DNA of 64,000 nucleotides from an uncultured Bacteroidia bacterium (GTDB taxonomy: Bacteria > Bacteroidota > Bacteroidia > Bacteroidales > UBA932). The notes under the pieces are model-generated. The model was not told the DNA's origin, searched no databases, and saw only the letters and a list, made by a program, of their open reading frames with translations. The stretch is from contig CACZKE010000004.1 of the NCBI GenBank assembly GCA_902781705.1, forward strand, positions 62,001 through 126,000. The letters are read 5' to 3'. The position numbers and the translations under genes are program-made. Below, one piece after another: positions 1 to 64,000 of this stretch; within the stretch, counting starts at the first letter, position 1; each line of letters opens with the position of its first letter.

Positions 1-1
1 T

Positions 2-295
2 TCCGCCCTGGACCGTTATGTGCAGAACAACGCCTCCAAGAAACTCACCGGCTACCGGATCCGTGTCTATTTCGAGAACGGACAGAACGCCCGGGCCCGC
101 TCCGAGGCCATCGCCCGGTCCGTGTCCAACGCCTATCCCGGCATCGGCGTATACCGGACCTTCGAGAGTCCGAATTTCAAGGTGATGGTGGGAGACTTCC
201 GCACGAAGGACGAGGCCCTCAAAGTTTATCAGTCCCTCAAGGCCAGTTATCCTACTGCGCTCCTCCTGAAGGATACGATCAATTATCCGCGGTAA
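2..295 (+). CDS. SPOR-domain protein, C-terminal part (5' end outside window)
   Basis: The reading frame is already open at base 2 and ends at TAA 293-295, so this is the tail of a larger gene; the GTG at base 20 is internal, not a start. The roughly 80 visible residues look like a SPOR domain: a YRIRVYFENGQNA strand, a helix of small and charged residues, then a central FKVMVGDFRTKDEALKVY segment, the usual second repeat of this fold. SPOR domains bind denuded septal peptidoglycan, so a periplasmic or envelope protein is likely. It lies 4 bp before rpoN and is probably cotranscribed. What precedes the domain cannot be seen. Confidence 0.8.
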   Translation, partial: SALDRYVQNNASKKLTGYRIRVYFENGQNARARSEAIARSVSNAYPGIGVYRTFESPNFKVMVGDFRTKDEALKVYQSLKASYPTALLLKDTINYPR

Positions 296-299
296 TCCT

Positions 300-1763
300 A
301 TGGCGCAGATCAAACAGGGACTCGAACAGAAACTGCAGCAGAAACTCTCGCCGCTCCAGATCCAGACCATCAAACTGATCGAGATGCCGGTGCAGGCTCT
401 GGAGCAGCATGTCCGCGAGGTTCTGAATGACAATCCGGTGATTGACGATACGCCTGCCGGAGGTGGTGAATCGGACGAGCCCCGTGACATGTCCATTTCC
501 GAAATGGAAGACCGCGAGAACAGCGGCGGCTCCCTGGAGGACAATTACACCTCCTATACCGACGACGATCCTACCCCGTATTACAACCGTTCCGTCAAGA
601 ACTGGGGCCCCGACGAACGTCCCGAATACAATACCTTCTCCGTCAAGCAGAGTTTCACGCAGAGTCTGATGGAACAACTCGGCTACCGGAATCTCACGGA
701 TCATGAGCGTTCCGTCGCCACTTTCATCATCGGCAGCCTGGACGACGACGGCTACCTGCGTCGCGACATTGAATCCCTGGTGGACGACCTGGCCTTCCGG
801 GCCGGCATCGAGACTACGGCGGAGGAAGTGGAGCGCATGCTCAAGGTCGTTCAGGAGTTCGAGCCTTCGGGCGTGGGTGCACGGGATCTGCGGGAGTGCC
901 TCCTTCTGCAACTGGAGGACAAGAAGCAGACGGATACCGTCCGGAATGCCATCCGGGTGCTCCGCGACGGCTTCGACGAGTTCAAGGGCCGCCATTTCCA
1001 ACGGCTGATGACGCGGCTCCACCTGGATGCCGACGAACTCAAAGCCGTGATGGAAGAGATCCGCAAACTCAACCCCGCCCCCGGCGGACAGATCGACGAC
1101 AGTTATGACGACCAGGCCGCCCAGATCGTACCGGACTTCCGCCTCGATTACGAGAACGGGGAACTGATCCTCACGATGCCGCGTTTCTCCATCCCGGAAC
1201 TGCGTGTGAACCGCAAGTATGCGGAAATCCTGGAGACGGGCCGATACGCTACGGACCGCTCCCAGAAGGACGCCGCCCTGTTCGTGAAGCAGAAACTGGA
1301 CTCCGCCAAGTGGTTCGTGGAAGCCCTGCGCCAGCGCCAGAACACGCTGGAGAGCACGATGCGGGCCATCATCGAGTACCAACACGACTATTTCATCGAC
1401 GGGGACGAATCCTCCTTAAAGCCGATGGTGCTCAAGGACATCGCCGAGCGTACGGGCTTCGACATCTCCACCATCTCCCGCGTGGTGAACAGCAAGTGGA
1501 TCGAGACGCACTTCGGCATCTTCCCGCTCAAGTACTTCTTCTCCGAAGGTCTGGAAAACAGTGACGGCGAAGAAGTCTCCACCCGCGAAATCAAGAAGGT
1601 CCTCCGCGAACTGGTCGATGGCGAGGACAAGCGCAACCCGCTCACCGACGACGAACTCGTCGAGGCGCTTACCGCCAAGGGCTACAAAGTCGCCCGCCGG
1701 ACCATCGCCAAATACCGCGACCAGTTGGACATTCCCAAGGCCCGGCTGCGTCGCGAACTGTAG
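300..1763 (+). CDS. rpoN: RNA polymerase sigma-54 factor
   Basis: This 487-residue protein is the alternative sigma factor that directs RNA polymerase to -24/-12 promoters and needs an AAA+ activator to melt DNA. All three regions are visible: a Gln/Leu-rich N-terminal activator-contact region (about residues 1-50), an acidic linker, the core-binding domain (about 120-320), a helix-turn-helix with IAERTGFDISTISRVVNSK, and the C-terminal RpoN box ARRTIAKYR at 465-473 that reads the -24 element. Length is normal for the family. ATG 300 follows the upstream stop by 4 bp, suggesting shared transcription. No activator gene is in the window. Confidence 0.97.
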   Translation: MAQIKQGLEQKLQQKLSPLQIQTIKLIEMPVQALEQHVREVLNDNPVIDDTPAGGGESDEPRDMSISEMEDRENSGGSLEDNYTSYTDDDPTPYYNRSVKNWGPDERPEYNTFSVKQSFTQSLMEQLGYRNLTDHERSVATFIIGSLDDDGYLRRDIESLVDDLAFRAGIETTAEEVERMLKVVQEFEPSGVGARDLRECLLLQLEDKKQTDTVRNAIRVLRDGFDEFKGRHFQRLMTRLHLDADELKAVMEEIRKLNPAPGGQIDDSYDDQAAQIVPDFRLDYENGELILTMPRFSIPELRVNRKYAEILETGRYATDRSQKDAALFVKQKLDSAKWFVEALRQRQNTLESTMRAIIEYQHDYFIDGDESSLKPMVLKDIAERTGFDISTISRVVNSKWIETHFGIFPLKYFFSEGLENSDGEEVSTREIKKVLRELVDGEDKRNPLTDDELVEALTAKGYKVARRTIAKYRDQLDIPKARLRREL

Positions 1764-1775
1764 GCTATCTTCCCG

Positions 1776-1912
1776 ATTAATTGTGTATAGCCCTCCATTC
1801 TGCACAGAATTGGACGTTTTCCGCCGATAATTGTGCATTTTACTTGTTCTGACACATATATTGGGTAAAGTTGCCAATTATTGTGTGTTGAGGTTGTTTT
1901 GACACAGTTTTC
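1776..1912. repeat. Left palindrome array, three units of 50 bp
   Basis: TTGTG begins at 1781, 1831 and 1881, an exact 50-bp period. In each unit CACA begins exactly 22 bp later, at 1803, 1853 and 1903. Each unit is thus an imperfect inverted repeat of the form AWTTGTGY-N-RCACA. The sequence between and outside the arms differs from unit to unit. The right arms read CACAG or CACAT, more decayed than in the right array. The array begins about 12 bp after the rpoN stop. Confidence 0.85.
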
Positions 1913-1997
1913 GGTTCGATGAACCTGTGTTGCGGGCAAGAAAAGCGTAAAGAATCAACGGAAACATAAAAATCGAACTGAAACAACGGCTCCGGCA

Positions 1998-2028
1998 TTT
2001 GATGGAATGCGGGTTTTGCGTATGTTTG
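1998..2028 (+). promoter_or_regulatory. Promoter of the transposase gene
   Basis: TTTG at 1998-2001 and TATGTTTG at 2021-2028 are 19 bp apart, matching the Bacteroidetes -33/-7 consensus TTTG-N19-TAnnTTTG. It lies 25 bp before the start codon, so the transposase has its own apparently intact promoter. Confidence 0.7.
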
Positions 2029-2053
2029 CCATCGGACAGAAAGACAGGAAGCG

Positions 2054-3007
2054 ATGGAACAGTATGTCAGACAACCGCCGATGACCGAACGGCAGATTGA
2101 ATGGATGCAGGAGCAGTTGTTCGAGGAGTCAGGCCCCTTTTATCAGCTCAGTACGAAGCCGCTGGAGAGCGGCTTGATTTTCACGGAGGACGAGGAGCGG
2201 CGAGTGGCTGTGAACCTGATAGCCATTTCTTCGAAAGAGTTTCGGATAGAAATCCTTGCTTATGCCCTCATGAGTAATCATTTCTATTTTATCGTCCGTG
2301 GGGAATTGAAGGAAGGCGTCGCTTTTTTCAACCGACTGAAGAAAAGACTGTCAAACTTCTTCTCGCGACGCGGGCGATCCGGTGTCCTGGACAACGTGGA
2401 GGTTGATCCGGATACACCGGCCATCAAGACATTGACACAGTTCCGGAACGAAATCGCCTACGTCATCCGTAACCCCTATGTGGCCCGGAACGATGTCAAC
2501 CCGTTGGCTTATCCTTGGTGCAGTGGATTCCTGTACTTTAATCCTTTGCTCTCCTACTTATTTGCCGAAGGAGTTAACGGATTGACCTACAAAGAGAAGC
2601 GGGAAATAACCCGTTCTCCCTATCCCGTGATGGATCCGTCATTCCGTGTTCGAGACAAGATGATTGCTCCGGAAACATTTGTGAATTACAAATTAGTGGA
2701 GCAGTTGTTTCCGAACGCACGCAAATTTACCTGGTGGGTATTCAAGAATGTCGAAGGACAGGTGGAAGTGGCTGACCGGCTCGGAGAGAAGCCGAACTTG
2801 AATGACGATGAACTATTCAAGACGGCCCAGCAGGCATGCCGTTTGCGATTCGGGTATGACAGTGTGAATGAACTGCCCCTTCCACAACGCAAGGAGCTGG
2901 CTCTCGAACTCAAGAACAAATGGAGCGCCACCAACAAGCAGATTGCCCGGATTGCCCGATTGGACCTGCGAGTTGTTGACTCCCTGTTTCCCCTGGCTGC
3001 AAAATAA
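2054..3007 (+). CDS. Y1 (IS200/RAYT-like) transposase with altered HUH motif
   Basis: The 317-residue protein resembles single-tyrosine transposases. The stretch EILAYALMSNHFYFIV at about 67-82 matches the family's HUH strand, normally NHFHLLV or NHVHLL. Here the motif is H76-F77-Y78, so the second metal-binding histidine is replaced by tyrosine. The helix EIAYVIRNPYVAR with candidate catalytic Y136 and the YPWCSG segment are conserved. A C-terminal extension of about 140 residues ends in a probable helix-turn-helix (NKQIARIARLDLRVVDS), as in REP-associated transposases. The stop codon TAA forms part of the first right-array palindrome. Codon usage is more AT-rich than in neighbours. Activity is uncertain because of the histidine loss. 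Confidence 0.82.
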   Translation: MEQYVRQPPMTERQIEWMQEQLFEESGPFYQLSTKPLESGLIFTEDEERRVAVNLIAISSKEFRIEILAYALMSNHFYFIVRGELKEGVAFFNRLKKRLSNFFSRRGRSGVLDNVEVDPDTPAIKTLTQFRNEIAYVIRNPYVARNDVNPLAYPWCSGFLYFNPLLSYLFAEGVNGLTYKEKREITRSPYPVMDPSFRVRDKMIAPETFVNYKLVEQLFPNARKFTWWVFKNVEGQVEVADRLGEKPNLNDDELFKTAQQACRLRFGYDSVNELPLPQRKELALELKNKWSATNKQIARIARLDLRVVDSLFPLAAK

Positions 3008-3140
3008 TTGTGCAGGGCCCTCCGATTCTCACAATTAGCGTTTATTTTAGCCAGAATTTGTGTATATGGCAACCTCATACACAATTATTCCTCGAAAAGC
3101 GTAATAATTGTGTCGACGCAGGTGTTTTGCACAATTTTCA
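3003..3140. repeat. Right palindrome array, three units of 50 bp
   Basis: TTGTG begins at 3008, 3058 and 3108 (period exactly 50 bp) and CACAA begins 22 bp after each, at 3030, 3080 and 3130. Arms extend to AATAATTGTG and CACAATTA, more perfect than in the left array. The first unit overlaps the transposase stop codon. The third is followed within 10 bp by the -7 box of miaB, and its 50-bp register ends at the miaB start codon. Confidence 0.87.
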
Positions 3141-3141
3141 T

Positions 3142-3149
3142 TAACTTTG
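3142..3149 (+). promoter_or_regulatory. Putative -7 element of miaB
   Basis: TAACTTTG matches TAnnTTTG and lies 6 bp before the miaB start. No -33 element at normal distance is seen; that position falls in the third palindrome unit, so the array may have altered this promoter. Confidence 0.5.
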
Positions 3150-3155
3150 TGCAGC

Positions 3156-4475
3156 ATGAAGAAAGCCTATATCGAAACATACGGGTGTCAGATGAATGTC
3201 AATGACACCGAGGTCATCTTTTCCATCCTGGCGAAGGAGGGGTATGAGCGGACAGAGAACATGGAGGAAGCGGACCTCATCATGGCCAATACCTGCTCGG
3301 TGCGGGACAATGCCGAGCAGCGGATCTGGGGCCGGATCGAGCAGTTCAACCTGCAACGGAAGAAGCGCCCCGGAACTGTTGTGGGCATCGTCGGCTGCAT
3401 GGCGGAACGCTTGAAAGACAAGTTGTTGGACACGAAGAAGGTGGACCTGGTCGTGGGTCCGGACGCCTATCGGTCGCTGCCACGGCTGCTGCAGGCCATC
3501 ACGCCCGACAGCCCCCAGATCGACGTTCTGCTCTCCCGCGACGAGACTTATGCCGACATTACGCCCGTGCGGACGGACAAGAACGGTGTTTCCGCCTTCA
3601 TTTCCATCATGCGCGGCTGCAATAACGTATGTTCCTACTGCGTCGTGCCTTATACCCGCGGCGCCGAGCGCTCGCGTGACCCGCATTCCATCGTGAGGGA
3701 GGCTTGCGACGTGTTCCAGAAAGGATACAAGGAAGTGACCCTGCTGGGACAGAACGTGGACAGTTACCTGTGGAAGACGGCGGAAGAGACGGTGAACTTC
3801 GCGGAACTCCTGCGCCGCGTCGCTGCCATCGACCCGGCCCTCCGCGTCCGGTTCGCCACGTCGCACCCCAAGGACATCAGCGACGAGGTCATCGAGACGA
3901 TGGCAGCGTCTGACAATATCTGCAAGCACATCCACCTTCCCGTGCAGTCCGGCAGTTCCCGGATGCTGGAGAAGATGCGGCGGAAATACGACCGGGAATG
4001 GTATCTGGACCGGGTCCGCAAGATCCGGAGCGTCATGCCCGAGTGCGGCCTCACGACGGATGTCATCGCCGGATTCTGCTCTGAGACGGAGGAGGACCAC
4101 CGCGAGACGATAAGCCTCATGGAGGAGGTGGGCTTCGACTGGGCCTTCATGTTCGCCTATTCGGAGCGGCCCGGCACCCTGGCGGCCCGCCACTATCCGG
4201 ACGACGTACCGCCCGAAGTGAAGACCCGACGCCTGAACGAGATCATCGACCTGCAGAACCGGAAGTCCCTGGAGAGTTACCGCCGGGATATCGGCAAACG
4301 CCTGACCGTCCTGGTCGAAGGTCCCTCCAAGCGCAATCCGGACGACCTGTGCGGCCGCGCCTCCAACAGCAAGATGTGCGTCTTCCCCGGCGCAGGCCAG
4401 CAGGCCGGCGACTACGTGGACGTGGAGGTCGTGGACTGCACCAGCGCAACATTGATTTGTAAACTAACCACATAG
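3156..4475 (+). CDS. miaB: tRNA-2-methylthio-N6-dimethylallyladenosine synthase
   Basis: This radical SAM methylthiotransferase adds the 2-methylthio group to i6A37 of tRNAs reading UNN codons. The 439-residue product starts [14 protein letters not shown]. An upstream in-frame start at 3108 would fall in the repeat array and is rejected. Auxiliary cluster cysteines are C11, C47 and C81; the radical SAM motif is C155-C159-C162 in [17 protein letters not shown]. The C-terminal TRAM domain follows (about 375-439, [13 protein letters not shown]). Length is normal. glpK starts 5 bp after the stop, so the genes are probably cotranscribed although unrelated in function. Confidence 0.96.
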
Positions 4476-4480
4476 CGAAA

Positions 4481-5965
<1,485 letters not shown>

Positions 5966-5992
5966 CGAAGAATCTAAAAAAACTATCATACA

Positions 5993-6733
5993 ATGGACAA
6001 AGCATATATCTTCGAATTCATCGGCACCCTCGTCCTGGTGCTCCTCGGCGACGGCGTGTGCGCCGCCACTTCCCTGAACAAGTCCAAAGCCAAGGGCGGC
6101 GGATGGGTCGTCATCGCTCTCGCATGGGGCCTGGCCGTCATGATGGGCGTCCTCATCGCAGGTCCCGTTTCCGGCGCACACCTGAATCCGGCCGTCACGC
6201 TGGGCCTTGCCCTTGCGGGCAAGTTCGCCTGGGGCTCCGTACTGGGTTACATCGTGGCCCAGATGCTGGGCGGCTTCGTGGGCGCTGTCCTTGTATATGT
6301 CTTTTACAAAGACCATTACGCCGCTACGGCCGACGAACCGGACACCATGCTCGGCACCTTCTGCACGATGCCGGCCATCTGGAATCCCTGGCGGAACTTC
6401 CTTTCCGAACTCATCGCGACCTGCCTGCTGGTGTTCGTAATCCTGGCCATCGGCTTCGAGGGCAACGCCTTCCAGATCGGCGGTGCGGCGGCCTCCACCG
6501 GTGCCATCGGCGCCTGGCCCGTCACCTGCCTCATCATGGCCCTGGGCATGTCCCTCGGCGGAACCACCGGCTACGCGATGAATCCTGCGCGCGACCTGAG
6601 CCCGCGCTGCGCCCACGCCATCCTGCCCATCAAGGGCAAGCGGGACAGCGGCTGGAAATACAGTTGGGTCCCTGTCGCCGGCCCGATGGTAGGCGGCTGC
6701 CTGGCGGCAGGAATCTTCCTGCTGGTATTCTAA
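5993..6733 (+). CDS. glpF: Glycerol facilitator (MIP family aquaglyceroporin)
   Basis: This 246-residue inner-membrane channel passes glycerol down its gradient. Both NPA boxes are present: HLNPAVTLG near residue 65 and MNPARDLSPR near 197. The aspartate of the second box (NPARD) is typical of glycerol facilitators rather than water-only aquaporins. Six membrane segments can be traced in the hydropathy of the translation. It is immediately downstream of glpK, whose phosphorylation traps the substrate. The leader is occupied by a dispersed repeat that could influence expression. A 9-bp hairpin follows the gene. Confidence 0.95.
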   Translation: MDKAYIFEFIGTLVLVLLGDGVCAATSLNKSKAKGGGWVVIALAWGLAVMMGVLIAGPVSGAHLNPAVTLGLALAGKFAWGSVLGYIVAQMLGGFVGAVLVYVFYKDHYAATADEPDTMLGTFCTMPAIWNPWRNFLSELIATCLLVFVILAIGFEGNAFQIGGAAASTGAIGAWPVTCLIMALGMSLGGTTGYAMNPARDLSPRCAHAILPIKGKRDSGWKYSWVPVAGPMVGGCLAAGIFLLVF

Positions 6734-6752
6734 GAGCCTGGTCACTTACGAA

Positions 6753-6782
6753 AATCGGAGCGCGGTTATCCGTGCTCCGATT
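6753..6782 (+). terminator. Hairpin downstream of glpF
   Basis: AATCGGAGC (6753-6761) and GCTCCGATT (6774-6782) form a perfect 9-bp stem with a 12-nt loop. No T-run follows, so it may be a transcript-end stabiliser rather than an intrinsic terminator. Confidence 0.45.
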
Positions 6783-6792
6783 GATAAGATGT

Positions 6793-6880
6793 AAAACTGT
6801 GTGTAAAGGGCTATAAAACACAAATATTGCTCGAAATCTCAGATATTTGTGTAAATCGGTCCGTTATGCACAATTATTAG
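6793..6880. repeat. Third palindrome array, two 50-bp units away from the transposase
   Basis: CTGTG at 6797 and TTGTG at 6847 are exactly 50 bp apart, and CACAA follows 22 bp after each (6819 and 6869). The geometry is identical to the two arrays flanking the transposase at 1.8 and 3.0 kb. It lies in the convergent gap between glpF and upp with no transposase beside it. Apart from the hairpin at 6753-6782 this explains most of the gap. Confidence 0.82.
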
Positions 6881-6910
6881 GTGTTTCCGGGTTTAGTTAT
6901 ACCAATTCCC

Positions 6911-7564
6911 TTACCGTTTTCCGCCATAAGCAAGGTCGCCGGCGTCACCGAGGCCAGGGACGATGTAACTGCGGCCGGTGATTTCCTCGTCGACGGCCGC
7001 GACCCAGAGGGAGACGTTATCCCCGTAGCGCATGGAGAGCTGCTCCACGGCATAGGTGCTGGCGATGGGGGTGATGAGGTGGATGGCGGCCGGGTTGCCG
7101 CCTTCCTCGATGAGTTTGTCGATGCATACCTCGATGGAGGCGCCGGTGGCGATCATCGTATCGGCCAGCACGAGCGTCTTTCCCTCCAGCGAAGGAGTCA
7201 TGCAATAGTCCACGCGCATCTCGAAGTAGTCGCCGGCCCCGTACTTGCGGAAGGTCGCGAGGAAGGCCGCCTCGGCGTGGTCGAAGAAGTTCATGAAGCC
7301 CTTCTGCAACGGCAGGCCGGCCCGGAGGATCGTGCCGATTACCAGGGGCGTGTCGCAGGTGTTCACCGTGGCGATGCCCAGCGGGGTCGTCACCTCTTTC
7401 GGGGAGTACGCCAGTTCCTTGGACAGTTCGAGGGCGAAGACGGCGCCCACGCGCTCCAGGTTGGTCCGGAAACGCAGGCTGTCTTTCTGGATGCGGGCGT
7501 CCCGCATTTCCGCGAGGAAGTTGTTGAGAACGGAGCCGTTCTCGCCGAGATGATGGACCTTCAT
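6911..7564 (-). CDS. upp: Uracil phosphoribosyltransferase
   Basis: This cytosolic salvage enzyme makes UMP from uracil and PRPP. The 217-residue protein has the PRPP-binding loop LVLADTMIATGAS and the family's C-terminal uracil-binding end YIVPGLGDAGDLAYGG. RAGLPLQKG in the middle is also typical. Length is normal. It is convergent with glpF and lies downstream of radC, but a separate promoter overlaps the radC 3' end. Confidence 0.95.
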   Translation of the reverse strand: MKVHHLGENGSVLNNFLAEMRDARIQKDSLRFRTNLERVGAVFALELSKELAYSPKEVTTPLGIATVNTCDTPLVIGTILRAGLPLQKGFMNFFDHAEAAFLATFRKYGAGDYFEMRVDYCMTPSLEGKTLVLADTMIATGASIEVCIDKLIEEGGNPAAIHLITPIASTYAVEQLSMRYGDNVSLWVAAVDEEITGRSYIVPGLGDAGDLAYGGKR

Positions 7565-7589
7565 GGCTTCGAGGATTTGGTTGGTCCTA

Positions 7590-7620
7590 CAAACTTACGC
7601 AAAAATCCGCCGAATTACAA
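7590..7620 (-). promoter_or_regulatory. Promoter of upp
   Basis: On the minus strand TTG (7620-7618) and TAAGTTTG (7597-7590) are separated by 20 bp, close to the Bacteroidetes consensus. The -33 part overlaps the stop codon region of radC. Confidence 0.55.
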
Positions 7621-8304
7621 GCCCTTCTTCACGACGCGTTCGTCCTGGAAAGAGTAATAGGCCCCGTCCGAGATGATGACGTGGTCCAGCAACAGCACGT
7701 CGAATGCCTTCAAGGCAGTTTGCAGTCTCTGCGTTTCCCGGATGTCGGCTTCACCGGGCAACGGACTTCCGGACGGGTGGTTGTGGACCAGGATGACGGC
7801 CTTGGCCTGCTGCTCCAGGGCGCTGCGGAGCACTTCCCGACTGTCTATCAAAGTGGACTCGGCCGTCCCCGTAGTCAGTCTTTCCCGCCGGGTGACGACG
7901 TTGGCCCGGTTCAGGTACAACGCCCAGCATTCTTCGCGGAGGAGCCCTTTCATCGTGGGCAGCATCATCCGGTATACCTGTTCCGGACCATTGATGCTTT
8001 CCGGCGTGACCGCCTCTTCCTTCATGAACCGACGTCCCAGTTCCAGGGCCGCTGTGATGGCGACCGCCCGTGCTTCCCCGATTCCTTTGTGCTCCAACAG
8101 TTTCTTCATCGGCTGCTTATATAGCGCCGACAGCGTCCCGCCTGCGGCGGAAAGCAGATTCTGTCCCACATCCACGGCATTCATGCCCGGAACGCCCGAT
8201 CCGATAAAGATCGCCAGCAGTTCCGCATTGCCCAGGCTCCCGGCGCCCTGGCGGAGCATTTTCTCCCGGGGGCGCGCCTCCTCCGTCCAATCCTTCATCT
8301 TCAT
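7615..8304 (-). CDS. radC: RadC/JAB (MPN+) family DNA repair-associated protein
   Basis: The 229-residue protein has an N-terminal helix-hairpin-helix-like part (LLEHKGIGEARAVAI) and a C-terminal RadC JAB/MPN domain with the metal motif HNHPSGSPLPGEAD (H-x-H-x10-D). The exact role of RadC is unsettled; a link to recombinational repair has been proposed and the fold resembles JAMM metalloproteases. ATG 8304 is chosen because the start MKMKDWTEEARPREK matches family N-termini and sits 5 bp after a consensus -7 box. The frame remains open upstream but that part would be upstream of the promoter. Confidence 0.92.
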   Translation of the reverse strand: MKMKDWTEEARPREKMLRQGAGSLGNAELLAIFIGSGVPGMNAVDVGQNLLSAAGGTLSALYKQPMKKLLEHKGIGEARAVAITAALELGRRFMKEEAVTPESINGPEQVYRMMLPTMKGLLREECWALYLNRANVVTRRERLTTGTAESTLIDSREVLRSALEQQAKAVILVHNHPSGSPLPGEADIRETQRLQTALKAFDVLLLDHVIISDGAYYSFQDERVVKKGL

Positions 8305-8309
8305 GGGGC

Positions 8310-8339
8310 CAAAGATAGGGCACCCGGATAAAAAAACAA
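8310..8339 (-). promoter_or_regulatory. Promoter of radC
   Basis: On the minus strand TTG (8339-8337), 19 bp, then TATCTTTG (8317-8310). The -33 element lies inside the terminator hairpin and T-run of the upstream pycB-like gene, so termination and initiation overlap here. Confidence 0.7.
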
Positions 8340-8366
8340 CACAAGCCGCCCGGGTTTGTGTTGTTT
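8326..8366 (-). terminator. Intrinsic terminator of the pycB-like gene
   Basis: An 11-bp perfect stem (8334-8344 with 8356-8366, AAACAACACAA/TTGTGTTGTTT) is followed on the minus strand by a T-run. It lies between the pycB-like stop at 8388 and radC. Confidence 0.8.
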
Positions 8367-8387
8367 CAGTATGCTTTTTAATGATTC

Positions 8388-10172
8388 TTATTGTACGAAG
8401 GCGACGATTTCGCCCTTGGCGACGTTCTCGCCCTGCTTTCCGAGGACGGCGACCACATGCCCGTCCACGGCGGAGACGATCTCCTCCATGCCGTACCAGG
8501 CCTGTACATGGCCGATCACCTGTCCGGCCTTCACGGCCGTTCCCACGATCGGGGCGGCGGAGGCGTCGTCCACATCGACCTGCCACAGCAGCTGTCCCTT
8601 GACGGGAACCTGCACCGGCGTGGCCTTCGGGTACTTGGCGACATATTCATCGACGGAGAACTTGGGCATCTCCACGACGGGGCGGGTGACGACGATGGGG
8701 GCACCGGCCTTGGCCTTGAAGTCGGCCAGTTCCTTGTTGAAGCGCTCCTTGGCGATACCGCTCTTGTAGTCGCGGTACTGGCGCTCGTGCATGGCCATCT
8801 CGAAGAGTTCCTCGTCGTCCTCGCCGTAGTCCCAGCCTTCCTCGTCCATCATCTTGCGGAACTTCGGAAGTTCGTCCGGGTAGTTGTCCTGCGGGTTGCC
8901 GGTGGAGAACTCCAGGCCCTTTTCCTTCGCCAGGGCGACGATCTCCGGAGCCAGTTCGCCCGGGAGTTTGCCCATGTTGCCGAGGATCATTCCCCAGGTA
9001 TCCTTGTCGATGGTGGTCCAGCGGGGCTTGCCGCTGAGCATGTTGAACAGGTTCATCAGGGCCGTGTTCTTCACATACTGGCTGAACGGGGTCACGAGGG
9101 GCGGATAGCCGAGTCGCGGCCACACGTATTCGACCTCCTCGAAGAGTTTGACCATGAGCGTGTCCAGGGACATCTCGGGACGTCCGTGGGCCCGCTGGGT
9201 GGCGTTGATCGCGCCCTGGAAGCCCTTGAGGTCCGCCATCATGGAACCCATCATGCCGCCCGGAAGGCCGCAACCCACCAGAAGGGAGGTCATCTTGGCG
9301 TTGGACGGGTTGATCCAGTAGCCCAGGAAGTCGTCGATGAACTTCTGGGTGAGGCGGCGCACCTCCATGTAGGCGTCCATGTTCAGGTCCTTCACCAGGA
9401 AACCGTCGCAGCGGAGCATCTCGCGGATGGTGATGACGTCCGGATGGACCTTGCCCCAGGAGAGGGGCTCCACGGCGACATCCAGGTAGTCGGCGCCGGC
9501 GCGGGCCACTTCCAGCATGGAGGCGGTGGAGAAGCCGGGACCGGTATGTCCATGGTACTGGACCTTGATGTGCGGATATTTCTTCTTGATGTCGTGTACG
9601 AGTTCGCCGAGAACGTTCGGGCGCCCGATGCCGGCCATGTCCTTGAGGCAGATCTCGTCGGCCCCGTAGCCCACGACCTTGTCCACGATGTCCATGTAAT
9701 AGGCGACGGTGTGGACGGGGGAGTGGGTGATGGAAAGGGCGACCTGGGAGATCATTCCGCCTTTCTTGGCGCCCAGGACGGAACCCTTAAGGTTGCGGTG
9801 GTCGTTGAGGCCGCAGAAGGAACGGGCGATGTCGGTGCCCTGGATCTTCTTGACCTTGAACATGAGCTCGCGGACGTCGTTCGGGACGGGGTTCATGCGC
9901 AGGGCGTTGAGGCCGCGCTCGAGCATGTGCGTCTGGATGCCGGCCTTGTGGAAGGGAGCCGTCCAGGCCCGGACCGCCTTGTTCGGGTTCTCGCCGAACA
10001 GGAGATTCACCTGTTCGAAGGCGCCGCCGTTGGTTTCCACGCGGTCGAAGCAGCCCATGTCGATGATGGCCGGGGCTACTTCCACGAGTTGGTCCACCCG
10101 GGGAACGTACTTCCCGGAACTCTGCCACATATCCCTGTACACCAGGGAGAACTTGATTTCTCGCTTTGCCAT
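8388..10172 (-). CDS. Pyruvate carboxylase subunit B / oxaloacetate decarboxylase alpha-like protein without biotin lysine
   Basis: The 594-residue protein has an HMGL-type TIM barrel (about 1-270, with KDMAGIGRP and HGHTGPG), a PYC/OADA central domain (about 290-480, LPGGMMGSMMADL, WPRLGYPPLVTPFSQYVKN) and a C-terminal biotinyl-like domain (about 525-594). This family moves carboxyl groups between biotin and pyruvate/oxaloacetate. In the carrier domain the normal AMKM hairpin reads QAWYGMEE (W559-Y560-G561-M562), so the biotin-accepting lysine is absent. The codons TGG TAC GGC ATG are unambiguous. The barrel lysine is retained. It may act with a separate biotin carrier or have a different role. 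The gene is monocistronic. Confidence 0.85.
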   Translation of the reverse strand: MAKREIKFSLVYRDMWQSSGKYVPRVDQLVEVAPAIIDMGCFDRVETNGGAFEQVNLLFGENPNKAVRAWTAPFHKAGIQTHMLERGLNALRMNPVPNDVRELMFKVKKIQGTDIARSFCGLNDHRNLKGSVLGAKKGGMISQVALSITHSPVHTVAYYMDIVDKVVGYGADEICLKDMAGIGRPNVLGELVHDIKKKYPHIKVQYHGHTGPGFSTASMLEVARAGADYLDVAVEPLSWGKVHPDVITIREMLRCDGFLVKDLNMDAYMEVRRLTQKFIDDFLGYWINPSNAKMTSLLVGCGLPGGMMGSMMADLKGFQGAINATQRAHGRPEMSLDTLMVKLFEEVEYVWPRLGYPPLVTPFSQYVKNTALMNLFNMLSGKPRWTTIDKDTWGMILGNMGKLPGELAPEIVALAKEKGLEFSTGNPQDNYPDELPKFRKMMDEEGWDYGEDDEELFEMAMHERQYRDYKSGIAKERFNKELADFKAKAGAPIVVTRPVVEMPKFSVDEYVAKYPKATPVQVPVKGQLLWQVDVDDASAAPIVGTAVKAGQVIGHVQAWYGMEEIVSAVDGHVVAVLGKQGENVAKGEIVAFVQ

Positions 10173-10193
10173 AGCTGTGTTTTTGTCAATTCA

Positions 10194-10201
10194 CAAAGTT
10201 A
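10194..10201 (-). promoter_or_regulatory. Putative -7 element of the pycB-like gene
   Basis: TAACTTTG on the minus strand matches TAnnTTTG and lies 22 bp before the start codon, directly after the esterase stop. No clear -33 element is seen. Confidence 0.5.
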
Positions 10202-10206
10202 GCAAT

Positions 10207-11142
10207 TTATTCCATTTCCTCCGCGAAGAAACGCACCATCGCATCCCGAATTTCGTAGAACCGGGGCGTGTAGGACAGGTCGTCGGCGAGGTGGAGCCGG
10301 TGCCGGGCCTCCTCGCAGGGATGGTGTTCGGCCTTCAGGCCGATGGATACGGCCTTCTCATAAATGGCCTGCGTCCCGTACATCTTATCGACAAACAGGG
10401 GGGCGACCAGGGACAGCTTCTTGAAAGGGTAACCGGCCCCGTACGGCATGACCGGATCGTTGACGGACTGGAAGGAAAGGATCGGGACGGAGGCGTTTTC
10501 CAGGACGGAAAGGTCTGTAACAGAGCCCCAGAGGTTCGCGATGCCCCGGATATGGAACGCCTGGGTGATGCGTGGAGTCACTTCCTTCATGGGCTTTTCC
10601 CCATACAGCCGGAAGGCCAGGTTCAGGGCCGTGATGGCCCCGGCGCTCGTTCCGCAGAGGAATATCCGGTCCCGGTCAATGCGGAGGTCTTTCCGTCCCA
10701 GCAGGTACTCGAGGGCTGCATCGGTATCCTCCAGCGCCCGGAGTTCCGCCTGCCGGATCTCCTTTTTCGTGGCGTGGAAGCCCAGCCGGTAATCGATGGA
10801 AACCGCCACATAGCCCAGGGATGCGAAATACTCGCCCCATCCCTTCTGTCCGGGTTCCGCCTTGTTGCCGATGAAAAAGGACCCGCCGTGCATCAGCAGG
10901 AGCAGGGGCCGCTTGGCTTCGGCATCGTCCCCGACCGGCGTGTAGATGTCCATTTCCAGCGTGACAGGTTTCGGAATGCCGCTGTGGAACAGGAGTTTGA
11001 AGGTGGATTTCTTGTCGCCGATGGGAGCGTGGGTATAATACCCCATGGCGGTCCCGTAGGGGACGTCCGTGTCCACCTTCACTTCATAAGCGGGTGTCGT
11101 AAAAGGAAGTGCCATGGCGAGGAAAACCGTCAGCAAACTCAT
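10207..11142 (-). CDS. Alpha/beta-hydrolase, secreted esterase/lipase type
   Basis: The 311-residue protein begins with a probable signal peptide (MSLLTVFLAMALPFTTPAYE), so it should act in the periplasm or outside. It has the oxyanion motif LLLLMHGGSFF, followed by SLGYVAVSIDYRLGF and the nucleophile elbow GTSAGA, as in BD-FAE/carboxylesterase-like alpha/beta hydrolases. A catalytic Asp may lie in SFQSVNDPVMPYGA, where the second half has the usual position. Substrate is unknown. It starts 2 bp after the stop of the flavin-reductase gene and is surely cotranscribed with it. Confidence 0.82.
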   Translation of the reverse strand: MSLLTVFLAMALPFTTPAYEVKVDTDVPYGTAMGYYTHAPIGDKKSTFKLLFHSGIPKPVTLEMDIYTPVGDDAEAKRPLLLLMHGGSFFIGNKAEPGQKGWGEYFASLGYVAVSIDYRLGFHATKKEIRQAELRALEDTDAALEYLLGRKDLRIDRDRIFLCGTSAGAITALNLAFRLYGEKPMKEVTPRITQAFHIRGIANLWGSVTDLSVLENASVPILSFQSVNDPVMPYGAGYPFKKLSLVAPLFVDKMYGTQAIYEKAVSIGLKAEHHPCEEARHRLHLADDLSYTPRFYEIRDAMVRFFAEEME

Positions 11143-11144
11143 GA

Positions 11145-11723
11145 TCAGAAGTTTTCGGCCAGCCGGAGGCCGAAGCGCGTCGCCGCCTCGATCTTTTCCT
11201 CCAGTTCATCCGGCGTGCTGTAGTCCAGGTTCCAGGCCGCGACCGTGAGTACCGTTCCCAGGTCCCAGAGCCGGGACAGGGCCTGCAGGTAGGAGGACCC
11301 CTGTTCCCGTGCATCACCGGTCGGGATGTTCATGCCGCGCGTGGTGATGTACATCACTTTCTCGCACTTGCAAAGCCCCACGCAGGACCTTCCGTTGTCC
11401 GTGAAGGTGATGTCGAACAGGGAAGTATGCTCGAAGAACACCTTTACCACCGCCGGGAAACTCATGTCCCAGAACGGGGCGGCGACCACGATCCGGTCCG
11501 CCTCCGCGATGGCCTTGGCGGCCTCCACGGCCCATGCCGGTACGTTCCCGGCTTCCCGCTGGGCATAAGTCTCCGGCGTCAGTGGTTCCATCGGCATCTG
11601 CGTCAGGTCGTACCGAGTAATGTCATACCGTTTTGTGAGCGCCTCGATGATGGGTACCGCCAACCTTCGCGTCCGGGATACCTCCCCCCGGAGGCACGCA
11701 TCGATGAAAACGAGTTTCTTCAT
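11145..11723 (-). CDS. Flavodoxin-fold NAD(P)H-dependent oxidoreductase (azoreductase-like)
   Basis: The 192-residue protein starts MKKLVFIDACLRGEVSRTRR. That N-terminal strand-loop is the FMN phosphate-binding part of the azoreductase/quinone reductase family, and VVAAPFWDMSFPAVVKVFFEH is the family's second flavin-binding segment. It should reduce quinones, azo or nitro compounds with NAD(P)H in the cytosol. The frame is open upstream into the tRNA-His gene, but ATG 11723 just after a -7 box is the sensible start. The esterase gene follows at 2 bp. Confidence 0.85.
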   Translation of the reverse strand: MKKLVFIDACLRGEVSRTRRLAVPIIEALTKRYDITRYDLTQMPMEPLTPETYAQREAGNVPAWAVEAAKAIAEADRIVVAAPFWDMSFPAVVKVFFEHTSLFDITFTDNGRSCVGLCKCEKVMYITTRGMNIPTGDAREQGSSYLQALSRLWDLGTVLTVAAWNLDYSTPDELEEKIEAATRFGLRLAENF

Positions 11724-11738
11724 GTCCAGTGCTTTTTG

Positions 11739-11746
11739 CAAAGATA
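11739..11746 (-). promoter_or_regulatory. Putative -7 element of the azoreductase-esterase pair
   Basis: TATCTTTG on the minus strand lies 15 bp before the start codon. The upstream DNA is the tRNA-His terminator; no perfect -33 element was found. Confidence 0.5.
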
Positions 11747-11750
11747 CAAC

Positions 11751-11779
11751 AAAAAAGCCGCCCGTAAAAGGCAGCTTTT
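11751..11779 (-). terminator. Terminator after tRNA-His
   Basis: On the minus strand AAAAGCTGCC, a short loop and GGCGGC followed by TTTTTT form a stem with a T-run directly after the tRNA. Confidence 0.7.
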
Positions 11780-11786
11780 GAAGGAG

Positions 11787-11860
11787 GGTGGATGATGGGG
11801 CTCGAACCCACGACACTCGGAACCACAATCCGATGCTCTACCAGCTGAACTACATCCACC
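11787..11860 (-). tRNA. tRNA-His (anticodon GTG)
   Basis: The minus strand folds as a cloverleaf with acceptor GTGGATG/CATCCAC, T-loop TTCGAGC and anticodon loop ATTGTGG. An encoded extra G at -1 (11860) faces C73 (11787), the hallmark of tRNA-His. CCA is not encoded. A strong promoter lies 13 bp upstream and a terminator follows. Confidence 0.96.
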
Positions 11861-11873
11861 GTATGTTGGACTG

Positions 11874-11903
11874 CAAAGGTACGAAAAATTTCGTTCCCTG
11901 CAA
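11874..11903 (-). promoter_or_regulatory. Promoter of tRNA-His
   Basis: Minus-strand TTG (11903-11901), 19 bp, TACCTTTG (11881-11874): a perfect-spacing Bacteroidetes promoter immediately before the tRNA. Confidence 0.8.
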
Positions 11904-11930
11904 GGCATTGGCCCAAAAATCCGAAAAAAA

Positions 11931-12590
11931 TCAGGATTCGGGGGCGTAGGAACCCTTCCTTTCGTATAGCATGAGGGGCCCGCTGTCCAGGGCATACCAA
12001 CTCCACTGGAGCAGGACGGCGACCGGGAAGGTCGCCAGCGTCTTCTGGCTTTCGCTGTAGGCGTTGACGGGGGCTTCCATCGGGATGCACAGGAAGACGT
12101 CTTCCTGTTTGTCTCCGAGGGAGCCTTCGTGCTGGAGCCGGAGTTTGATCCCGTCCTTGCCGACCGTATAGGAGGCGGTGGTCTCATGCTTGGCAGGATC
12201 GTCGCAGGGGAAGGAAGCCAGGAGGTTCAGATAGCCGGCGCTGAACCAGGCGTCGGTGACCTGGACCGGGCTGCCCGAAGGATCCTGCGGAAGTCCTTCG
12301 ACCGGGGAGGGAACGATGATGCCGGCATCCCAGATGCCGTTCACGTCGATCTCCACGGCGTTTTCCCCGGTGAGGGGGTGCGTCTTGTAGGAAACCAGGG
12401 CCCGGCGGGATGTGTTCACGTCCAGTTTGCCTTCATTGCCGACGACGGTCATCCGGACACCGCCGTCCGTCGTGAAAACGCCGGAGGCGATATGTCCGGC
12501 TTCGATGCCGGAGTAGATGACGGAATCACTTTTGTGGCAGCCGCTCAGCAGAAGGATGCCGCTGAGGAGGGCGAGTATCATTTTTTTCAT
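11931..12590 (-). CDS. Lipoprotein of unknown function
   Basis: I do not recognise this 219-residue protein. It has a clear lipoprotein signal peptide, MKKMILALLSGILLLSGC, with the lipobox LLSGC, so it is exported and lipid-anchored. The rest is a beta-rich sequence of alternating short strands with a single extra-cytoplasmic cysteine region, without catalytic motifs that I can name. Its ATG overlaps the stop of the Fur-family gene (ATGA, 4-nt overlap), so the two are translationally coupled and probably functionally linked, for example as a regulated envelope protein in a metal or peroxide response. That link is inference. Confidence 0.8.
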   Translation of the reverse strand: MKKMILALLSGILLLSGCHKSDSVIYSGIEAGHIASGVFTTDGGVRMTVVGNEGKLDVNTSRRALVSYKTHPLTGENAVEIDVNGIWDAGIIVPSPVEGLPQDPSGSPVQVTDAWFSAGYLNLLASFPCDDPAKHETTASYTVGKDGIKLRLQHEGSLGDKQEDVFLCIPMEAPVNAYSESQKTLATFPVAVLLQWSWYALDSGPLMLYERKGSYAPES

Positions 12591-13048
12591 GCGTTCTTGC
12601 TTTTACGGGTGGGACGGGCGATGAGTTGGATGTCGATGTCTTCCACGGTGAAGCCCCTGAACTTACGCCGTTTCAGGTGGGTCTGTACGAGGTCCATCAG
12701 TTCCTCGTCGAAGACGTCGCGATAGTGATGGTTCTCCCGGTCGTAGAGGTGGATATGACGGAAGTTATTGACGTCGAAATACATCTTGTTGTTCCCGCTG
12801 AGGCGGCGGTTGTAGATCCTCAGGTCCGCCAGTTGGGAAAGGATGTTATACACCGACGCGACCGTCACCTTGACGTTGCCCCGGCGTCCGATTTCCTCGG
12901 AAACCATGTCTGCGGAGGCGTGGCCGAGGGTGCGCATCGCCTCATGGACCTCCAGCCGCTGCCGGGTCGCCTTGAGGCCATGCCGCTTCAGACGCGTCCG
13001 GAACTCGTCTGTCGTAGGCATGTTGGGAGTAGTATTCTGCGTGGCCAT
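12587..13048 (-). CDS. Fur-family transcriptional regulator, cysteine-free
   Basis: The 153-residue protein has the Fur N-terminal winged helix (about 15-90; LKRHGLKATRQRLEVHEAM, then HASADMVSEEI and VTVASVYNILSQLADLRI) and a short dimerisation domain with a histidine-rich FRHIHLYDRENHHYRD segment. Fur, Zur and PerR usually carry CxxC structural zinc sites; this protein has no cysteine at all, more like the Irr branch. ATG 13048 is used; the in-frame TTG 9 bp upstream is less likely. The promoter upstream contains a 19-bp perfect palindrome that is probably its own operator. It is coupled to the lipoprotein gene. Confidence 0.88.
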   Translation of the reverse strand: MATQNTTPNMPTTDEFRTRLKRHGLKATRQRLEVHEAMRTLGHASADMVSEEIGRRGNVKVTVASVYNILSQLADLRIYNRRLSGNNKMYFDVNNFRHIHLYDRENHHYRDVFDEELMDLVQTHLKRRKFRGFTVEDIDIQLIARPTRKSKNA

Positions 13049-13054
13049 AGCAAA

Positions 13055-13086
13055 CAAAGTTACAATTAATTTGGAATGATTCCAAA
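13055..13086 (-). promoter_or_regulatory. Promoter of the fur-like gene
   Basis: Minus-strand TTTG (13086-13083), 20 bp, TAACTTTG (13062-13055), 6 bp before the start codon. The spacer contains most of the palindromic operator. Confidence 0.72.
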
Positions 13087-13087
13087 T
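13069..13087. promoter_or_regulatory. 19-bp palindromic Fur/PerR-type operator
   Basis: ATTTGGAATGATTCCAAAT is a perfect palindrome with 9-bp arms about a single central base. Its core TTGGAAT-N-ATTCCAA has the 7-1-7 geometry of Fur and PerR boxes. It sits between recN and the fur-like gene, overlapping the -33 element and spacer of the latter's promoter, the expected place for autorepression. Confidence 0.75.
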
Positions 13088-14742
13088 CAGAACAGGGATA
13101 CGCCCAGCAGGGACTCCGCGTTAGCGACCGCCGCTTCGGTGATGACGGATCCGGAGAGCAGACGGGCGATTTCCTGCACCCTTTCGGCAGGGGAGAGCGG
13201 GCGGATGGAGGTGACGTCGTTTTCCTTGCTCACCAGATAATGGGCCTTTCCCTTGGCCGCCACCTGCGGGAGGTGGGTGATGGCGAGGACCTGCATGTCG
13301 TCGCCCATCCGGCCGATCATCTGGCCCATCCGGTCCGCGGCGCTGCCGGACACGCCCGTGTCGATTTCGTCGAAAATGAGCGTGGGCATGGCCGTGTAAC
13401 GGGCCATCATTGCCTTGAGACTGAGCATGATGCGTGACATTTCACCGCCCGATGCCACCTTTGCAAGGTCCTGAGGGGCCTTTCCGGTGGATGAGAACAG
13501 GAACCGGACGGCATCCTTGCCGGAAGGCCCTTCGGCCGCGTCGGCGAGTTCCACCTTGAACACGGCACGGTCCAGTTCCAGGAATACCAGGGACTCTGCG
13601 ATGGCGTCCGCGAAACCTTCCGCCGCCTTCTGCCGGCTTGCGTGCAGGGCTTCCGCCGCTTTTCCATACGCGCGGGCGGCCTCGTCGGCCTCTTTCCGGA
13701 GTTCGGCCACCCGTTCTTCCAGGGCGCCGGTATCGGTCAGGTCGCGTCCGAGCCGGTCCCGGACGGCGATCAGTTCGCCTTCCGTAGCGACTCCGTGCTT
13801 CTTCATCAGTTCATACAGGAGCGACATCCGGTCCTCCACCTGCTCCAGTCTTTCGGGCGAAACTTCCAGCCGGTTGTTGGCTCCTTCCACCTCTTCCGCG
13901 ATATCCTCCAGTTCCAGCCGGACGGATTCCAACCGTTTTTCCAGCGGTTCCAGGGAGGGGATGAACCGGCCTGCCCGGGCCATCTGCTTCTCCGCTTCCT
14001 TCAACTGGGCGGTCAGGGGCGCCCGGTCGTCCGACGGGGTCAGGATCTCTTCCGCGGCGCTCAGGTACTCTTTCAGTTCCTCCGCGTGGGCAAGTTGCTT
14101 CTGCTCGGCTTCCAGTTCCTCCAGTTCTCCTTCCCGCAGCCGGGCTTCGTCCAGTTTGCGGAACAGGGCCTCATTGTAACCTTTTTCCGTCTGAAGGGCT
14201 GCCAGGCGGGCGGTCGTGTCGGCAAGCGCCTTCCGGGCCTCCTGCCAGGCCGACCAGGCCACGCGGCAGGCGGCGAGCCGGCTTCCGTTCCCGGCATAGT
14301 GATCCAGCATCGACATCCGGAACGCCGGGTCCGCGAGTCGGAGCGTCTGGTGCTGGGAATGGATGTCGATGAGCCTTTCCGACAGTTCCTGCAGGACAGG
14401 CAGGGACACCGGTTCGTCACTCACGAAACTGCGGGACCGGCCGGACCGGTTCACCACCCGGCGGATGGTCAGGGTGTCGGTCTCCTCCAGGTCGTTCCGC
14501 TCCAGGATGGCCTGCAGCGCGCTGTCTCCGGCTACCTGGAATTCCGCTTCCACCACGCACGTCTCCCCGTGCGCTCCCACCAGGGAGGCATCGGCCTTTC
14601 CTCCGAGTACGAGTTCCAGGGCACCGATGAGGATGGACTTGCCGGCGCCGGTCTGCCCGGTTATAATAACGAGACCCTCCGGAAAATCAATTTCCAGAGA
14701 GTCGATGAGTACGTAGTTGGAGACGTGGAGGGAGCGGAGCAT
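13087..14742 (-). CDS. recN: DNA repair protein RecN
   Basis: This 551-residue SMC-like ATPase acts in double-strand break repair. The N-terminal Walker A GQTGAGKS (29-36) and the C-terminal ABC half with SGGEMSRIMLSLKAM and the Walker B region LIFDEIDTGVSG are present, separated by a long coiled coil (about 150-370) rich in Glu, Leu and Arg. The ATG overlaps the rpoZ stop by one base (TAATG), so translation is coupled. The stop codon touches the palindromic operator of the divergently spaced next gene. Length is normal. Confidence 0.95.
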   Translation of the reverse strand: MLRSLHVSNYVLIDSLEIDFPEGLVIITGQTGAGKSILIGALELVLGGKADASLVGAHGETCVVEAEFQVAGDSALQAILERNDLEETDTLTIRRVVNRSGRSRSFVSDEPVSLPVLQELSERLIDIHSQHQTLRLADPAFRMSMLDHYAGNGSRLAACRVAWSAWQEARKALADTTARLAALQTEKGYNEALFRKLDEARLREGELEELEAEQKQLAHAEELKEYLSAAEEILTPSDDRAPLTAQLKEAEKQMARAGRFIPSLEPLEKRLESVRLELEDIAEEVEGANNRLEVSPERLEQVEDRMSLLYELMKKHGVATEGELIAVRDRLGRDLTDTGALEERVAELRKEADEAARAYGKAAEALHASRQKAAEGFADAIAESLVFLELDRAVFKVELADAAEGPSGKDAVRFLFSSTGKAPQDLAKVASGGEMSRIMLSLKAMMARYTAMPTLIFDEIDTGVSGSAADRMGQMIGRMGDDMQVLAITHLPQVAAKGKAHYLVSKENDVTSIRPLSPAERVQEIARLLSGSVITEAAVANAESLLGVSLF

Positions 14743-15089
14743 TACTCGCCGTTGATATCGATCGGGTTCTCGCTCTGCGCCCGGCGGTAGTACAGCTCGC
14801 CGTTCTCGAACTCGGCGATGGCCACAAGGTCCGGCTTGGGCTGGCGCTCATAGTACTTGGAGATTTCGATCTGCTCCTTGTTCTCGAACACCTCTTCCAT
14901 CGTGTCGCGGTCGTTGCGGAAATCCTCGAGCTTCTTGGTGAGCTCCTTCTTCTCGGCGGCTGCGATCTGGTTCGCCCGCTTGTACAGGATGACGACGGAC
15001 TCGTAGATGTTGCCGGTCGGGGCTGCGAGGTTCTTGATGTCGCGGGTGATGGTGTTCTGGGGAACTTTCTTCTTGCTGTTAGCGTCCAT
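14742..15089 (-). CDS. rpoZ: RNA polymerase omega-like subunit (Bacteroidetes type)
   Basis: The 115-residue protein matches the Bacteroidetes RpoZ/omega-like family: the Ω-type segment NTITRDIKNLAAPTGNIYESVVILYKRANQIA corresponds to the conserved omega core that wraps the beta-prime C-terminus, followed by a charged helical tail. Its position between bamD and recN is common in this phylum. ATG 15089 (MDANSKKKVPQN) is preferred to a TTG three codons upstream. The assignment rests on pattern recognition; overall similarity to proteobacterial omega is low. Confidence 0.78.
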   Translation of the reverse strand: MDANSKKKVPQNTITRDIKNLAAPTGNIYESVVILYKRANQIAAAEKKELTKKLEDFRNDRDTMEEVFENKEQIEISKYYERQPKPDLVAIAEFENGELYYRRAQSENPIDINGE

Positions 15090-15150
15090 ATCTGTCAATT
15101 CTTTTTTGTATCCATTAATAATTACCGCCCTTTTCTCTCGCGGGTTTCAA

Positions 15151-16035
15151 TTATTTTCCATTTGCTTTCTCCATGGCCTCGCGCTCCCGTTCGAAGTCCT
15201 TGGCCTTGAGTTCGAGTTCCTCGTCGGCCCCCTCGTACTTGCCCAGGGCGCGCTGCGAACGGCGGTACATCACGTCCAGTTCGCGGCGGTATTTGGATTC
15301 GGGATACTCGCCGATGAAGTTCAGGTAGTCGTCGGCAAAGGTGAGGTAGCGTTCCTGCTGCTTGGCCGGTACGCTGAGGCGGGCATAGTGGTAGGAAGCC
15401 ATCGCGGTATAGTAGAGGATGTTTTCCCGATAGCGGTTGTCGGCATTGTCCTTCAGGACGTTACGCAGGGCGACGCGGGCGGCGAGATAGTCCTCCATCT
15501 TGTAGTAGAGGCGGGCGTTCTCATAGGCCTTGCGGTCCAGCCGGTCATACAGGTCGTCCATCATCTTCTGGCAGGCCTCCAGGTGCCCCTTGTCCGACGG
15601 GTATTCCTGGACATACTGGGCGATGGCGGCCAGGCAGGTCCGCGTGGGCGTCTGGTCCAACTCCCAGCGGTAGGTGGCCCGGTACAGGCAGTCCAGGCGC
15701 AGGAAGATGGCCTCGCCCGTGAACGGGCTGCGCGGATAGTTCGAGATGAACTTCGCGAAATTGGACTCGGCGGTATAATAATCCTTGTAGCGGTAGTTGG
15801 ACAGGCCCCAGTAGAACTGGACCGTGTCGTCCCGCGGGGTGCCGCTGGTGAGGACGGCCATGGACTCGAACAACTGGGCCGCCTTGAGGTACTTCTTCTG
15901 GTTGAAAAAATCCATCGCCGCCTGGTACTTGGCGTCCACGTCGTTGGACGAAAGCAGCGTCTCGTACTGCGACTTGCAGGAAACCGCAGCCAGGAGGCCG
16001 GCGAGCGCAAGGATAAGGGTTCTTCTAAACTTCAT
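15151..16035 (-). CDS. bamD: Outer membrane assembly lipoprotein BamD
   Basis: The 294-residue lipoprotein (MKFRRTLILALAGLLAAVSC, lipobox AVSC) belongs to the BamD/YfiO family, an essential periplasmic partner of BamA. It carries TPR-like helix pairs, including YQAAMDFFNQKKYLKAAQLFESM, YYTAESNFAKFISNYPRSPFTGEA and DDYLNFIGEYPESKYRRE, each ending in the typical NYPxS/YPxS turn. A start two codons further upstream (ATG 16041) is possible. It follows trxB and precedes rpoZ in one minus-strand run. The bamA gene is at 23 kb. Confidence 0.92.
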   Translation of the reverse strand: MKFRRTLILALAGLLAAVSCKSQYETLLSSNDVDAKYQAAMDFFNQKKYLKAAQLFESMAVLTSGTPRDDTVQFYWGLSNYRYKDYYTAESNFAKFISNYPRSPFTGEAIFLRLDCLYRATYRWELDQTPTRTCLAAIAQYVQEYPSDKGHLEACQKMMDDLYDRLDRKAYENARLYYKMEDYLAARVALRNVLKDNADNRYRENILYYTAMASYHYARLSVPAKQQERYLTFADDYLNFIGEYPESKYRRELDVMYRRSQRALGKYEGADEELELKAKDFEREREAMEKANGK

Positions 16036-16054
16036 AGTCATACCTAAACGATAG

Positions 16055-16978
16055 TCAAATCTCGAGGAGGAACTTCTCCGCATCCCGGGCGGCCATGCAC
16101 CCCGAGGCGGCGGCCGTCACGGCCTGCCGGTACTGGGGATCCTGGACATCACCGGCCGCAAAGACGCCCTCCACGCGGGTGCGGGAGGATTTCCCTTCGG
16201 TCACGATGTACCCGTTCGCATCCGTCTCCACCCAGGGAGCGAACAGTTCCGAGTTGGGGTGGTGCCCGATGGCGAGGAAGAAACCGTCGATATCGATATC
16301 AAAGACAGTGCCATCCTTGCGCAGAAGACGGGCACCGGTGACGCCGAAGCCGTCTCCGAGGACCTCCTGCGTGTTGCAGTTCCAAAGGACCTCGATGTTT
16401 TCCGTGGCGAAGACCTTCTTCTGCATCGCCTGGGAGGCGCGGAACACGTCCCGGCGGACAATCATATAGACTTTCTTGGCGAGGGATGCAAGGTACAGGG
16501 CCTCTTCGCAGGCCGTATCCCCGCCGCCGACCACCGCGACCGTACGCTTCCGGTAGAAGAAGCCGTCGCAGGTGGCGCAGGCGGAAACGCCCGAGCCCTT
16601 GTATTTCTCTTCCGAAGGCAGGCCCAGGTAGCGGGCCGTCGCTCCGGTGGCGATGATGAGTGCCTCCGCCTCCAGTTCCTTCTCTCCGTCGATGACGACC
16701 TTGAAGGGCCGCCCGGACAGGTCCACGGATGTAGCGACGCCGCTGCGGACATCGGCCCCGAAACTCCGGGCCTGCTCACGCATGCTGTCCATCAGGGTAT
16801 TGGCGTCCACGCCGCCGGGAAAACCGGGGAAGTTTTCCACGATGGTGGTCGTCGTGAGTTGGCCGCCCGGCTGGATACCCTCGTACAGGACGGGGGAGAG
16901 GTTGGCGCGGGAGGCGTAGATGGCGGCGGTGAATCCGGCGGGACCTCCGCCGAGGATGAGGCAACGGATGTGTTCCAT
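16055..16978 (-). CDS. trxB: Thioredoxin reductase
   Basis: The 307-residue flavoprotein passes electrons from NADPH to thioredoxin. It has the FAD dinucleotide motif LILGGGPAGFTAAIYASR (about 7-24), the redox-active C134-A-T-C137 and the NADPH-binding VAVVGGGDTACEEALYL. The C-terminal FAD motif GVFAAGDVQDPQYRQAVTAAASG is intact. ATG 16978 is chosen; an upstream TTG would overlap the preceding gene. It starts 4 bp after that gene's stop. Confidence 0.96.
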   Translation of the reverse strand: MEHIRCLILGGGPAGFTAAIYASRANLSPVLYEGIQPGGQLTTTTIVENFPGFPGGVDANTLMDSMREQARSFGADVRSGVATSVDLSGRPFKVVIDGEKELEAEALIIATGATARYLGLPSEEKYKGSGVSACATCDGFFYRKRTVAVVGGGDTACEEALYLASLAKKVYMIVRRDVFRASQAMQKKVFATENIEVLWNCNTQEVLGDGFGVTGARLLRKDGTVFDIDIDGFFLAIGHHPNSELFAPWVETDANGYIVTEGKSSRTRVEGVFAAGDVQDPQYRQAVTAAASGCMAARDAEKFLLEI

Positions 16979-16982
16979 CTTC

Positions 16983-18821
16983 TTATCTGTCAAGTTCTGT
17001 CGTATAATCGGTGTTGTAGACGATCCGGCGCACGGCTGTGTTGCGGAAGGCCCCGCCTGGGACGGCTTCGAACCGGAAATCGGTATGAAGCCCCTTGCCG
17101 GTCTCGCGGGAAATCGCCTTGGTCCAATGGGGACCGTACTTGCTCACCAGCGAAACGAAGTAGCGGGCAGTGTCATAGCCCTGGAATGCGAACTGGCTGG
17201 GCTCGGTCTTGAACAGCGCCCGGTAGGTGCGGACGAAGGATTTCACGCGTGTGTCGGCGTAGTCCACAAAGTAGGAGGAACTGATGTGGAGGGAACACTG
17301 GTGATATGCGTTGGGTTCCACGGAATCGAAAGTGCGGACACGCGACGGGGCGTACATGACGATGTCGTAACCCCTTCCCCGGAGGATGCCGAGGTTGCGG
17401 ACCATGTCCGCGACGAAGGTTTCTTTTTCCGAGGCGACGATGATCCGGTTCTCCCCGCCTTTGGTCAGTTGTGAGGTGAGGCTGGACGGGAGGGAGCGGG
17501 TCTCTCCCTGACCCAGACTGACTCCCTGGAAGGAGATGCCGGCGTTCAGGAGGGCTTCCCGGACACCGGAAGCCGGTGCCGTGGAGCCGGTGACCTTTTC
17601 GGTGACCAGGATGATCCGGTCCGCCTTGCCCAGGTCCTGTGCCGCCCACGCGGCCAGGTCCTCATACTGGTTCCGGGCGGAGGAAGGTGCCTGGATGAAA
17701 TTCGCATGGTCCTGCGTGTGGGATGCCGCACGCTGGTCCAGCGGCGAGATGACGGTCGTCCGTCCCTCGGTGCGTTCCAGGACGGTCGAGAGGTCTGCAG
17801 CCGTGATCGGTCCCAGGACGAAGTCATTCTTCTCCAGTTCGAAGGAAGCGGGGAGTCCGGCCTGCAAGTCGTACACGTTCAACTTGGTCTTGACGCCTTC
17901 CGTTTCCAGGTCCCGGAGGGCCAGAAGGACACCGGAGTAGAAGTCCATGTTCGTTTCGCTGACTTTGCCGGCGGCGTTGAACGGAAGGATCAGGGCCATT
18001 TCCACGTTTCCTTTGCCGGCAAGCCAGTCCAGGATGCCTTCCTCCTTCTTCTCTTCGGCTGCAACCGTTTCTTCCACCGGCTTGTCCTTGTCCAGTTTTT
18101 CCATCTGGGCAACTTTGGGCTGTTCCACCCGGATCGGATCGAAAGTCTGCGTCTCCCCGATTCCCTGGTCGGCGATGACCGGGTCTTCAATGACCGGAAT
18201 CGTGGGCGGCTTGACGGCCGCGGCGGCCCGCCGGGCTTTCTCTTCGTCGCTCAGGATCGGGACATACAGGACCTGGCGTTTGGAAATGCGGCTGGATTTG
18301 AGTCCGTTGGCATCCATGATGTCCTGTGGCGTGACGCCGTATTGCTTCGCCACGTCGTAAATGTCTTCGAACCACTTGACGGTGTGCTTGACGAATCCTT
18401 CCTTGTCCGGGAATGCCTCTTTCACGTCCCGGGGACCGGACTTCGCCACGACGGCCTCCTTTTCCGTTTCGGCCTTGTCTTTCGGTTTCGTCACCACGGT
18501 CTGGGGCCTGGCCGTTTCCTGGACGGCTTTCTTGTCCACGGGAATGTAGATGACGGTGCCCGACTTGAGTCCGTTCTCTTTCAGCAGGGGATTGGCGGAA
18601 TAAAGGACCTCCTCCGTAACGTCATAGGCCTTGGTGATGCCGTAGATGGTCTGCCGTTCCAGGACGATGTGGGCATAATAACTCTTCCCGTCGATACTGA
18701 CGGTGGAGCGGGAAACCGTAACCGGTACGGGGGCGTAATCCTGTGCGCGGAGGTCAGGCGTTCCTGCCAGCGTAAGGCAGAGGATTGCCATGAACAGGGC
18801 CGTATTTCGGGTTTTCTTCAT
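16983..18821 (-). CDS. LysM / periplasmic-binding-protein-like envelope protein
   Basis: The 612-residue protein has a signal peptide ending near DLRAQ, two LysM domains (about 45-95 with QTIYGITKAYDVTEEVLYSANP, and about 160-205 with EDIYDVAKQYGVTPQDIMDANG), a Lys/Glu-rich linker, and a C-terminal type-1 periplasmic-binding domain (from about 275, NVEMALILPFN). LysM binds peptidoglycan, so the binding domain is held on the cell wall. A ligand is not predictable. Such fusions are common in Bacteroidales. No permease is nearby, so a transport role is doubtful. The start MKKTRNTALF is chosen for its signal peptide. Confidence 0.82.
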   Translation of the reverse strand: MKKTRNTALFMAILCLTLAGTPDLRAQDYAPVPVTVSRSTVSIDGKSYYAHIVLERQTIYGITKAYDVTEEVLYSANPLLKENGLKSGTVIYIPVDKKAVQETARPQTVVTKPKDKAETEKEAVVAKSGPRDVKEAFPDKEGFVKHTVKWFEDIYDVAKQYGVTPQDIMDANGLKSSRISKRQVLYVPILSDEEKARRAAAAVKPPTIPVIEDPVIADQGIGETQTFDPIRVEQPKVAQMEKLDKDKPVEETVAAEEKKEEGILDWLAGKGNVEMALILPFNAAGKVSETNMDFYSGVLLALRDLETEGVKTKLNVYDLQAGLPASFELEKNDFVLGPITAADLSTVLERTEGRTTVISPLDQRAASHTQDHANFIQAPSSARNQYEDLAAWAAQDLGKADRIILVTEKVTGSTAPASGVREALLNAGISFQGVSLGQGETRSLPSSLTSQLTKGGENRIIVASEKETFVADMVRNLGILRGRGYDIVMYAPSRVRTFDSVEPNAYHQCSLHISSSYFVDYADTRVKSFVRTYRALFKTEPSQFAFQGYDTARYFVSLVSKYGPHWTKAISRETGKGLHTDFRFEAVPGGAFRNTAVRRIVYNTDYTTELDR

Positions 18822-18831
18822 CTCAAGTCTG

Positions 18832-19953
18832 TTAAAGTTGCTCGGCAAAGGCGGTCAGCCCGGCTGCGAACCGGTCCCAGGAGAGACGTTCCTTCTCCCG
18901 GCGGATGGCGTCGATGCAGCCGTTCCGGAGGACGGGATCCGCAAAATAGCGGAGGATTTCCTTCCGGATCGCCTCCGGTGTGGCGACAGGGGCGACAATT
19001 CCCGTGCCGCGGTCGCCGATGGTGCCCTTCAGGCCGCCGACGTCGGTGACGATCATCGGCACTTCGAAGTGGTAGGAAATGGAACTGATGCCGCTCTGGG
19101 TGGCGCTTCGGTAAGGGAGGACGGTTACGTCGGCCGCGCTGAAATAGCGTTTGACCTCCGAGTCCTTCACATAGTCCGGGAACACGTGGACCCGGTCCTT
19201 CCCGGGCAGGGAATCGATGATCGCCCGATACTTGTCGAAGGAACCGTAGGGTTCGCCCGCCACGACGAGTTGATAGTCTTCCGGCAGGTCCCGGAAGGCC
19301 TCCAGCAGGATGTCCAGCCCCTTGTAGTCACGGATGAGGCCGAAGAACAGCAGCGTCTTCAGGGTAGGGTCGATGCCCAGCGCCCGTGCCGCTTCCTCCC
19401 GGGGCAGTTTCTCTCCGAAGTGGGAATACAGCGGGTGGGGGAGGAGTACGTAGCGGGCGTCCGGCTTGAGGGAAAGCAGGTCGTCCGTCACGCTCTGGGA
19501 CATGGTGATGTAACCGTCACATCCGGCGAGGAACCACTTCGTCAGGGGCTTGTCGAACCAGTGGGGCTCATGGGGAATGACGTTGTCCAGCACGGGAACC
19601 ACCTTGCAGCGGGGACCGACATGCCGCTCCACCCATCCCAGGGACGGGGCGAACCACGACATCCAGTACTTCATCACGAGGAGGTCCGGCTCCCATGCAC
19701 GGATGGCGCGTGCCGTGCGCGCGTACGAAAGAGGATTGGCCGTGTCCAGCAAGGCTTCCGCCTCGACCGGAACGGCCTCGTCGTCCGGAGTCACATACTG
19801 CGTTTTCCCGGGGAAAAGGATTTCGGGGTACTGCCGCTTGAAACTGAAGGCCTTGACATCGTGCAGTTTTCCCAGTCCCGCGAGCAGGCTCGCGTTGAAC
19901 TGGGAAATGCCTCCCCGAAGGGGATAGAAACTGGACAGTATGGCGATCTTCAT
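18832..19953 (-). CDS. Glycosyltransferase, GT4 type
   Basis: The 373-residue protein has a GT-B layout: an N-terminal Rossmann half starting LSSFYPLRGGISQFNASLL and a C-terminal nucleotide-sugar half with LLFFGLIRDYKGLDILLEAF, HVFPDYVKDSEVKRYFSAADVTVLPYRSATQSGISSI and VPMIVTDVGGL. That second region has the usual GT4 contact positions (the EX7E-like region reads S-G-I-S-S-I-S-Y-H-F-E). It probably adds a sugar to a cell-surface glycan or lipid; donor and acceptor are unknown. It is transcribed between the OmpH lipoprotein and LysM genes with gaps of 3 and 10 bp. Confidence 0.87.
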   Translation of the reverse strand: MKIAILSSFYPLRGGISQFNASLLAGLGKLHDVKAFSFKRQYPEILFPGKTQYVTPDDEAVPVEAEALLDTANPLSYARTARAIRAWEPDLLVMKYWMSWFAPSLGWVERHVGPRCKVVPVLDNVIPHEPHWFDKPLTKWFLAGCDGYITMSQSVTDDLLSLKPDARYVLLPHPLYSHFGEKLPREEAARALGIDPTLKTLLFFGLIRDYKGLDILLEAFRDLPEDYQLVVAGEPYGSFDKYRAIIDSLPGKDRVHVFPDYVKDSEVKRYFSAADVTVLPYRSATQSGISSISYHFEVPMIVTDVGGLKGTIGDRGTGIVAPVATPEAIRKEILRYFADPVLRNGCIDAIRREKERLSWDRFAAGLTAFAEQL

Positions 19954-19956
19954 CGA

Positions 19957-20571
19957 CTATTTGTTCCCGGTCTCGGCCGCTTTGGTCTTGACGTAGGCCG
20001 CATTCAGGCCGGCAAGGATCTCGTCGGTGATGTCCAGGGCGGGAGCGCCGGTCACCACGGGGGCCGGGAGGATGTCACCGGAGGTGGTGAGGATGAGGGC
20101 GTACTGCTTCTCGGCGTTGTACTCCTGCACATACTCGGCGATGGCGTTCATGATCTGGTTCAGCATCACCTGCTGCTCCTCGTTCATCTCCTGCTGCTTG
20201 CGGACCACGTACTGCTGGTACTCGTTCTGCTGCTGCTGGAGTTTCTGGTACTGGGCGTTCGCGACGGACGTGGTCAGCAGGCCCTTGTCCATCTTGTTCT
20301 GAAAGTCGTTGGCATCTTTCTGGAGTTTGTTGCCGCGGCGGTCGATTTCGGACTGGATGCCGCCGACCTTGGTCTCCACGGCGCTGCGCAAGTCGTTCGC
20401 CATGTCATAACTCTCGACGACCTTGTCGATGTTGAAGAATACGATGCTGCCGGCGACGGCGGTGGTGTCGGACTTGGCTTCAGCGGCGGGGGTCGTAGTG
20501 GCGTTGTTGCAGCTGGTGAGGGCGAGGCCGGCCACCAGGACGGCGCTCAGGATGGATGCAGTCTTTTTCAT
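19957..20571 (-). CDS. OmpH/Skp-family lipoprotein
   Basis: The 204-residue protein carries a lipoprotein signal peptide (lipobox LTSC near residue 20) and an OmpH/Skp-like body. After the strand IVFFNIDKVVESYDMA comes a long charged helix hairpin (about 75-150, with a Gln-rich QKLQQQQNEYQQYVV tip) and a closing YALILTTSGDILPA strand. Skp-like proteins hold unfolded outer-membrane proteins in the periplasm; lipidation would tether this one to a membrane. A second, soluble OmpH lies after bamA at 25.7 kb. ATG 20571 is preferred to upstream in-frame codons. Confidence 0.88.
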   Translation of the reverse strand: MKKTASILSAVLVAGLALTSCNNATTTPAAEAKSDTTAVAGSIVFFNIDKVVESYDMANDLRSAVETKVGGIQSEIDRRGNKLQKDANDFQNKMDKGLLTTSVANAQYQKLQQQQNEYQQYVVRKQQEMNEEQQVMLNQIMNAIAEYVQEYNAEKQYALILTTSGDILPAPVVTGAPALDITDEILAGLNAAYVKTKAAETGNK

Positions 20572-20607
20572 TATTGTGCAATTAATATTTTCCGTAGTAC
20601 AAGAATG

Positions 20608-20615
20608 CAAAGATA
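20608..20615 (-). promoter_or_regulatory. Putative -7 element of the OmpH-lipoprotein operon
   Basis: TATCTTTG on the minus strand, 36 bp before the OmpH start and just after the pdxJ stop. It could start the long run through recN. Confidence 0.5.
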
Positions 20616-20616
20616 A

Positions 20617-21336
20617 CTATTTTTTGCGGATTTGTGCAAGATATGCCGCAATGGTCGCCTCCAGGCCCATGTACAGGGCATCGCAGACGAGGGCGTGGCC
20701 GATGGAAACCTCGTCCGTCCAGGGAATGGTCCGGATGAAGAAGGCGAGATTCTCCAGGGAGAGGTCGTGCCCGGCGTTGAGACCAAGCCCGCAGTTGCGG
20801 GCGGCCTTCGCCGTCTCCAGGTAGCGGGCGATGGCGGCGTCCGGGCCCTGGGGATACTCGGCGGCGTAGTCGGCCGTGTACAGTTCCACGCGGTCGGCCC
20901 CGCAGGCGGCGGCCCCTTCGGCCTGCGCCGGATCCGGGTCGATGAAGATGGACGTCCGGATGCCGCGGGACTTGAATTCCCGGCACACGTCGGTCAGGAA
21001 GTCCTTGTTTTTCAGGGTGTCCCACCCGGCGTTGGAGGTGATGGCATCAAGCGCGTCGGGGACCAGGGTGACCTGGTCCGGAACCACTTCGCACACCAGG
21101 TCGATGAACGAGGGAATCGGGTTTCCTTCGATGTTGAATTCGGTTTTCAGGAGCGGACGGATGGTCCGCACGTCGGCGTAACGGATGTGGCGTTCGTCCG
21201 GGCGGGGATGGACGGTGATGCCCTCCGCGCCGAAACGTTCGCAGTCCAGGGCCGCCTTCGTCACGTCGGGCAGGTTGCCGCCGCGGGCGTTGCGGAGGGT
21301 GGCGAACTTATTGATGTTGACACTGAGCCGGGTCAT
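20617..21336 (-). CDS. pdxJ: Pyridoxine 5'-phosphate synthase
   Basis: This 239-residue TIM-barrel enzyme condenses 1-deoxyxylulose 5-phosphate with 3-amino-2-oxopropyl phosphate, the last ring-forming step of vitamin B6 synthesis. Family motifs seen are [16 protein letters not shown] at the N-terminus, [13 protein letters not shown], and [15 protein letters not shown] near the C-terminus. The frame continues upstream antisense to nadK, but [10 protein letters not shown] is the true start. A -7-like TATTTTTG lies at 21375-21368. Confidence 0.95.
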
Positions 21337-21429
21337 GTTCTCGGGTATTGATGGTTTGTTTTCGCGACAAAAATAGTGATTTTTATAATTTAAAGTGTTA
21401 TTTTTGGCGGCTGAAATGAAAGTGCCCGA
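21337..21429. promoter_or_regulatory. Divergent promoter region pdxJ / nadK
   Basis: This AT-rich gap has a minus-strand TATTTTTG (21375-21368) facing pdxJ and a plus-strand TATTTTTG (21399-21406) facing nadK. Both fit TAnnTTTG; neither has a clear -33 element. Confidence 0.5.
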
Positions 21430-22254
21430 ATGAAAATAGGTTATTTCGTCCTGAAAGACGAGTTGCGGGAAGAGCCGCGCATGCGCGCCCTGCTGAGTGA
21501 ACTGGAATCCGCTTCTTACGAAGTATATGAGATCAAGACCAAGTCCGACATCCGTCCGGAGACCGACCTGGTCCTTTCCATGGGTGGCGACGGGACCTTC
21601 CTGTCGGCTGCGCACATCGTCTCGGACATCGGCCTGCCCATCCTGGGCGTGAACTTCGGCCGGATCGGCTTCCTGTGCGAGAACCGGCCGGAAGCGGTCC
21701 TGAAGGCCCTCATGGAAGGGGACTTCAGCATCGAGTACCGGACCGTCCTCAATGCCACCCTCAAGGGTCCCGGGGCCCGCAAGAGCATCGGCATGCTGCC
21801 TTATTCGGTGAATGAGGTGGCGATCCACCGCAAAGGCCCTTCCGTGCTGGGCATCCGCGCCAGTGTGAACGGCGAGGCGCTCCCGACCTACTGGGCGGAC
21901 GGGCTGATCGTCTCCACTTCCTCCGGTTCCACGGCCTATTCCCTGAGCGTGGGCGGCCCTATCTGCATGCCGGATACCAAGGTCCTCATCATCGCCCCGA
22001 TCTCCCCGCACAACCTGAACGTGCGTCCGATCGTGCTCCCGGAAACGGCGAAGGTGGACATCTCCTTCGAGAGCCGCGACGGGGTGGCCATCATGAGTAC
22101 GGACAACCGTACGATGGAAATCACCCAGGAATGGAGCATCCATGTCGAGATGGCACAGTTTTCGCTTAAGCGTATCCGGCTCGCCGAGTCCGGTTTCGTC
22201 CGGGCCCTTACGTCCAGGCTTTTCTGGGGCGAGGACATGCGTAACAATGGTTAA
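21430..22254 (+). CDS. nadK: NAD kinase
   Basis: The 274-residue cytosolic enzyme phosphorylates NAD to NADP. The diagnostic GGDG motif is at 52-55 ([13 protein letters not shown]), followed by [11 protein letters not shown], the conserved NE/D contact ([10 protein letters not shown]) and the C-terminal [22 protein letters not shown]. Length is normal. It is divergent from pdxJ, and uppS follows almost immediately, so nadK and uppS are probably cotranscribed. Confidence 0.96.
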
Positions 22255-22263
22255 CTGGTGAAT

Positions 22264-22959
22264 ATGGAAGTTCCCGTACATGTGTCCATCATCATGGACG
22301 GTAACGGCCGCTGGGCGAAAGCCCGGGGCCGTGAACGCGTATATGGCCACGTGGAAGGGGTGGAGAGTGTCCGCGCCTGCACCGAGGCGGCCGTGGAGGC
22401 GGGAGTGAAGTACCTCTCGCTCTATGCTTTTTCCGAAGAGAACTGGAACCGTCCCGAGGCGGAGGTGAACCGGCTGATGGAACTCATGATGGAGGCCATC
22501 CGCAATGAGGTGAAGACACTCATGGACAACGGCGTCCGTTTCGTCGTGCTGGGGAACCGGGGCCGCCTGTCGGACAAGTTGAATGCCGCCATCGACAACC
22601 TGATGGAGATGACCGCTGGCTGCACCCGGATGACGCTCGTCGTTTTCCTGAGTTACAGTGGGAAGTGGGATATCCTCCAGGCGATGAAGCGGGCGGCGGC
22701 CGAAAAGGGCTCCGACGGTGTCCAGGACCTGGAAATCGGGGATTTCGACCGGTACCTCGTGACCGCCGGCATCCCGGATCCGGACCTGTTGATCCGTACC
22801 TCCGGCGAGCAGCGCATCTCCAACTATCTCCTCTGGCAGTGCGCCTACACGGAGTTCTATTTCACGGACGTGCTTTGGCCCGATTTCCGGAAGCCCGAGT
22901 TCCGGGCCGCCCTTGAGGCGTATGCCTCCCGGGACCGCAGATATGGAAAAGTCAAATAA
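22264..22959 (+). CDS. uppS: Isoprenyl transferase (undecaprenyl diphosphate synthase type)
   Basis: This 231-residue cis-prenyltransferase builds the C55 lipid carrier for peptidoglycan and surface glycans from FPP and IPP. Diagnostic residues are [14 protein letters not shown] (D12-R16), [13 protein letters not shown] and the C-terminal [24 protein letters not shown] 22264 is preferred to GTG 22258. It sits 9 bp after nadK and before bamA, the usual uppS-bamA-ompH order in Bacteroidetes. Confidence 0.95.
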
Positions 22960-22965
22960 AAGAAT

Positions 22966-22973
22966 TATCTTTG
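22966..22973 (+). promoter_or_regulatory. Putative -7 element before bamA
   Basis: TATCTTTG lies 7 bp after the uppS stop. A transcript starting about 5-8 bp downstream would begin close to ATG 22981, which favours ATG 22996 as the bamA start. Confidence 0.45.
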
Positions 22974-22995
22974 CAGGATAATGACTGATTTAAAG

Positions 22996-25605
22996 ATGAA
23001 GATACGGAAGACCGCCTGCCTGCTGCTTCTCGCTCTCACGGGACCGATCCTGTGGGCGCAGAACGGCCGAGACGCGATCGAGATAGATTATTCGAATCCT
23101 CAGAAATACATCGTCGGCGGGGTGGGCGTCGAAGGCAACCAGTACTTCGGCGAGAACCAGATCCTCCAGTTGACCGGACTTCAGAAAGGCATGTCCATCA
23201 CCGTTCCGGGCGAGGACGTGACGGGCGTGGTGAAGCGCCTGGTCGCCCAGCGTTATTTCGAGGACGTGGCCGTCCGGGTGGATTCCCTGAACGCCACCCG
23301 CGACACCGCCTGGCTCAAGGTGGTGATCAAGGAGCGCCCGAGAGTCTCCCGCTGGACCTATTCCGGCGTCAAGTCCGGCGAGCGGAAGGACCTCCAGGAG
23401 CGTCTGAACCTCCGTCCGGGCCGCGAATTCTCCGATTACGTGAAGAGTACTTCCGAAGACATCATCAAGCGTTATTACAAGGAAAAGGGATACCTCCTCT
23501 GCGAGGTGGACACGCAGGTCCAGAAGGACACGATGATCCGCAGCGCCATCCGGGTGAACTTCGACGTCAAGAAAGGCAACAAGGTCCGTATCAAGGACAT
23601 CAATTTCATCGGCAACACCGATGTCTCGGAATACAAACTCTCCAAGAACATGAAGGAGACCCACTCCAACAAGTGGTATAACTTCTTCAAATCCAAGAAG
23701 TTCAAGGAGAAGGAGTACCAGACGGACCGGAAGACTGTCCTCGACGCCTTCAACGAGGCCGGCTATCGCGACGCCCGCCTGGTTCGGGACTCCGTCTATT
23801 ATGTGGACCCGAAGCACATCTCGATCGACATGGTGTTCGACGAGGGTCCGAAATACTATTTCCGCAACGTGACCTGGACCGGCAACTCGGTCTATCCTTC
23901 CGAGGTCCTGGACGAGGTCCTGCAGATCAAGAAAGGCGACATCTATGACATGGTCACGATGGACAAGCGCCTCCACGGCGGTGGCAAGCAGACGGACTAC
24001 GACATCACCAAACTGTATCGGGACAACGGTTACCTGTTCTTCAACATCACGCCGGTGGAGGTGAATATCCAGAACGACTCCGTGGATGTGGAAATGCGCA
24101 TTTCCGAAGGTAAACCGGCCACCCTGAACAACATCGTCATCAACGGCAACGACCTGACCAACGAGAAAGTGGTCCGCCGCCAGATCATGACCCGTCCGGG
24201 CTATCTGTTCAGCCAGTCGGATTTCGAGCGTTCCATCCGTGAAATCGCCTCCCTGGGCCAGTTCGACGCGGAAGCCATCATGGGACCGGGCGGATATTCC
24301 GTCCTCCCCAACCAACTCAACAATACCGTGGACCTGGTGTACAACGTGACGGAGAAACCTTCCTCCACGCTGGAACTTTCCGGCGGCTGGGGCGGCAATA
24401 CCTTCGTCGCCACGGCGGGCGTGAGTTTCAACAACTTCTCCACGCACCGGATGTTCGAGAAGAATGCCTGGCGGCCGGTTCCGCTGGGTGACGCGCAGAC
24501 GCTCTCCTTCCGTTTCCAGACGAACGGCCGGTACTACACCACCCTGAGCGCCAGTTTCATGGAACCCTGGCTCTTCGGCAAGAAACCGACTTCCCTGAGC
24601 CTGTCCGGCTATTATTCCAGGATGACGGACTCCTATCTGTACATCGGTATCCTCTCCACGGACCGCATGTTCGAAGTCTTCGGTTTCAACGCCGGTCTGG
24701 GCAACCGCCTCAAGTGGCCGGACAACTACTTCGTCCTGTACAACAGCCTGAGTTGGCAGACTTATAAACTTACCAACTGGTACAACAGTTATTTCGCCTT
24801 CAACGACGGTATCTCCCACAACCTGAGTTACACGCTCTCCCTGAGCCGCAACTCCACGGACCAGCAGATCTATCCCCGCGTGGGATCCGATTTCTCCGCC
24901 TCCGTGCAGTTGACCCCGCCGTATTCCCTCTTCCGCAAGTACACGTACAAGAACGGAGAGAAGGTGAAGGTGGACAGTTGGAAAGACATCAATTACGACG
25001 CTACGTATCTGGACAATACGGGTACCGTCCAGAATGAGTGGAGTTCCGCGAACCGCTACAAGTGGATCGAGTACCACAAGTGGAAGTTCAACGGTGCCAT
25101 CTATACGAAACTGGTGGGCGACCTCGTGCTGATGAGCCGGGCGCAGTTCGGTTTCCTCGGATACTACAACCGCAACTGGGGCTATTCCCCGTTCGAAGGT
25201 TTCCAGGTGGGCGGCGACGGTATGTCGGGCTACATGACCTACGGCGCGGAAATCGTTTCCCTGCGCGGTTACGAGGACTATTCCCTCACGCCGATGCGCG
25301 TCACGCCGTACAGTTCCACCGGTACCTATGCGGGTAATATCTACGACAAGTTCACGGTGGAACTCCGTTATCCGGTGATCCTCCAGCCGCAGTCCACCAT
25401 CTATGTCCTCGGTTTCCTCGAGGGCGGTAACTGCTGGGCGGACATCCGCGAGTTCAACCCGTTCCAGATCAAGCGTTCCGCCGGTGTGGGCGTCCGCGTC
25501 TTCCTCCCGATGATCGGTCTCCTGGGCGTCGACTGGGGCTACGGCTTCGACGACTCCAAGAACGGCGGCAGCCAGTTCCACTTCGTCATCGGACAGCAGT
25601 TCTAG
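22996..25605 (+). CDS. bamA: Outer membrane protein assembly factor BamA
   Basis: The 869-residue protein inserts beta-barrels into the outer membrane. It has a signal peptide (MKIRKTACLLLLALTGPILWAQ), a series of POTRA domains (about 30-430, each with the strand-helix pattern such as YIVGGVGVEGNQYFGENQI and KVRIKDINFIGNTDVSEYKL) and a C-terminal 16-strand barrel. The loop-6 motif LRGYEDYSLTP and the terminal phenylalanine beta-signal (HFVIGQQF) are present. ATG 22981, five codons upstream, is an alternative start. ompH follows 63 bp downstream; BamD and rseP are elsewhere in the window. Confidence 0.96.
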   Translation: MKIRKTACLLLLALTGPILWAQNGRDAIEIDYSNPQKYIVGGVGVEGNQYFGENQILQLTGLQKGMSITVPGEDVTGVVKRLVAQRYFEDVAVRVDSLNATRDTAWLKVVIKERPRVSRWTYSGVKSGERKDLQERLNLRPGREFSDYVKSTSEDIIKRYYKEKGYLLCEVDTQVQKDTMIRSAIRVNFDVKKGNKVRIKDINFIGNTDVSEYKLSKNMKETHSNKWYNFFKSKKFKEKEYQTDRKTVLDAFNEAGYRDARLVRDSVYYVDPKHISIDMVFDEGPKYYFRNVTWTGNSVYPSEVLDEVLQIKKGDIYDMVTMDKRLHGGGKQTDYDITKLYRDNGYLFFNITPVEVNIQNDSVDVEMRISEGKPATLNNIVINGNDLTNEKVVRRQIMTRPGYLFSQSDFERSIREIASLGQFDAEAIMGPGGYSVLPNQLNNTVDLVYNVTEKPSSTLELSGGWGGNTFVATAGVSFNNFSTHRMFEKNAWRPVPLGDAQTLSFRFQTNGRYYTTLSASFMEPWLFGKKPTSLSLSGYYSRMTDSYLYIGILSTDRMFEVFGFNAGLGNRLKWPDNYFVLYNSLSWQTYKLTNWYNSYFAFNDGISHNLSYTLSLSRNSTDQQIYPRVGSDFSASVQLTPPYSLFRKYTYKNGEKVKVDSWKDINYDATYLDNTGTVQNEWSSANRYKWIEYHKWKFNGAIYTKLVGDLVLMSRAQFGFLGYYNRNWGYSPFEGFQVGGDGMSGYMTYGAEIVSLRGYEDYSLTPMRVTPYSSTGTYAGNIYDKFTVELRYPVILQPQSTIYVLGFLEGGNCWADIREFNPFQIKRSAGVGVRVFLPMIGLLGVDWGYGFDDSKNGGSQFHFVIGQQF

Positions 25606-25668
25606 AAGATTGGTACAACATTTGCGATTAACCCTTCCCGAAACGAAATCTAAAAACTACAACGTAAT

Positions 25669-26256
25669 ATGAAAAAGATTCTTGTTATCGCCGCCATGGC
25701 GCTTTTGACCCTCTCCGCTTCCGCCCAGAAGCTCGGTCGTGTCAACTTCACCGAACTCTATCAGCTTGCCCCCGAGGCCGACGCCGCCCGCGAGCAGATC
25801 AATGCGATGCAGAACGAAGCCCAGGAGACTTTCTCCTCGATGGTGGAAGAGTATCAGACCAAGGCCAATCAGTACCAGCAGAAGTCCGCTTCCTGGACCG
25901 CCGCCATCAAGGAGGCCAAGGAGAAGGAACTGGTTGACATCCAGAACCGGATCCAGGAGTTCCAGCAGACCATCTCCCAGGAACTTCAGCAGCAGCAGGC
26001 CCAACTGATGAGCCCGATCATGGAGAAGGCCCAGAAGGCCGTCCAGGACCTCGCGAAGGCCCAGGGCCTCGTTGCCGTCTTCGATTCCTCCAGCGCCCTG
26101 TACTTCGATGAGGCCGCCGTCGTGGACCTCACTCCGGCCGCCCGCAAGGCCCTCGGCATCAAGGAAGGCCGTACCCTCGAGCAGCTCCAGCAGGAACTCC
26201 AGGCTGCCGCCCAGGCCGCTGCCCCCACCGCTCCCGCCGCCGGTGCCACGAAGTAA
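25669..26256 (+). CDS. Periplasmic chaperone OmpH/Skp
   Basis: This 195-residue Skp-family protein has a cleavable signal peptide (MKKILVIAAMALLTLSASAQ) without lipobox. The body has the family strand KLGRVNFTELYQLAPEADAA, a long two-helix tentacle rich in Gln and Lys (about 40-115), and the closing strand GLVAVFDSSSALYFDE. It should protect unfolded outer-membrane proteins on the way to BamA, which is just upstream. The C-terminus is an Ala/Gln/Pro tail. A clear intrinsic terminator follows. Confidence 0.93.
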   Translation: MKKILVIAAMALLTLSASAQKLGRVNFTELYQLAPEADAAREQINAMQNEAQETFSSMVEEYQTKANQYQQKSASWTAAIKEAKEKELVDIQNRIQEFQQTISQELQQQQAQLMSPIMEKAQKAVQDLAKAQGLVAVFDSSSALYFDEAAVVDLTPAARKALGIKEGRTLEQLQQELQAAAQAAAPTAPAAGATK

Positions 26257-26271
26257 TCTGCATTCCGCTGA

Positions 26272-26309
26272 TAAAAAAACTCCGACCCGTCCTGGGCCGG
26301 AGTTTTTTT
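26272..26309 (+). terminator. Terminator after ompH
   Basis: ACTCCG (26279-26284) pairs with CGGAGT (26298-26303), followed by seven Ts; an A-run precedes it so it could work in both directions. Confidence 0.85.
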
Positions 26310-26330
26310 GTGCTCCTTGCATGGAAAGAA

Positions 26331-26363
26331 AACAAAAACAGGTCGGCGTTGGCCGGCCTGTTT
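26331..26363 (-). terminator. Terminator after gdhA
   Basis: On the minus strand AAACAGG and CCTGTTT (26363-26337) form a stem containing GGCC pairs and are followed by TTTGTTTTC, 21 bp after the gdhA stop. Confidence 0.75.
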
Positions 26364-26383
26364 GAAGTGGAAGGGTTCGGATC

Positions 26384-27727
26384 TTAGATCGTTCCCTGCT
26401 CGAGCATGGCCTGGGCGACCTTCATGAAGCCGGCGATGTTGGCGCCCTTCACGTAATCCACGGTGCCGTCCGGCTGGGTGCCGAACTTCACGCACTGCTC
26501 GTGGATGGACTTCATGATGAAGTGGAGTTTGTCGTCGACCTCCTTGGCGTCCCAGGAAATGTGCTCCGCGTTCTGGGTCATTTCGAGACCGGAAGTGGCG
26601 ACACCGCCCGCGTTCACGGCCTTGCCCGGCGCGAAGAGGATTCCGTTGTGCTGGAAATAGTGGATGGCACCCGGCTGGCAGCCCATGTTGGAGACTTCGC
26701 AGCAGCACCAGCAGCCGTTGGCGGCCAGTTCCTTCGCATCGTCCTCGGAAAGTTCATTCTGGAAGGCGCAGGGGAGGGCGATGTCCACAGGGATGGACCA
26801 GGCCTTCTTGCCTGCCGTGAAGAACGCCTTGTCCGGGAACTTGGTGGCCATGTCTTCCACCAGGTTGCGGTTGGAGGCGCGCATGACGAGCATGTAGTCA
26901 ATCATTTCCTTGGTGATGCCGTCCGGGATGTGGCAGACACCGTCCGGGCCGGAGATGGCGACGACCTTGGCGCCGAGTTCCGTGGCCTTGGTGGCGGCGC
27001 CCCAGGCGACGTTGCCGAAGCCGGAGAGGGCGACCTTCTTGCCCTTGATGTCCTTGCCCGCCTTCTGGAGGAGGTGCTGGGTGAAATAGAGGGCGCCGAA
27101 GCCGGTGGCTTCCGGACGGAGGATGGAACCGCCCCAGGTGCCGCCCTTGCCGGTGAGGACACCGGTATTGTACTGGCGGGCCAGTTTCTTGTACATGCCA
27201 TAGAGGTAGCCGATCTCACGGCCGCCCACACCCACGTCGCCGGCAGGGATGTCCTGGTCCGGACCGATGCAGTTCCAGAGTTCCAGCATGAAGGCCTGGC
27301 AGAAACGCATGATCTCGTCGTTGGACTTGCCCACGGGGTCGAAGTCGGAGCCGCCCTTGGCACCGCCCATCGGAAGGGTGGTCAGGGCGTTCTTGAAGGT
27401 CTGCTCGAAGCCGAGGAACTTGAGCATGGAAGGGGTGACCGCCCGGTGGAAGCGGAGGCCGCCCTTATAGGGACCGATGGCGCTGTTGAACTGGATGCGG
27501 TAGCCGAGGTTGGTCTGGACCTCGCCCTTGTCGTCCACCCAGGTGACGCGGAACGTGAAGATGCGGTCGGGTTCGACCATTCTCTCCACGATCTTCGCCT
27601 TCTCAAACTCCGGATGCTGGTTGTAGACCTCTTCGATGGATTCGAGGACTTCCTGCACGGCCTGAAGGTACTCTTTCTCGAGCGGGTACTTGGCCTGGAG
27701 CTTTGCCATGATGTCTTGTGTCTTCAT
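26384..27727 (-). CDS. gdhA: NADP-type glutamate dehydrogenase
   Basis: The 447-residue enzyme interconverts 2-oxoglutarate plus ammonium and glutamate, usually the main ammonium-assimilating route in Bacteroidales. It has the substrate region GPYKGGLRFH, the catalytic-lysine segment LPMGGAKGGSDFDP, and a Rossmann domain with VALSGFGNVAWGAATKATELG. Length matches the hexameric class. It is monocistronic with its own promoter and terminator. An inverted CCAAT/ATTGG pair in the promoter spacer could be a regulator site. Confidence 0.96.
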   Translation of the reverse strand: MKTQDIMAKLQAKYPLEKEYLQAVQEVLESIEEVYNQHPEFEKAKIVERMVEPDRIFTFRVTWVDDKGEVQTNLGYRIQFNSAIGPYKGGLRFHRAVTPSMLKFLGFEQTFKNALTTLPMGGAKGGSDFDPVGKSNDEIMRFCQAFMLELWNCIGPDQDIPAGDVGVGGREIGYLYGMYKKLARQYNTGVLTGKGGTWGGSILRPEATGFGALYFTQHLLQKAGKDIKGKKVALSGFGNVAWGAATKATELGAKVVAISGPDGVCHIPDGITKEMIDYMLVMRASNRNLVEDMATKFPDKAFFTAGKKAWSIPVDIALPCAFQNELSEDDAKELAANGCWCCCEVSNMGCQPGAIHYFQHNGILFAPGKAVNAGGVATSGLEMTQNAEHISWDAKEVDDKLHFIMKSIHEQCVKFGTQPDGTVDYVKGANIAGFMKVAQAMLEQGTI

Positions 27728-27789
27728 GATAAATGCTTTGTTTGGTGTTTTAGTTATGTGTTTAAAGTAGGCTATCCTAAATAGCGTAC

Positions 27790-27820
27790 AAATTTAACCA
27801 ATAAAACGCAATTGGCAAAT
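27790..27820 (-). promoter_or_regulatory. Promoter of gdhA
   Basis: Minus-strand TTTG (27820-27817), 19 bp, TAAATTTG (27797-27790): perfect consensus. The spacer contains the inverted pair CCAAT...ATTGG. The predicted leader is about 60 nt. Confidence 0.78.
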
Positions 27821-27875
27821 ATTTTTGAAGCGAATGGAAAATGGACCGGGAACCGGACATTTCCGGGAAATATCG

Positions 27876-27883
27876 TATATTTG
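27876..27883 (+). promoter_or_regulatory. Putative -7 element before the unknown 177-residue gene
   Basis: TATATTTG fits TAnnTTTG and lies 20 bp before ATG 27904; no clear -33 element. Confidence 0.45.
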
Positions 27884-27903
27884 CGTCCTCAACGGAAAAA
27901 CGC

Positions 27904-28437
27904 ATGAAAAAGGATTTCAAGGACAGGCTCGCCGCCTGTGTCAAGGACATCACCGGCGCCGAAGTGAAAGGCATCACCGTGAACGAGGAAGGAGGAAGCG
28001 TGAGCATCGTCCTCATCCCCGGCCGTGGCCACGCCCGGGTCTCTCTCTCCCAACTTCCCGACGTACTCAAGGTGGCCGACGTGGACGTCGCCGCCGGGGA
28101 CATCACCATCTTCGGGGCGTATGACGCCGTCCGGGATTTCGTGGAATCCTGGAACCTGGAGCCCGACGACCCCCGGATCGGTCGTTTCGTGGACATCCTC
28201 CGCCGGGAGACCCGCGGGGAGGTCGCAAACGTGGAGTTCCGCTCCGGCGAACTGCTCTACGAGCTTACGGTCAAGACGCTGGATTTCACGGCGCCCGAGT
28301 ACGTGTATATCGAAGGTGTGGACTTCCGGAACCGGATCCTCTACTGCTACACCTTCGTGGAGGACATGAACGACATCGTGGAGACGGATTCCTTCTCCAT
28401 CCTGGGATTCCCGTTCACGGGATCGGTCAAGAGTTAG
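27904..28437 (+). CDS. Hypothetical protein, 177 residues
   Basis: I do not recognise this protein. ATG 27904 (MKKDFKDRLAACVKDITG) follows a -7-like box, and the frame further upstream is not needed. There is no signal peptide and no membrane segment, so it is probably cytosolic. The sequence is acidic and suggests three alpha-beta units with alternating strands such as GSVSIVLIPGRG, DITIFGAYDAV and YVYIEGVDFRNRILYCYTF. It is bordered by gdhA in divergent orientation and by a separate downstream operon with its own -7 box, so context gives no function. GC content and codon use match the host. Confidence 0.72.
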   Translation: MKKDFKDRLAACVKDITGAEVKGITVNEEGGSVSIVLIPGRGHARVSLSQLPDVLKVADVDVAAGDITIFGAYDAVRDFVESWNLEPDDPRIGRFVDILRRETRGEVANVEFRSGELLYELTVKTLDFTAPEYVYIEGVDFRNRILYCYTFVEDMNDIVETDSFSILGFPFTGSVKS

Positions 28438-28578
28438 GAGAGAATCGGGCAAAACGGTATCTCTTTGCCCGAAAATATGTGAATACAAGGGAAATTCGGG
28501 CGGGAACGGGTGTTTCCGCCCGAATTCGCAACTGCCTTTTTTGTGCTTTATTTTCAAGGTAATTCCGAATAGAAATGT

Positions 28579-28586
28579 TACCTTTG
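28579..28586 (+). promoter_or_regulatory. Putative -7 element of the M49-like/DASS operon
   Basis: TACCTTTG lies 30 bp before ATG 28617 in an AT-rich gap. No well-spaced -33 element was found. Confidence 0.5.
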
Positions 28587-28616
28587 TCGGATAAATTGGA
28601 ATCAAAGACAAAAGAT

Positions 28617-30215
28617 ATGAAAAAACTGACAGTCGCAGGGGTTCTCCTCGCCCTCGTCGCCGTCTCCTGCGGTCCGCACCGGACCAAGGCGGCGCGCCTC
28701 ATGGAGAACTATGCCGTGGTGACGATCCCCGCTCCGGACCTTTCGGACATCACCGACAACGGAAAGGAGGTCCTGAACCTGTACCGCTTCGCCGCGGACG
28801 AGGTGGACAACATCTATTGGAAACAGAATTACGGCGACAAGGCCGCCCTGCTGGGCTCCCTCACCGATCCTGCCGCCCGGCAGTATGCCGAGATCAACTA
28901 CGGTCCCTGGGACCGGATCGATGGGAAACCCTTCGTGGACGGGGTCGGCCCCAAGCCCGCCGGTGCCTGCTTCTATCCGGCGGACATGACCGCGGAGGAG
29001 TTCGCCGCCTTCGACGATTCCACCAAGATGAGCCCCTACACGCTCGTCGTCCGGGACGGCGACGCCCTCAAGACCGTCTGGTACCATGAGGCCTACAAGG
29101 AGTCCATCGACAAGATCGCCGACTACCTGAAGGCCGCGGCCGACATCACCATCAAGCCCAGCGTCCGCGATTATCTCCTCAAGAAGATCGATGGTCTCCG
29201 CACGGACGATTACTACGAGAGCGAGAAGGCCTGGCTGGACATGACCGACAGCAAGATGGACCTGGTCCTGGGCCCGAACGAGGCCGTGGACGACGCCCTG
29301 TACGGGGTCAAGAACTCCTACGGCGCCTATGTACTCCTGAAGAACCTCAAGCGCACGGAAGAACTCAATGCCCTCTCCGCCCGCCTGCCCGAGTTCCAGC
29401 AGATGCTCCCCGGCGATCCGGCCTACCACCAGTTCGTCCCGGGCCGCGAGTCCGACATCTTCTCCTGCAACGTCATCTACTACGGCGGCTATACCAATGC
29501 CGGTTTCAAGGTGATCGCCATCAACTTCCCCTATGACGCGAAGGTCCAGGAAGAACTGGGCACCCGCACCATCCTGTTCGACAACATCATCCGCGAGAAG
29601 TTCAACCGCACCGTCTTCCCGGTGGGCATGACCCTCTTCGAGGGCGCCTACCAGGCCCATCTGGACGCCAGCGCCTTCTACTGGAACATCGTCTTCCGCG
29701 AGATCGCGAAGGGCCTGGGCGTGAAGGAGACGGTCAATGGCAAGGGTACGGTCGCCGAAGCCCTCGGGAACGAGGCCCTCGTCTTCGAGAAGGCCAAGTC
29801 CAACGTCCTGGGCACCTGGCTCTGTGCCAATGAGGTCTCCGCGCACCACATCTCCGCCCTCATCCAGCGGGACGATGTCCTCGCGACCTTCATTGCCAAT
29901 ATCATCCGTTCCGCCCGTTTCGGCACGGCCGATCCGACGGGCGAGGCGAACATCGCCGTCTATAACTACCTGATGGAAAACGGCGCCATGACCCGTAAGG
30001 CCTCCGGCAAGTATTCCATCGACTATGAGAAGACGATGAAGGCCATCGAGACCCTGGGTGCCGAGATCCTCCGGATCCAGGCCCTCGGCGACGCCGATGC
30101 CGCCCGCGCCTTCGTGAAGAAATACAGCGTGGTGGGTCCCACCATCGAAGCCGACGTGGTTTCCCTCGGCCTGGAGGGCATCCCCGTGGACATCCGGTTC
30201 AAATACGAGAAATAA
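28617..30215 (+). CDS. Dipeptidyl-peptidase III (M49)-like lipoprotein lacking zinc ligands
   Basis: The 532-residue protein has a lipoprotein signal (MKKLTVAGVLLALVAVSC). Its body follows the M49/DPP III-like family of Bacteroidales: an N-terminal region with YAEINYGPWDRIDGKPF, then the active-site region. Family members have a zinc motif of the type HExxHGLG followed by an EExKAD ligand. Here the first reads R361-E-I-A-K365-GLG, so both histidines are replaced. The second reads E391-K-A-K-S-N396, so the second Glu and the Asp are changed. Zinc binding and peptidase activity are therefore unlikely, and a binding or chaperone-like role is inferred. A DASS symporter and two outer-membrane barrels follow in one operon. 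Confidence 0.83.
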   Translation: MKKLTVAGVLLALVAVSCGPHRTKAARLMENYAVVTIPAPDLSDITDNGKEVLNLYRFAADEVDNIYWKQNYGDKAALLGSLTDPAARQYAEINYGPWDRIDGKPFVDGVGPKPAGACFYPADMTAEEFAAFDDSTKMSPYTLVVRDGDALKTVWYHEAYKESIDKIADYLKAAADITIKPSVRDYLLKKIDGLRTDDYYESEKAWLDMTDSKMDLVLGPNEAVDDALYGVKNSYGAYVLLKNLKRTEELNALSARLPEFQQMLPGDPAYHQFVPGRESDIFSCNVIYYGGYTNAGFKVIAINFPYDAKVQEELGTRTILFDNIIREKFNRTVFPVGMTLFEGAYQAHLDASAFYWNIVFREIAKGLGVKETVNGKGTVAEALGNEALVFEKAKSNVLGTWLCANEVSAHHISALIQRDDVLATFIANIIRSARFGTADPTGEANIAVYNYLMENGAMTRKASGKYSIDYEKTMKAIETLGAEILRIQALGDADAARAFVKKYSVVGPTIEADVVSLGLEGIPVDIRFKYEK

Positions 30216-30227
30216 AACGAATCTATA

Positions 30228-31673
30228 ATGGCTAGCAAGTTCAATTTCAAGTACTGCGTCGCCCTGCCGCTCGTACTGCTCATCACCATTTTCATCTGGG
30301 CCGTCCCGGTGTCCTTCTTCGGCATCGAAGCCCTGACCGTCGTCCAGCAGCGTGTGATCGCCCTGTTCGTATTCGCCGCCCTGATGTGGATCTTCGAGAT
30401 CATCCCGAACTGGAGCACCTCGCTCCTGGTGATCGTCATCTCCCTCCTCACGGTTTCCAACAAGGGTATCGGCCTGTTCTGCGACCCGCAGTACGGCACC
30501 CTGGTCCCGTACGCCCGCATCATGTCTTCCATGGCGGATCCGGTGGTCATGCTGTTCCTGGGCGGTTTCGTCCTCGCCATCATGGCCGAACGCTACGGCC
30601 TGGACGTCACCCTGGCCCGTGCCCTCCTGAAACTCTTCGGCACCAAGCCGGAAGTGGTCCTGCTGGGCTTCCTGCTCATGATTTCCGTGTTCTCGATGTT
30701 CATGTCCAATACGGCTACCGCCGCGATGATGCTCGCCCTTCTCACCCCGGTCCTTTCCAAACTTCCGGCCGATGACAGGGGTAAGGTGGGCCTCGCCCTC
30801 TCCATTCCGGTGGCCGCGAACCTCGGTGGTATCGGCACGCCGATCGGCACCCCACCGAATGCTACGGCGAAGGGCGCCCTGGAGCAGGCCGGCATCGACG
30901 TCTCCTTCGGCGAGTGGTGCGTACACATGATTCCCTACGTGCTCATCATGATCCTCATCGCGTGGGTCCTCCTGCGTGTCTTCTTCCCCTTCAAGACCAA
31001 GAAACTCGTCCTGGAGATCCCCGAGAGCAAGCAGAAGAAGGACTGGAGACTGTATGTGGTCTGGATCACTTTCGTCGGCACGATCCTGCTCTGGGCCACG
31101 GAGCAGATCACCCATATCAACTCCAACATCGTCGCCCTCATCCCGCTGGGCGTGTTCACCGCCACGGGCCTGTTCGGCAAGGAGGAAATCAAGGAAATCA
31201 ACTGGAACGTCCTCTGGCTGGTCGCCGGTGGATTCTGCCTCGGATACTGCCTGCAGGACACCGGTCTTGCGAAGGTGCTGATCCAGGCGATCCCGTTCGG
31301 CAGCATGAAGGTGTGGGTGGTCCTGGTGGTCGCCGGCCTGGTGTGCTACCTCCTCTCGAACTTCATCTCCAACTCCGCCACCGCCGCGCTGCTCATCCCG
31401 ATCCTCATCGTGGTTGCGAACGGCATGGCCGACCCCGAGGCCGCCAACAACGCGCAGTTCCTCGCCATGGGCGGTACCAGCGCCATGATCATCTTCATCG
31501 CGGTCTGTGCCTCCATCGCCATGCTGTTCCCGATTTCGACGCCGCCGAACGCCATCGCCTCCGCGACCGGCATGGTGGAGACCAAGGATATGACCAAGGT
31601 CGGCCTCATTATCGGCTTCATCGGTTTCGTCCTCGGCTACTTCTGGCTGACCAAGATCTTCCCGTTTGCTTAA
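30228..31673 (+). CDS. DASS-family (SLC13) sodium:anion symporter
   Basis: This 481-residue inner-membrane transporter moves dicarboxylates, sulfate or a similar divalent anion with sodium. The two inverted-repeat SNT-type motifs are present: MSNTATAAMML with IGTPPNATAKG in the first half and SNSATAALLIP with ISTPPNAIASATG in the second. About 11-12 membrane segments can be traced. Substrate cannot be read from sequence. It starts 12 bp after the M49-like gene and precedes two outer-membrane barrels, suggesting an uptake unit spanning both membranes. Confidence 0.9.
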   Translation: MASKFNFKYCVALPLVLLITIFIWAVPVSFFGIEALTVVQQRVIALFVFAALMWIFEIIPNWSTSLLVIVISLLTVSNKGIGLFCDPQYGTLVPYARIMSSMADPVVMLFLGGFVLAIMAERYGLDVTLARALLKLFGTKPEVVLLGFLLMISVFSMFMSNTATAAMMLALLTPVLSKLPADDRGKVGLALSIPVAANLGGIGTPIGTPPNATAKGALEQAGIDVSFGEWCVHMIPYVLIMILIAWVLLRVFFPFKTKKLVLEIPESKQKKDWRLYVVWITFVGTILLWATEQITHINSNIVALIPLGVFTATGLFGKEEIKEINWNVLWLVAGGFCLGYCLQDTGLAKVLIQAIPFGSMKVWVVLVVAGLVCYLLSNFISNSATAALLIPILIVVANGMADPEAANNAQFLAMGGTSAMIIFIAVCASIAMLFPISTPPNAIASATGMVETKDMTKVGLIIGFIGFVLGYFWLTKIFPFA

Positions 31674-31689
31674 TCCCCAGATAACCTAT

Positions 31690-32736
31690 ATGAAAAAGTC
31701 TATCGTTCTGTCCGCAGCCCTGATGCTCGTGCTCGGTTCCACCGCCTTCGCGCAGGAGAACCAGAAGCCGGTCTATGGCTATAAAGTGTCCGACTTCGTG
31801 AGCAAGCCCAAGGTGGGCGGCTACATCATCGGCGGTTACAAATACAGCGACCAGGAAGGCGCCCACGGCGGTCCTGGCTTCAACTGCCGGCTGATCCGTC
31901 TGTATGTGGACGGCAGCATCTTCAACGATTTCAAGTACCGCATCCAGTTCCAGGCCAACGGTACCAGCCCGCATGTGAAGGATTTCTACGTGGAATGGGC
32001 GAAGTACAAGGAGTTCTCCGTGAAACTGGGCCAGTTCAAGCGCGCTTTCACCTTCGAGAATCCGATGAACCCCTGGGATGTAGGCGTGGGCGACTTCTCT
32101 TTCCTGGTCCAGAAGATGGCCGGTATGGGTGACCGCCTCGGCGAAGCCAACATGGGCGGCCGTGACCAGGGTATCCAGGTCCAGGGCGACCTGATCCCGA
32201 TGGCAAATGACTCGTACCGGCTGCTCCATTACCAGTTGGGCCTGTATAACGGTCAGGGCATCAATCTGGCCGACGCCAACAAGTCGAAGGACATCATCGG
32301 CACCATCCAGTTCCAGCCCGTCAAGGGCCTGTATCTCGGTGCTTTCGGCTGGAAGGGAAACTGGGTCAATTCCTCCGGTACCACCCTCAAGCGTGAGCGT
32401 ATCAGCGCCGGCCTCAAGTACGACGTCGACAACTGGACGCTCCGTGCCGAGTACGCGACGGCCATCGCCGGTGAACAGGAGCAGAGCGGCGCCGCCGATG
32501 CCTTCTATGTCACCGCCGGCATCCCCGCGACGGACTGGCTCAAGGTCTATCTCAAGTGGGACGAGTTCCGTGCCAAGGGCAATGCCGACAGCAGCCATGA
32601 CATGTATTCCGCCTGCCTGAACTTCCGGCTTCACAAGAACCTGAATTTCCAGTTGGAGTACCGTCACCACAACAACCGGTTGCTGGGCGTTCCCCAGTTC
32701 AACGAACTCTGGTTCATGTCCTATATCCGCTTCTAG
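31690..32736 (+). CDS. Outer membrane porin, phosphate-selective OprO/OprP-like
   Basis: The 348-residue protein has a signal peptide (MKKSIVLSAALMLVLGSTAFAQ) and alternating amphipathic strands ending in an aromatic residue (FMSYIRF), the signature of an outer-membrane barrel. RLIRLYVDGSIFNDFKYRIQFQAN, DFYVEWAKYKEFSVKLGQFKRAFTFEN and LGAFGWKGNW resemble the OprO/OprP-type porin family. The true ATG is 31690; the frame opens slightly earlier. It is 16 bp downstream of the DASS symporter and probably supplies its anion substrate across the outer membrane. Confidence 0.85.
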   Translation: MKKSIVLSAALMLVLGSTAFAQENQKPVYGYKVSDFVSKPKVGGYIIGGYKYSDQEGAHGGPGFNCRLIRLYVDGSIFNDFKYRIQFQANGTSPHVKDFYVEWAKYKEFSVKLGQFKRAFTFENPMNPWDVGVGDFSFLVQKMAGMGDRLGEANMGGRDQGIQVQGDLIPMANDSYRLLHYQLGLYNGQGINLADANKSKDIIGTIQFQPVKGLYLGAFGWKGNWVNSSGTTLKRERISAGLKYDVDNWTLRAEYATAIAGEQEQSGAADAFYVTAGIPATDWLKVYLKWDEFRAKGNADSSHDMYSACLNFRLHKNLNFQLEYRHHNNRLLGVPQFNELWFMSYIRF

Positions 32737-32760
32737 CGGTGTGAAACCGGGTCCATCGGT

Positions 32761-34149
32761 ATGAAAAAGATCCTCTTCTCCCTGCTTCTCGCAGCCCTTT
32801 CTTCGATGGGCCCGGCCTTGGTTTGCTCCGGCCAGGACGAAACGCCCTCCAAGGTCCGCCTCTATGGCTTCATCCGCAACTACCTGGTGTATGACTCCCA
32901 TGAGGTCAATGCCGGTACCCAGGACCTGTACTTCTACATGCCCAAGGACAGAAAGATGGAGTACGGTGTGGACTTGAATGCGGTTCCTTCGTTCCGGATG
33001 CTGGCGTTGACCTCCCGGTTGGGACTGGACATTTCCGGTTACCGGATCGGGAACACCCGGGTGCGCGGCATCATCGAGGGCGACTTCTACTGCATGAGCG
33101 GTTCCACGGCGGCTTTCCGCCTGCGCCAGGCTTATGCCGGTATCTTGTGGGACAATCTCGTGTTGGGCGACCTCCTTCTCAATGTGGGACAGACCTGGCA
33201 CCCGATGGCCGTGGACATGCCGCATGTCACCAACCTGGAGACGGGCGCTCCTTTCAATCCGTTCAACCGGAGTCCCCAGATCATGGCCCATTGGACCGTC
33301 GGGAATTTCACCTGGACGGGCGGTATCCTGTATCCGATGCAGTACTTGCCCGTGGGACCGTCCTCGACGACGGGACCGGCCTGGAATGGCTTGCAGGAGA
33401 AGTATGAACCCACGACCACTTACGCGACGGTCAAGAGCGCCGATTTCGCCAAATACGGCCTGATTCCGGAAGTCTATCTCGGCATGTCCTATCAGCGGGG
33501 CGGATTCATGGGCAAGGCGGGGGTGAACCTGTTCTCCATCAAACCCGGCTGGGAAGCGCCGGACGTCCGGGTGCTGGACGAGTCGACTCGGGAACTTTCC
33601 TTCGATTACGGGAACCGTTCCGTCCTTCGGCGGGGGCGTCTTTTCGCTGTCTCGCCCTTCGTATTCCTTCAGTTTACGAGCGGCTCCTTCCAGGTAAGGG
33701 CCAAGAGTATCCTGGCCCAGGCGGGTGAGCACATGAACCTTCTCTCCGGTTATGGGGCTACTTTCAACTGGAAACGGCAGGCATTGACATATACGCCCAT
33801 GCAGGACTGGGCCTCTTTCCTCTCCTTCCAAGTGGGTCGGAAGTTCCAGTTCATGACGATGCTGGGCTACATGCAGCAACTGGGTACCACCAAGTCCCTG
33901 TTCAATTACGAGATGAGTGACTACCGGAACTCGATCTGGCTCAATACCGCGGCCGACAGCCACATCCAGCGGGCTTTCCGCGCCACGCCTACCATCGCCT
34001 ACAACTTGGGAAAACTCACCTTTGCCATCGAGTACAATTGCACGGGCGCCTGGTTCGGCGAAGGGCTCCGCAACATCGGCGGTCTCTACACCACCGGCCA
34101 CTGGGTCCTCAACCACCGCGTCGAACAGATGGTGAAATTCTCCTTCTAA
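32761..34149 (+). CDS. Outer membrane beta-barrel protein (DcaP-like)
   Basis: This 462-residue protein has a signal peptide (MKKILFSLLLAALSSMGPAL...) and a barrel body starting VRLYGFIRNYLVYDSHEV, with LGLDISGYRIGNTRVRGIIEGDF and RLRQAYAGILWDNLVLGDLLLNVGQTW. That opening resembles DcaP-like channels. It ends in an aromatic residue (MVKFSF). It is the last gene of the M49-like/DASS/porin run, 24 bp after the first porin, and is closed by a strong terminator. The ligand is unknown; a second channel for the same substrate class is plausible. Confidence 0.82.
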   Translation: MKKILFSLLLAALSSMGPALVCSGQDETPSKVRLYGFIRNYLVYDSHEVNAGTQDLYFYMPKDRKMEYGVDLNAVPSFRMLALTSRLGLDISGYRIGNTRVRGIIEGDFYCMSGSTAAFRLRQAYAGILWDNLVLGDLLLNVGQTWHPMAVDMPHVTNLETGAPFNPFNRSPQIMAHWTVGNFTWTGGILYPMQYLPVGPSSTTGPAWNGLQEKYEPTTTYATVKSADFAKYGLIPEVYLGMSYQRGGFMGKAGVNLFSIKPGWEAPDVRVLDESTRELSFDYGNRSVLRRGRLFAVSPFVFLQFTSGSFQVRAKSILAQAGEHMNLLSGYGATFNWKRQALTYTPMQDWASFLSFQVGRKFQFMTMLGYMQQLGTTKSLFNYEMSDYRNSIWLNTAADSHIQRAFRATPTIAYNLGKLTFAIEYNCTGAWFGEGLRNIGGLYTTGHWVLNHRVEQMVKFSF

Positions 34150-34169
34150 AAGAATGAATCAACGATAAG

Positions 34170-34198
34170 GAGGCTGACTTTCGAGTCAGCCTCTTTTT
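34170..34198 (+). terminator. Terminator with TTCG tetraloop
   Basis: GAGGCTGACT (34170-34179), TTCG loop and AGTCAGCCTC (34184-34193) form a perfect 10-bp stem followed by TTTTT. It ends the M49-like/DASS/OMP operon. Confidence 0.92.
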
Positions 34199-34206
34199 AT
34201 GGGTCC

Positions 34207-34358
34207 GGGTATGGGGTGTCCGGGGGACTCCGTTCCGCTACGCTCCACTCCGGCCCCTCCCAACGTCTCCTGCGTCCCGCTGCGCGGAACTTGTATCCGT
34301 CGGGCCCCTCCCCCTATATTTGTCCGGGGGTGGACAAACCCCCGGACACCCCATACCC
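34207..34358. repeat. Structured repeat module A (perfect 20-bp inverted ends)
   Basis: GGGTATGGGGTGTCCGGGGG at 34207-34226 is perfectly inverted at 34339-34358. Inside are GGCCCCTCCC and GGGCCCCTCCCCC segments and a hairpin, TTTGTCC-GGGGGT-GGACAAA at 34319-34338. The whole module can fold into one long stem. Its interior is an inverted, diverged copy of module B at 34431-34605. The 72 bp between the modules are AT-rich and hold nothing I can name beyond a weak ACAAC/GTTGT hairpin at 34376-34389. Confidence 0.85.
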
Positions 34359-34430
34359 AGACCTGAATCTATAAGACAACATTTGTTGTTTTTATTTAAA
34401 CAGATAGTTTATTGTAATACAGTCGATTAG

Positions 34431-34605
34431 AGGAGTCCGGGGACACCATCCCGGAGGCGTGTCCACCCCCGGACACGGTCAGGGGGAGGGGCCCGCCAGC
34501 TACAAGTTATTTGCGCAGCAAATGACGCAGGAGATGGTGGGAGGGGCCGGAGCGGAGCGCGTCAGCGCGGAGCGGAGTCCTCCGGGATGGTGTTCCCGGA
34601 CTCCT
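34431..34605. repeat. Structured repeat module B (27-bp inverted ends), inverted copy of A
   Basis: Arms at 34431-34457 and 34579-34605 are inverted repeats of 27 bp with one mismatch. The inner hairpin CGTGTCC-ACCCCC-GGACACG (34458-34477) corresponds to that of module A in reverse. Two stem base pairs differ from A and both partners change together (T-A to C-G and T-A to G-C). A 31-bp GC-rich segment with GGAGCGGAGCGC/GCGCGGAGCGGAG half-repeats lies near 34549-34578. No protein is credible here. Confidence 0.85.
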
Positions 34606-34628
34606 CGAACTCATCATTATTCAATGAA

Positions 34629-34669
34629 ACAGGATGACCTTGAGTCGATGGACTGTCCGGTCATCCTGT
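34629..34669. terminator. Hairpin between module B and the LysM/M23 gene
   Basis: ACAGGATGACC (34629-34639) and GGTCATCCTGT (34659-34669) form a perfect 11-bp stem with a 19-nt loop. It lies 22 bp beyond the stop of the minus-strand peptidase gene and may end that transcript, but T-runs are lacking. Confidence 0.5.
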
Positions 34670-34691
34670 CGTTCTGTCCGGGTATGGGAGC

Positions 34692-35732
34692 CTACCGTAC
34701 GCGGAGGCGGCGGCCGATCTGGAGGGTGGTGGTCTCCTTGATGCCGTTCAGGCGGCAGAGGGCGCGGACGCTGGTGCCGTTCTTCCGGGCGATCTTGCCA
34801 AGGGTGTCGCCGGAGCGGACGGTGTAGTACTTGCGGGCCTTCGCTTCGGCGGCGGCGCGGGCGGCGGCTTCCTTCTTGGCCTGTTCTTCGGCCAGCAGGC
34901 GCTCTTCTTCATCGGTCCGGAAGATTTCGTCCTCGTCGTCGATGCTCTGGACATAGCGGCTGTTGGGGTTGAAATACCAACTGCGGAAACGGAGGAGGCG
35001 GTGCCGCAGGGTACCGGTCTCGAAGTCGATGAGCCAGTTCGGGTCGAAAGCATATCCCTTGTAGCGGGTCTCGAAATGCAGGTGCGGGCCGGAGGAACGG
35101 CCGGTGGAGCCGCCGAGGCCGATCACGTCGCCCGCGTTCACCCAGGTCCCGGGCTCCACGTCGCGGCGGGACATGTGGCCGTAGTAGGTCTCGAGCCCGT
35201 TGGCGTGGCGGATGATGACGAGGTTCCCGTAGCCGCCCACATAGTCCGAGACGCGGACCTTGCCGTCAAAGGCGGCATAGACCGGCGTACCGGTGGGATA
35301 GGGGAGGTCGATGCCCTGGTGGCGGCGTCCGTGCCGGTAGCCGAATTTGGAGGACGGCGTGGTCTTGTTGGGGCAGCAGTAGGAGTCCAGCGTGTCCACG
35401 ATCCACAGGGAGAAACGGTCCGGAAGGGGTTTCTCGTCGTGATAGGGATTCACGCTGCGGGTGTCCCAGTTCTCGGTGAAGACCTTGTCGTCGACGAGAG
35501 CCTTGGGGTCCTTGACGTACCGATATGTTCCGTTGCTGTAAAGGACGACCTTGACGCCGTTATTCTCGGTGTCGAGCGTATCGGCATACGGGGTGCTGGT
35601 GCTGCGGGCGGAAGGGACGCTCATGCGGCCGAAATCGTGCCGGAGCGAATCCGCGTCCCGTTCTTCCTGGGCCAGGGCAGGCAGGACGGGAACCAGCAGG
35701 AGGGATATGAGGAGTGCTTTCTGAATTTTCAT
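34692..35732 (-). CDS. Secreted M23 metallopeptidase with C-terminal LysM
   Basis: The 346-residue protein has a signal peptide (MKIQKALLISLLLVPVLPALAQ), an M23/LytM domain (about 150-250) with intact zinc ligands in RRHQGIDLP (H-x3-D) and GPHLHFE (H-x-H), an Ala/Lys/Glu-rich helix, and a C-terminal LysM (about 300-346, VRSGDTLGKIARKNGTSVRALCRLNG). It should cleave peptide cross-bridges in peptidoglycan. In contrast to the M23-fold protein at 38.2 kb it retains all catalytic residues. The longer open frame upstream is discarded because it would precede the signal peptide. Confidence 0.93.
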   Translation of the reverse strand: MKIQKALLISLLLVPVLPALAQEERDADSLRHDFGRMSVPSARSTSTPYADTLDTENNGVKVVLYSNGTYRYVKDPKALVDDKVFTENWDTRSVNPYHDEKPLPDRFSLWIVDTLDSYCCPNKTTPSSKFGYRHGRRHQGIDLPYPTGTPVYAAFDGKVRVSDYVGGYGNLVIIRHANGLETYYGHMSRRDVEPGTWVNAGDVIGLGGSTGRSSGPHLHFETRYKGYAFDPNWLIDFETGTLRHRLLRFRSWYFNPNSRYVQSIDDEDEIFRTDEEERLLAEEQAKKEAAARAAAEAKARKYYTVRSGDTLGKIARKNGTSVRALCRLNGIKETTTLQIGRRLRVR

Positions 35733-35737
35733 GGGGA

Positions 35738-37096
35738 TTACCGGGTTGCGCCGAATCGGGTTTTCAGCAGGTCGTCCACTTCGGCGACCTTGCGCCGGAG
35801 CAGTTCGTCGGAAGTGGCTTCGCACAGGAAGCGGAGATAGGGTTCGGTGTTGGAAGGACGGATGTTCAGCCACCAGTCGGGGAACTCGATCCGATAGCCG
35901 TCGAAGTCCATGAAGGCCGTCGCCTTTTCGGCGTTCATGAAGTGTTCCTTCACGGCGTCCATCGCTCCCTGCTTGTCCTCCAGGCGGTAGTTGATTTCGC
36001 CGGAGTTCTTGTACCGGACGATCCGGCCGATGGCCTCGCTCACGCTGACGCCCTCCTTCTTGAGCCGGGCGATGACGCGGAGGATGAGGATGGAGGCAAG
36101 AAGGCCGCTGTCGGAGTAGAAGAAGTCGCGGAAGTAATAGTGGCCGGCCAGTTCTCCGCCCCAGAGCCCGTCGATCTCGCGGAGTTTGAGGGCGGCATTG
36201 GCCCGGCCCACCTTCCAGGTGTACATTTCACAGCCCATGGGTTCGAGGTACTCGCCCACGGCCTTGGAGGAGCGGATGTCCTGGATGACGATGCCCTTTT
36301 CGCCCCGCTCGTCCACGAAATAATGGCCCAGGAGGGCGATCATCAGGTCGGGGGAAATGAAGGCGCCGTGTTCGTCCACGAACATCACACGGTCCGCGTC
36401 GCCGTCGTAGATGACGCCGATGTCGGCCTTCGTCTTGACGACGAGTTCCTGCAGGGCGACGATGTTCTTCGCCACCAGCGGGTTGGGCTCGTGGTTGGGG
36501 AAGCGGCCGTCGATGGTGTCGAAGATATAGGCCGGGGCCGTTCCGAAGATTTCCTTCGCAAAGAGGTTCGCCATGCCGTTGGACAGGTCGAAAGCGATCC
36601 GCAGGCCGCTCAGGTCGGTCTTGTAGCCCATCAGGAAGTCCAGGTAGTCCTGGTGGATGTCCTTCGCATACACCTGTCCGGGCTTATCGGCCTTCGGGGT
36701 GGGCTTCCCCGACTCGATCCACTCCTTGATGGTGCCGAGGCCGGTGGAGAGGCCCACGGGAAGCGCATTCTCCCGGGAGACTTTCATGCCGTTGTACTGG
36801 GCCGGATTGTGCGAGGCCGTGATCTGGACGGAAGCCTTGAATCCGTACCGGGCCGTCCCGAAGTACACCATCGGCGTGGTGGACAGGCCGATGTCATAGA
36901 CATCCGCGCCGGCATCGGTGATGCCCTTCAGCAGGTATTCGTGGATCTCGTCCGAGGAGACGCGGCAGTCGCGTCCCACCAGGACCTTGTCGGCCTCAAG
37001 CAACTCGGGCAGGAAAAAACCGACCTTGTAGGCGACGTCCTTGTCGAAATCGACGCCATAGACGCCCCGGATATCATAAGCGTGGAATGCTCCCAT
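35738..37096 (-). CDS. Phosphohexomutase (phosphomannomutase/phosphoglucomutase)
   Basis: The 452-residue alpha-D-phosphohexomutase interconverts hexose 1- and 6-phosphates for nucleotide-sugar synthesis. The phosphoserine loop TASHNP has S95, the metal loop reads DGDADR, and the sugar-binding loop ELAGHYYFRD (GExSGH-like) and C-terminal phosphate-binding RPSNTEPYLR are present. Which sugar is preferred cannot be decided. It lies 5 bp upstream of the M23/LysM gene on the same strand, so the two are probably cotranscribed. Confidence 0.92.
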   Translation of the reverse strand: MGAFHAYDIRGVYGVDFDKDVAYKVGFFLPELLEADKVLVGRDCRVSSDEIHEYLLKGITDAGADVYDIGLSTTPMVYFGTARYGFKASVQITASHNPAQYNGMKVSRENALPVGLSTGLGTIKEWIESGKPTPKADKPGQVYAKDIHQDYLDFLMGYKTDLSGLRIAFDLSNGMANLFAKEIFGTAPAYIFDTIDGRFPNHEPNPLVAKNIVALQELVVKTKADIGVIYDGDADRVMFVDEHGAFISPDLMIALLGHYFVDERGEKGIVIQDIRSSKAVGEYLEPMGCEMYTWKVGRANAALKLREIDGLWGGELAGHYYFRDFFYSDSGLLASILILRVIARLKKEGVSVSEAIGRIVRYKNSGEINYRLEDKQGAMDAVKEHFMNAEKATAFMDFDGYRIEFPDWWLNIRPSNTEPYLRFLCEATSDELLRRKVAEVDDLLKTRFGATR

Positions 37097-37113
37097 AGTG
37101 TATGCGTATGTGG

Positions 37114-37668
37114 TTATTTGAGTTTGCTGTTGTAGTGGGGATGGACCTTTCCCTTGGCGATGTTCTGGAGTTTGCCCGAGATCATCTTCTTGCGGATGGG
37201 CGGGACGTTGTCCGTGAACAGGTTGCCGTCCAGGTGCGAGAGTTCGTGCTGGACCATGCGGGCGGCGAATTTGTCCAGGGTCTCGGTGACCTCCTGGAAA
37301 TCCTCGTTGTAGTAGCGCAGGGTGATCTTCGCGGGCCGGACCACGTCGCAGTACAGGTTCGGGATGCTCAGGCAGCCCTCCGAATAGGTGGTTTTCTCCT
37401 CGCTTTCCTCCAGGATTTCGGGGTTGATGATCACGCGTTTGAAGCCCTTCAGGTAGTCATAGACGTCGGAGACCACGTCTCCGTCCACGATGACCACGCG
37501 CTGGCTCACGCCGATCTGCGGGGCGGCGAGGCCGCATCCGTCGGCCCGTTCCAAGGTGTCCTTGAGGTCCTGGATGAGGTTTTTCAACTGGTCTTTCTCT
37601 CTGAGGTCGGCCGGTTCCGCCTTCTTGCGGAGGACCTCCGATCCGTACAGGTAAATAGGTTGTATCAC
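37114..37668 (-). CDS. def: Peptide deformylase
   Basis: This 184-residue metalloenzyme removes the formyl group from nascent proteins. The three family motifs are intact: GLAAPQIG (46-53), EGCLS (97-101, metal Cys99) and HELSHLDG (H141, E142, H145). Length is normal. It follows ruvX after 17 bp on the minus strand and precedes the phosphohexomutase, so a ruvX-def-mutase-peptidase transcript is likely. Confidence 0.96.
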   Translation of the reverse strand: MIQPIYLYGSEVLRKKAEPADLREKDQLKNLIQDLKDTLERADGCGLAAPQIGVSQRVVIVDGDVVSDVYDYLKGFKRVIINPEILEESEEKTTYSEGCLSIPNLYCDVVRPAKITLRYYNEDFQEVTETLDKFAARMVQHELSHLDGNLFTDNVPPIRKKMISGKLQNIAKGKVHPHYNSKLK

Positions 37669-37685
37669 GTCACAAAGGTTTCAAT

Positions 37686-38174
37686 TCACTTTTTCCGTCG
37701 TCCCGAGGTTTTCCGGGAACGGTTTTCCGGGACGGAATCAGGATTTACTGCAAAAGTCGCGCCCGAAGTGCGGTCCATGTAGCCCTGCAGGATGATGGCC
37801 GCGCTGATGCGGTCCACGGACTTCTTGTCGCGGCGGTCCTTCGCTTTCATCCCGCCGTCGATCATGACCTGATGGGCGAGGACGGAAGTGAACCGCTCGT
37901 CCTCCAGGGAGACGGGGACATCCGGAAAGGCCTTCTGCAGGTGTTTCAGGAAGGCGTCCACGTCGGCCTGCGCCTCGGACGGGGCACCGTCCATGTTCAC
38001 GGGATATCCCACCACGAAGCGTTCGATTGTCTCGTTTTGCGCATAATTTTTGAGATAATCTATTAACTTTGCAGAATCGACCGTTTCCAGGGCAGAGGCG
38101 AAGATGCGGAGCGGGTCGCTCACGGCAAGGCCGGTGCGTCTGCGTCCGTAATCGATCCCGATGAGTCTGTCCAT
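37686..38174 (-). CDS. ruvX: Putative pre-16S rRNA nuclease / Holliday junction resolvase YqgF
   Basis: The 162-residue YqgF/RuvX-family RNase H-fold protein starts MDRLIGIDYGRRRTGLAVSD, with the first catalytic Asp in IGIDYG. FVVGYPVNMDG and the segment LEDERFTSVLAHQVMIDGG with a conserved DERFTS complete the site, and the Asp of KKSVDRISAAIILQGYM is the last. E. coli YqgF is required for 16S rRNA 5' maturation. A basic tail (NRSRKTSGRRKK) is unusual but not rare. The promoter reads out of a 23-bp gap shared with the divergent M23 gene. Confidence 0.92.
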   Translation of the reverse strand: MDRLIGIDYGRRRTGLAVSDPLRIFASALETVDSAKLIDYLKNYAQNETIERFVVGYPVNMDGAPSEAQADVDAFLKHLQKAFPDVPVSLEDERFTSVLAHQVMIDGGMKAKDRRDKKSVDRISAAIILQGYMDRTSGATFAVNPDSVPENRSRKTSGRRKK

Positions 38175-38180
38175 AGGATG

Positions 38181-38211
38181 CAAAGATAACAAATTTTATG
38201 GCTAATGACAA
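38181..38211 (-). promoter_or_regulatory. Promoter of ruvX-def
   Basis: Minus-strand TTG (38211-38209), 20 bp, TATCTTTG (38188-38181). The -7 box ends 6 bp before the start codon, so the mRNA should be nearly leaderless, and the -33 element lies inside the start of the divergent M23 gene. Confidence 0.65.
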
Positions 38212-39043
38212 TACGCCCCGGAAGGCGCGCAAATACAGGGTGGCGGTGACGGACGCTCTCTCCCACGAAAGGCTTTGGACCACCGTCCTGACACGGCCTG
38301 CTTTCCTGACCGCCCTCGTGTCGGCCGCCGTCGTCCTGCTGCTGCTGTTCTTCCTGCTGGTCGCTTTTACACCGCTCAAGACTTTCATCCCTGGATATCC
38401 GGACGCCCGGGCCCGCCGGCAGGCCGTCCAGAATGCGATGCGCATCGACTCGCTGGAAACCCGGATCCTCCAGTGGGAACTCTACACGGAGAATCTCAAA
38501 CGCGTAGTCAGCGGCGAGGATCCGCTCCTGCTGGACAGTCTGATCCTTCTCCAGTCCTCCTCCCGGGATGCCGTGGATGCGGCCTATCTGCAGCGGCGCG
38601 ATTCGCTGCTGCGTGTCCGGGTGACGGAAGCGGAGCAGTTCGAAGTGGCCGGTCCCCGGCGCGAACTGCCCATCGAAGCCCGTGCCTTCTACACGCCGGT
38701 CAAGGGTGTCGTCTCGGAAGGATTCGACCGGTCGCTGCATCCATACCTGGACATCACCGCCCCGAGCGGGACGCCCGTGATGGCGGTCCTGGACGGGACC
38801 GTGGTCTTCGCCGGCTGGGACGAGGTGGACGGCTACACCCTGGCCGTCCAGCACCGCGGGGACATCCTGTCGGTGTACAAACACAACGAAAAACTCCTCA
38901 GGAAGGCCGGTGACGCGGTGAAGGCGGGTACCCCCGTCGCCCTGACCGGCTCCTCGGCATCCCTGACCAAGGGAGACCACCTCCGCTTCGAACTCTGGTA
39001 CGAGGGAGAGGCGGTGGATCCCGCATCCTTTATCAGTTTCTGA
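38198..39043 (+). CDS. Membrane-anchored M23/LytM-fold protein with altered zinc site
   Basis: The 281-residue protein has a basic cytosolic N-terminus, one membrane helix (about 36-58, LTALVSAAVVLLLLFFLLVAF), a short periplasmic coiled region and a C-terminal LytM domain (about 165-281). H181-x3-D185 (HPYLD) and H261 are present, but the final HLHFE motif reads H261-L-R263-F-E. The zinc ligand His is thus replaced by Arg through a single base change from CAC. As in EnvC/NlpD-type degenerate LytM factors, it may regulate an amidase rather than cut the wall. dxr follows at 4 bp. Confidence 0.88.
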   Translation: MANDNTPRKARKYRVAVTDALSHERLWTTVLTRPAFLTALVSAAVVLLLLFFLLVAFTPLKTFIPGYPDARARRQAVQNAMRIDSLETRILQWELYTENLKRVVSGEDPLLLDSLILLQSSSRDAVDAAYLQRRDSLLRVRVTEAEQFEVAGPRRELPIEARAFYTPVKGVVSEGFDRSLHPYLDITAPSGTPVMAVLDGTVVFAGWDEVDGYTLAVQHRGDILSVYKHNEKLLRKAGDAVKAGTPVALTGSSASLTKGDHLRFELWYEGEAVDPASFISF

Positions 39044-39047
39044 TTGC

Positions 39048-40202
39048 ATGGAAAAGAGAAGAATCGCCATCCTCGGGTCCACGGGATCCATCGGCACGCA
39101 GACCCTGGACGTGGTCCGGCAGCATCCGGACCGTTTCGAAGTGGAGATGCTTACGGCGGGCAGCAACGCCGCCCTCCTGGTGGAGCAGGCCCGGGAATTC
39201 GGCGTGAAACATGCCGTCATCTGCAACGGGGAGAAATACCCCGAAGTGAAGGAAGCCCTGGCCGGAACGGAGGTCCAGGTGCATTGTGGCGTCGACGCCG
39301 CCTGCGATCTGGTGACGGACGGGGCCGTGGACATCGTCGTCGCGTCGATGGTCGGCTTCAGCGGTCTCCGTCCCACGCTGGCCGCCATCCGGGCCGGGAA
39401 GACCATCGCCCTGGCGAACAAGGAGACCCTCGTGGCCGCCGGCTTCGTGGTCATGAGCGAGGCGGCGCGCTGCAAGGCCCCGATCCTCCCCGTGGATTCC
39501 GAGCATTCCGCCATTTTCCAGTGCCTGCAGGCCGCGGCGGGGAACCCGGTGGAACGCATCCATCTGACGGCTTCCGGCGGTCCTTTCCGCACCTGGCCCC
39601 GGGAGCGGATCGAGAAGGCCGGGAAGGATCTCGCGCTGCAGCATCCCAACTGGAACATGGGCGCGAAGATCACCATCGATTCCGCTACGATGATGAACAA
39701 GGGCTTCGAGGTCATCGAGGCCAAGTGGCTGTTCGACGTGGAACCGGAACGGATCCACGTAGTGGTCCATCCCGAGTCCGTCATCCATTCGATGGTGGAG
39801 TTCGCCGACGGGGCCGTCCTCGCGCAGCTGGGGTGTCCCGACATGCGGGAACCCATCCAACTCGCGATGGCTTTCCCGGAACGCTTGTCGTTGAATAACA
39901 AGAAGTTGGACTTCAGCGCCCTCGGCGGCCTGACTTTCTTCGAACCCGATATGGACAAGTTCCCCTGCCTGAAACTGGCCTTCGATGCCATCGGCAAGGG
40001 CGGAAACCTTCCCTGTGCGCTCAATGCGGCCAACGAGGCCGCCGTCGCCGGCTACCTCAAGGACCGGATCGGTTTCTACGACATCCCCGCCATTGCGTCC
40101 GAGGTGCTTGCTCGCACGGAATTTGTAGCGGAACCCACGCTGGACGACGTCTTCGCGACGAACGATGCCGCCTATGTCCATGCCCTCCGCCTGATATGGT
40201 AG
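39048..40202 (+). CDS. dxr: 1-deoxy-D-xylulose 5-phosphate reductoisomerase
   Basis: This 384-residue enzyme makes MEP, the committed step of the non-mevalonate isoprenoid route that feeds UppS. The NADPH loop ILGSTGSIGTQTLDVV, the metal- and substrate-binding PVDSEHSAIFQCLQ and TASGGPFRTW, and MMNKGFEVIEAKWLF are intact. Length is normal. The end overlaps rseP by 7 nt, so the two are translationally coupled. Its substrate DXP is also the precursor used by PdxJ at 20.6 kb. Confidence 0.97.
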   Translation: MEKRRIAILGSTGSIGTQTLDVVRQHPDRFEVEMLTAGSNAALLVEQAREFGVKHAVICNGEKYPEVKEALAGTEVQVHCGVDAACDLVTDGAVDIVVASMVGFSGLRPTLAAIRAGKTIALANKETLVAAGFVVMSEAARCKAPILPVDSEHSAIFQCLQAAAGNPVERIHLTASGGPFRTWPRERIEKAGKDLALQHPNWNMGAKITIDSATMMNKGFEVIEAKWLFDVEPERIHVVVHPESVIHSMVEFADGAVLAQLGCPDMREPIQLAMAFPERLSLNNKKLDFSALGGLTFFEPDMDKFPCLKLAFDAIGKGGNLPCALNAANEAAVAGYLKDRIGFYDIPAIASEVLARTEFVAEPTLDDVFATNDAAYVHALRLIW

Positions 40203-41530
40203 TCCTTGTCAAGACACTCCAGGTCATCCTGGCCCTTTCCCTGCTCATCGTCATCCATGAGTTGGGGCATTTCACGTTCGCGAAACTCTTCCATATCCGC
40301 GTGGAGAAGTTCTTCCTGTTCTTCGACGCGGGCGGGGTGAAACTGTTCTCCACCCGCCGGGGCTGGTTCGCGAAACTGTTCCCGAAAGCGAAGGAGTGGG
40401 AGACCGAGTACGGGATCGGCTGGCTGCCGCTCGGCGGCTACTGCAAGATCGCCGGCATGATCGACGAGTCGCTGGACACGGAGTCCATGAAGCAGGAACC
40501 CCAGCCCTGGGAGTTCCGCACGCACAATCCCTGGCAGCGTCTGCTCGTGATGGCGGGCGGAGTCCTGTACAACTTCATCTTCGCCATCCTGGCCTACATC
40601 CTCGTCCTGGACATCTGGGGAAGTGCCTATCTGCAGAATGATGGCAATGCCGTCTATGTCAATGAATTGGCCTATGAGATGGGCTTCCGCAGCGGCGACC
40701 GGATCCTCCGGCTGGACGACTACGTGCCCGAGGACTTCTCGATGCTCCAGGTGGACCTGGCACGCCGGGACGTCCGCAAAGCGACGGTCCTCCGCGGGAC
40801 CGACACCCTGGACATCTATATCGACCAGTCCCGTCTCGGAGACGTCCTGAACACCCCGGGGATGTTCGACCTGGCGGTCCCTTTCGTCGTGGACACCATC
40901 CTTGCCGATACGCCCAACGCCGGCCGGCTCCTGCATGGGGACCGGATCGTGGAAGTGGACGGCGAGCAGGTGGAGTACCTGCAGGATGCAAGGCCGCTTT
41001 TCGCCCGGCATACCGGGGGAGTGGTGCCCGTTTCCGTGCTCCGCGGAGCCGATACGCTCCAGGTCCCGCTCCAGGTGGACAGTACCGGAAGGGTGGGCGT
41101 CTATACCGTTTTCCCGGGATATGAAAGGAAGGAATACTCGTTCCTGGAGGCCATCCCTGCCGGGGTGAAACTCACTTTCTCTACGATCGGAGGTTATCTC
41201 CAGGACCTGAAACTCGTCGCGACGCCCCGCACGGAGGCGTACAAGTCCGTGGGCAGTTTCATTGCCATCGGCCAGGTGTTCCCGGCCGAGTGGGACTGGT
41301 ACCGTTTCGTGACGCTCCTGGCGCTGCTTTCCATCATGCTGGGCGTGATGAACCTCCTGCCCGTTCCTGCGCTGGACGGCGGGCATATCGTCATCTGCCT
41401 ATATGAGATCGTCACGGGTCGTAAACCCAGCGACAAGTTCATCCTGGCAGCCCAGATGGTGGGGATGGTGCTGTTGCTCATGCTCATGTTCCTGGCATTC
41501 GGGAACGATATCGGAAGACTGTTAAGATAA
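40196..41530 (+). CDS. rseP: Site-2 intramembrane metalloprotease RseP
   Basis: The 444-residue S2P protease cuts membrane-anchored anti-sigma factors and leftover signal peptides. The zinc motif H21-E22-L-G-H25 is in the first membrane helix, and the third zinc ligand is the Asp of MNLLPVPALDGGHIV near the C-terminus. PDZ-like periplasmic segments (about 140-320, with NELAYEMGFRSGDRILRLDD and DTPNAGRLLHGDRIVEVDGE) lie between. It overlaps dxr and is followed by the DUF4837 lipoprotein, a common Bacteroidetes order. No anti-sigma gene is seen nearby. Confidence 0.95.
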   Translation: MVVLVKTLQVILALSLLIVIHELGHFTFAKLFHIRVEKFFLFFDAGGVKLFSTRRGWFAKLFPKAKEWETEYGIGWLPLGGYCKIAGMIDESLDTESMKQEPQPWEFRTHNPWQRLLVMAGGVLYNFIFAILAYILVLDIWGSAYLQNDGNAVYVNELAYEMGFRSGDRILRLDDYVPEDFSMLQVDLARRDVRKATVLRGTDTLDIYIDQSRLGDVLNTPGMFDLAVPFVVDTILADTPNAGRLLHGDRIVEVDGEQVEYLQDARPLFARHTGGVVPVSVLRGADTLQVPLQVDSTGRVGVYTVFPGYERKEYSFLEAIPAGVKLTFSTIGGYLQDLKLVATPRTEAYKSVGSFIAIGQVFPAEWDWYRFVTLLALLSIMLGVMNLLPVPALDGGHIVICLYEIVTGRKPSDKFILAAQMVGMVLLLMLMFLAFGNDIGRLLR

Positions 41531-41543
41531 TTACATACGCGCT

Positions 41544-42542
41544 ATGAGACATTTCGGAAAGATATTCGCCCTCGTGGCGGTGGTGCTCGCCCTCGCCGGC
41601 TGCAAGGGAAAGAACCGGGGAGCCCTGCTCCCGAACGTCAGCGGCAAGGCCGGCGAGATCGTCGTGGTCATCGACAAGGACAACTGGGAAGGGGAGATCG
41701 GCAACGCCCTCCGCGGAATCCTGGCGGACGATACCCCGTACCTGGCCCAGCGGGAACCGCTCTTCACCCTTGCGAACGTTCCTCCGGGAAGTTTCAACAA
41801 CATGTTCAAGATGCACAGGAACATCCTGATCCTGAACATCAATCCCCAGAATGAAAAGACGGGGATGATGTACAAGCGGGACCAGTGGGCCCGGCCCCAG
41901 AGCGTGGCACAGGTCAATGCTTACGATGAGGCGGGGGCTCTGGAAATCCTTGCGGAGGCGAAGGCCCAGCTTCCCGAGTTCTTCGAGGCGGCCGAGCGCG
42001 ACCGCATCATCGCGAACTCCATCCTCTATGAGGAACTGACCCTCCGTGATCCCGTGGAGAAACTCACCGGCGGCATCATGCATTTCCCTTCCGGCTACAA
42101 ACTCCGCAAGGTGACGGACGACTTTGTCTGGATTGCCGACGAGAAGCAATACACCAACCAGACGGTCCTCGTGTACCGCTATCCGGTGCCCGCGGGGGAT
42201 CCTTTCAGCGTGGAGAGCATCATTTCCAAGCGGAACGAAGTGATGCAGGCCAATGTCCCCGGCATGTTCGACGGAACCTACATGACGACCGCCACCGCCG
42301 TTACGCCCACGACCCTCTCCCTGAAGTACCACGGCATCGACTTCGTCCAGACCCGCGGTTTCTGGGAGGTCGAGGGAGACTTCATGGGCGGTCCCTTCGT
42401 CTCGCATACCTTCTACAGCCAGGACGGGAAGGACCTCATCGTCCTGGAGGCCTTCGTCCATGCGCCCAGGTTCGACAAACGGCAGTATTTGCGCCAGGTG
42501 GAGTCCATCCTTTACTCTTTCGAGTGGAAAAATGAAAAATAA
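41544..42542 (+). CDS. DUF4837-family lipoprotein
   Basis: The 332-residue protein has a lipoprotein signal (MRHFGKIFALVAVVLALAGC). The body contains GKAGEIVVVIDKDNWEGEIGNALR and NMFKMHRNILILNINPQNEK, which match the Bacteroidetes-specific DUF4837 family. Function is unknown, but the family's constant place after rseP suggests an envelope quality-control or stress role (inference). It starts 13 bp after rseP. No terminator is seen before the tRNA-Glu promoter that begins 1 bp after its stop. Confidence 0.85.
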   Translation: MRHFGKIFALVAVVLALAGCKGKNRGALLPNVSGKAGEIVVVIDKDNWEGEIGNALRGILADDTPYLAQREPLFTLANVPPGSFNNMFKMHRNILILNINPQNEKTGMMYKRDQWARPQSVAQVNAYDEAGALEILAEAKAQLPEFFEAAERDRIIANSILYEELTLRDPVEKLTGGIMHFPSGYKLRKVTDDFVWIADEKQYTNQTVLVYRYPVPAGDPFSVESIISKRNEVMQANVPGMFDGTYMTTATAVTPTTLSLKYHGIDFVQTRGFWEVEGDFMGGPFVSHTFYSQDGKDLIVLEAFVHAPRFDKRQYLRQVESILYSFEWKNEK

Positions 42543-42543
42543 T

Positions 42544-42574
42544 TTTGCGCAGTCGGAAATTATTCTTACCTTTG
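42544..42574 (+). promoter_or_regulatory. Promoter of tRNA-Glu and rpsT
   Basis: TTTG (42544-42547), 19 bp, TACCTTTG (42567-42574): exact consensus. It starts just after the DUF4837 stop and is followed by a CGCGAA/TTCGCG hairpin in the leader. Confidence 0.85.
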
Positions 42575-42624
42575 CACTCCCTTAAAGCGCGAAACTTCGC
42601 GTGAAAAGGAGCAAAGGACACTTT

Positions 42625-42699
42625 GGTGGGTTCGTATAACGGTTAGTACTCGGGATTTTCATTCCCGCAATAGGAGTTCGATTCTCCTACCCACTACCA
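42625..42699 (+). tRNA. tRNA-Glu (anticodon TTC)
   Basis: The cloverleaf has acceptor GGTGGGT/ACCCACT (first pair G-U), D-loop AACGGTTAGTA, anticodon loop TTTTCAT, T-arm AGGAG-TTCGATT-CTCCT and discriminator A. CCA is encoded, unlike in the tRNA-His and tRNA-Pro genes. rpsT starts only 20 bp downstream. Confidence 0.96.
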
Positions 42700-42719
42700 G
42701 AAATAAAAAAAATAAAGCA

Positions 42720-42974
42720 ATGGCAAACACGAAATCCGCTCAGCGGGCATCCCGCCAGAACGAGCGTCACAGATTGCATAACAAGTATTATGCAAAGTCA
42801 ACGCGGAACGCGATCCGCGACCTCCGTAACACCACTGACAAGAAAGCTGCCGAGGAGTGCGCCCCCAAGGTCTATGCGATGATCGACAAACTCGCGAAGA
42901 TCGGCGTCATCCACAAGAACAAGGCCTCCAACCTCAAGAGCGGTCTCCAGGTCTTCATCAACAAGCTTTCGTAA
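42720..42974 (+). CDS. rpsT: 30S ribosomal protein S20
   Basis: This 84-residue basic protein binds 16S rRNA early in 30S assembly. It begins MANTKSAQRASRQNERHR and continues as two long helices, with ATGDTTDKKAAEE-like central residues (RDLRNTTDKKAAEECAPKVYAMIDKLAKIGVIHKN) and the family ending ASNLKSGLQVFINKLS. Length is normal. It lies 20 bp after tRNA-Glu without its own promoter and 39 bp before tRNA-Pro, so a tRNA-rpsT-tRNA transcript is likely. Confidence 0.96.
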   Translation: MANTKSAQRASRQNERHRLHNKYYAKSTRNAIRDLRNTTDKKAAEECAPKVYAMIDKLAKIGVIHKNKASNLKSGLQVFINKLS

Positions 42975-42984
42975 GTTGATCCTT

Positions 42985-42999
42985 AAGCCGGCCCGGCTT
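42985..42999 (+). terminator. Short GC hairpin after rpsT
   Basis: AAGCCG-GCC-CGGCTT is a perfect 6-bp stem 10 bp after the rpsT stop, without a T-run. It may be a processing or partial termination signal before tRNA-Pro. Confidence 0.4.
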
Positions 43000-43013
43000 C
43001 CATACAGGGCAAT

Positions 43014-43087
43014 CGGGATGTAGCGCAGTTGGCTAGCGCACTACGTTCGGGACGTAGGGGTCGTCCGTTCGAGTCGGATCATCCCGA
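43014..43087 (+). tRNA. tRNA-Pro (anticodon CGG)
   Basis: Acceptor CGGGATG/CATCCCG, anticodon stem CTACG/CGTAG with loop TTCGGGA (anticodon CGG), T-loop TTCGAGT and discriminator A at 43087. CCA is not encoded. A terminator follows directly. Confidence 0.95.
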
Positions 43088-43089
43088 CT

Positions 43090-43126
43090 ACAGGTCAGGA
43101 AATTTTCCCGGCCTGTTTTCGTTTTT
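43090..43126 (+). terminator. Terminator after tRNA-Pro
   Basis: ACAGG...CCTGT with an inner GGAAA/TTTCC pairing (43090-43116), followed by TTTTCGTTTTT. Confidence 0.75.
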
Positions 43127-43138
43127 AGGGGGAAACCG

Positions 43139-43168
43139 TTGTAATTCCCGAAAAAATAAGTACCTTTG
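43139..43168 (+). promoter_or_regulatory. Promoter of corA
   Basis: TTG (43139-43141), 19 bp, TACCTTTG (43161-43168). The leader of about 80 nt can form hairpins CTGCC/GGCAG near 43174-43194 and ATCC-CCGG/CCGGAT near 43211-43236. Confidence 0.75.
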
Positions 43169-43255
43169 TGGGCTGCCTTTTCCGTAATGGCAGTTGGTTA
43201 CTGATGTAAAATCCATCCGGTACGACTGGCCCGGATCAAAACACGCTGGAGTGAT

Positions 43256-44221
43256 ATGATGAATATCTTCTACAGGGAAAACGGAAAGATCTTTGTCTCC
43301 CAGTCGGAGAAAGATTTCGCGAATCTGGAACTCGAGAACACCGTATGGATCGACCTGGTGGATCCCACCGGTGAAGAGAAGCGTGCCGTCGAGGCCTTCC
43401 TCGGGACGGAGATCCAGAGCCGCGCGCAGGCGGAGGAAATCGAAAGTTCCTCCCGTTATTTCGAGACGGACGACGCCATCTTCGCGAACACCAACTTCCT
43501 CACCCCGGGGGCGGAGGAATACAACATGCAGGCGGTCTCCTTCACCCTGGTGGACCGTACGCTCACGACGCTCCGCGAGGTGCCGCTCCGCAGTTTCACC
43601 GAACTGCAGCGGCGCCTGCAGGTGAATCCCAGGCAGTATCCTTCCGGTTTTACGGTTTTCGCCACGATCCTGGACCAGCGTGTGGACCTGGATGCGGATA
43701 TGATCGAGCTTCTCTCGAAGGAGATCTCCCAGTATGCCAAGCGTATCAACGAGGAGGAGGATATCGACCAGGAACTCCTGATCGACATCTCCCAACTCCA
43801 GGAGAACACGATGATGATCCGCGAGAACGTCGTGGATAAGCAGCGCCTGATCTCCAACCTCATGCGGAGCACCAAGGTCCCGTCCTCGCTGGAGCCGCGC
43901 CTGAACGTGCTCCTGCAGGATATCTCTTCCCTGCTGAACCACACGAACTTCTGCTTCGAGCGTCTGGAATACCTGCAGGACACGGTCCTGGGTCTGATCA
44001 ACCTGGAGCAGAACAAGATCATGAAGATTTTCACGGTCGTGTCCGTCTTCCTGATGCCGCCCACCCTCATCGCCGGCTTCTACGGAATGAACGTCCGCCT
44101 GCCCATGATCGCTGCCGACGAACCCAACGCCTCGTTCTGGAACTGGATCATCATCCTCGGGGTGATGGCCCTTTCCTGCCTGGCCATCTGGTATGCCTTC
44201 AAAAAGAAGAAATTGCTCTAG
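43256..44221 (+). CDS. corA: CorA-family Mg2+/Co2+ transporter
   Basis: The 321-residue protein forms a pentameric inner-membrane magnesium channel. It has an acidic cytosolic N-terminal domain, a long helix (about 165-250, EDIDQELLIDISQLQENTMMI), and two C-terminal membrane helices joined by the signature YGMNVRLPM (GMN) loop. It ends in a basic KKKKLL tail, as expected. It has its own promoter and a structured leader of about 80 nt that could regulate translation. Transport of Co2+ or Ni2+ is also possible for this family. Confidence 0.93.
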   Translation: MMNIFYRENGKIFVSQSEKDFANLELENTVWIDLVDPTGEEKRAVEAFLGTEIQSRAQAEEIESSSRYFETDDAIFANTNFLTPGAEEYNMQAVSFTLVDRTLTTLREVPLRSFTELQRRLQVNPRQYPSGFTVFATILDQRVDLDADMIELLSKEISQYAKRINEEEDIDQELLIDISQLQENTMMIRENVVDKQRLISNLMRSTKVPSSLEPRLNVLLQDISSLLNHTNFCFERLEYLQDTVLGLINLEQNKIMKIFTVVSVFLMPPTLIAGFYGMNVRLPMIAADEPNASFWNWIIILGVMALSCLAIWYAFKKKKLL

Positions 44222-44228
44222 GAAACCG

Positions 44229-44258
44229 TTTGAAAACCAGAAATTTTTCGTATCTTTG
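44229..44258 (+). promoter_or_regulatory. Promoter of rpsA
   Basis: TTTG (44229-44232), 18 bp, TATCTTTG (44251-44258). The leader of about 80 nt has a CTTTTCCGGAAGGCG-type hairpin and may carry the S1 autoregulatory site. Confidence 0.7.
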
Positions 44259-44344
44259 CACGCTTTTCCGGAAGGCGTGTTTTTTTGTCCGCCCGGAAGG
44301 CACAAGAAATAATGTTAAACAACTAGTATCCAAACAAAAGTACT

Positions 44345-46183
44345 ATGTCTGAAGAAATCAAGAACGTGGTCGAGGAGCCCCAGGTGAACGAGGCCCCCGT
44401 CCAGAAAGAAGAACCCAAGAAGGCCCGCCTGAACGCCTCCGTCGCTCCCGAGGAGTTCGACTGGGATGCGTTCGAGAACGACACCGTCGCCGGTGAGAAC
44501 CGCGAGGAAGTCGCCGCCCTGTACAACCAGACCCTCCAGAAGGTCACCGAGAACGAGGTGGTCGAGGGTGTCGTCACCGCGATCAACAAGCGCGAGGTCG
44601 TCGTGAACATCGGCGCCAAGAGCGAAGGTGTCATCTCCGCCCCCGAGTTCCGCTACAACCCGGACCTCAAGGTCGGTGACAAGGTGGACGTGCTCGTCGA
44701 GTCCGCCGAGGACCGCAAGGGCCAGCTGGTCATCTCCCACAAGAAGGCCCGCCAGCTCAAGTCTTGGGATATGGTCAACGCCGCCTACGAGAACAACGAG
44801 GTGGTCAAGGGTTATGTCAAGACCCGCACGAAGGGTGGCATGATCGTCGACGTGTTCGGCATCGAGGCCTTCCTCCCGGGTTCCCAGATCGACATCAAGC
44901 CCATCCGTGACTACGATGTCTATGTGGATACCAACATGGACTTCAAGATCGTCAAGATCAACCAGGAATTCCGCAACGTGGTCGTCTCCCACAAGGCCCT
45001 TCTCGAGGCCGAGCAGGAGGCCAAGCGCGCCGAACTCATCTCCAAGCTGGAGAAGGGCCAGGTGCTCGAGGGAACGGTCAAGAACATCACCAACTACGGC
45101 GTGTTCGTGGACCTCGGCGGCGTGGACGGTCTCATCCACATCACCGACCTCAGTTGGGGCCGCATCTCCCATCCCGAGGAGGTCGTCGCCCTGGACCAGA
45201 AGATCAATGTCGTCGTCCTGGACTTCAACGAGCAGCAGAAGCGTATCGCCCTCGGTCTGAAGCAACTCACCCCGCACCCGTGGGAGAGCCTCTCCGCCGA
45301 CCTCAAGGTCGGTGACACCGTGAAGGGTAAGGTCGTCGCCATCGCCGACTACGGCGCTTTCGTCGAGGTCGAGCCCGGTGTCGAGGGTCTCGTCCATGTG
45401 AGCGAGATGTCCTGGAGCCCGCGCCTGCACAGCGCCCAGGAGTTCCTCAAACTCGGCGACGAGGTCGAGGCCGTCATCCTGACCCTGGACCGCGAGGCCC
45501 GCAAGATGTCCCTCGGTCTGAAGCAGCTCACCCAGAACCCTTGGGAGTCCATCCGCGAGAAGTATCCCGTCGGCTCCACCCACAAGGCGACCGTCCGCAA
45601 CATCACCAACTTCGGTGTCTTCGCCGAACTGGAGGACGGTGTCGAGGGTCTGATCCACATCAGCGACCTCTCCTGGAACAAACTCAAGCACCCGAGCGAA
45701 CTCGTCGCCAGCGGTGACGTCATCGACGTCGTCATCCTCGAGTTCGACGAGAACAACCACAAACTCAGCCTGGGCCACAAGCAACTCACCCCGAATCCTT
45801 GGGATGAACTCGAGGCCAAGTACCCGGTGGGCACCGTCGTGGACGCCACCGTCGTCTCCACCGGCGACAAGGGCGTGACCGTGAAGTTCGAGGATGGCAC
45901 CGAGGCCTCCGCCTTCAACCGCGAGATGGTGAAGGAAGACGGCAAGCAGGCCGTCGTCGGCGAGACTCTCCCCGTGAAGGTCGTCGAACTCCGCCGCAGC
46001 ACCCGCACCGTGCGTGTGTCCCACCTCCGCACCTATCAGGAGGCCCGCACCGCCCGTGAGACCGCCGAGGCCGACAACACCAAGAAGGCCATCAAGAAGG
46101 TGAACAGCACCGTCGAGAAGACCACCCTCGGTGACATCTCCGCCCTCGCCGCCCTCAAGGACAAGCTTGAGAAGGGTGAGTAA
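44345..46183 (+). CDS. rpsA: 30S ribosomal protein S1
   Basis: The 612-residue protein has an acidic N-terminus and six S1 (OB-fold) repeats, at about 75-145, 155-225, 235-310, 320-400, 410-485 and 495-560. Repeats 3-5 have the canonical cores VLEGTVKNITNYGVFVDLGG, KVVAIADYGAFVEVEPGVEG and ATVRNITNFGVFAELEDG. S1 recruits mRNA to the small subunit; with weak Shine-Dalgarno sequences in this phylum it is likely important. The start of rnz overlaps its 3' end. Six repeats match the proteobacterial form. Confidence 0.97.
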   Translation: MSEEIKNVVEEPQVNEAPVQKEEPKKARLNASVAPEEFDWDAFENDTVAGENREEVAALYNQTLQKVTENEVVEGVVTAINKREVVVNIGAKSEGVISAPEFRYNPDLKVGDKVDVLVESAEDRKGQLVISHKKARQLKSWDMVNAAYENNEVVKGYVKTRTKGGMIVDVFGIEAFLPGSQIDIKPIRDYDVYVDTNMDFKIVKINQEFRNVVVSHKALLEAEQEAKRAELISKLEKGQVLEGTVKNITNYGVFVDLGGVDGLIHITDLSWGRISHPEEVVALDQKINVVVLDFNEQQKRIALGLKQLTPHPWESLSADLKVGDTVKGKVVAIADYGAFVEVEPGVEGLVHVSEMSWSPRLHSAQEFLKLGDEVEAVILTLDREARKMSLGLKQLTQNPWESIREKYPVGSTHKATVRNITNFGVFAELEDGVEGLIHISDLSWNKLKHPSELVASGDVIDVVILEFDENNHKLSLGHKQLTPNPWDELEAKYPVGTVVDATVVSTGDKGVTVKFEDGTEASAFNREMVKEDGKQAVVGETLPVKVVELRRSTRTVRVSHLRTYQEARTARETAEADNTKKAIKKVNSTVEKTTLGDISALAALKDKLEKGE

Positions 46184-47099
46184 TCCACAGAACTCATTTA
46201 CGGTCACCATGTTAGGCACCGCTTCGGCGATGCCCGTGGCAACCCGGAACCAAAGCGCCCAGGCACTGCAAGTGCATGGGCGCTTGTTCCTTATGGATGC
46301 CGGAGAGGGCGTCCAGACGCAGATGGTCCGCTACCGCGTTCCCATGGCGAAACTTGAGGCCGTGTTCATTTCCCATGTCCATGGGGACCACGTCTACGGC
46401 CTTTTCGGCCTGCTTTCCACGTTCGGGATGGGCGGCCGGATGGTTCCGCTCCATGTCTATGGACCGGCCAACCTGCGCCCCTTCATCAATTTCTTCCTCT
46501 CCTATAACGACTGGCTTCCGTACGAGATCGTCTTCCATCCTGTGAACACCCGTTTCCCGGAGGTCATTTTCGAAACGAAGTCCGTGACGGTGACGGCGTT
46601 CCCGCTCCTGCACGGAATCGAGACCTACGGCTATATCTTCCGCGAAAAGGAACCTCAGTGGAACGTCCGGAAAGAATGCATCGCGGAGTACGGGCTCACC
46701 CTGACGGAGATCGGAACGCTCAAGCGCGGCGAGGATGTCGTCCGGGAGGACGGAACCGTCATCCCCCTGGCGGAGGCCGCCTACAAACCTTTCGTGCCCA
46801 GGAGTTATGCCTATGTGTCCGATACGGCCGTTTTCCCCGGTGAGGCCGAAGTACTGAAAGACGTCACGGTCCTTTATCACGAAGCGACCTTCCTGCAGGA
46901 ACACGAAGACAAGGCGGCAGCCCGGTTCCATTCCACGACGCTCCAGGCCGCCCGCGTGGCCCTGGACGCCGGCGTTTCCCGGCTTCTCATCGGCCATTAT
47001 TCCTCCCGCAACCTGGACCAGCGGCTCTATGAGGCCGAGTGCCGTACCATCTTCCCCGAAACTTACGCCGCCTCGGACGGGGACGAGTTCGAAATCTGA
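46176..47099 (+). CDS. rnz: Ribonuclease Z
   Basis: This metallo-beta-lactamase-fold endonuclease matures tRNA 3' ends, fitting a genome where most tRNAs lack encoded CCA. The zinc motif SHVHGDHVYGL and later ligands in HGIETYGY, VSDTAVFPGEAEVL and the final LLIGHYSSR are present. GTG 46176, overlapping the last codons of rpsA, is chosen because it restores the N-terminal strand NSFTVTMLGTASAMP. ATG 46209 would begin inside that strand and is the alternative. The product from GTG is 307 residues, a normal length. Confidence 0.9.
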   Translation: MSNPQNSFTVTMLGTASAMPVATRNQSAQALQVHGRLFLMDAGEGVQTQMVRYRVPMAKLEAVFISHVHGDHVYGLFGLLSTFGMGGRMVPLHVYGPANLRPFINFFLSYNDWLPYEIVFHPVNTRFPEVIFETKSVTVTAFPLLHGIETYGYIFREKEPQWNVRKECIAEYGLTLTEIGTLKRGEDVVREDGTVIPLAEAAYKPFVPRSYAYVSDTAVFPGEAEVLKDVTVLYHEATFLQEHEDKAAARFHSTTLQAARVALDAGVSRLLIGHYSSRNLDQRLYEAECRTIFPETYAASDGDEFEI

Positions 47100-47109
47100 A
47101 AATTATGCG

Positions 47110-47117
47110 TATCTTTG
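47110..47117 (+). promoter_or_regulatory. Putative -7 element of the GH73-mltG-relA run
   Basis: TATCTTTG lies 19 bp before ATG 47137 and 10 bp after the rnz stop; no clear -33 element. Confidence 0.5.
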
Positions 47118-47136
47118 ACTAGTTGAAGTCAGAGAT

Positions 47137-48171
47137 ATGAAGAAGGTTATCCTTGCCATCGCCCTTTTCCTGGGGCTTGCGGCTGCTGCCCAGCGGGACG
47201 GCGGAACGCCCCAGGAACGTTATATTTCCCGTTATGCCACCATCGCGGTCAACGAGATGTACCGCACCGGCGTCCCTGCCAGCATCACCCTGGCCCAGGG
47301 AATCATCGAATCGGCTTCCGGAGCATCCAAACTGGTGACCGAAGGGAACAACCATTTCGGAATCAAGTGCCACAACAGTTGGAACGGACGGACCATGCGG
47401 GCCGACGACGATCGCCGGAACGAGTGTTTCCGGGTCTATGACTCGGCGGAAGAGAGTTTCCGCGACCATTCCGACTTCCTCCGGTACCGGGACCGCTACA
47501 AGTTCCTGTTCGACTTCCAGACGACGGATTACAAGTCCTGGGCCTACGGACTCAAGCAGGCCGGCTATGCTACCGACCCTTCCTATGCGGCGAAACTCAT
47601 CAAATGCGTGGAGGATTACGGCCTCTCCCGCTTTGACCGGATGACCGTAGAGGAGGCGATGGCCGAGGGTGGTTCCGAAGCGGAGCGTCCGGTGGCGGCC
47701 GTTGCGGAGGAACAGATCCCCGACTCCCCGCTCAAGATCGAGGCGGGCGAACTCTACACCGGGTCGGCCGGCGAGGAATACCGCTTCTCCCTGACCCGTA
47801 CGCTTTATTCCCGGAACGGCGTTCCTTTCGTATATGCCGTGGAAGGGGAGACCTATGCCTCGCTGGCGAAGCGTTACCATCTCCTGGAGAGGGAGATCCT
47901 CAAGTTCAACGATGTCGCCAAGGGAGCGGAGATCCATGCCGGAGACATCGTCTATATCGAACCCAAGAAGACGAAGGCGGCTCCCGGACTGGAGAAATAC
48001 ATCGTCGGGGAGGAGACGGAATCCTTCCATACGATCTGCCAGCGGTTCGCCGTGAAGGAGAAATCCATCCGCAAACTGAACGGCCTGGCGGCCGGTTACC
48101 AGCCCCGCGAAGGGGATGAACTCATCCTGCGTCCGGAATCCAAACTGAGCAAGTTATGGAAAAAGCGGTAG
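47137..48171 (+). CDS. Glucosaminidase (GH73) with LysM domains
   Basis: The 344-residue protein has a short signal peptide (MKKVILAIALFLGLAAAAQ), a GH73-type endo-beta-N-acetylglucosaminidase domain (about 25-165) with ITLAQGIIESASGASKLVTEGNNHFGIKCH, whose Glu in GIIESASG is the catalytic acid, and two C-terminal LysM domains (about 225-275 and 285-340). It cuts peptidoglycan glycan chains. Its last 16 nt overlap mltG, another glycan-cleaving enzyme, so they probably act together in wall growth or septation. Confidence 0.9.
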   Translation: MKKVILAIALFLGLAAAAQRDGGTPQERYISRYATIAVNEMYRTGVPASITLAQGIIESASGASKLVTEGNNHFGIKCHNSWNGRTMRADDDRRNECFRVYDSAEESFRDHSDFLRYRDRYKFLFDFQTTDYKSWAYGLKQAGYATDPSYAAKLIKCVEDYGLSRFDRMTVEEAMAEGGSEAERPVAAVAEEQIPDSPLKIEAGELYTGSAGEEYRFSLTRTLYSRNGVPFVYAVEGETYASLAKRYHLLEREILKFNDVAKGAEIHAGDIVYIEPKKTKAAPGLEKYIVGEETESFHTICQRFAVKEKSIRKLNGLAAGYQPREGDELILRPESKLSKLWKKR

Positions 48172-49193
48172 GGAAGCGGAAAGGCCTGTTGTGGGCCCTC
48201 GTCGGCATCGGCCTGGCGGTAGCGGTTGTGGCCGGTATCCGTCTGTATAACGTCTTTTATGACCGGAAAGCGCCCAATTTCTCCGGTACCTATGAATTTT
48301 TCGTCCGTCCCGGGATGGAGCCGTCGGCGGTCGTGGACACCCTCCTTCGGAGTGGCGTCGTCCTGAACGGGCGCAGCCTGCACCGGACCCTGGATCCGCT
48401 CACCTCGATGAAGGTGGGCCACTATACCGTGGACCGGAAATCCTCCAGCATGTACGTGGCCCGGATGCTCTCCAAGGGATGGCAGACGCCGGTGAACCTT
48501 ACCCTCTCCGGCACCATCCGCACCCCGCAGGTCCTGGCCCGGAAGATCGGGAACCAGATGCTCGCCGACAGCGCCGCCGTCGCGGATTTCGCCCTTTCGG
48601 CCGATTCCCTGGCCCGATACGGCATACCGCCGTCGCTGCTTTTCACCATCGTCATCCCGGATACCTACCAGATGATGTGGACATCCTCCGTCCGGGACAT
48701 CTTCGACCGTTTCAAGAAGGAAGCGGACGCCTTCTGGACCGACGAACGGGTGAAACTGGCCCGCGTGCGCGGACTCGACCCCGTCGGCGTATCCACCCTG
48801 GCCTCCATCGTGGACGGAGAGACCCAATACGGGCCCGAACAGCCCACGGTGGCGGGGGTGTATCTGAACCGGCTCCGTCTCGGAATGCCCCTCCAGGCCG
48901 ATCCCACCGTCGCCTTCTGCTTCGATTACAGTCTGAGCCGCATCTTGACCCGTCATCTGGACGTGGACTCTCCCTATAACACCTACCGGTATGCCGGGCT
49001 TCCTCCGGGACCCATCTCCTGCCCTCCGAAGAGTTGCCTGGAGGCCGTTCTCCATGCGCAGGACCACAGTTACCTGTACTTCTGCGCCGATCCTTCCTTC
49101 AACGGAACCCACCGCTTTGCGGCGACTTACAGCGAACATCTGCAGAATGCCCGCGCCTTCCAGCGTGCCCTGGATGCGCGCACCAAACGCTAG
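48156..49193 (+). CDS. mltG: Endolytic murein transglycosylase MltG
   Basis: The 345-residue YceG/MltG protein has an N-terminal membrane anchor (about 9-29), a LysM-like subdomain, and the catalytic domain (about 150-335). The catalytic region reads LASIVDGETQYGPEQPTVAGVYLNRLRLGMPLQADPTVAF, where E. coli has SIVEKETA, so the first Glu of EKET is Asp here while the second is kept. The family end (YAGLPPGPISCPPKSCLEAVLHAQDHSYLYFCAD) is intact. MltG limits nascent glycan length. It overlaps the GH73 gene and lies 3 bp before relA. Confidence 0.92.
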   Translation: MEKAVGKRKGLLWALVGIGLAVAVVAGIRLYNVFYDRKAPNFSGTYEFFVRPGMEPSAVVDTLLRSGVVLNGRSLHRTLDPLTSMKVGHYTVDRKSSSMYVARMLSKGWQTPVNLTLSGTIRTPQVLARKIGNQMLADSAAVADFALSADSLARYGIPPSLLFTIVIPDTYQMMWTSSVRDIFDRFKKEADAFWTDERVKLARVRGLDPVGVSTLASIVDGETQYGPEQPTVAGVYLNRLRLGMPLQADPTVAFCFDYSLSRILTRHLDVDSPYNTYRYAGLPPGPISCPPKSCLEAVLHAQDHSYLYFCADPSFNGTHRFAATYSEHLQNARAFQRALDARTKR

Positions 49194-49196
49194 TTT

Positions 49197-51335
49197 ATGG
49201 ACGACGGACTTTTCACCAATTATTCCGGAGAAGGCCGTGAACTGATCCGGAAGGCGTATGACTTTGCACAGGTCGCCCTTCGGGACAAGACACGCAGTGA
49301 CGGAAAGCCCTTTCTCGGCCATCCCCTGGCCGTTGCGAAGATCGTTTCCGACGAGATCGGCCTTCCGCCGGAATGCGTGGCGGCGGTCTTCCTGCATGAG
49401 GCCTGCACGATGGGCGACCCCGAGTCGGACATCCGCTCCCTGAAACTGGACGAGAGCGTCTACACGATGGTGGACGGACTGAACAAGATCTCCACCATCA
49501 AGCCCAAGGACACCCGTCTGGAAGCGGAGAACTACAAGAAACTGATCATCCAGTATTCCACCGACCCCCGCGTGACCGTCCTCAAACTGGCCGACCGGCT
49601 GGAGGTCATGCGCTCGCTGTCCATCTTCCCGAAATCCTCCCGGGAGCGGAAGGTCCTGGAAACCCTGATGCTGTACATCCCGCTGGCGCATCAACTGGGC
49701 CTGTACAACATGAAACGGGAAATGGAGGACATCTACCTGAGTTACGCCGAGCCGGAACAGTACCGCCTCATCACCAACAAACTCAAGGCGACGGAAAAGG
49801 ACCGGGAGAAACTGATGGCGGAGTTCATCGAGCCGCTCAAGGTCAAACTCTCCGACGCCGGCATCCGTTATAAACTGAAGATCAGGACCAAGGCCGCCTA
49901 CTCCATCTGGTGCAAGATGGTCAAGCAGAAGGTGCCCTTCGAGGGCGTCTTCGACGTGTTCGCCATCCGTTTCATCATCGACTGCCCGGAAGACATCAAA
50001 CTGGAGAAGGAACTGTGCTGGAAAGTGTTCGGCTTCGTGACGGAGGAGTATGAGCAGGATACCAAGCGCCTTCGGGACTGGGTGACGAATCCCAAGACCA
50101 ACGGCTATGAGTCCCTCCATATCACCGTCAAGAACAAGGAAGGCGCTTACGTCGAGGTCCAGATCCGGACCCGGCGGATGGACGACATCGCGGAGAACGG
50201 CTTCGCCTCCCACTGGTCCTACAAGGGCATCAAGCGGGAGGAAACGCTGGACAAATGGCTGACGGCCGTGCGCTATGCCCTGGAACATCCGGATACGGAC
50301 AGCCCCGAAGAGTTGCCGCAGCCGCCTTCCAAGGACATCCTCGTATTCACGCCCACCGGTGAACTCCGGATCCTGCCCACAGGCGCGACCGTGCTGGATT
50401 TCGCCTTCGGCATCCATACCAACATCGGCCAGCACTGCGTGGGCGGAAAGGTCAACGGAAAGCCGGTTCCCATCAAGGAAGCGCTGCACACCGGCGACGT
50501 CGTGGAAATCCTGACGGCGAAGAACCAGCATCCGGCTCCCGACTGGATCGGGTGGGTGGTGACGACCAAAGCGCGCCAGAAGATCAAGCAAGCCCTCGGC
50601 GAAGGAGAGCAGAAACGGGCCTCCGCCGGCCGGGAACTGCTGGAGCGCCGTCTGAAGAACTGGCGGCTCGCCTTCCCGGACGAGATGCTCACGGAGATGA
50701 TGAAAAAGCGCCGGATGACCTCGGTCAACGCCTTTTTCGCCGCCGTCGGGGACGGGACCATCGACGTCAACGAGATCAAGGAATACATCCTGTCCGAGGA
50801 GCAGCGCCACAAAGAGGCCCAGGAGGCCGCCCAGGCCCAGGAACTGGCCAAATCCCATCGCCTGGACACGTCCTCCAAGGACGATATCCTGGTGCTTAAC
50901 GCCAAGGATCTCAAGGGATTGGCCTACAAGATGGCTCGCTGCTGCAATCCCGTCTTCGGTGACGATGTCTTCGGCTTCGTGACCCGGGAGAAGGGCATCA
51001 CCATCCACCGCATCACCTGTCCCAATGCGGCCCGCCTCATCGAAACCTATCCTTATCGCATCCAGAAGGTCCGGTGGGCCGATTCGCCTTCCAGCGGATC
51101 CTTCCAGGTTACCCTGAAAATCACGGCGGACCAGGAGAGCGAGGCCCTGAACAAGATCATGGAAGTCGTCGGCACGTTCAAGGCCTCCATCCGCACCTTC
51201 AACGTGCAGGAGAACCAGCGCCAGGGTACCTACGACATCCTCATGAAGATCCTCGTCCCGTCCAACCTGGAACTGGACAAGATCCTCTCCCAGATCCGGG
51301 CGCAGCGGCACGTGCTGAAGGTGAATCGGGTATAA
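49197..51335 (+). CDS. relA: Long RelA/SpoT homologue, (p)ppGpp synthetase with degenerate hydrolase site
   Basis: The 712-residue protein has the RSH layout: HD-type hydrolase (about 20-180), synthetase (about 220-345, IRTKAAYSIWCKMVKQ, FAIRFIIDCPED, NPKTNGYESLHITV, EVQIRTRRMDD), TGS (about 375-440), helical region and ACT domain (about 640-712). In the hydrolase the HDxxED motif reads H67-E68-A-C-T71-M72 and the HNM after LADRL reads EVM. Hydrolysis is thus probably lost, making this a RelA-like synthetase. A separate bifunctional SpoT would be needed elsewhere. It follows mltG by 3 bp. Confidence 0.93.
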   Translation: MDDGLFTNYSGEGRELIRKAYDFAQVALRDKTRSDGKPFLGHPLAVAKIVSDEIGLPPECVAAVFLHEACTMGDPESDIRSLKLDESVYTMVDGLNKISTIKPKDTRLEAENYKKLIIQYSTDPRVTVLKLADRLEVMRSLSIFPKSSRERKVLETLMLYIPLAHQLGLYNMKREMEDIYLSYAEPEQYRLITNKLKATEKDREKLMAEFIEPLKVKLSDAGIRYKLKIRTKAAYSIWCKMVKQKVPFEGVFDVFAIRFIIDCPEDIKLEKELCWKVFGFVTEEYEQDTKRLRDWVTNPKTNGYESLHITVKNKEGAYVEVQIRTRRMDDIAENGFASHWSYKGIKREETLDKWLTAVRYALEHPDTDSPEELPQPPSKDILVFTPTGELRILPTGATVLDFAFGIHTNIGQHCVGGKVNGKPVPIKEALHTGDVVEILTAKNQHPAPDWIGWVVTTKARQKIKQALGEGEQKRASAGRELLERRLKNWRLAFPDEMLTEMMKKRRMTSVNAFFAAVGDGTIDVNEIKEYILSEEQRHKEAQEAAQAQELAKSHRLDTSSKDDILVLNAKDLKGLAYKMARCCNPVFGDDVFGFVTREKGITIHRITCPNAARLIETYPYRIQKVRWADSPSSGSFQVTLKITADQESEALNKIMEVVGTFKASIRTFNVQENQRQGTYDILMKILVPSNLELDKILSQIRAQRHVLKVNRV

Positions 51336-53576
51336 TCAGTCCTTCCAGACCTTCAAATACTCCTGCAACGCCCACATCTCGTCGCGGTAGCGGGCGGCGG
51401 CGGTGAAGTCGAGGTCGGCCGCGGCTTTCTGCATCTTGCGTTTGGCTTCCTCGGCGGCCTTTTCCACCTGGGGACGGGACATGGACCGGATGACCGGGTC
51501 CTGGAGGACGGCGGCGAGGTCGGCCTGGATGTAGCCGTCGACATAGGCGGACGTTCCCTCCCGCTTGGCGTCGTGGCCAAGTCCCACGGAGACGGTTCCC
51601 CGGCCCAGGTCGGACGGATTGGGAACGTAGGTAGGGTCGGAGACGGAATCCTCGGCACTGACGTGGCCGGTGACCGTGTTGCGGAGGCGGGGATTGAGGG
51701 GCTTTCCGGTTGTCGATCCGGACAGTCCGCCGCCTTCGTTCAGGAAGCCGCTTACGTGGGTCGTATCCTCCTTCGAGGTGACGAGTTCCGACATCAGGAT
51801 ATTGGAGCGGACCTGGACCTGTTGAGGTGTAATCCCGTGTAACTGATTGTACTCCTGTTGTTTGACGCGACGGCGGTTGGTCTCCCGGATGGTCTCGTCC
51901 ATGGATTGCGTGATGGTGTCGGCGTACATGATCACGAGACCGTTCACGTTGCGGGCGGCACGGCCGGCCGTCTGGGTGAGGGCGCGTCCGCTCCGGAGGA
52001 ATCCTTCCTTGTCGGCATCCAGGATCGCGACCAGCGAGACGGTGGGGATATCCAGCCCCTCGCGCAGGAGGTTCACGCCGATCAGCACGTCGAACATGCC
52101 GTTCTTGAAGTCTTCGATGATTTCCACCCGCTCGGCGGTGTCCACGTCGGAGTGGATGTACCGGCAGCGGATGCCCATCCGGCCGAAGTAACTGTCCAGT
52201 TCTTCCGCCATGCGCTTGGTGAGGGTGGTGACGAGGACGCGCTCGTCCACCTCCGCCCGCTTGCGGATTTCCTCCATGAGGTCATCGACCTGGTTCTGGG
52301 TAGGCCGGACTTCGATGGGCGGGTCCAGCAGGCCGGTGGGCCGGACGATCTGTTCCACGACCAGGCCTTCGGAGCGTTCCAGTTCGTAGTCCGAAGGAGT
52401 GGCGCTCACATACACCGTCTGCCCGGTGACACCCTCGAACTCGTCGAAGGTCAGGGGGCGGTTGTCCGCCGCTGCCGGGAGCCGGAAACCGTATTCCACG
52501 AGCGTGGCCTTGCGGGAGTGGTCTCCACCGAACATGGCCCGGATCTGCGGGAGGGTAACATGGCTCTCGTCGATGAAGCAGATGAAATCGTCCGGGAAAT
52601 AATCGATGAGGGTGAAGGGGCGCTGTCCCGGCTTGCGGCCATCGAAATAACGGGAGTAGTTTTCCACGCCCGGGCAGTAGCCCATCTCCTTGATCATCTC
52701 GATGTCGTACTCCACCCGCTGCTTGAGGCGCTTGGCTTCCAGGAACTTGCCGATGCTTTCGAAATATTCGATCTGGGCGACGAGGTCATCCTGGATCTGG
52801 CTTACGGCCTTCGCACCCTTCTCCTTGGAGGTGACGAAGTTCTTCGCCGGATACAGGTCGATCTTGTCCAACTCCTCGAATCGGGCGCCGGTGACGGGGT
52901 CCACGAGGGAGATGCGGTCCACTTCGTCGCCGAAGAACTCGATCCGGGCGGCATAGTCGGCTCCTCCCAGGAAGATATCGACCGTATCTCCGCGCACGCG
53001 GAACGAGCCGCGTTTGAAATCCGTTTCCGTCCGGTAATAGAGCGCATCCACAATTCGGTACAGGAGGCGGGTCATCGACATCTTCTCACCTTTCCGGACC
53101 GTGACCGTCTGGTCGTGGAAGTCGTCCGGATTGCCGATGCCGTACAGGCAGGAGACGGACGAGACCACGATGACGTCCCGCCGGCCTGACATCAGGGCCG
53201 AGGCGGCGCTGACGCGCAGTTCGTCGATCTTGTCATTGATGCTCAGGTCTTTCTCTATGTATGTATCGGTTGTGGGAATGTACGCCTCCGGCTGATAGTA
53301 ATCGTAGTAGGAGACGAAATACTCGACTGCATTGTGGGGGAAGAAAGCCTTGAACTCACCATAGAGTTGGGCGGCCAGTGTCTTGTTGTGACTCAGGATG
53401 AGCGCCGGACGCTGGAGGCGCTGGATGACATTGGCCATCGTGAAGGTCTTTCCGGACCCCGTTACGCCGAGGAGGGTTACGGCATCCACCCCTTCCTGGA
53501 GGGCCTTGCACAGGCCGTCGATCGCCTCGGGCTGGTCCCCGGAGGGCTGGTAACTGGACTGGAGATCGAATTTCAT
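51336..53576 (-). CDS. uvrB: UvrABC system protein B
   Basis: The 746-residue helicase-like damage verifier of nucleotide excision repair has Walker [10 protein letters not shown], the beta-hairpin region [30 protein letters not shown]-like [10 protein letters not shown], helicase motif [11 protein letters not shown] and a C-terminal UVR domain. The region before the UVR domain (about 625-690) is longer and more variable than usual, with a Gly/Ser/Thr-rich segment. The stop abuts relA on the opposite strand. The -7 box ends only 4 bp before the start codon. Confidence 0.97.
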
Positions 53577-53580
53577 GGAA

Positions 53581-53588
53581 CAAAGATA
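53581..53588 (-). promoter_or_regulatory. -7 element of uvrB (nearly leaderless)
   Basis: Minus-strand TATCTTTG (53588-53581) ends 4 bp before ATG 53576, so the transcript should start at or within a few bases of the start codon. The -33 position reads TTTC rather than TTTG. Confidence 0.6.
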
Positions 53589-53620
53589 ACCATATTTCCC
53601 TTTAAAGAAACGACCGTTTT

Positions 53621-53651
53621 TTTGCTGAATGAAAAAAAATAATTAATTTTG
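53621..53651 (+). promoter_or_regulatory. Promoter of the OmpA-family gene
   Basis: TTTG (53621-53624), 19 bp of A-rich spacer, TAATTTTG (53644-53651): exact consensus. The leader of about 55 nt is AT-rich, as expected for a highly expressed outer-membrane protein. Confidence 0.82.
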
Positions 53652-53711
53652 TATGTTATTGGTGCGATAGCGCCTGTACATTGAGTGTGAGAACAATTTA
53701 ATTCATTTATT

Positions 53712-54902
53712 ATGAAAGGTATCAAATTATTTGGAATCCTTGCTGTTGCAGGACTTCTTTCCTCCTTCGGCGCTTTTGCCCAGGAGGACAACAACCGGAA
53801 TGCCGACGGTACTGTCGCCCGTGGTCCGTATCTGACCAACGGCGCTTTCGACAACACGTTCATCGGCCTCGGCGCCGGTGTCAACTCCGTCATCGAGAAG
53901 GAGTATGGTCTTGGCAAGATGGGTCTTGCCACGGATGTCAACTTCGGCAAATGGTTCACCCCGGCCATCGGTGCCCGCATCGGCTGGCACGGCCTGAAGA
54001 ACACGGCCAAGAGCGGTGCCTTGGACAAGTCTGCTTTCAATTATATCCACGGTGACCTCCTTTGGAATCTCTCCAACAGCATCGACGGATATAAGGAGAC
54101 CCGTTTCTGGAGTTTCATCCCCTATGTCAACGGCGGACTTCTGCTTGTCAAGCATCATGACCTCAAGAATTTCGACCAGGAACTCGCTGCCGGTGTCGGC
54201 CTCCTCAACCAGCTCCGTCTGGGCGAGCGCGTGAACCTGAACATCGACCTCGGTCTCATCGCCGGCCGCGCTGAGGCTTTCGAGGCCAACGGTTTCATCG
54301 GCCGCTATATCGGTTTCCCGACCGCTACCCTCGGTCTCTCCTTCAATCTCGGCCGCACCGGTTTCGACCGTTACGCTTCCGTGATTCCCGTGGTCGTTCC
54401 GCTTCCTTTCACTGAGGCCGACTACAATGGCCTGAAGGACAAGGTGGCCGCCCTCGAGCGCGAGAACGCCCAACTCAAGAACAAGATCGCCGACCTGGAG
54501 AACCAGCTCGCTCCGTTCAAGAACCTCGTCGATGGCCAGACCTATCTCTTCCAGAACGGTCGCTTTACCGCCGTCGAGGCCAAGGTCTCTTCCCCGGCTA
54601 CCGTTTACTTCGACCTCGGCTCCTCCAAACTCTCCCAGCGTGAGAAGGCCCACCTCGAGTACTTCGCCGGCAACGTGGTCAACGGTGACACCAAGCTCCT
54701 CCTCACCGGCTCCGCCGACAAGCAGACCGGTACCGCCCGTGGCAACCAGAAGCTTTCCGAGCAGCGTGTCGAGACCGTGAAGAATCTCCTCACCAAGCTT
54801 GGCGCCGTCGCTGAAAACATCGAGACCGTCGCCAACGGTGACACCAAGAACATCTTCGACACCCCGGCCAAGAACCGCTGCGTCGTCGTTGAGGTGAAAT
54901 AA
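53712..54902 (+). CDS. OmpA-family outer membrane protein
   Basis: The 396-residue protein has a signal peptide (MKGIKLFGILAVAGLLSSFGAFAQ), an N-terminal 8-strand barrel (about 30-225), a coiled-coil linker with heptads (LKDKVAALERENAQLKNKIADLENQLAPF) and a C-terminal OmpA/MotB domain (about 290-396). The last has TVYFDLGSSKLSQREKAHLEYFA and the peptidoglycan-contact GSADKQTGTARGNQKLSEQRVETVKNLL. It anchors the outer membrane to the wall. It has a strong promoter and terminator, and biased codons suggest high expression. Confidence 0.93.
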   Translation: MKGIKLFGILAVAGLLSSFGAFAQEDNNRNADGTVARGPYLTNGAFDNTFIGLGAGVNSVIEKEYGLGKMGLATDVNFGKWFTPAIGARIGWHGLKNTAKSGALDKSAFNYIHGDLLWNLSNSIDGYKETRFWSFIPYVNGGLLLVKHHDLKNFDQELAAGVGLLNQLRLGERVNLNIDLGLIAGRAEAFEANGFIGRYIGFPTATLGLSFNLGRTGFDRYASVIPVVVPLPFTEADYNGLKDKVAALERENAQLKNKIADLENQLAPFKNLVDGQTYLFQNGRFTAVEAKVSSPATVYFDLGSSKLSQREKAHLEYFAGNVVNGDTKLLLTGSADKQTGTARGNQKLSEQRVETVKNLLTKLGAVAENIETVANGDTKNIFDTPAKNRCVVVEVK

Positions 54903-54926
54903 TCCTTTCCATCAGACATCTTGATC

Positions 54927-54960
54927 CGGAGACCGAAGACCTCGGTCTCCGTTTTTTTTA
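54927..54960 (+). terminator. Terminator after the OmpA-family gene
   Basis: CGGAGACCG (54927-54935) and CGGTCTCCG (54943-54951) form a 9-bp stem followed by eight or more Ts. A second perfect stem (TTCTGCCGG/CCGGCAGAA, 54961-54988) follows. Confidence 0.9.
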
Positions 54961-54984
54961 TTCTGCCGGCTTCCGGCCACCGGC

Positions 54985-55018
54985 AGAATAAAAAACCGGC
55001 CCGGGAACGGGTCGGTTT
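54985..55018 (-). terminator. Terminator after potD
   Basis: On the minus strand AACCGACCCG, TTCC loop and CGGGCCGGTT (55017-54994) are followed by TTTTATT, 30 bp beyond the potD stop. Confidence 0.8.
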
Positions 55019-55046
55019 TCATTCGGTAAGCGAGAGGCCGCTCTGT

Positions 55047-56345
55047 TTATTTCCGGGCCCTGCGGCTCTTCTTGCGGCGGTTCTTGGCGGCGTTCGCGAA
55101 GAAGGCGAAGGCGGCGATGGCCACGGCGACGAGGCCGATGAAGATGTAGGTGAAGGCGTTGGCGTTGTCACCCTTGACGCGGGACCACATCTCGATGAGT
55201 TTGCCGGTGTTCTCGCCCCAGTCGTGCTCCTGGGTGGAACGGTCGATGTCGGCCTTGTCCGGATAGAGGACCGGGTTGGCGCAGACGGCGGTGTCGGCCG
55301 GAGAGAAGAAGTAGGAGAGGTCGAGCGGCTCGTATTCCTCGTCGGTGAAGGCGTCACGCACCTCGGGAGCACCGCTCACGGACACGTAACCGGTCACTTC
55401 CACGTTGCGGATGACGATGTCGGGGCGGCTCATGAAGTTGATCCAGTACTTCGCGGCCTTGGTGTTCTGCGCGTACTTCGGGATCACCCAGCCGTCAAAC
55501 CAGACGGTGAATCCTTCCTTCGGGAGGGCATAGCGGAGGTCTACGCCGAGTTCGGCGGCCTCGTCGATGGCCCATACGCCGTCACCACTCCAGGTGAGGT
55601 TCACGTATCCCAGTTCCTGGACCATCTGGTCCTTGCCGAAATCGGCTTCCCAGCCGGCCACGAGGGGCTTCACTTCCTTCATGTAGTTCTCCACGGCGGT
55701 GATGTCCGCGTCGGAGGTGTAGTTCATGAGTTCATCCATCGTGACAGTTCCGTCGGCAAGGTCTTTCTCACGGACCTTGAGGATGACCTGAGAGTAAACG
55801 TCGCGGGCGGAGTCCTTGATGAAGATGCGGTCGGCGAACTTGGGATTCTTGATGATGTCCCAGGTGGAGGCCTCTTCGTCCGTCACGTACTTGGCGTTGT
55901 AAAGGATGCCGGTCGTGCCCCACATGTAGCCCACGGAGTAGTCATTGGCGTTCTTGCCCTTGCCGTCCATCTTGTCGAAGCAGGCGCGGATGTACGGGGA
56001 AAGGTTCCCGTCGATGTAGTTGGGGGTGGAGCCGAAGTCGCGGTCCAGCGGGAGCAGGAGGTCATTCTGGAGCATGCGCTCGATGATGTAGTCGGACGGG
56101 CAAACGACGTCGTAGTCCTCGTGTCCCTTCTCGATCTTGGAGAGCATGGTCTCGTTGATGTCGAAGGTCTGGTAGATGACCTTGACCTTTTCCCCGGTCT
56201 GTTCCTCATACCACTGTTCGAATTCGGGGATGACGGTCTCGTCGATGTAGTCGGACCAGTTGTACACCTTGAGGACTTGCGTGCGGTCCTCGGAGCAGCC
56301 GGCGAGGAGAAGGATGGCTGCAAACGCGGTCAGGATTCTTTTCAT
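55047..56345 (-). CDS. potD: Polyamine ABC transporter substrate-binding lipoprotein with C-terminal membrane anchor
   Basis: The 432-residue protein binds spermidine or putrescine for PotABC. It has a lipobox (LLLAGC) after the signal and the PotD opening VLKVYNWSDYIDETVIPEFEQ, then YDVVCPSDYIIERMLQND and WDIIKNPKFADRIFIKDSARDV. Unlike standard PotD of about 350 residues, it adds a C-terminal membrane helix (about 397-418, FTYIFIGLVAVAIAAFAFF) and a basic tail (KNRRKKSRRARK). Both ends would be membrane-attached. The open frame upstream overlaps potC and is not coding. Its ATG overlaps the potC stop. Confidence 0.93.
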   Translation of the reverse strand: MKRILTAFAAILLLAGCSEDRTQVLKVYNWSDYIDETVIPEFEQWYEEQTGEKVKVIYQTFDINETMLSKIEKGHEDYDVVCPSDYIIERMLQNDLLLPLDRDFGSTPNYIDGNLSPYIRACFDKMDGKGKNANDYSVGYMWGTTGILYNAKYVTDEEASTWDIIKNPKFADRIFIKDSARDVYSQVILKVREKDLADGTVTMDELMNYTSDADITAVENYMKEVKPLVAGWEADFGKDQMVQELGYVNLTWSGDGVWAIDEAAELGVDLRYALPKEGFTVWFDGWVIPKYAQNTKAAKYWINFMSRPDIVIRNVEVTGYVSVSGAPEVRDAFTDEEYEPLDLSYFFSPADTAVCANPVLYPDKADIDRSTQEHDWGENTGKLIEMWSRVKGDNANAFTYIFIGLVAVAIAAFAFFANAAKNRRKKSRRARK

Positions 56346-57148
56346 CTGTTTTCGTTTTGTTTCTGGAGACGGTCCTGGCGGAGGTTGATGATCACCAGGA
56401 GGATAAGGATGACCAGGAAGATGAGCGTCATCAGCGGACGAAGTTCGGGGGTGAGGCCGCCCTTCCGGGCATCCGTATAAATATAGGTGGAGAGGGTGTC
56501 CAGGCCGATGGTGCCGCGGGTGAAGAACGTCACGGCGAAGTCGTCCAGGGACATCGTGAAAGCGAGGATGAAGCCCGAGACCATGCCCGGCCTCAGTTCC
56601 GGTACGAGGACCTTCCACAGGGCCTGCGACGGCGTGGCGCCGAGGTCCAGGGCGGCCTCGTAGATGTTCGGGTTCATCTGCTGCAGTTTCGGGAGCACGC
56701 TCAGCACCACGTACGGGGTGCAGAAGGTGATATGGGCCAGGATGACGGTCACATATCCCTGGCTGATGTGCAGGAAGACGAACAGCAGGAACAGCGAGAC
56801 ACCGGTGATGATGTCCGGGTTGATCATCGGAATGTTGTTCAGGAAACTCACGGCCTTCTTCTTCCGTCCCTTGAGGTTGTGGATGCCGATGGCGGCGACA
56901 GTCCCCAGCAGGGTGGAGAAGGCGGCGGCAACGAGGGCGATCAGGACCGTGTTCTCCACGGCGGCGAGCAGCGAGGCGTTGCCCTGCATCTGCCCGGTCA
57001 GGAGGTTCCGGTACAGGTGGGTGGAGAATCCCTCCCAACTGCCGAGCACCTTGCTTTCCGTGAAGGAGAAGACGGCGATGAACACCAGCGGAGCGTACAG
57101 GAGGATCAGGAGGACCCACAGATAGAGTCTGGCGAAGAATTTACCCAT
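56342..57148 (-). CDS. potC: Polyamine ABC transporter permease PotC
   Basis: The 268-residue inner-membrane permease has about six helices. The cytosolic coupling loop reads YEAALDLGATPSQALWKVLVPELRPGMVSG, the EAA motif that docks on PotA. NIPMINPDIITG and SLDDFAVTFFTRG are typical of PotC rather than PotB. It overlaps potD by 4 nt and begins 1 bp after the potB stop, so the four transporter genes form one operon. Confidence 0.94.
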   Translation of the reverse strand: MGKFFARLYLWVLLILLYAPLVFIAVFSFTESKVLGSWEGFSTHLYRNLLTGQMQGNASLLAAVENTVLIALVAAAFSTLLGTVAAIGIHNLKGRKKKAVSFLNNIPMINPDIITGVSLFLLFVFLHISQGYVTVILAHITFCTPYVVLSVLPKLQQMNPNIYEAALDLGATPSQALWKVLVPELRPGMVSGFILAFTMSLDDFAVTFFTRGTIGLDTLSTYIYTDARKGGLTPELRPLMTLIFLVILILLVIINLRQDRLQKQNENR

Positions 57149-57149
57149 G

Positions 57150-57917
57150 TCAGATCAGCGCTCCTTCCGCTTGCTCCTTGTCCTTGTCGAACAGGGTGGT
57201 GATACCGATGATAATGAGCATGATGAACGCGAGGGCCGCACCGTAGTTCCACATGGAGGAGTTGATGTTCTCCTGGATGATGGTACCGAACAATTTGATC
57301 TTGTTGTTGGTGAGGAACTCGGAGATGGCGAAGGTGGACACCGTAGGCATGAATACCATCAGGATGCCGGAGGTTACGCCGGGCATCGAGAGGGGGACGG
57401 TGACCTTCCAGAAGGCCTTCCAGGGCGTGGCGCCGAGGTCCACGGCCGCCTCCGCGTAGGACTTGTCCATCTTGGCGAGCACGTTGTAGATCGGGTAGAT
57501 CATGAACGGCAGGTAGTCATAGACCATACCGAACAGGAGCGTGCCCTTGCCCAGGGTGATGCCCAGCATCGTGAAGAGCTGGGCCGTGGCGAGAGTGCGC
57601 ATGAGGGCGTTGATCCACATCGGCATGATGAAGAGGACGATCGTGACCGCGCTCTTGTTGTACTGCTTGTTCGCGAGGATCCAGGCGGCGGGATAGCCCA
57701 GCAGGATGCAAAGGGCCGTGTTCTCGAGCGCCACCTCGATGGAGACGGCGAAAGTCGAGAGTGCGTCCTTGTCCGTGAAGAACTTCGCGAGATTCCCGAA
57801 GGTGAAGTGGCCCTGGCTGTCCTGGAAGGCATACACCATGACCAGCACCAGCGGGAGTACGACAAAGAAGACGAGGAAGACGACGTACGGAATGCTCCAG
57901 TTGCTTCTCTTACCCAT
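57150..57917 (-). CDS. potB: Polyamine ABC transporter permease PotB
   Basis: This 255-residue permease partners PotC. It has about six membrane helices and the EAA loop [31 protein letters not shown]. The segment [24 protein letters not shown] after the first helix and [13 protein letters not shown] fit PotB. Its start overlaps the end of potA (57910-57917), so translation is coupled. C-terminal [13 protein letters not shown] is short and hydrophilic. Confidence 0.94.
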
Positions 57918-59286
57918 CTTTCCTGGAGATCTTGATACCCTTGTCTGCGATCAGCCGGATGCCCACGAGGTCGCCCTTGTCCCAGATGTCGTTCGTATCG
58001 ACCCAGAGGAAGTCGCCCGCGTCGGTCTTGATGGTCAGATGGTAGTGGTCGCCCTTGTACAGGATGAAGTGGACTTCGCCGTCCAGGACGCCGTCGTCCA
58101 GGTTGTCCAGCAGGTCCACGGCCTCGAAGGGAACCTCGACCTTGACCTCGGTCCCGGCCTCGAAACCGCTCTTGAGCGGGAAGTCGGCGCCCAGCAGGGT
58201 GACGGTCTCTTCGTCCTTCACCGTGCCGTACAGGGTGTTGCAGGTGCGTTCCTTCTTCATGACCTGGATGTCGTCCGGGTCGATGTACAGGCGCACGGTG
58301 CTGTCCACGGGATAGGCGTCGTAGTCCTGGATCATCAGTTCGTTGCCGGTGTCCGTGTCCACGAACATCTCGTAGTGCACACCCTTGAAGGTGCAGGACT
58401 TGACCTTTGCGGTGAACTGCGTCTTGCTCTCCTCGGTGGTGAAGTAGATGTCCTCCGGGCGGACGACCACGTCCACGGGGACGTCCTCGCCGAAGCCCTC
58501 GTCCACGCAGTCGAACTCGTGGCCCATGAAAGCGACGCGGCGGTCGCGGATCATGGTGCCGTTGAGAATGTTGGACTCGCCGATGAAGTCCGCGACGAAG
58601 GAGTTCACGGGCTCGTTGTAGATGTCCACGGGGGTGCCGATCTGCTGGATGCGGCCCTCGTTCAGGACGACGATCGTGTCGGAGAGGGTGAGGGCCTCCT
58701 CCTGGTCATGCGTGACGTAGATGAAGGTGATGCCCAGTTTCTTGTGCATTTCCTTCAGTTCCGTCTGCATGTCCTTGCGCATCTTGAGGTCCAGCGCGGC
58801 AAGGGGTTCGTCCAGAAGGAGAACCTTGGGCTGGTTCACGATGGCGCGGGCGATGGCGATGCGCTGCTGCTGGCCGCCGGAGAGGGTGTCCACGTCGCGG
58901 TCCTCGTAATCGGACATCGCCACGAGTTTGAGCACCCGGCGGACGCGCTTCTCGATCTCGTCCTCGGGCACTTTCTTGAGTTTGAGGCCGAAGGCGATGT
59001 TGTCATACACGTCCAGGTGCGGGAACAGGGCGTAGCGCTGGAACACGGTGTTCAGCGGACGCTCATGCGGGGGAATGCCCGCGAGTTCCTTGCCTTCCAT
59101 GAGGATGGACCCTTCGTCCGGCTGCAGGAAGCCCGCGATCATCCGCAGGAGCGTGGTCTTGCCGCAGCCCGAGGGACCCAGCAGGGTGAGGAACTCACCG
59201 CGGCGGATATACAGGTTGATGTCCTCCAGGACTTTCTTGTCGCCGAAGGACTTGGAAAGATTCTTGATCTCGATGATTTTGTCCAT
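57910..59286 (-). CDS. potA: Polyamine ABC transporter ATPase PotA
   Basis: The 458-residue ATPase drives polyamine import. Walker A is GPSGCGKTT (37-45), followed by the [15 protein letters not shown] signature, Walker [13 protein letters not shown] and the switch His in VTHDQEEAL. The C-terminal part (about 240-458) has TOBE-type strands and is about 80 residues longer than usual PotA, with [22 protein letters not shown] and a second barrel. The start [12 protein letters not shown] is chosen 5 bp after the upstream porin stop. Confidence 0.94.
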
Positions 59287-59290
59287 GCGC

Positions 59291-60349
59291 CTAGAGGATG
59301 CCGATGTTGTACAGGACACCGAGGGTCAGAGAGACGGGCATGAAAAGCTCGTTGCCAGGCCGATACACTGCGACAGCGTGGACGCGGAGGTCTTGGCTAT
59401 CCTTGAGCGGATACCAGTGGAGTGCGAGGCCGGCCCACCAGTGCTGGACAGGATCGTCTTTCAGCACAGTTTCGAGGGAATAGTTCTCGTAACCTCCCTT
59501 TGCAAGGATATCGAAACTGTCGCTGGGACTGTACAGGACGCTAGGCATCAAGGTGATTCCTTTGCGGAGGAGGGTGTTCTCCTCTTCGTCTTCATCACCG
59601 ACTATGCTGAAAGCGTCCAATCCGACGGTAATGCTGTCAAAATTCAGGCGCTGTCCGAGAGCAAATACTGGTTGGTACTTGCCAGGCGCGGTGCCGAAGG
59701 CCGTGGCGCTCCAGATGGTCTCCAGCGGGCCGTGCTCGCCCCGCCATTCGAGGGAGTAGTTGAAGAGGCCGCTGGCGAATGGACGGTCTCCGAAAGGGGA
59801 GGTGGAGAATTGGAAGCTGAAGGTATCGCCTTCGGAAGGGGTGGTGAAGGCAAATTTGCCACCCCACTGATAGCAGGCAAGTTCGTGCCAGTATGTGGAA
59901 ACGAGGGCAGGATGAACTTCGAAGTCATAGTCATCGAATTCGAGACCGCCGGTGGTAATCATGTCTTTGCCGAGAGAAACGGCAAACTGCCCGAACGAAT
60001 AGGTCAGGTATGCCCAGTCGAGCCAGTTCGTGTCATACGAATACAGGGTGTTCTGGTACAGGGTTTTGGTGGAACCAAAAAAGTCATGGACGGAATCGAA
60101 AGCCGCCCAGTGGTTCGCGACGCTGAAGGAAAGGTTCTCGGTGATGTTACCTTCGAACAGGGAATAAAGAGATGTATTGCCGAGTGTGAATTCGCTTCCA
60201 CCGCCTTTCTCCGTGGAGAAAGTAGGATTGAGGTCAAGTCTCGGAATAACGGACAACTCGACACTACGGCCGGAGTTGTCAGCCTCTTGTGCGGACACAA
60301 GGAAGCAGGGCAGCAAGGATGCTGCGCAAACAACCAGGAGTCTCTTCAT
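59291..60349 (-). CDS. Outer membrane beta-barrel protein preceding potABCD
   Basis: The 352-residue protein has a signal peptide ([21 protein letters not shown]) and many amphipathic strands such as [34 protein letters not shown] and [13 protein letters not shown]-like [15 protein letters not shown], so it is an outer-membrane barrel. I do not recognise the exact family. It ends 4 bp before potA on the same strand, making it the first gene of the transporter operon. A role as polyamine porin is inferred from this. It looks less GC-rich than its neighbours, suggesting it was acquired or evolves fast. Confidence 0.82.
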
Positions 60350-60412
60350 TTTTGAATGACATAAAAAAGTATTTGGTGAAACATACGGAATTTCCCCAAG
60401 GGATTCCGGCTG

Positions 60413-60420
60413 CAAAAGTA
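60413..60420 (-). promoter_or_regulatory. Putative -7 element of the porin-potABCD operon
   Basis: Minus-strand TACTTTTG fits TAnnTTTG. The leader of about 55 nt contains an inverted pair CGGAAT/ATTCCG around CCCTTGGGG (60382-60404 region), a possible operator or leader hairpin. Confidence 0.5.
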
Positions 60421-60438
60421 ATTATTTTTCTTTGAAAA

Positions 60439-61278
60439 CTATTTATATCGGGACAAAAGTTTCAACTCATTGTCCGCTTTGACTTTGTCGATGATCGCGC
60501 ACACGAGCCGGAACGTCCTGGAATCCCGCGTGTAACTGGCCGGCGTGATGAAGTTCACGCGGCCCTGGCGGAGGAGTTTCTGCGCGACGGAACGCTTGTG
60601 CGGGACGGCCGGATTGAAGACCGCGATGGCGTTTCCGCCGAACATGTTCACGATTTTCATGGAAGGGACGTCGGTATCTCCGTCCCCGAAGTAGATCATG
60701 TTCGTGAAGGGGATGCGCTTCTGGTCGTCGGCCCAGCTTTCGTTGACCTTCTTTGCGTCGCGGGAGGAGAAGATGCCCTTCTGGATCTTGAACAGGAACT
60801 GGGTCTTGGCGGTGAAATCCACGGCGATGCCGGGCCATTCGGCCTCGCCCGAGGCGTCGTAGATGAAACTGCCGGCGAAGATGTGCTTGAACTCCCGGGC
60901 GATGGGGGAGCCTTCGATGATCTCCTTCAGGCCGGAGGAATTGATGTAATGCTCGATCTTCACCCCGTGGGCCTCGCCGTACTCGTTGACGTTCCGGAAC
61001 CATTCGCGGACGCCGTCGAACAGTTTGATGTCCGCCCCGTAGCGCTTGAAATCCTCGCGGGTGAGACGGATCCCGTTCTTGTGGGCCTCGTCGAACATCA
61101 ACTTCATGTAAGCCAGAATATTGGACGCGTCCTGTCCCTGGGCGATGCCGTCGCTCTTGGCCCAGAATTCCTCGGGCGTCTGCCCGATGGCCTGGATGAA
61201 TCCGAACTCCTGCATGTTGCCGGGGGAGAGGGTTCCGTCGAAATCGTAGATGAGGGCGATGATGGGTTTGCGGCGCAT
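60439..61278 (-). CDS. HAD-family hydrolase
   Basis: The 279-residue protein has HAD motif I in ALIYDFDGTLSPGNM, a cap region, motif II in YINSSGLKEII, and motif IV in MIYFGDGDTDVPSMKIV. It is therefore an aspartate-nucleophile phosphatase. Substrate is unknown; phosphoserine phosphatase-like enzymes share the C1 arrangement. ATG 61278 (MRRKPIIALIYDFDGTL) is preferred to a TTG two codons earlier. It is monocistronic, with a -7 box 20 bp upstream, and divergent from the acyl-CoA synthetase gene. Confidence 0.85.
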   Translation of the reverse strand: MRRKPIIALIYDFDGTLSPGNMQEFGFIQAIGQTPEEFWAKSDGIAQGQDASNILAYMKLMFDEAHKNGIRLTREDFKRYGADIKLFDGVREWFRNVNEYGEAHGVKIEHYINSSGLKEIIEGSPIAREFKHIFAGSFIYDASGEAEWPGIAVDFTAKTQFLFKIQKGIFSSRDAKKVNESWADDQKRIPFTNMIYFGDGDTDVPSMKIVNMFGGNAIAVFNPAVPHKRSVAQKLLRQGRVNFITPASYTRDSRTFRLVCAIIDKVKADNELKLLSRYK

Positions 61279-61298
61279 AGACAATCCTTTTATACATG

Positions 61299-61306
61299 CA
61301 AAGATA
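61299..61306 (-). promoter_or_regulatory. Putative -7 element of the HAD gene
   Basis: Minus-strand TATCTTTG, 20 bp before the start codon; -33 not clear. Confidence 0.5.
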
Positions 61307-61327
61307 CGGCTTTTCAGGATTTTTTGC

Positions 61328-61335
61328 TACATTTG
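61328..61335 (+). promoter_or_regulatory. Putative -7 element of the acyl-CoA synthetase gene
   Basis: TACATTTG lies 28 bp before ATG 61364, in the gap divergent to the HAD gene. Confidence 0.5.
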
Positions 61336-61363
61336 CCTCAATGTACTAAAATTTAATTGAGAA

Positions 61364-63010
61364 ATGTCTGATTATCCGCACTACCTGCAGAGGCTTCAGG
61401 ATGCCACCCGGAAGTACTGGGACAAACCTGCCCTGAACACCATCGGCGGCGAGAGCCTGACCTACGCGCAGATGGCTACGTCTATCGCGCGTTTCCACAT
61501 CATCTTCGAGAAAGCCGGCTTCAAGAAAGGGGATAAGATCGCCCTCAACGCCCGTAACGGCGCCCGCTGGGGTTTCGCCTACATGGCCGTCAATACATAT
61601 GAAACCGTGATCGTCCCGATCCTCGCGGACTTCACCCCCGACAGCGTGATGGGCTTGGTGAACCATTCGGACAGCATCGCCCTGTTCACGAACAAGGACA
61701 AGTGGGCGAAGATGGATCCGGAAAGGATGCCCGCCCTGAAGGTGGTCTTCGACGTGGACACCTGGGACATGCTCCTGTGCCGCGACGAGAAGATCTCCGA
61801 CGCCGTCGCGCACTGGGACGAACTCTTCGCCGAGAAATATCCGAACGGTTTCGGCCCGGACGACGTCCACTTCCCGACCGACAACTGGGACGACCTTTCC
61901 ACGATCAACTATACCTCCGGTTCCACGGGCGATCCGAAGGGTGTCATGCTTACCTACCGGAACTTCTGCGCCATCGTGGACTACAGCCAGCGCCATGTCC
62001 CCGCCGGTGACAAGATGGTCTCCATGCTTCCGATGGCCCACATGTACGGCCTCGTGATCGAGTTCATCTATCCGCTGTGCAACGGCACGTCCATTTACTG
62101 GCTGGGCAAGGCGCCGACCCCGGCGACCCTCATGAAGGCCTTCGCCGAGGTGAAGCCGTACCTGCTGGTCACGGTCCCGCTGGTGATGGAGAAGATCTAC
62201 AAGTCCAAGATCAAGCCGATGCTGGATAAGCCCGTCATCAAGTTCGCCTTGAAGATTCCGGGCCTGAACAGCATCATCTACAAGAAGATCCGCGAAGGGC
62301 TTCTCGCCGCTTTCGGCGGCAATGTGCAGGAGTTCATCATGGGCGGCGCCGCCCTGAACCCCGAGGTGGAGCGCGTGTTCAAGAAGATCAAGTTCCCGTA
62401 CCTTGTGGGCTACGGCATGACCGAGGCCTGCCCGCTGCTCGCCTATGAGCACTGGACCAAGTATGTGGCCGGTTCCTGCGGCAAGGCCGTGGACTGCGCC
62501 GAGGTCCGCATCGACTCCGACGACCCGCAGCACGTGGTGGGCGAGATCCAGACCCGCGGCGAGAACATCATGATCGGCTATTACAAGAACCCGGAGGCCA
62601 CGGCCAACGCCTTCACCGAGGACGGCTGGCTCCGTACCGGTGACCTGGGCATCATGGATGCCGAAGGCAACATCTTCATCCGCGGCCGTTCCAAGAACAT
62701 GATCCTGGGCCCTTCCGGCCAGAACATCTATCCGGAGGAACTCGAGGCGGTGGTGAACAACCAGCCGTTCGTGCTGGAGTCCGTCGTCGTGGACCGTGGC
62801 GGCAAACTCGTCGCCCTCGTCTTCCTGGATGAGCAGGCCATCGCGACCTCCCTCCTGGACCACGAGGCCAAGGCCGAGATTCCGGAGAAGATCCGCCTGG
62901 GATCCAACCGCCAACTTCCGGCCTACAGCCAGATCGCGAAGGTGGAACTCATGGACAAGCCCTTCGAGAAGACCCCGAAGATGAGTATCCGCCGTTTCCT
63001 GTACAAGTAA
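61364..63010 (+). CDS. Long-chain acyl-CoA synthetase (AMP-binding enzyme)
   Basis: The 548-residue adenylate-forming enzyme activates a fatty acid to acyl-CoA or a related thioester. The P-loop-like motif is INYTSGSTGDPKGVMLTYRN, then GYGMTEACPLLAYE, the hinge region WLRTGDLGIMDAEGNIFIRGRSKNMI and a C-terminal lysine in KTPKMSIRRFLYK. Length is a little short for FadD (about 560-600) but complete. The preferred chain length cannot be read. It has its own promoter; a small outer-membrane protein gene follows 64 bp downstream. Confidence 0.92.
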   Translation: MSDYPHYLQRLQDATRKYWDKPALNTIGGESLTYAQMATSIARFHIIFEKAGFKKGDKIALNARNGARWGFAYMAVNTYETVIVPILADFTPDSVMGLVNHSDSIALFTNKDKWAKMDPERMPALKVVFDVDTWDMLLCRDEKISDAVAHWDELFAEKYPNGFGPDDVHFPTDNWDDLSTINYTSGSTGDPKGVMLTYRNFCAIVDYSQRHVPAGDKMVSMLPMAHMYGLVIEFIYPLCNGTSIYWLGKAPTPATLMKAFAEVKPYLLVTVPLVMEKIYKSKIKPMLDKPVIKFALKIPGLNSIIYKKIREGLLAAFGGNVQEFIMGGAALNPEVERVFKKIKFPYLVGYGMTEACPLLAYEHWTKYVAGSCGKAVDCAEVRIDSDDPQHVVGEIQTRGENIMIGYYKNPEATANAFTEDGWLRTGDLGIMDAEGNIFIRGRSKNMILGPSGQNIYPEELEAVVNNQPFVLESVVVDRGGKLVALVFLDEQAIATSLLDHEAKAEIPEKIRLGSNRQLPAYSQIAKVELMDKPFEKTPKMSIRRFLYK

Positions 63011-63074
63011 TTTTCCTGGGGACCGGATGCAAGAATCCGGTCCTTTCCGTATTTCAGTTGTAAAGTTGACAACC

Positions 63075-63683
63075 ATGAAGAGATTCCTTTTGATCCTTTC
63101 CCTGCTCCTTTGCGTCCAGGTGACATTCGCCCAGCGGGGCCGTCGCGACTGGAAACCCCAGACGGAGATTTCCCTTTCCTATTCGGCATATCCGCGCATG
63201 GCGGCGGAAGAGTTCCGGAGCGGACATTACGAGGAGATTTTCGGCAGCAGTTTCGATTCCCAGCAAAGACACGTGGACCAGATCCACAGCACCGGCCTCA
63301 TTACCGGCGAAGTGGCTTTCAGGCTGAAAAAGTGGTTCACCGTGGGCGTGCAGGTCGCCGGTGCCTCTTTCTGGGCCGATGCCAGTAATACCGGGGACCG
63401 GATTTCCGGGACGGCGGTCTATCTGCTTCCGAACGTGCGTTTCACCTACATCCGTTCCGACATTTTCGACATGTACTCCGGTATCGGCGCCGGGCTCGTG
63501 ATGCAGAGCGGTTTTTCCGATCGGAAGAGTGACTTTGCCGGCCTGGGCGGTGTGGACATGGACGGAGCCATCCAGGTCGTCCCCGTTGGCTTCCATCTGG
63601 GCCGGGACCTGTACGCGCTCGGCGAAGTCTCCCTGGGGACGATGAACCTGGGTCTCCGCCTGGGCCTGGGGTACCGCTTCTAG
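63075..63683 (+). CDS. Small outer membrane beta-barrel protein
   Basis: I do not recognise the family. The 202-residue protein has a signal peptide (MKRFLLILSLLLCVQVTFAQ) and short amphipathic strands, including WFTVGVQVAGASFWAD, AVYLLPNVRFTYIRSD, MYSGIGAGLVMQSGF and a final LGLRLGLGYRF with terminal Phe. That suggests an 8-strand barrel of the OmpW/OmpX-like size class. It is on the same strand as the acyl-CoA synthetase and ends before a clear terminator. The frame opens earlier but ATG 63075 gives the signal peptide. Confidence 0.78.
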   Translation: MKRFLLILSLLLCVQVTFAQRGRRDWKPQTEISLSYSAYPRMAAEEFRSGHYEEIFGSSFDSQQRHVDQIHSTGLITGEVAFRLKKWFTVGVQVAGASFWADASNTGDRISGTAVYLLPNVRFTYIRSDIFDMYSGIGAGLVMQSGFSDRKSDFAGLGGVDMDGAIQVVPVGFHLGRDLYALGEVSLGTMNLGLRLGLGYRF

Positions 63684-63733
63684 TGACATTTTGTCAGTCC
63701 TCCCCGGACTGGCTTGCAATTTGAGTATTTGAG

Positions 63734-63763
63734 ACCGGTTGCCCGAAAGGCAGTCGGTTTTTT
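63734..63763 (+). terminator. Terminator before htpG
   Basis: ACCG (63734-63737) pairs with CGGT (63755-63758) around an inner GCC/GGC stem, followed by TTTTTT. Another short stem (CAGTCC/GGACTG) lies at 63695-63711. Confidence 0.7.
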
Positions 63764-63767
63764 CGCT

Positions 63768-63816
63768 TGTCATTTCGAGCATCCTGCCTGTCATTTCGAG
63801 CGAAGTCGAGAAATCT
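63768..63816 (+). repeat. Dispersed leader repeat (TCATTTCGAGCG type) before htpG, with partial duplicate
   Basis: The full copy at 63787-63816 begins CCTGTCATTTCGAGCGAAG and ends GAGAAATCT, forming a TTTCGA/TCGAGAAA hairpin. A truncated copy TGTCATTTCGAGC lies at 63768-63780. The full copy is followed by TAAAAAACG and then the htpG start 14 bp beyond, the same layout as the related copy before glpF. Confidence 0.75.
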
Positions 63817-63830
63817 AAAAAACGTTATAT

Positions 63831-64000
63831 ATGGCAAACAAAGGACAGATCGGTGTAACCACCGAGAACATTTTTCCGGTAATCAAGCAGTTCCTGTATT
63901 CCGACCATGAGATTTTCCTCCGCGAACTCGTTGCGAACGCGGTCGATGCGACCCAGAAACTCAAGGCCCTGGCCGCTTCCGGCGACCTGAAGGAGGAGCT
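63831..64000 (+). CDS. htpG: Molecular chaperone HtpG (Hsp90), 5' part only
   Basis: The first 56 codons are visible before the window ends. MANKGQIGVTTENIFPVIKQFLYSDHEIFLRELVANAVDATQKL is the N-terminal ATP-binding helix region of Hsp90, where E-L-V-A-N-A-V-D-A corresponds to the conserved ELISNAxDA with the catalytic Glu and Asn. It is an ATP-dependent cytosolic chaperone. The start follows a dispersed repeat that supplies its leader, and a terminator separates it from the upstream gene. Confidence 0.95.
   Translation, partial: MANKGQIGVTTENIFPVIKQFLYSDHEIFLRELVANAVDATQKLKALAASGDLKEE

Follow-up and report, generated by a model that had tools for sequence, protein, structure and literature searches.

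Regularly spaced palindrome arrays beside a Y1 transposase-like gene of an uncultured Bacteroidales bacterium, and a preference for whole helical turns among related loci

The insert between rpoN and miaB

In the 64,000-nucleotide stretch of DNA analysed here (the window), a gene for a REP-transposase-like protein stands between two sets of three palindromes (Table 1). A first-pass annotation had described six units with an exact 50-bp period, and all six are found where it placed them, with TTGTG at the first position of each and CACA beginning 22 bp on; the left units end in CACAG, CACAT and CACAG, the right ones in CACAA throughout. That such spacing exceeds chance is borne out by 300 dinucleotide-preserving shuffles of the window, which gave a mean of 0.12 TTGTG-N17-CACA sites and no pair spaced by 50 bp. 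The plus strand of the window itself has seven such sites, namely the six array units and one at 6847. The unit at 6797 reads CTGTG-N17-CACAA, and thus 6797 and 6847 form a second 50-bp pair. Exact TTGTG-N17-CACAA occurs five times in the 3.07-Mb genome (three times in the right array, at 6847 of the window and at G000:C6:7088), and, among these exact matches, two of the five lie outside the element; the reversed pattern, used as a control, has no site in the same genome.

Table 1. Parts of the rpoN-miaB insert and a second array, in window coordinates
Feature	Position	Strand	Remark
Insert from rpoN stop to miaB start, with left array, leader, promoter, Y1 gene and right array	1764..3155	+	rpoN and miaB adjacent elsewhere
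Left palindrome unit 1	1781..1806	+	TTGTG-N17-CACA
Left palindrome unit 2	1831..1856	+	+50 bp
Left palindrome unit 3	1881..1906	+	+50 bp
Leader, left array to promoter, AAGAAAAGCG...ACTGAAACAAC	1938..1989	+	Conserved in the window and six aligned relatives
Promoter candidate, TATGTTTG	2021..2028	+	Proposed from sequence
Y1 (HUH-type) REP-transposase-like protein, 317 aa; second HUH histidine replaced by Tyr (NHFYF)	2054..3007	+	
Right palindrome unit 1; loop resembles left unit 1	3008..3034	+	
Right palindrome unit 2	3058..3084	+	+50 bp
Right palindrome unit 3	3108..3134	+	+50 bp
Two-unit array with 50-bp spacing, without transposase gene, glpF to upp	6797..6873	+	

The block between rpoN and miaB is present in some genomes and absent from others, as is shown by two sites where miaB follows rpoN at once, with neither gene nor array between them (L216 in G034, with an ATGA overlap, and L217 in G003, with 2 bp), and by a third empty site at L247, with about 24 bp from the rpoN stop to miaB. 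Among 30 rpoN loci examined, miaB adjoins rpoN in three, those of G034, G003 and the window. The orthologous locus L245 has the same rpoN-miaB element as the window. The leader, about 50 bp long, separates the left array from the promoter, and the candidate box TATGTTTG is similar to the Bacteroidetes -7 box, TAnnTTTG.

The first-pass view that loops and spacers are not conserved fits the window copy; it fails for L247, where the spacers are similar, and for several relatives in which both loops and spacers are conserved. The L247 unit is a near-perfect palindrome (AATTGTGTAA..GGCC..TTACACAATT), its period is still 50 bp, and for these reasons the variable loops and spacers of the window copy look like erosion. 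The right arrays of the window and L245 align without an indel over 149 bp, with 42 of 45 arm positions and 82 of 104 other positions identical; judged from such alignments, the window arrays are probably eroding more outside the arms and the spacing than within them. The left array of L245 is rearranged, and a single stretched unit is visible. Conserved arms around a variable interior and spacer, as in the window copy, would also suit a transcribed array whose variable loops serve as guides (CRISPR- or TIGR-like). The interiors, however, are alike from unit to unit and from the left array to the right, and two tRNAs are the only features of the window to reach an Rfam gathering score; a guide array is scarcely credible, and the similarity of the interiors led to its rejection.

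Arrays beside Y1 genes across the genus

The scan for arrays required a pair of palindromes with matching arms, defined as identity across all four arms in 7 or more of 10 arm columns. Of 209 loci, 127 gave an array; after block shuffling, none of the 209 did. Removal of 14 overlapping loci left 195 from 75 genomes of one genus, and at 116 of these 195 homologue loci an array lies no more than 900 bp from the Y1 gene. By query set, arrays occur at 20 of 23 window-like (subfamily A) loci, 23 of 30 L005-like, 27 of 30 L008-like, 16 of 26 L003-like, 11 of 31 L006-like, 12 of 22 L004-like, 5 of 30 L015-like and 2 of 3 others; these subfamily labels denote the query that fetched the locus, without a tree, and the counts take as array-less L018, L024 and L032, where weaker units are discernible by eye. 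The genus searches with paralogue queries gave many further matches, partly overlapping. In the window's own genome an array is present at 10 of 12 loci, with arms that differ.

The proposal that the arrays belong to the transposase is supported by their placement, since array centres concentrate near Y1 genes and thin out with distance: they fall at 0-150 bp in 73 of 387 flanks, at 150-300 bp in 76 of 380 and at 800-1200 bp in 10 of 355. When tiles of the window were scanned as controls, 2 of 17 gave matches, the one with the array and a second one (156 bp), and rpoN loci of other genomes had array matches in 3 of 29, two of which (L221 and L223) resemble gene-free arrays. Outside the genus, a class-wide profile search of 295 genomes found only short homologues (open frames of 112-247 aa, best E 6.5e-21); among 19 of these outside loci (L251-L266 and L268-L270), an array rose above threshold only in L255 and L256, at 52 bp, and in L255 also at 65 bp. 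In an order-wide search, only 2 of 149 genomes gave matches at E≤1e-25, and both belong to the genus of the window.

The arms are private and vary from locus to locus. No position of the subfamily A units exceeds 0.54 bits when each locus is counted once, in an alignment on approximate centres that blurs shared positions. With arms that are specific to each protein, a genome survey for TTGTG-N17-CACA would fail to capture the phenomenon, and looking for TTGTG arms in relatives was given up on the same ground.

The array at L015, with a period of 65 bp, has spacers that are also nearly identical, which suggests a recent tandem expansion. G044 holds eight L015-type protein matches in a single genome.

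Array periods and the helical turn

One period was assigned to each locus, the smallest among those within one of the best score. By this rule the period is nearly constant within a subfamily; 108 of the 116 periods are 50-53, 62-66, 71-75, 82-85 or 125 bp, and the remaining ones are 39, 42, 48, 55, 68, 95, 117 and 132 bp. Subfamily A has periods of 50 (3 loci), 51 (13 loci) and 52 bp (3 loci); the window locus was scored 100 by the scan, and the period of L001 was reset by hand from 100 to 50 for later period tests. A fixed 50-bp phase does not hold as the general rule that had been supposed: relatives use other periods, and their subfamily-specific values rule out a single universal phase. 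The idea that position is kept over sequence fares better, for in orthologues the arms have changed and the period has held at 50 or 51 bp.

The periods favour whole multiples of 10.4-10.5 bp. When whole protein clusters were shifted, P was 1e-4 for clusters at 38% identity and 0.013 at 33% identity; with each period mode counted once, P was 0.011. For the five modes found in at least two loci, the best fit among seven repeats tried was 10.4 bp, and with free phase the best repeat was 10.65-10.9 bp (periods above 130 left out). The 132-bp L017 family lies off the grid and is included in the test of 10.4-10.5-bp multiples.

L008-like periods are mostly 62-63 or 72-75 bp with a similar arm distance, and the step between them is not exactly one turn.

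A phased nucleoprotein array had been suggested from the window alone, and the tendency of periods to gather at whole helical turns lends it support; the binding itself is what we infer. It is fairly probable, in our view, that this is a REPtron-like element and that its arrays provide a helically phased lattice for duplex binding. A RAYT/TnpAREP-related Y1 protein, whose gene is bracketed by two copies of its own palindrome array in the same direction and which has an extra C-terminal helical domain, would bind the palindromes in duplex DNA. Neighbouring complexes would then share one face of the helix and be able to join into a single assembly, which might bring the arrays together, and the Y1 core, acting on single strands, would mobilise the element or its arrays. 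Binding to one face of the duplex is proposed because proteins so bound would need a constant whole-turn spacing even as the sequence changes, a need that single-stranded hairpins alone would not have. The REP transposase literature considered, in the parts available, centres on single-stranded hairpins; a whole-turn preference that persists despite palindrome replacement points to assembly on double-stranded DNA.

These could instead be ordinary REP/BIME-like tandem arrays beside a RAYT, with a period that is merely inherited and an agreement with the helical turn that is coincidental. Tandem duplication is favoured by near-identical tandem repeats in L021, L036 and L027, by the periods that subfamily members have in common, and by published accounts of regular spacing in BIMEs and REP doublets (PMC2817692 and PMC3116915, in the text available), which also count against the first-pass view that a fixed phase over several units is not known as described. 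It accounts poorly for left and right arrays, and orthologous arrays, that diverge in loops and spacers without indels, and for distinct periods that lie near one 10.4-10.5-bp grid beyond chance. Inherited duplication is rather unlikely in our judgement, but it keeps some weight because independent period modes are few.

A broader version of the duplex-lattice reading can be offered only tentatively, namely that this is an HUH lineage with a duplex-DNA recognition code, in which a private palindrome address, repeated at whole turns, flanks the gene and recurs in gene-free arrays, about ten protein-array pairs can coexist in one genome, and spacing is under stronger selection than sequence. The genus provides many natural protein-array pairs, about ten of them in the window's own genome, in which transposase and DNA-site specificity may be followed as they change together.

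Orientation and relation to known systems

Within subfamily A, loop identity between adjacent units is higher in direct orientation in 38 of 46 pairs, higher in inverted orientation in 3 and tied in 5, and these head-to-tail pairs rule out inverted doublets throughout for the subfamily. L008-like pairs are inverted doublets in 30 of 34 cases. When left and right arrays are compared, the best match is direct at 13, inverted at 2 and lacking at 7 of the 22 testable subfamily A loci; the corresponding numbers are 5, 0 and 1 for six orthologues and 6, 8 and 15 for 29 L008-like loci. A GT[AG]G foot is present in 5 of 124 subfamily A units on the left and, as its complement, in 7 on the right, at or below the chance level of about 8% in an approximate-centre alignment.

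The array phenomenon is beyond chance, extends beyond this locus and is related to known REP/RAYT systems, which are compared here on the available parts of PMC6006769, PMC3733652, PMC3116915, PMC8266576 and PMC2817692. Like RAYT/TnpAREP REPtrons (PMC2817692, PMC6006769), the elements have a Y1 HUH core, the tyrosine signature, a palindrome family of its own for each gene and a patchy presence; they differ in that subfamily A has no GT[AG]G foot, the flanks are mostly direct rather than inverted, the protein of about 310 aa carries the C-terminal helical domain, and the arrays are phased in a subfamily-specific manner. BIMEs and REPINs (Bertels and Rainey 2011, PMC3116915) also form palindrome clusters of fixed spacing with gene-free copies elsewhere, but subfamily A is head-to-tail, neither alternating nor inverted, with few copies among the searches made; the L008-like loci do show inverted doublets. 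The TIRYT or TnpAY1 subclass 2.1 proteins (Di Nocera 2013, PMC3733652; PMC6006769) are likewise longer, with a C-terminal extension and no GTAG repeats, but have terminal inverted repeats with GGGGWSAS in place of flanks that are mostly direct palindrome arrays. Subclass 2.6 (PMC6006769) is similar in belonging to Bacteroidetes and in having atypical palindromes on both sides of the gene, and differs in a median length of 179 aa, compared with about 310 aa for the proteins of this study.

IS200/IS605 elements have a short TnpA and several near-identical copies per genome, whereas the eight paralogues aligned from the window's own genome share 18-53% identity with the window protein, and NF033573 matched 1 of 33 members.

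The words "array", "periodic", "tandem" and "spacing" are absent from the main text of Quentin 2018 (PMC6006769), and nothing among the open-licence literature matches listed describes RAYTs with helical phasing, direct arrays or Bacteroidales. The new part is the helical preference together with direct, private and subfamily-phased arrays.

The Y1 protein

The window protein, which has 12 matches in its own genome at E≤10, has a Y1 HUH core fold like 4er8 and the class 2 tyrosine signature Y-x3-NP (YVIRNP in the window; Y136 and N140 are invariant in A1, and the P varies in relatives). It scores 22.5 bits against the RAYT/TnpAREP model NCBIfam NF047646, below the curated cut-off of 80. The extra C-terminal domain is modelled as four helices and has no PDB match with E≤0.001 among the rows listed, unlisted rows leaving room for a known fold; five Pfam models of the HTH, the domain type that subclass 2.1 (TIRYT) proteins have at this end, matched 1 of 33 members each, with E no better than 0.06.

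The NHFYF motif of the window protein lacks the second HUH histidine; the orthologue L245 has NHFHF. Given this change (H78Y), cleavage activity of the window copy is probably reduced or absent. Loss of cleavage in this copy would suit arrays that are operators, with a Y1-like protein that now regulates its own and neighbouring promoters without transposition, and arrays do precede both the Y1 promoter and the start of miaB. We consider regulation of this kind quite improbable: both histidines are present in the other 22 of 23 A1 members, the element is found at different places and is missing from some sites, and gene-free arrays occur away from the gene.

Gene-free arrays and rearrangement

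Beyond glpF, a gene-free two-unit array with 50-bp spacing is present in the window, L245, L246 and L248, and in each case its arms match those of that genome's own element, being TTGTG both in the window and in L245, AAGTG in L246 and ATGTG in L248. Since gene-free arrays exist, an array alone is no proof of a neighbouring gene. In L247 the entire element lies between upp and glpF, and in L246 and L248 it sits between upp and miaB, where the miaB-glpK-glpF block, with arrays at its ends, has the opposite orientation relative to upp from that in L247 and the window, which may reflect an array-bounded inversion. The final 13 bases of the L246 locus resemble the rpoN end on the other strand, which fits an inversion and is too short to serve as proof. 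Because the placements of elements and arrays and the orientation of miaB-glpK-glpF differ among genomes, the arrays of the glpF and rpoN regions appear to mark rearrangement points, with arms at both places that change together.

The gene-free arrays by rpoN have L036-like arms at 51 bp in L221 and GGTCCA arms at 52 bp in L223, which argues that the rpoN neighbourhood has been used repeatedly.

A 400-kb sample of the window's own genome, made up of three contigs known beforehand to hold L006, L017 and L013, gave 12 scan matches: two at the L006 gene, three at the L017 gene, two gene-free L017-type doublets, and five others that resemble chance or direct repeats. The gene-free inverted doublets, of the TTGTACAA type, lie at 106037 and 137468 of G000:C5, with L017-like arms and a 132-bp period off the helical grid. 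At L013 (G000:C6, about 6983-7114), a gene-free CGTCCC pair with L005-like arms and 51-bp spacing adjoins a single TTGTG unit, and two families thus stand together.
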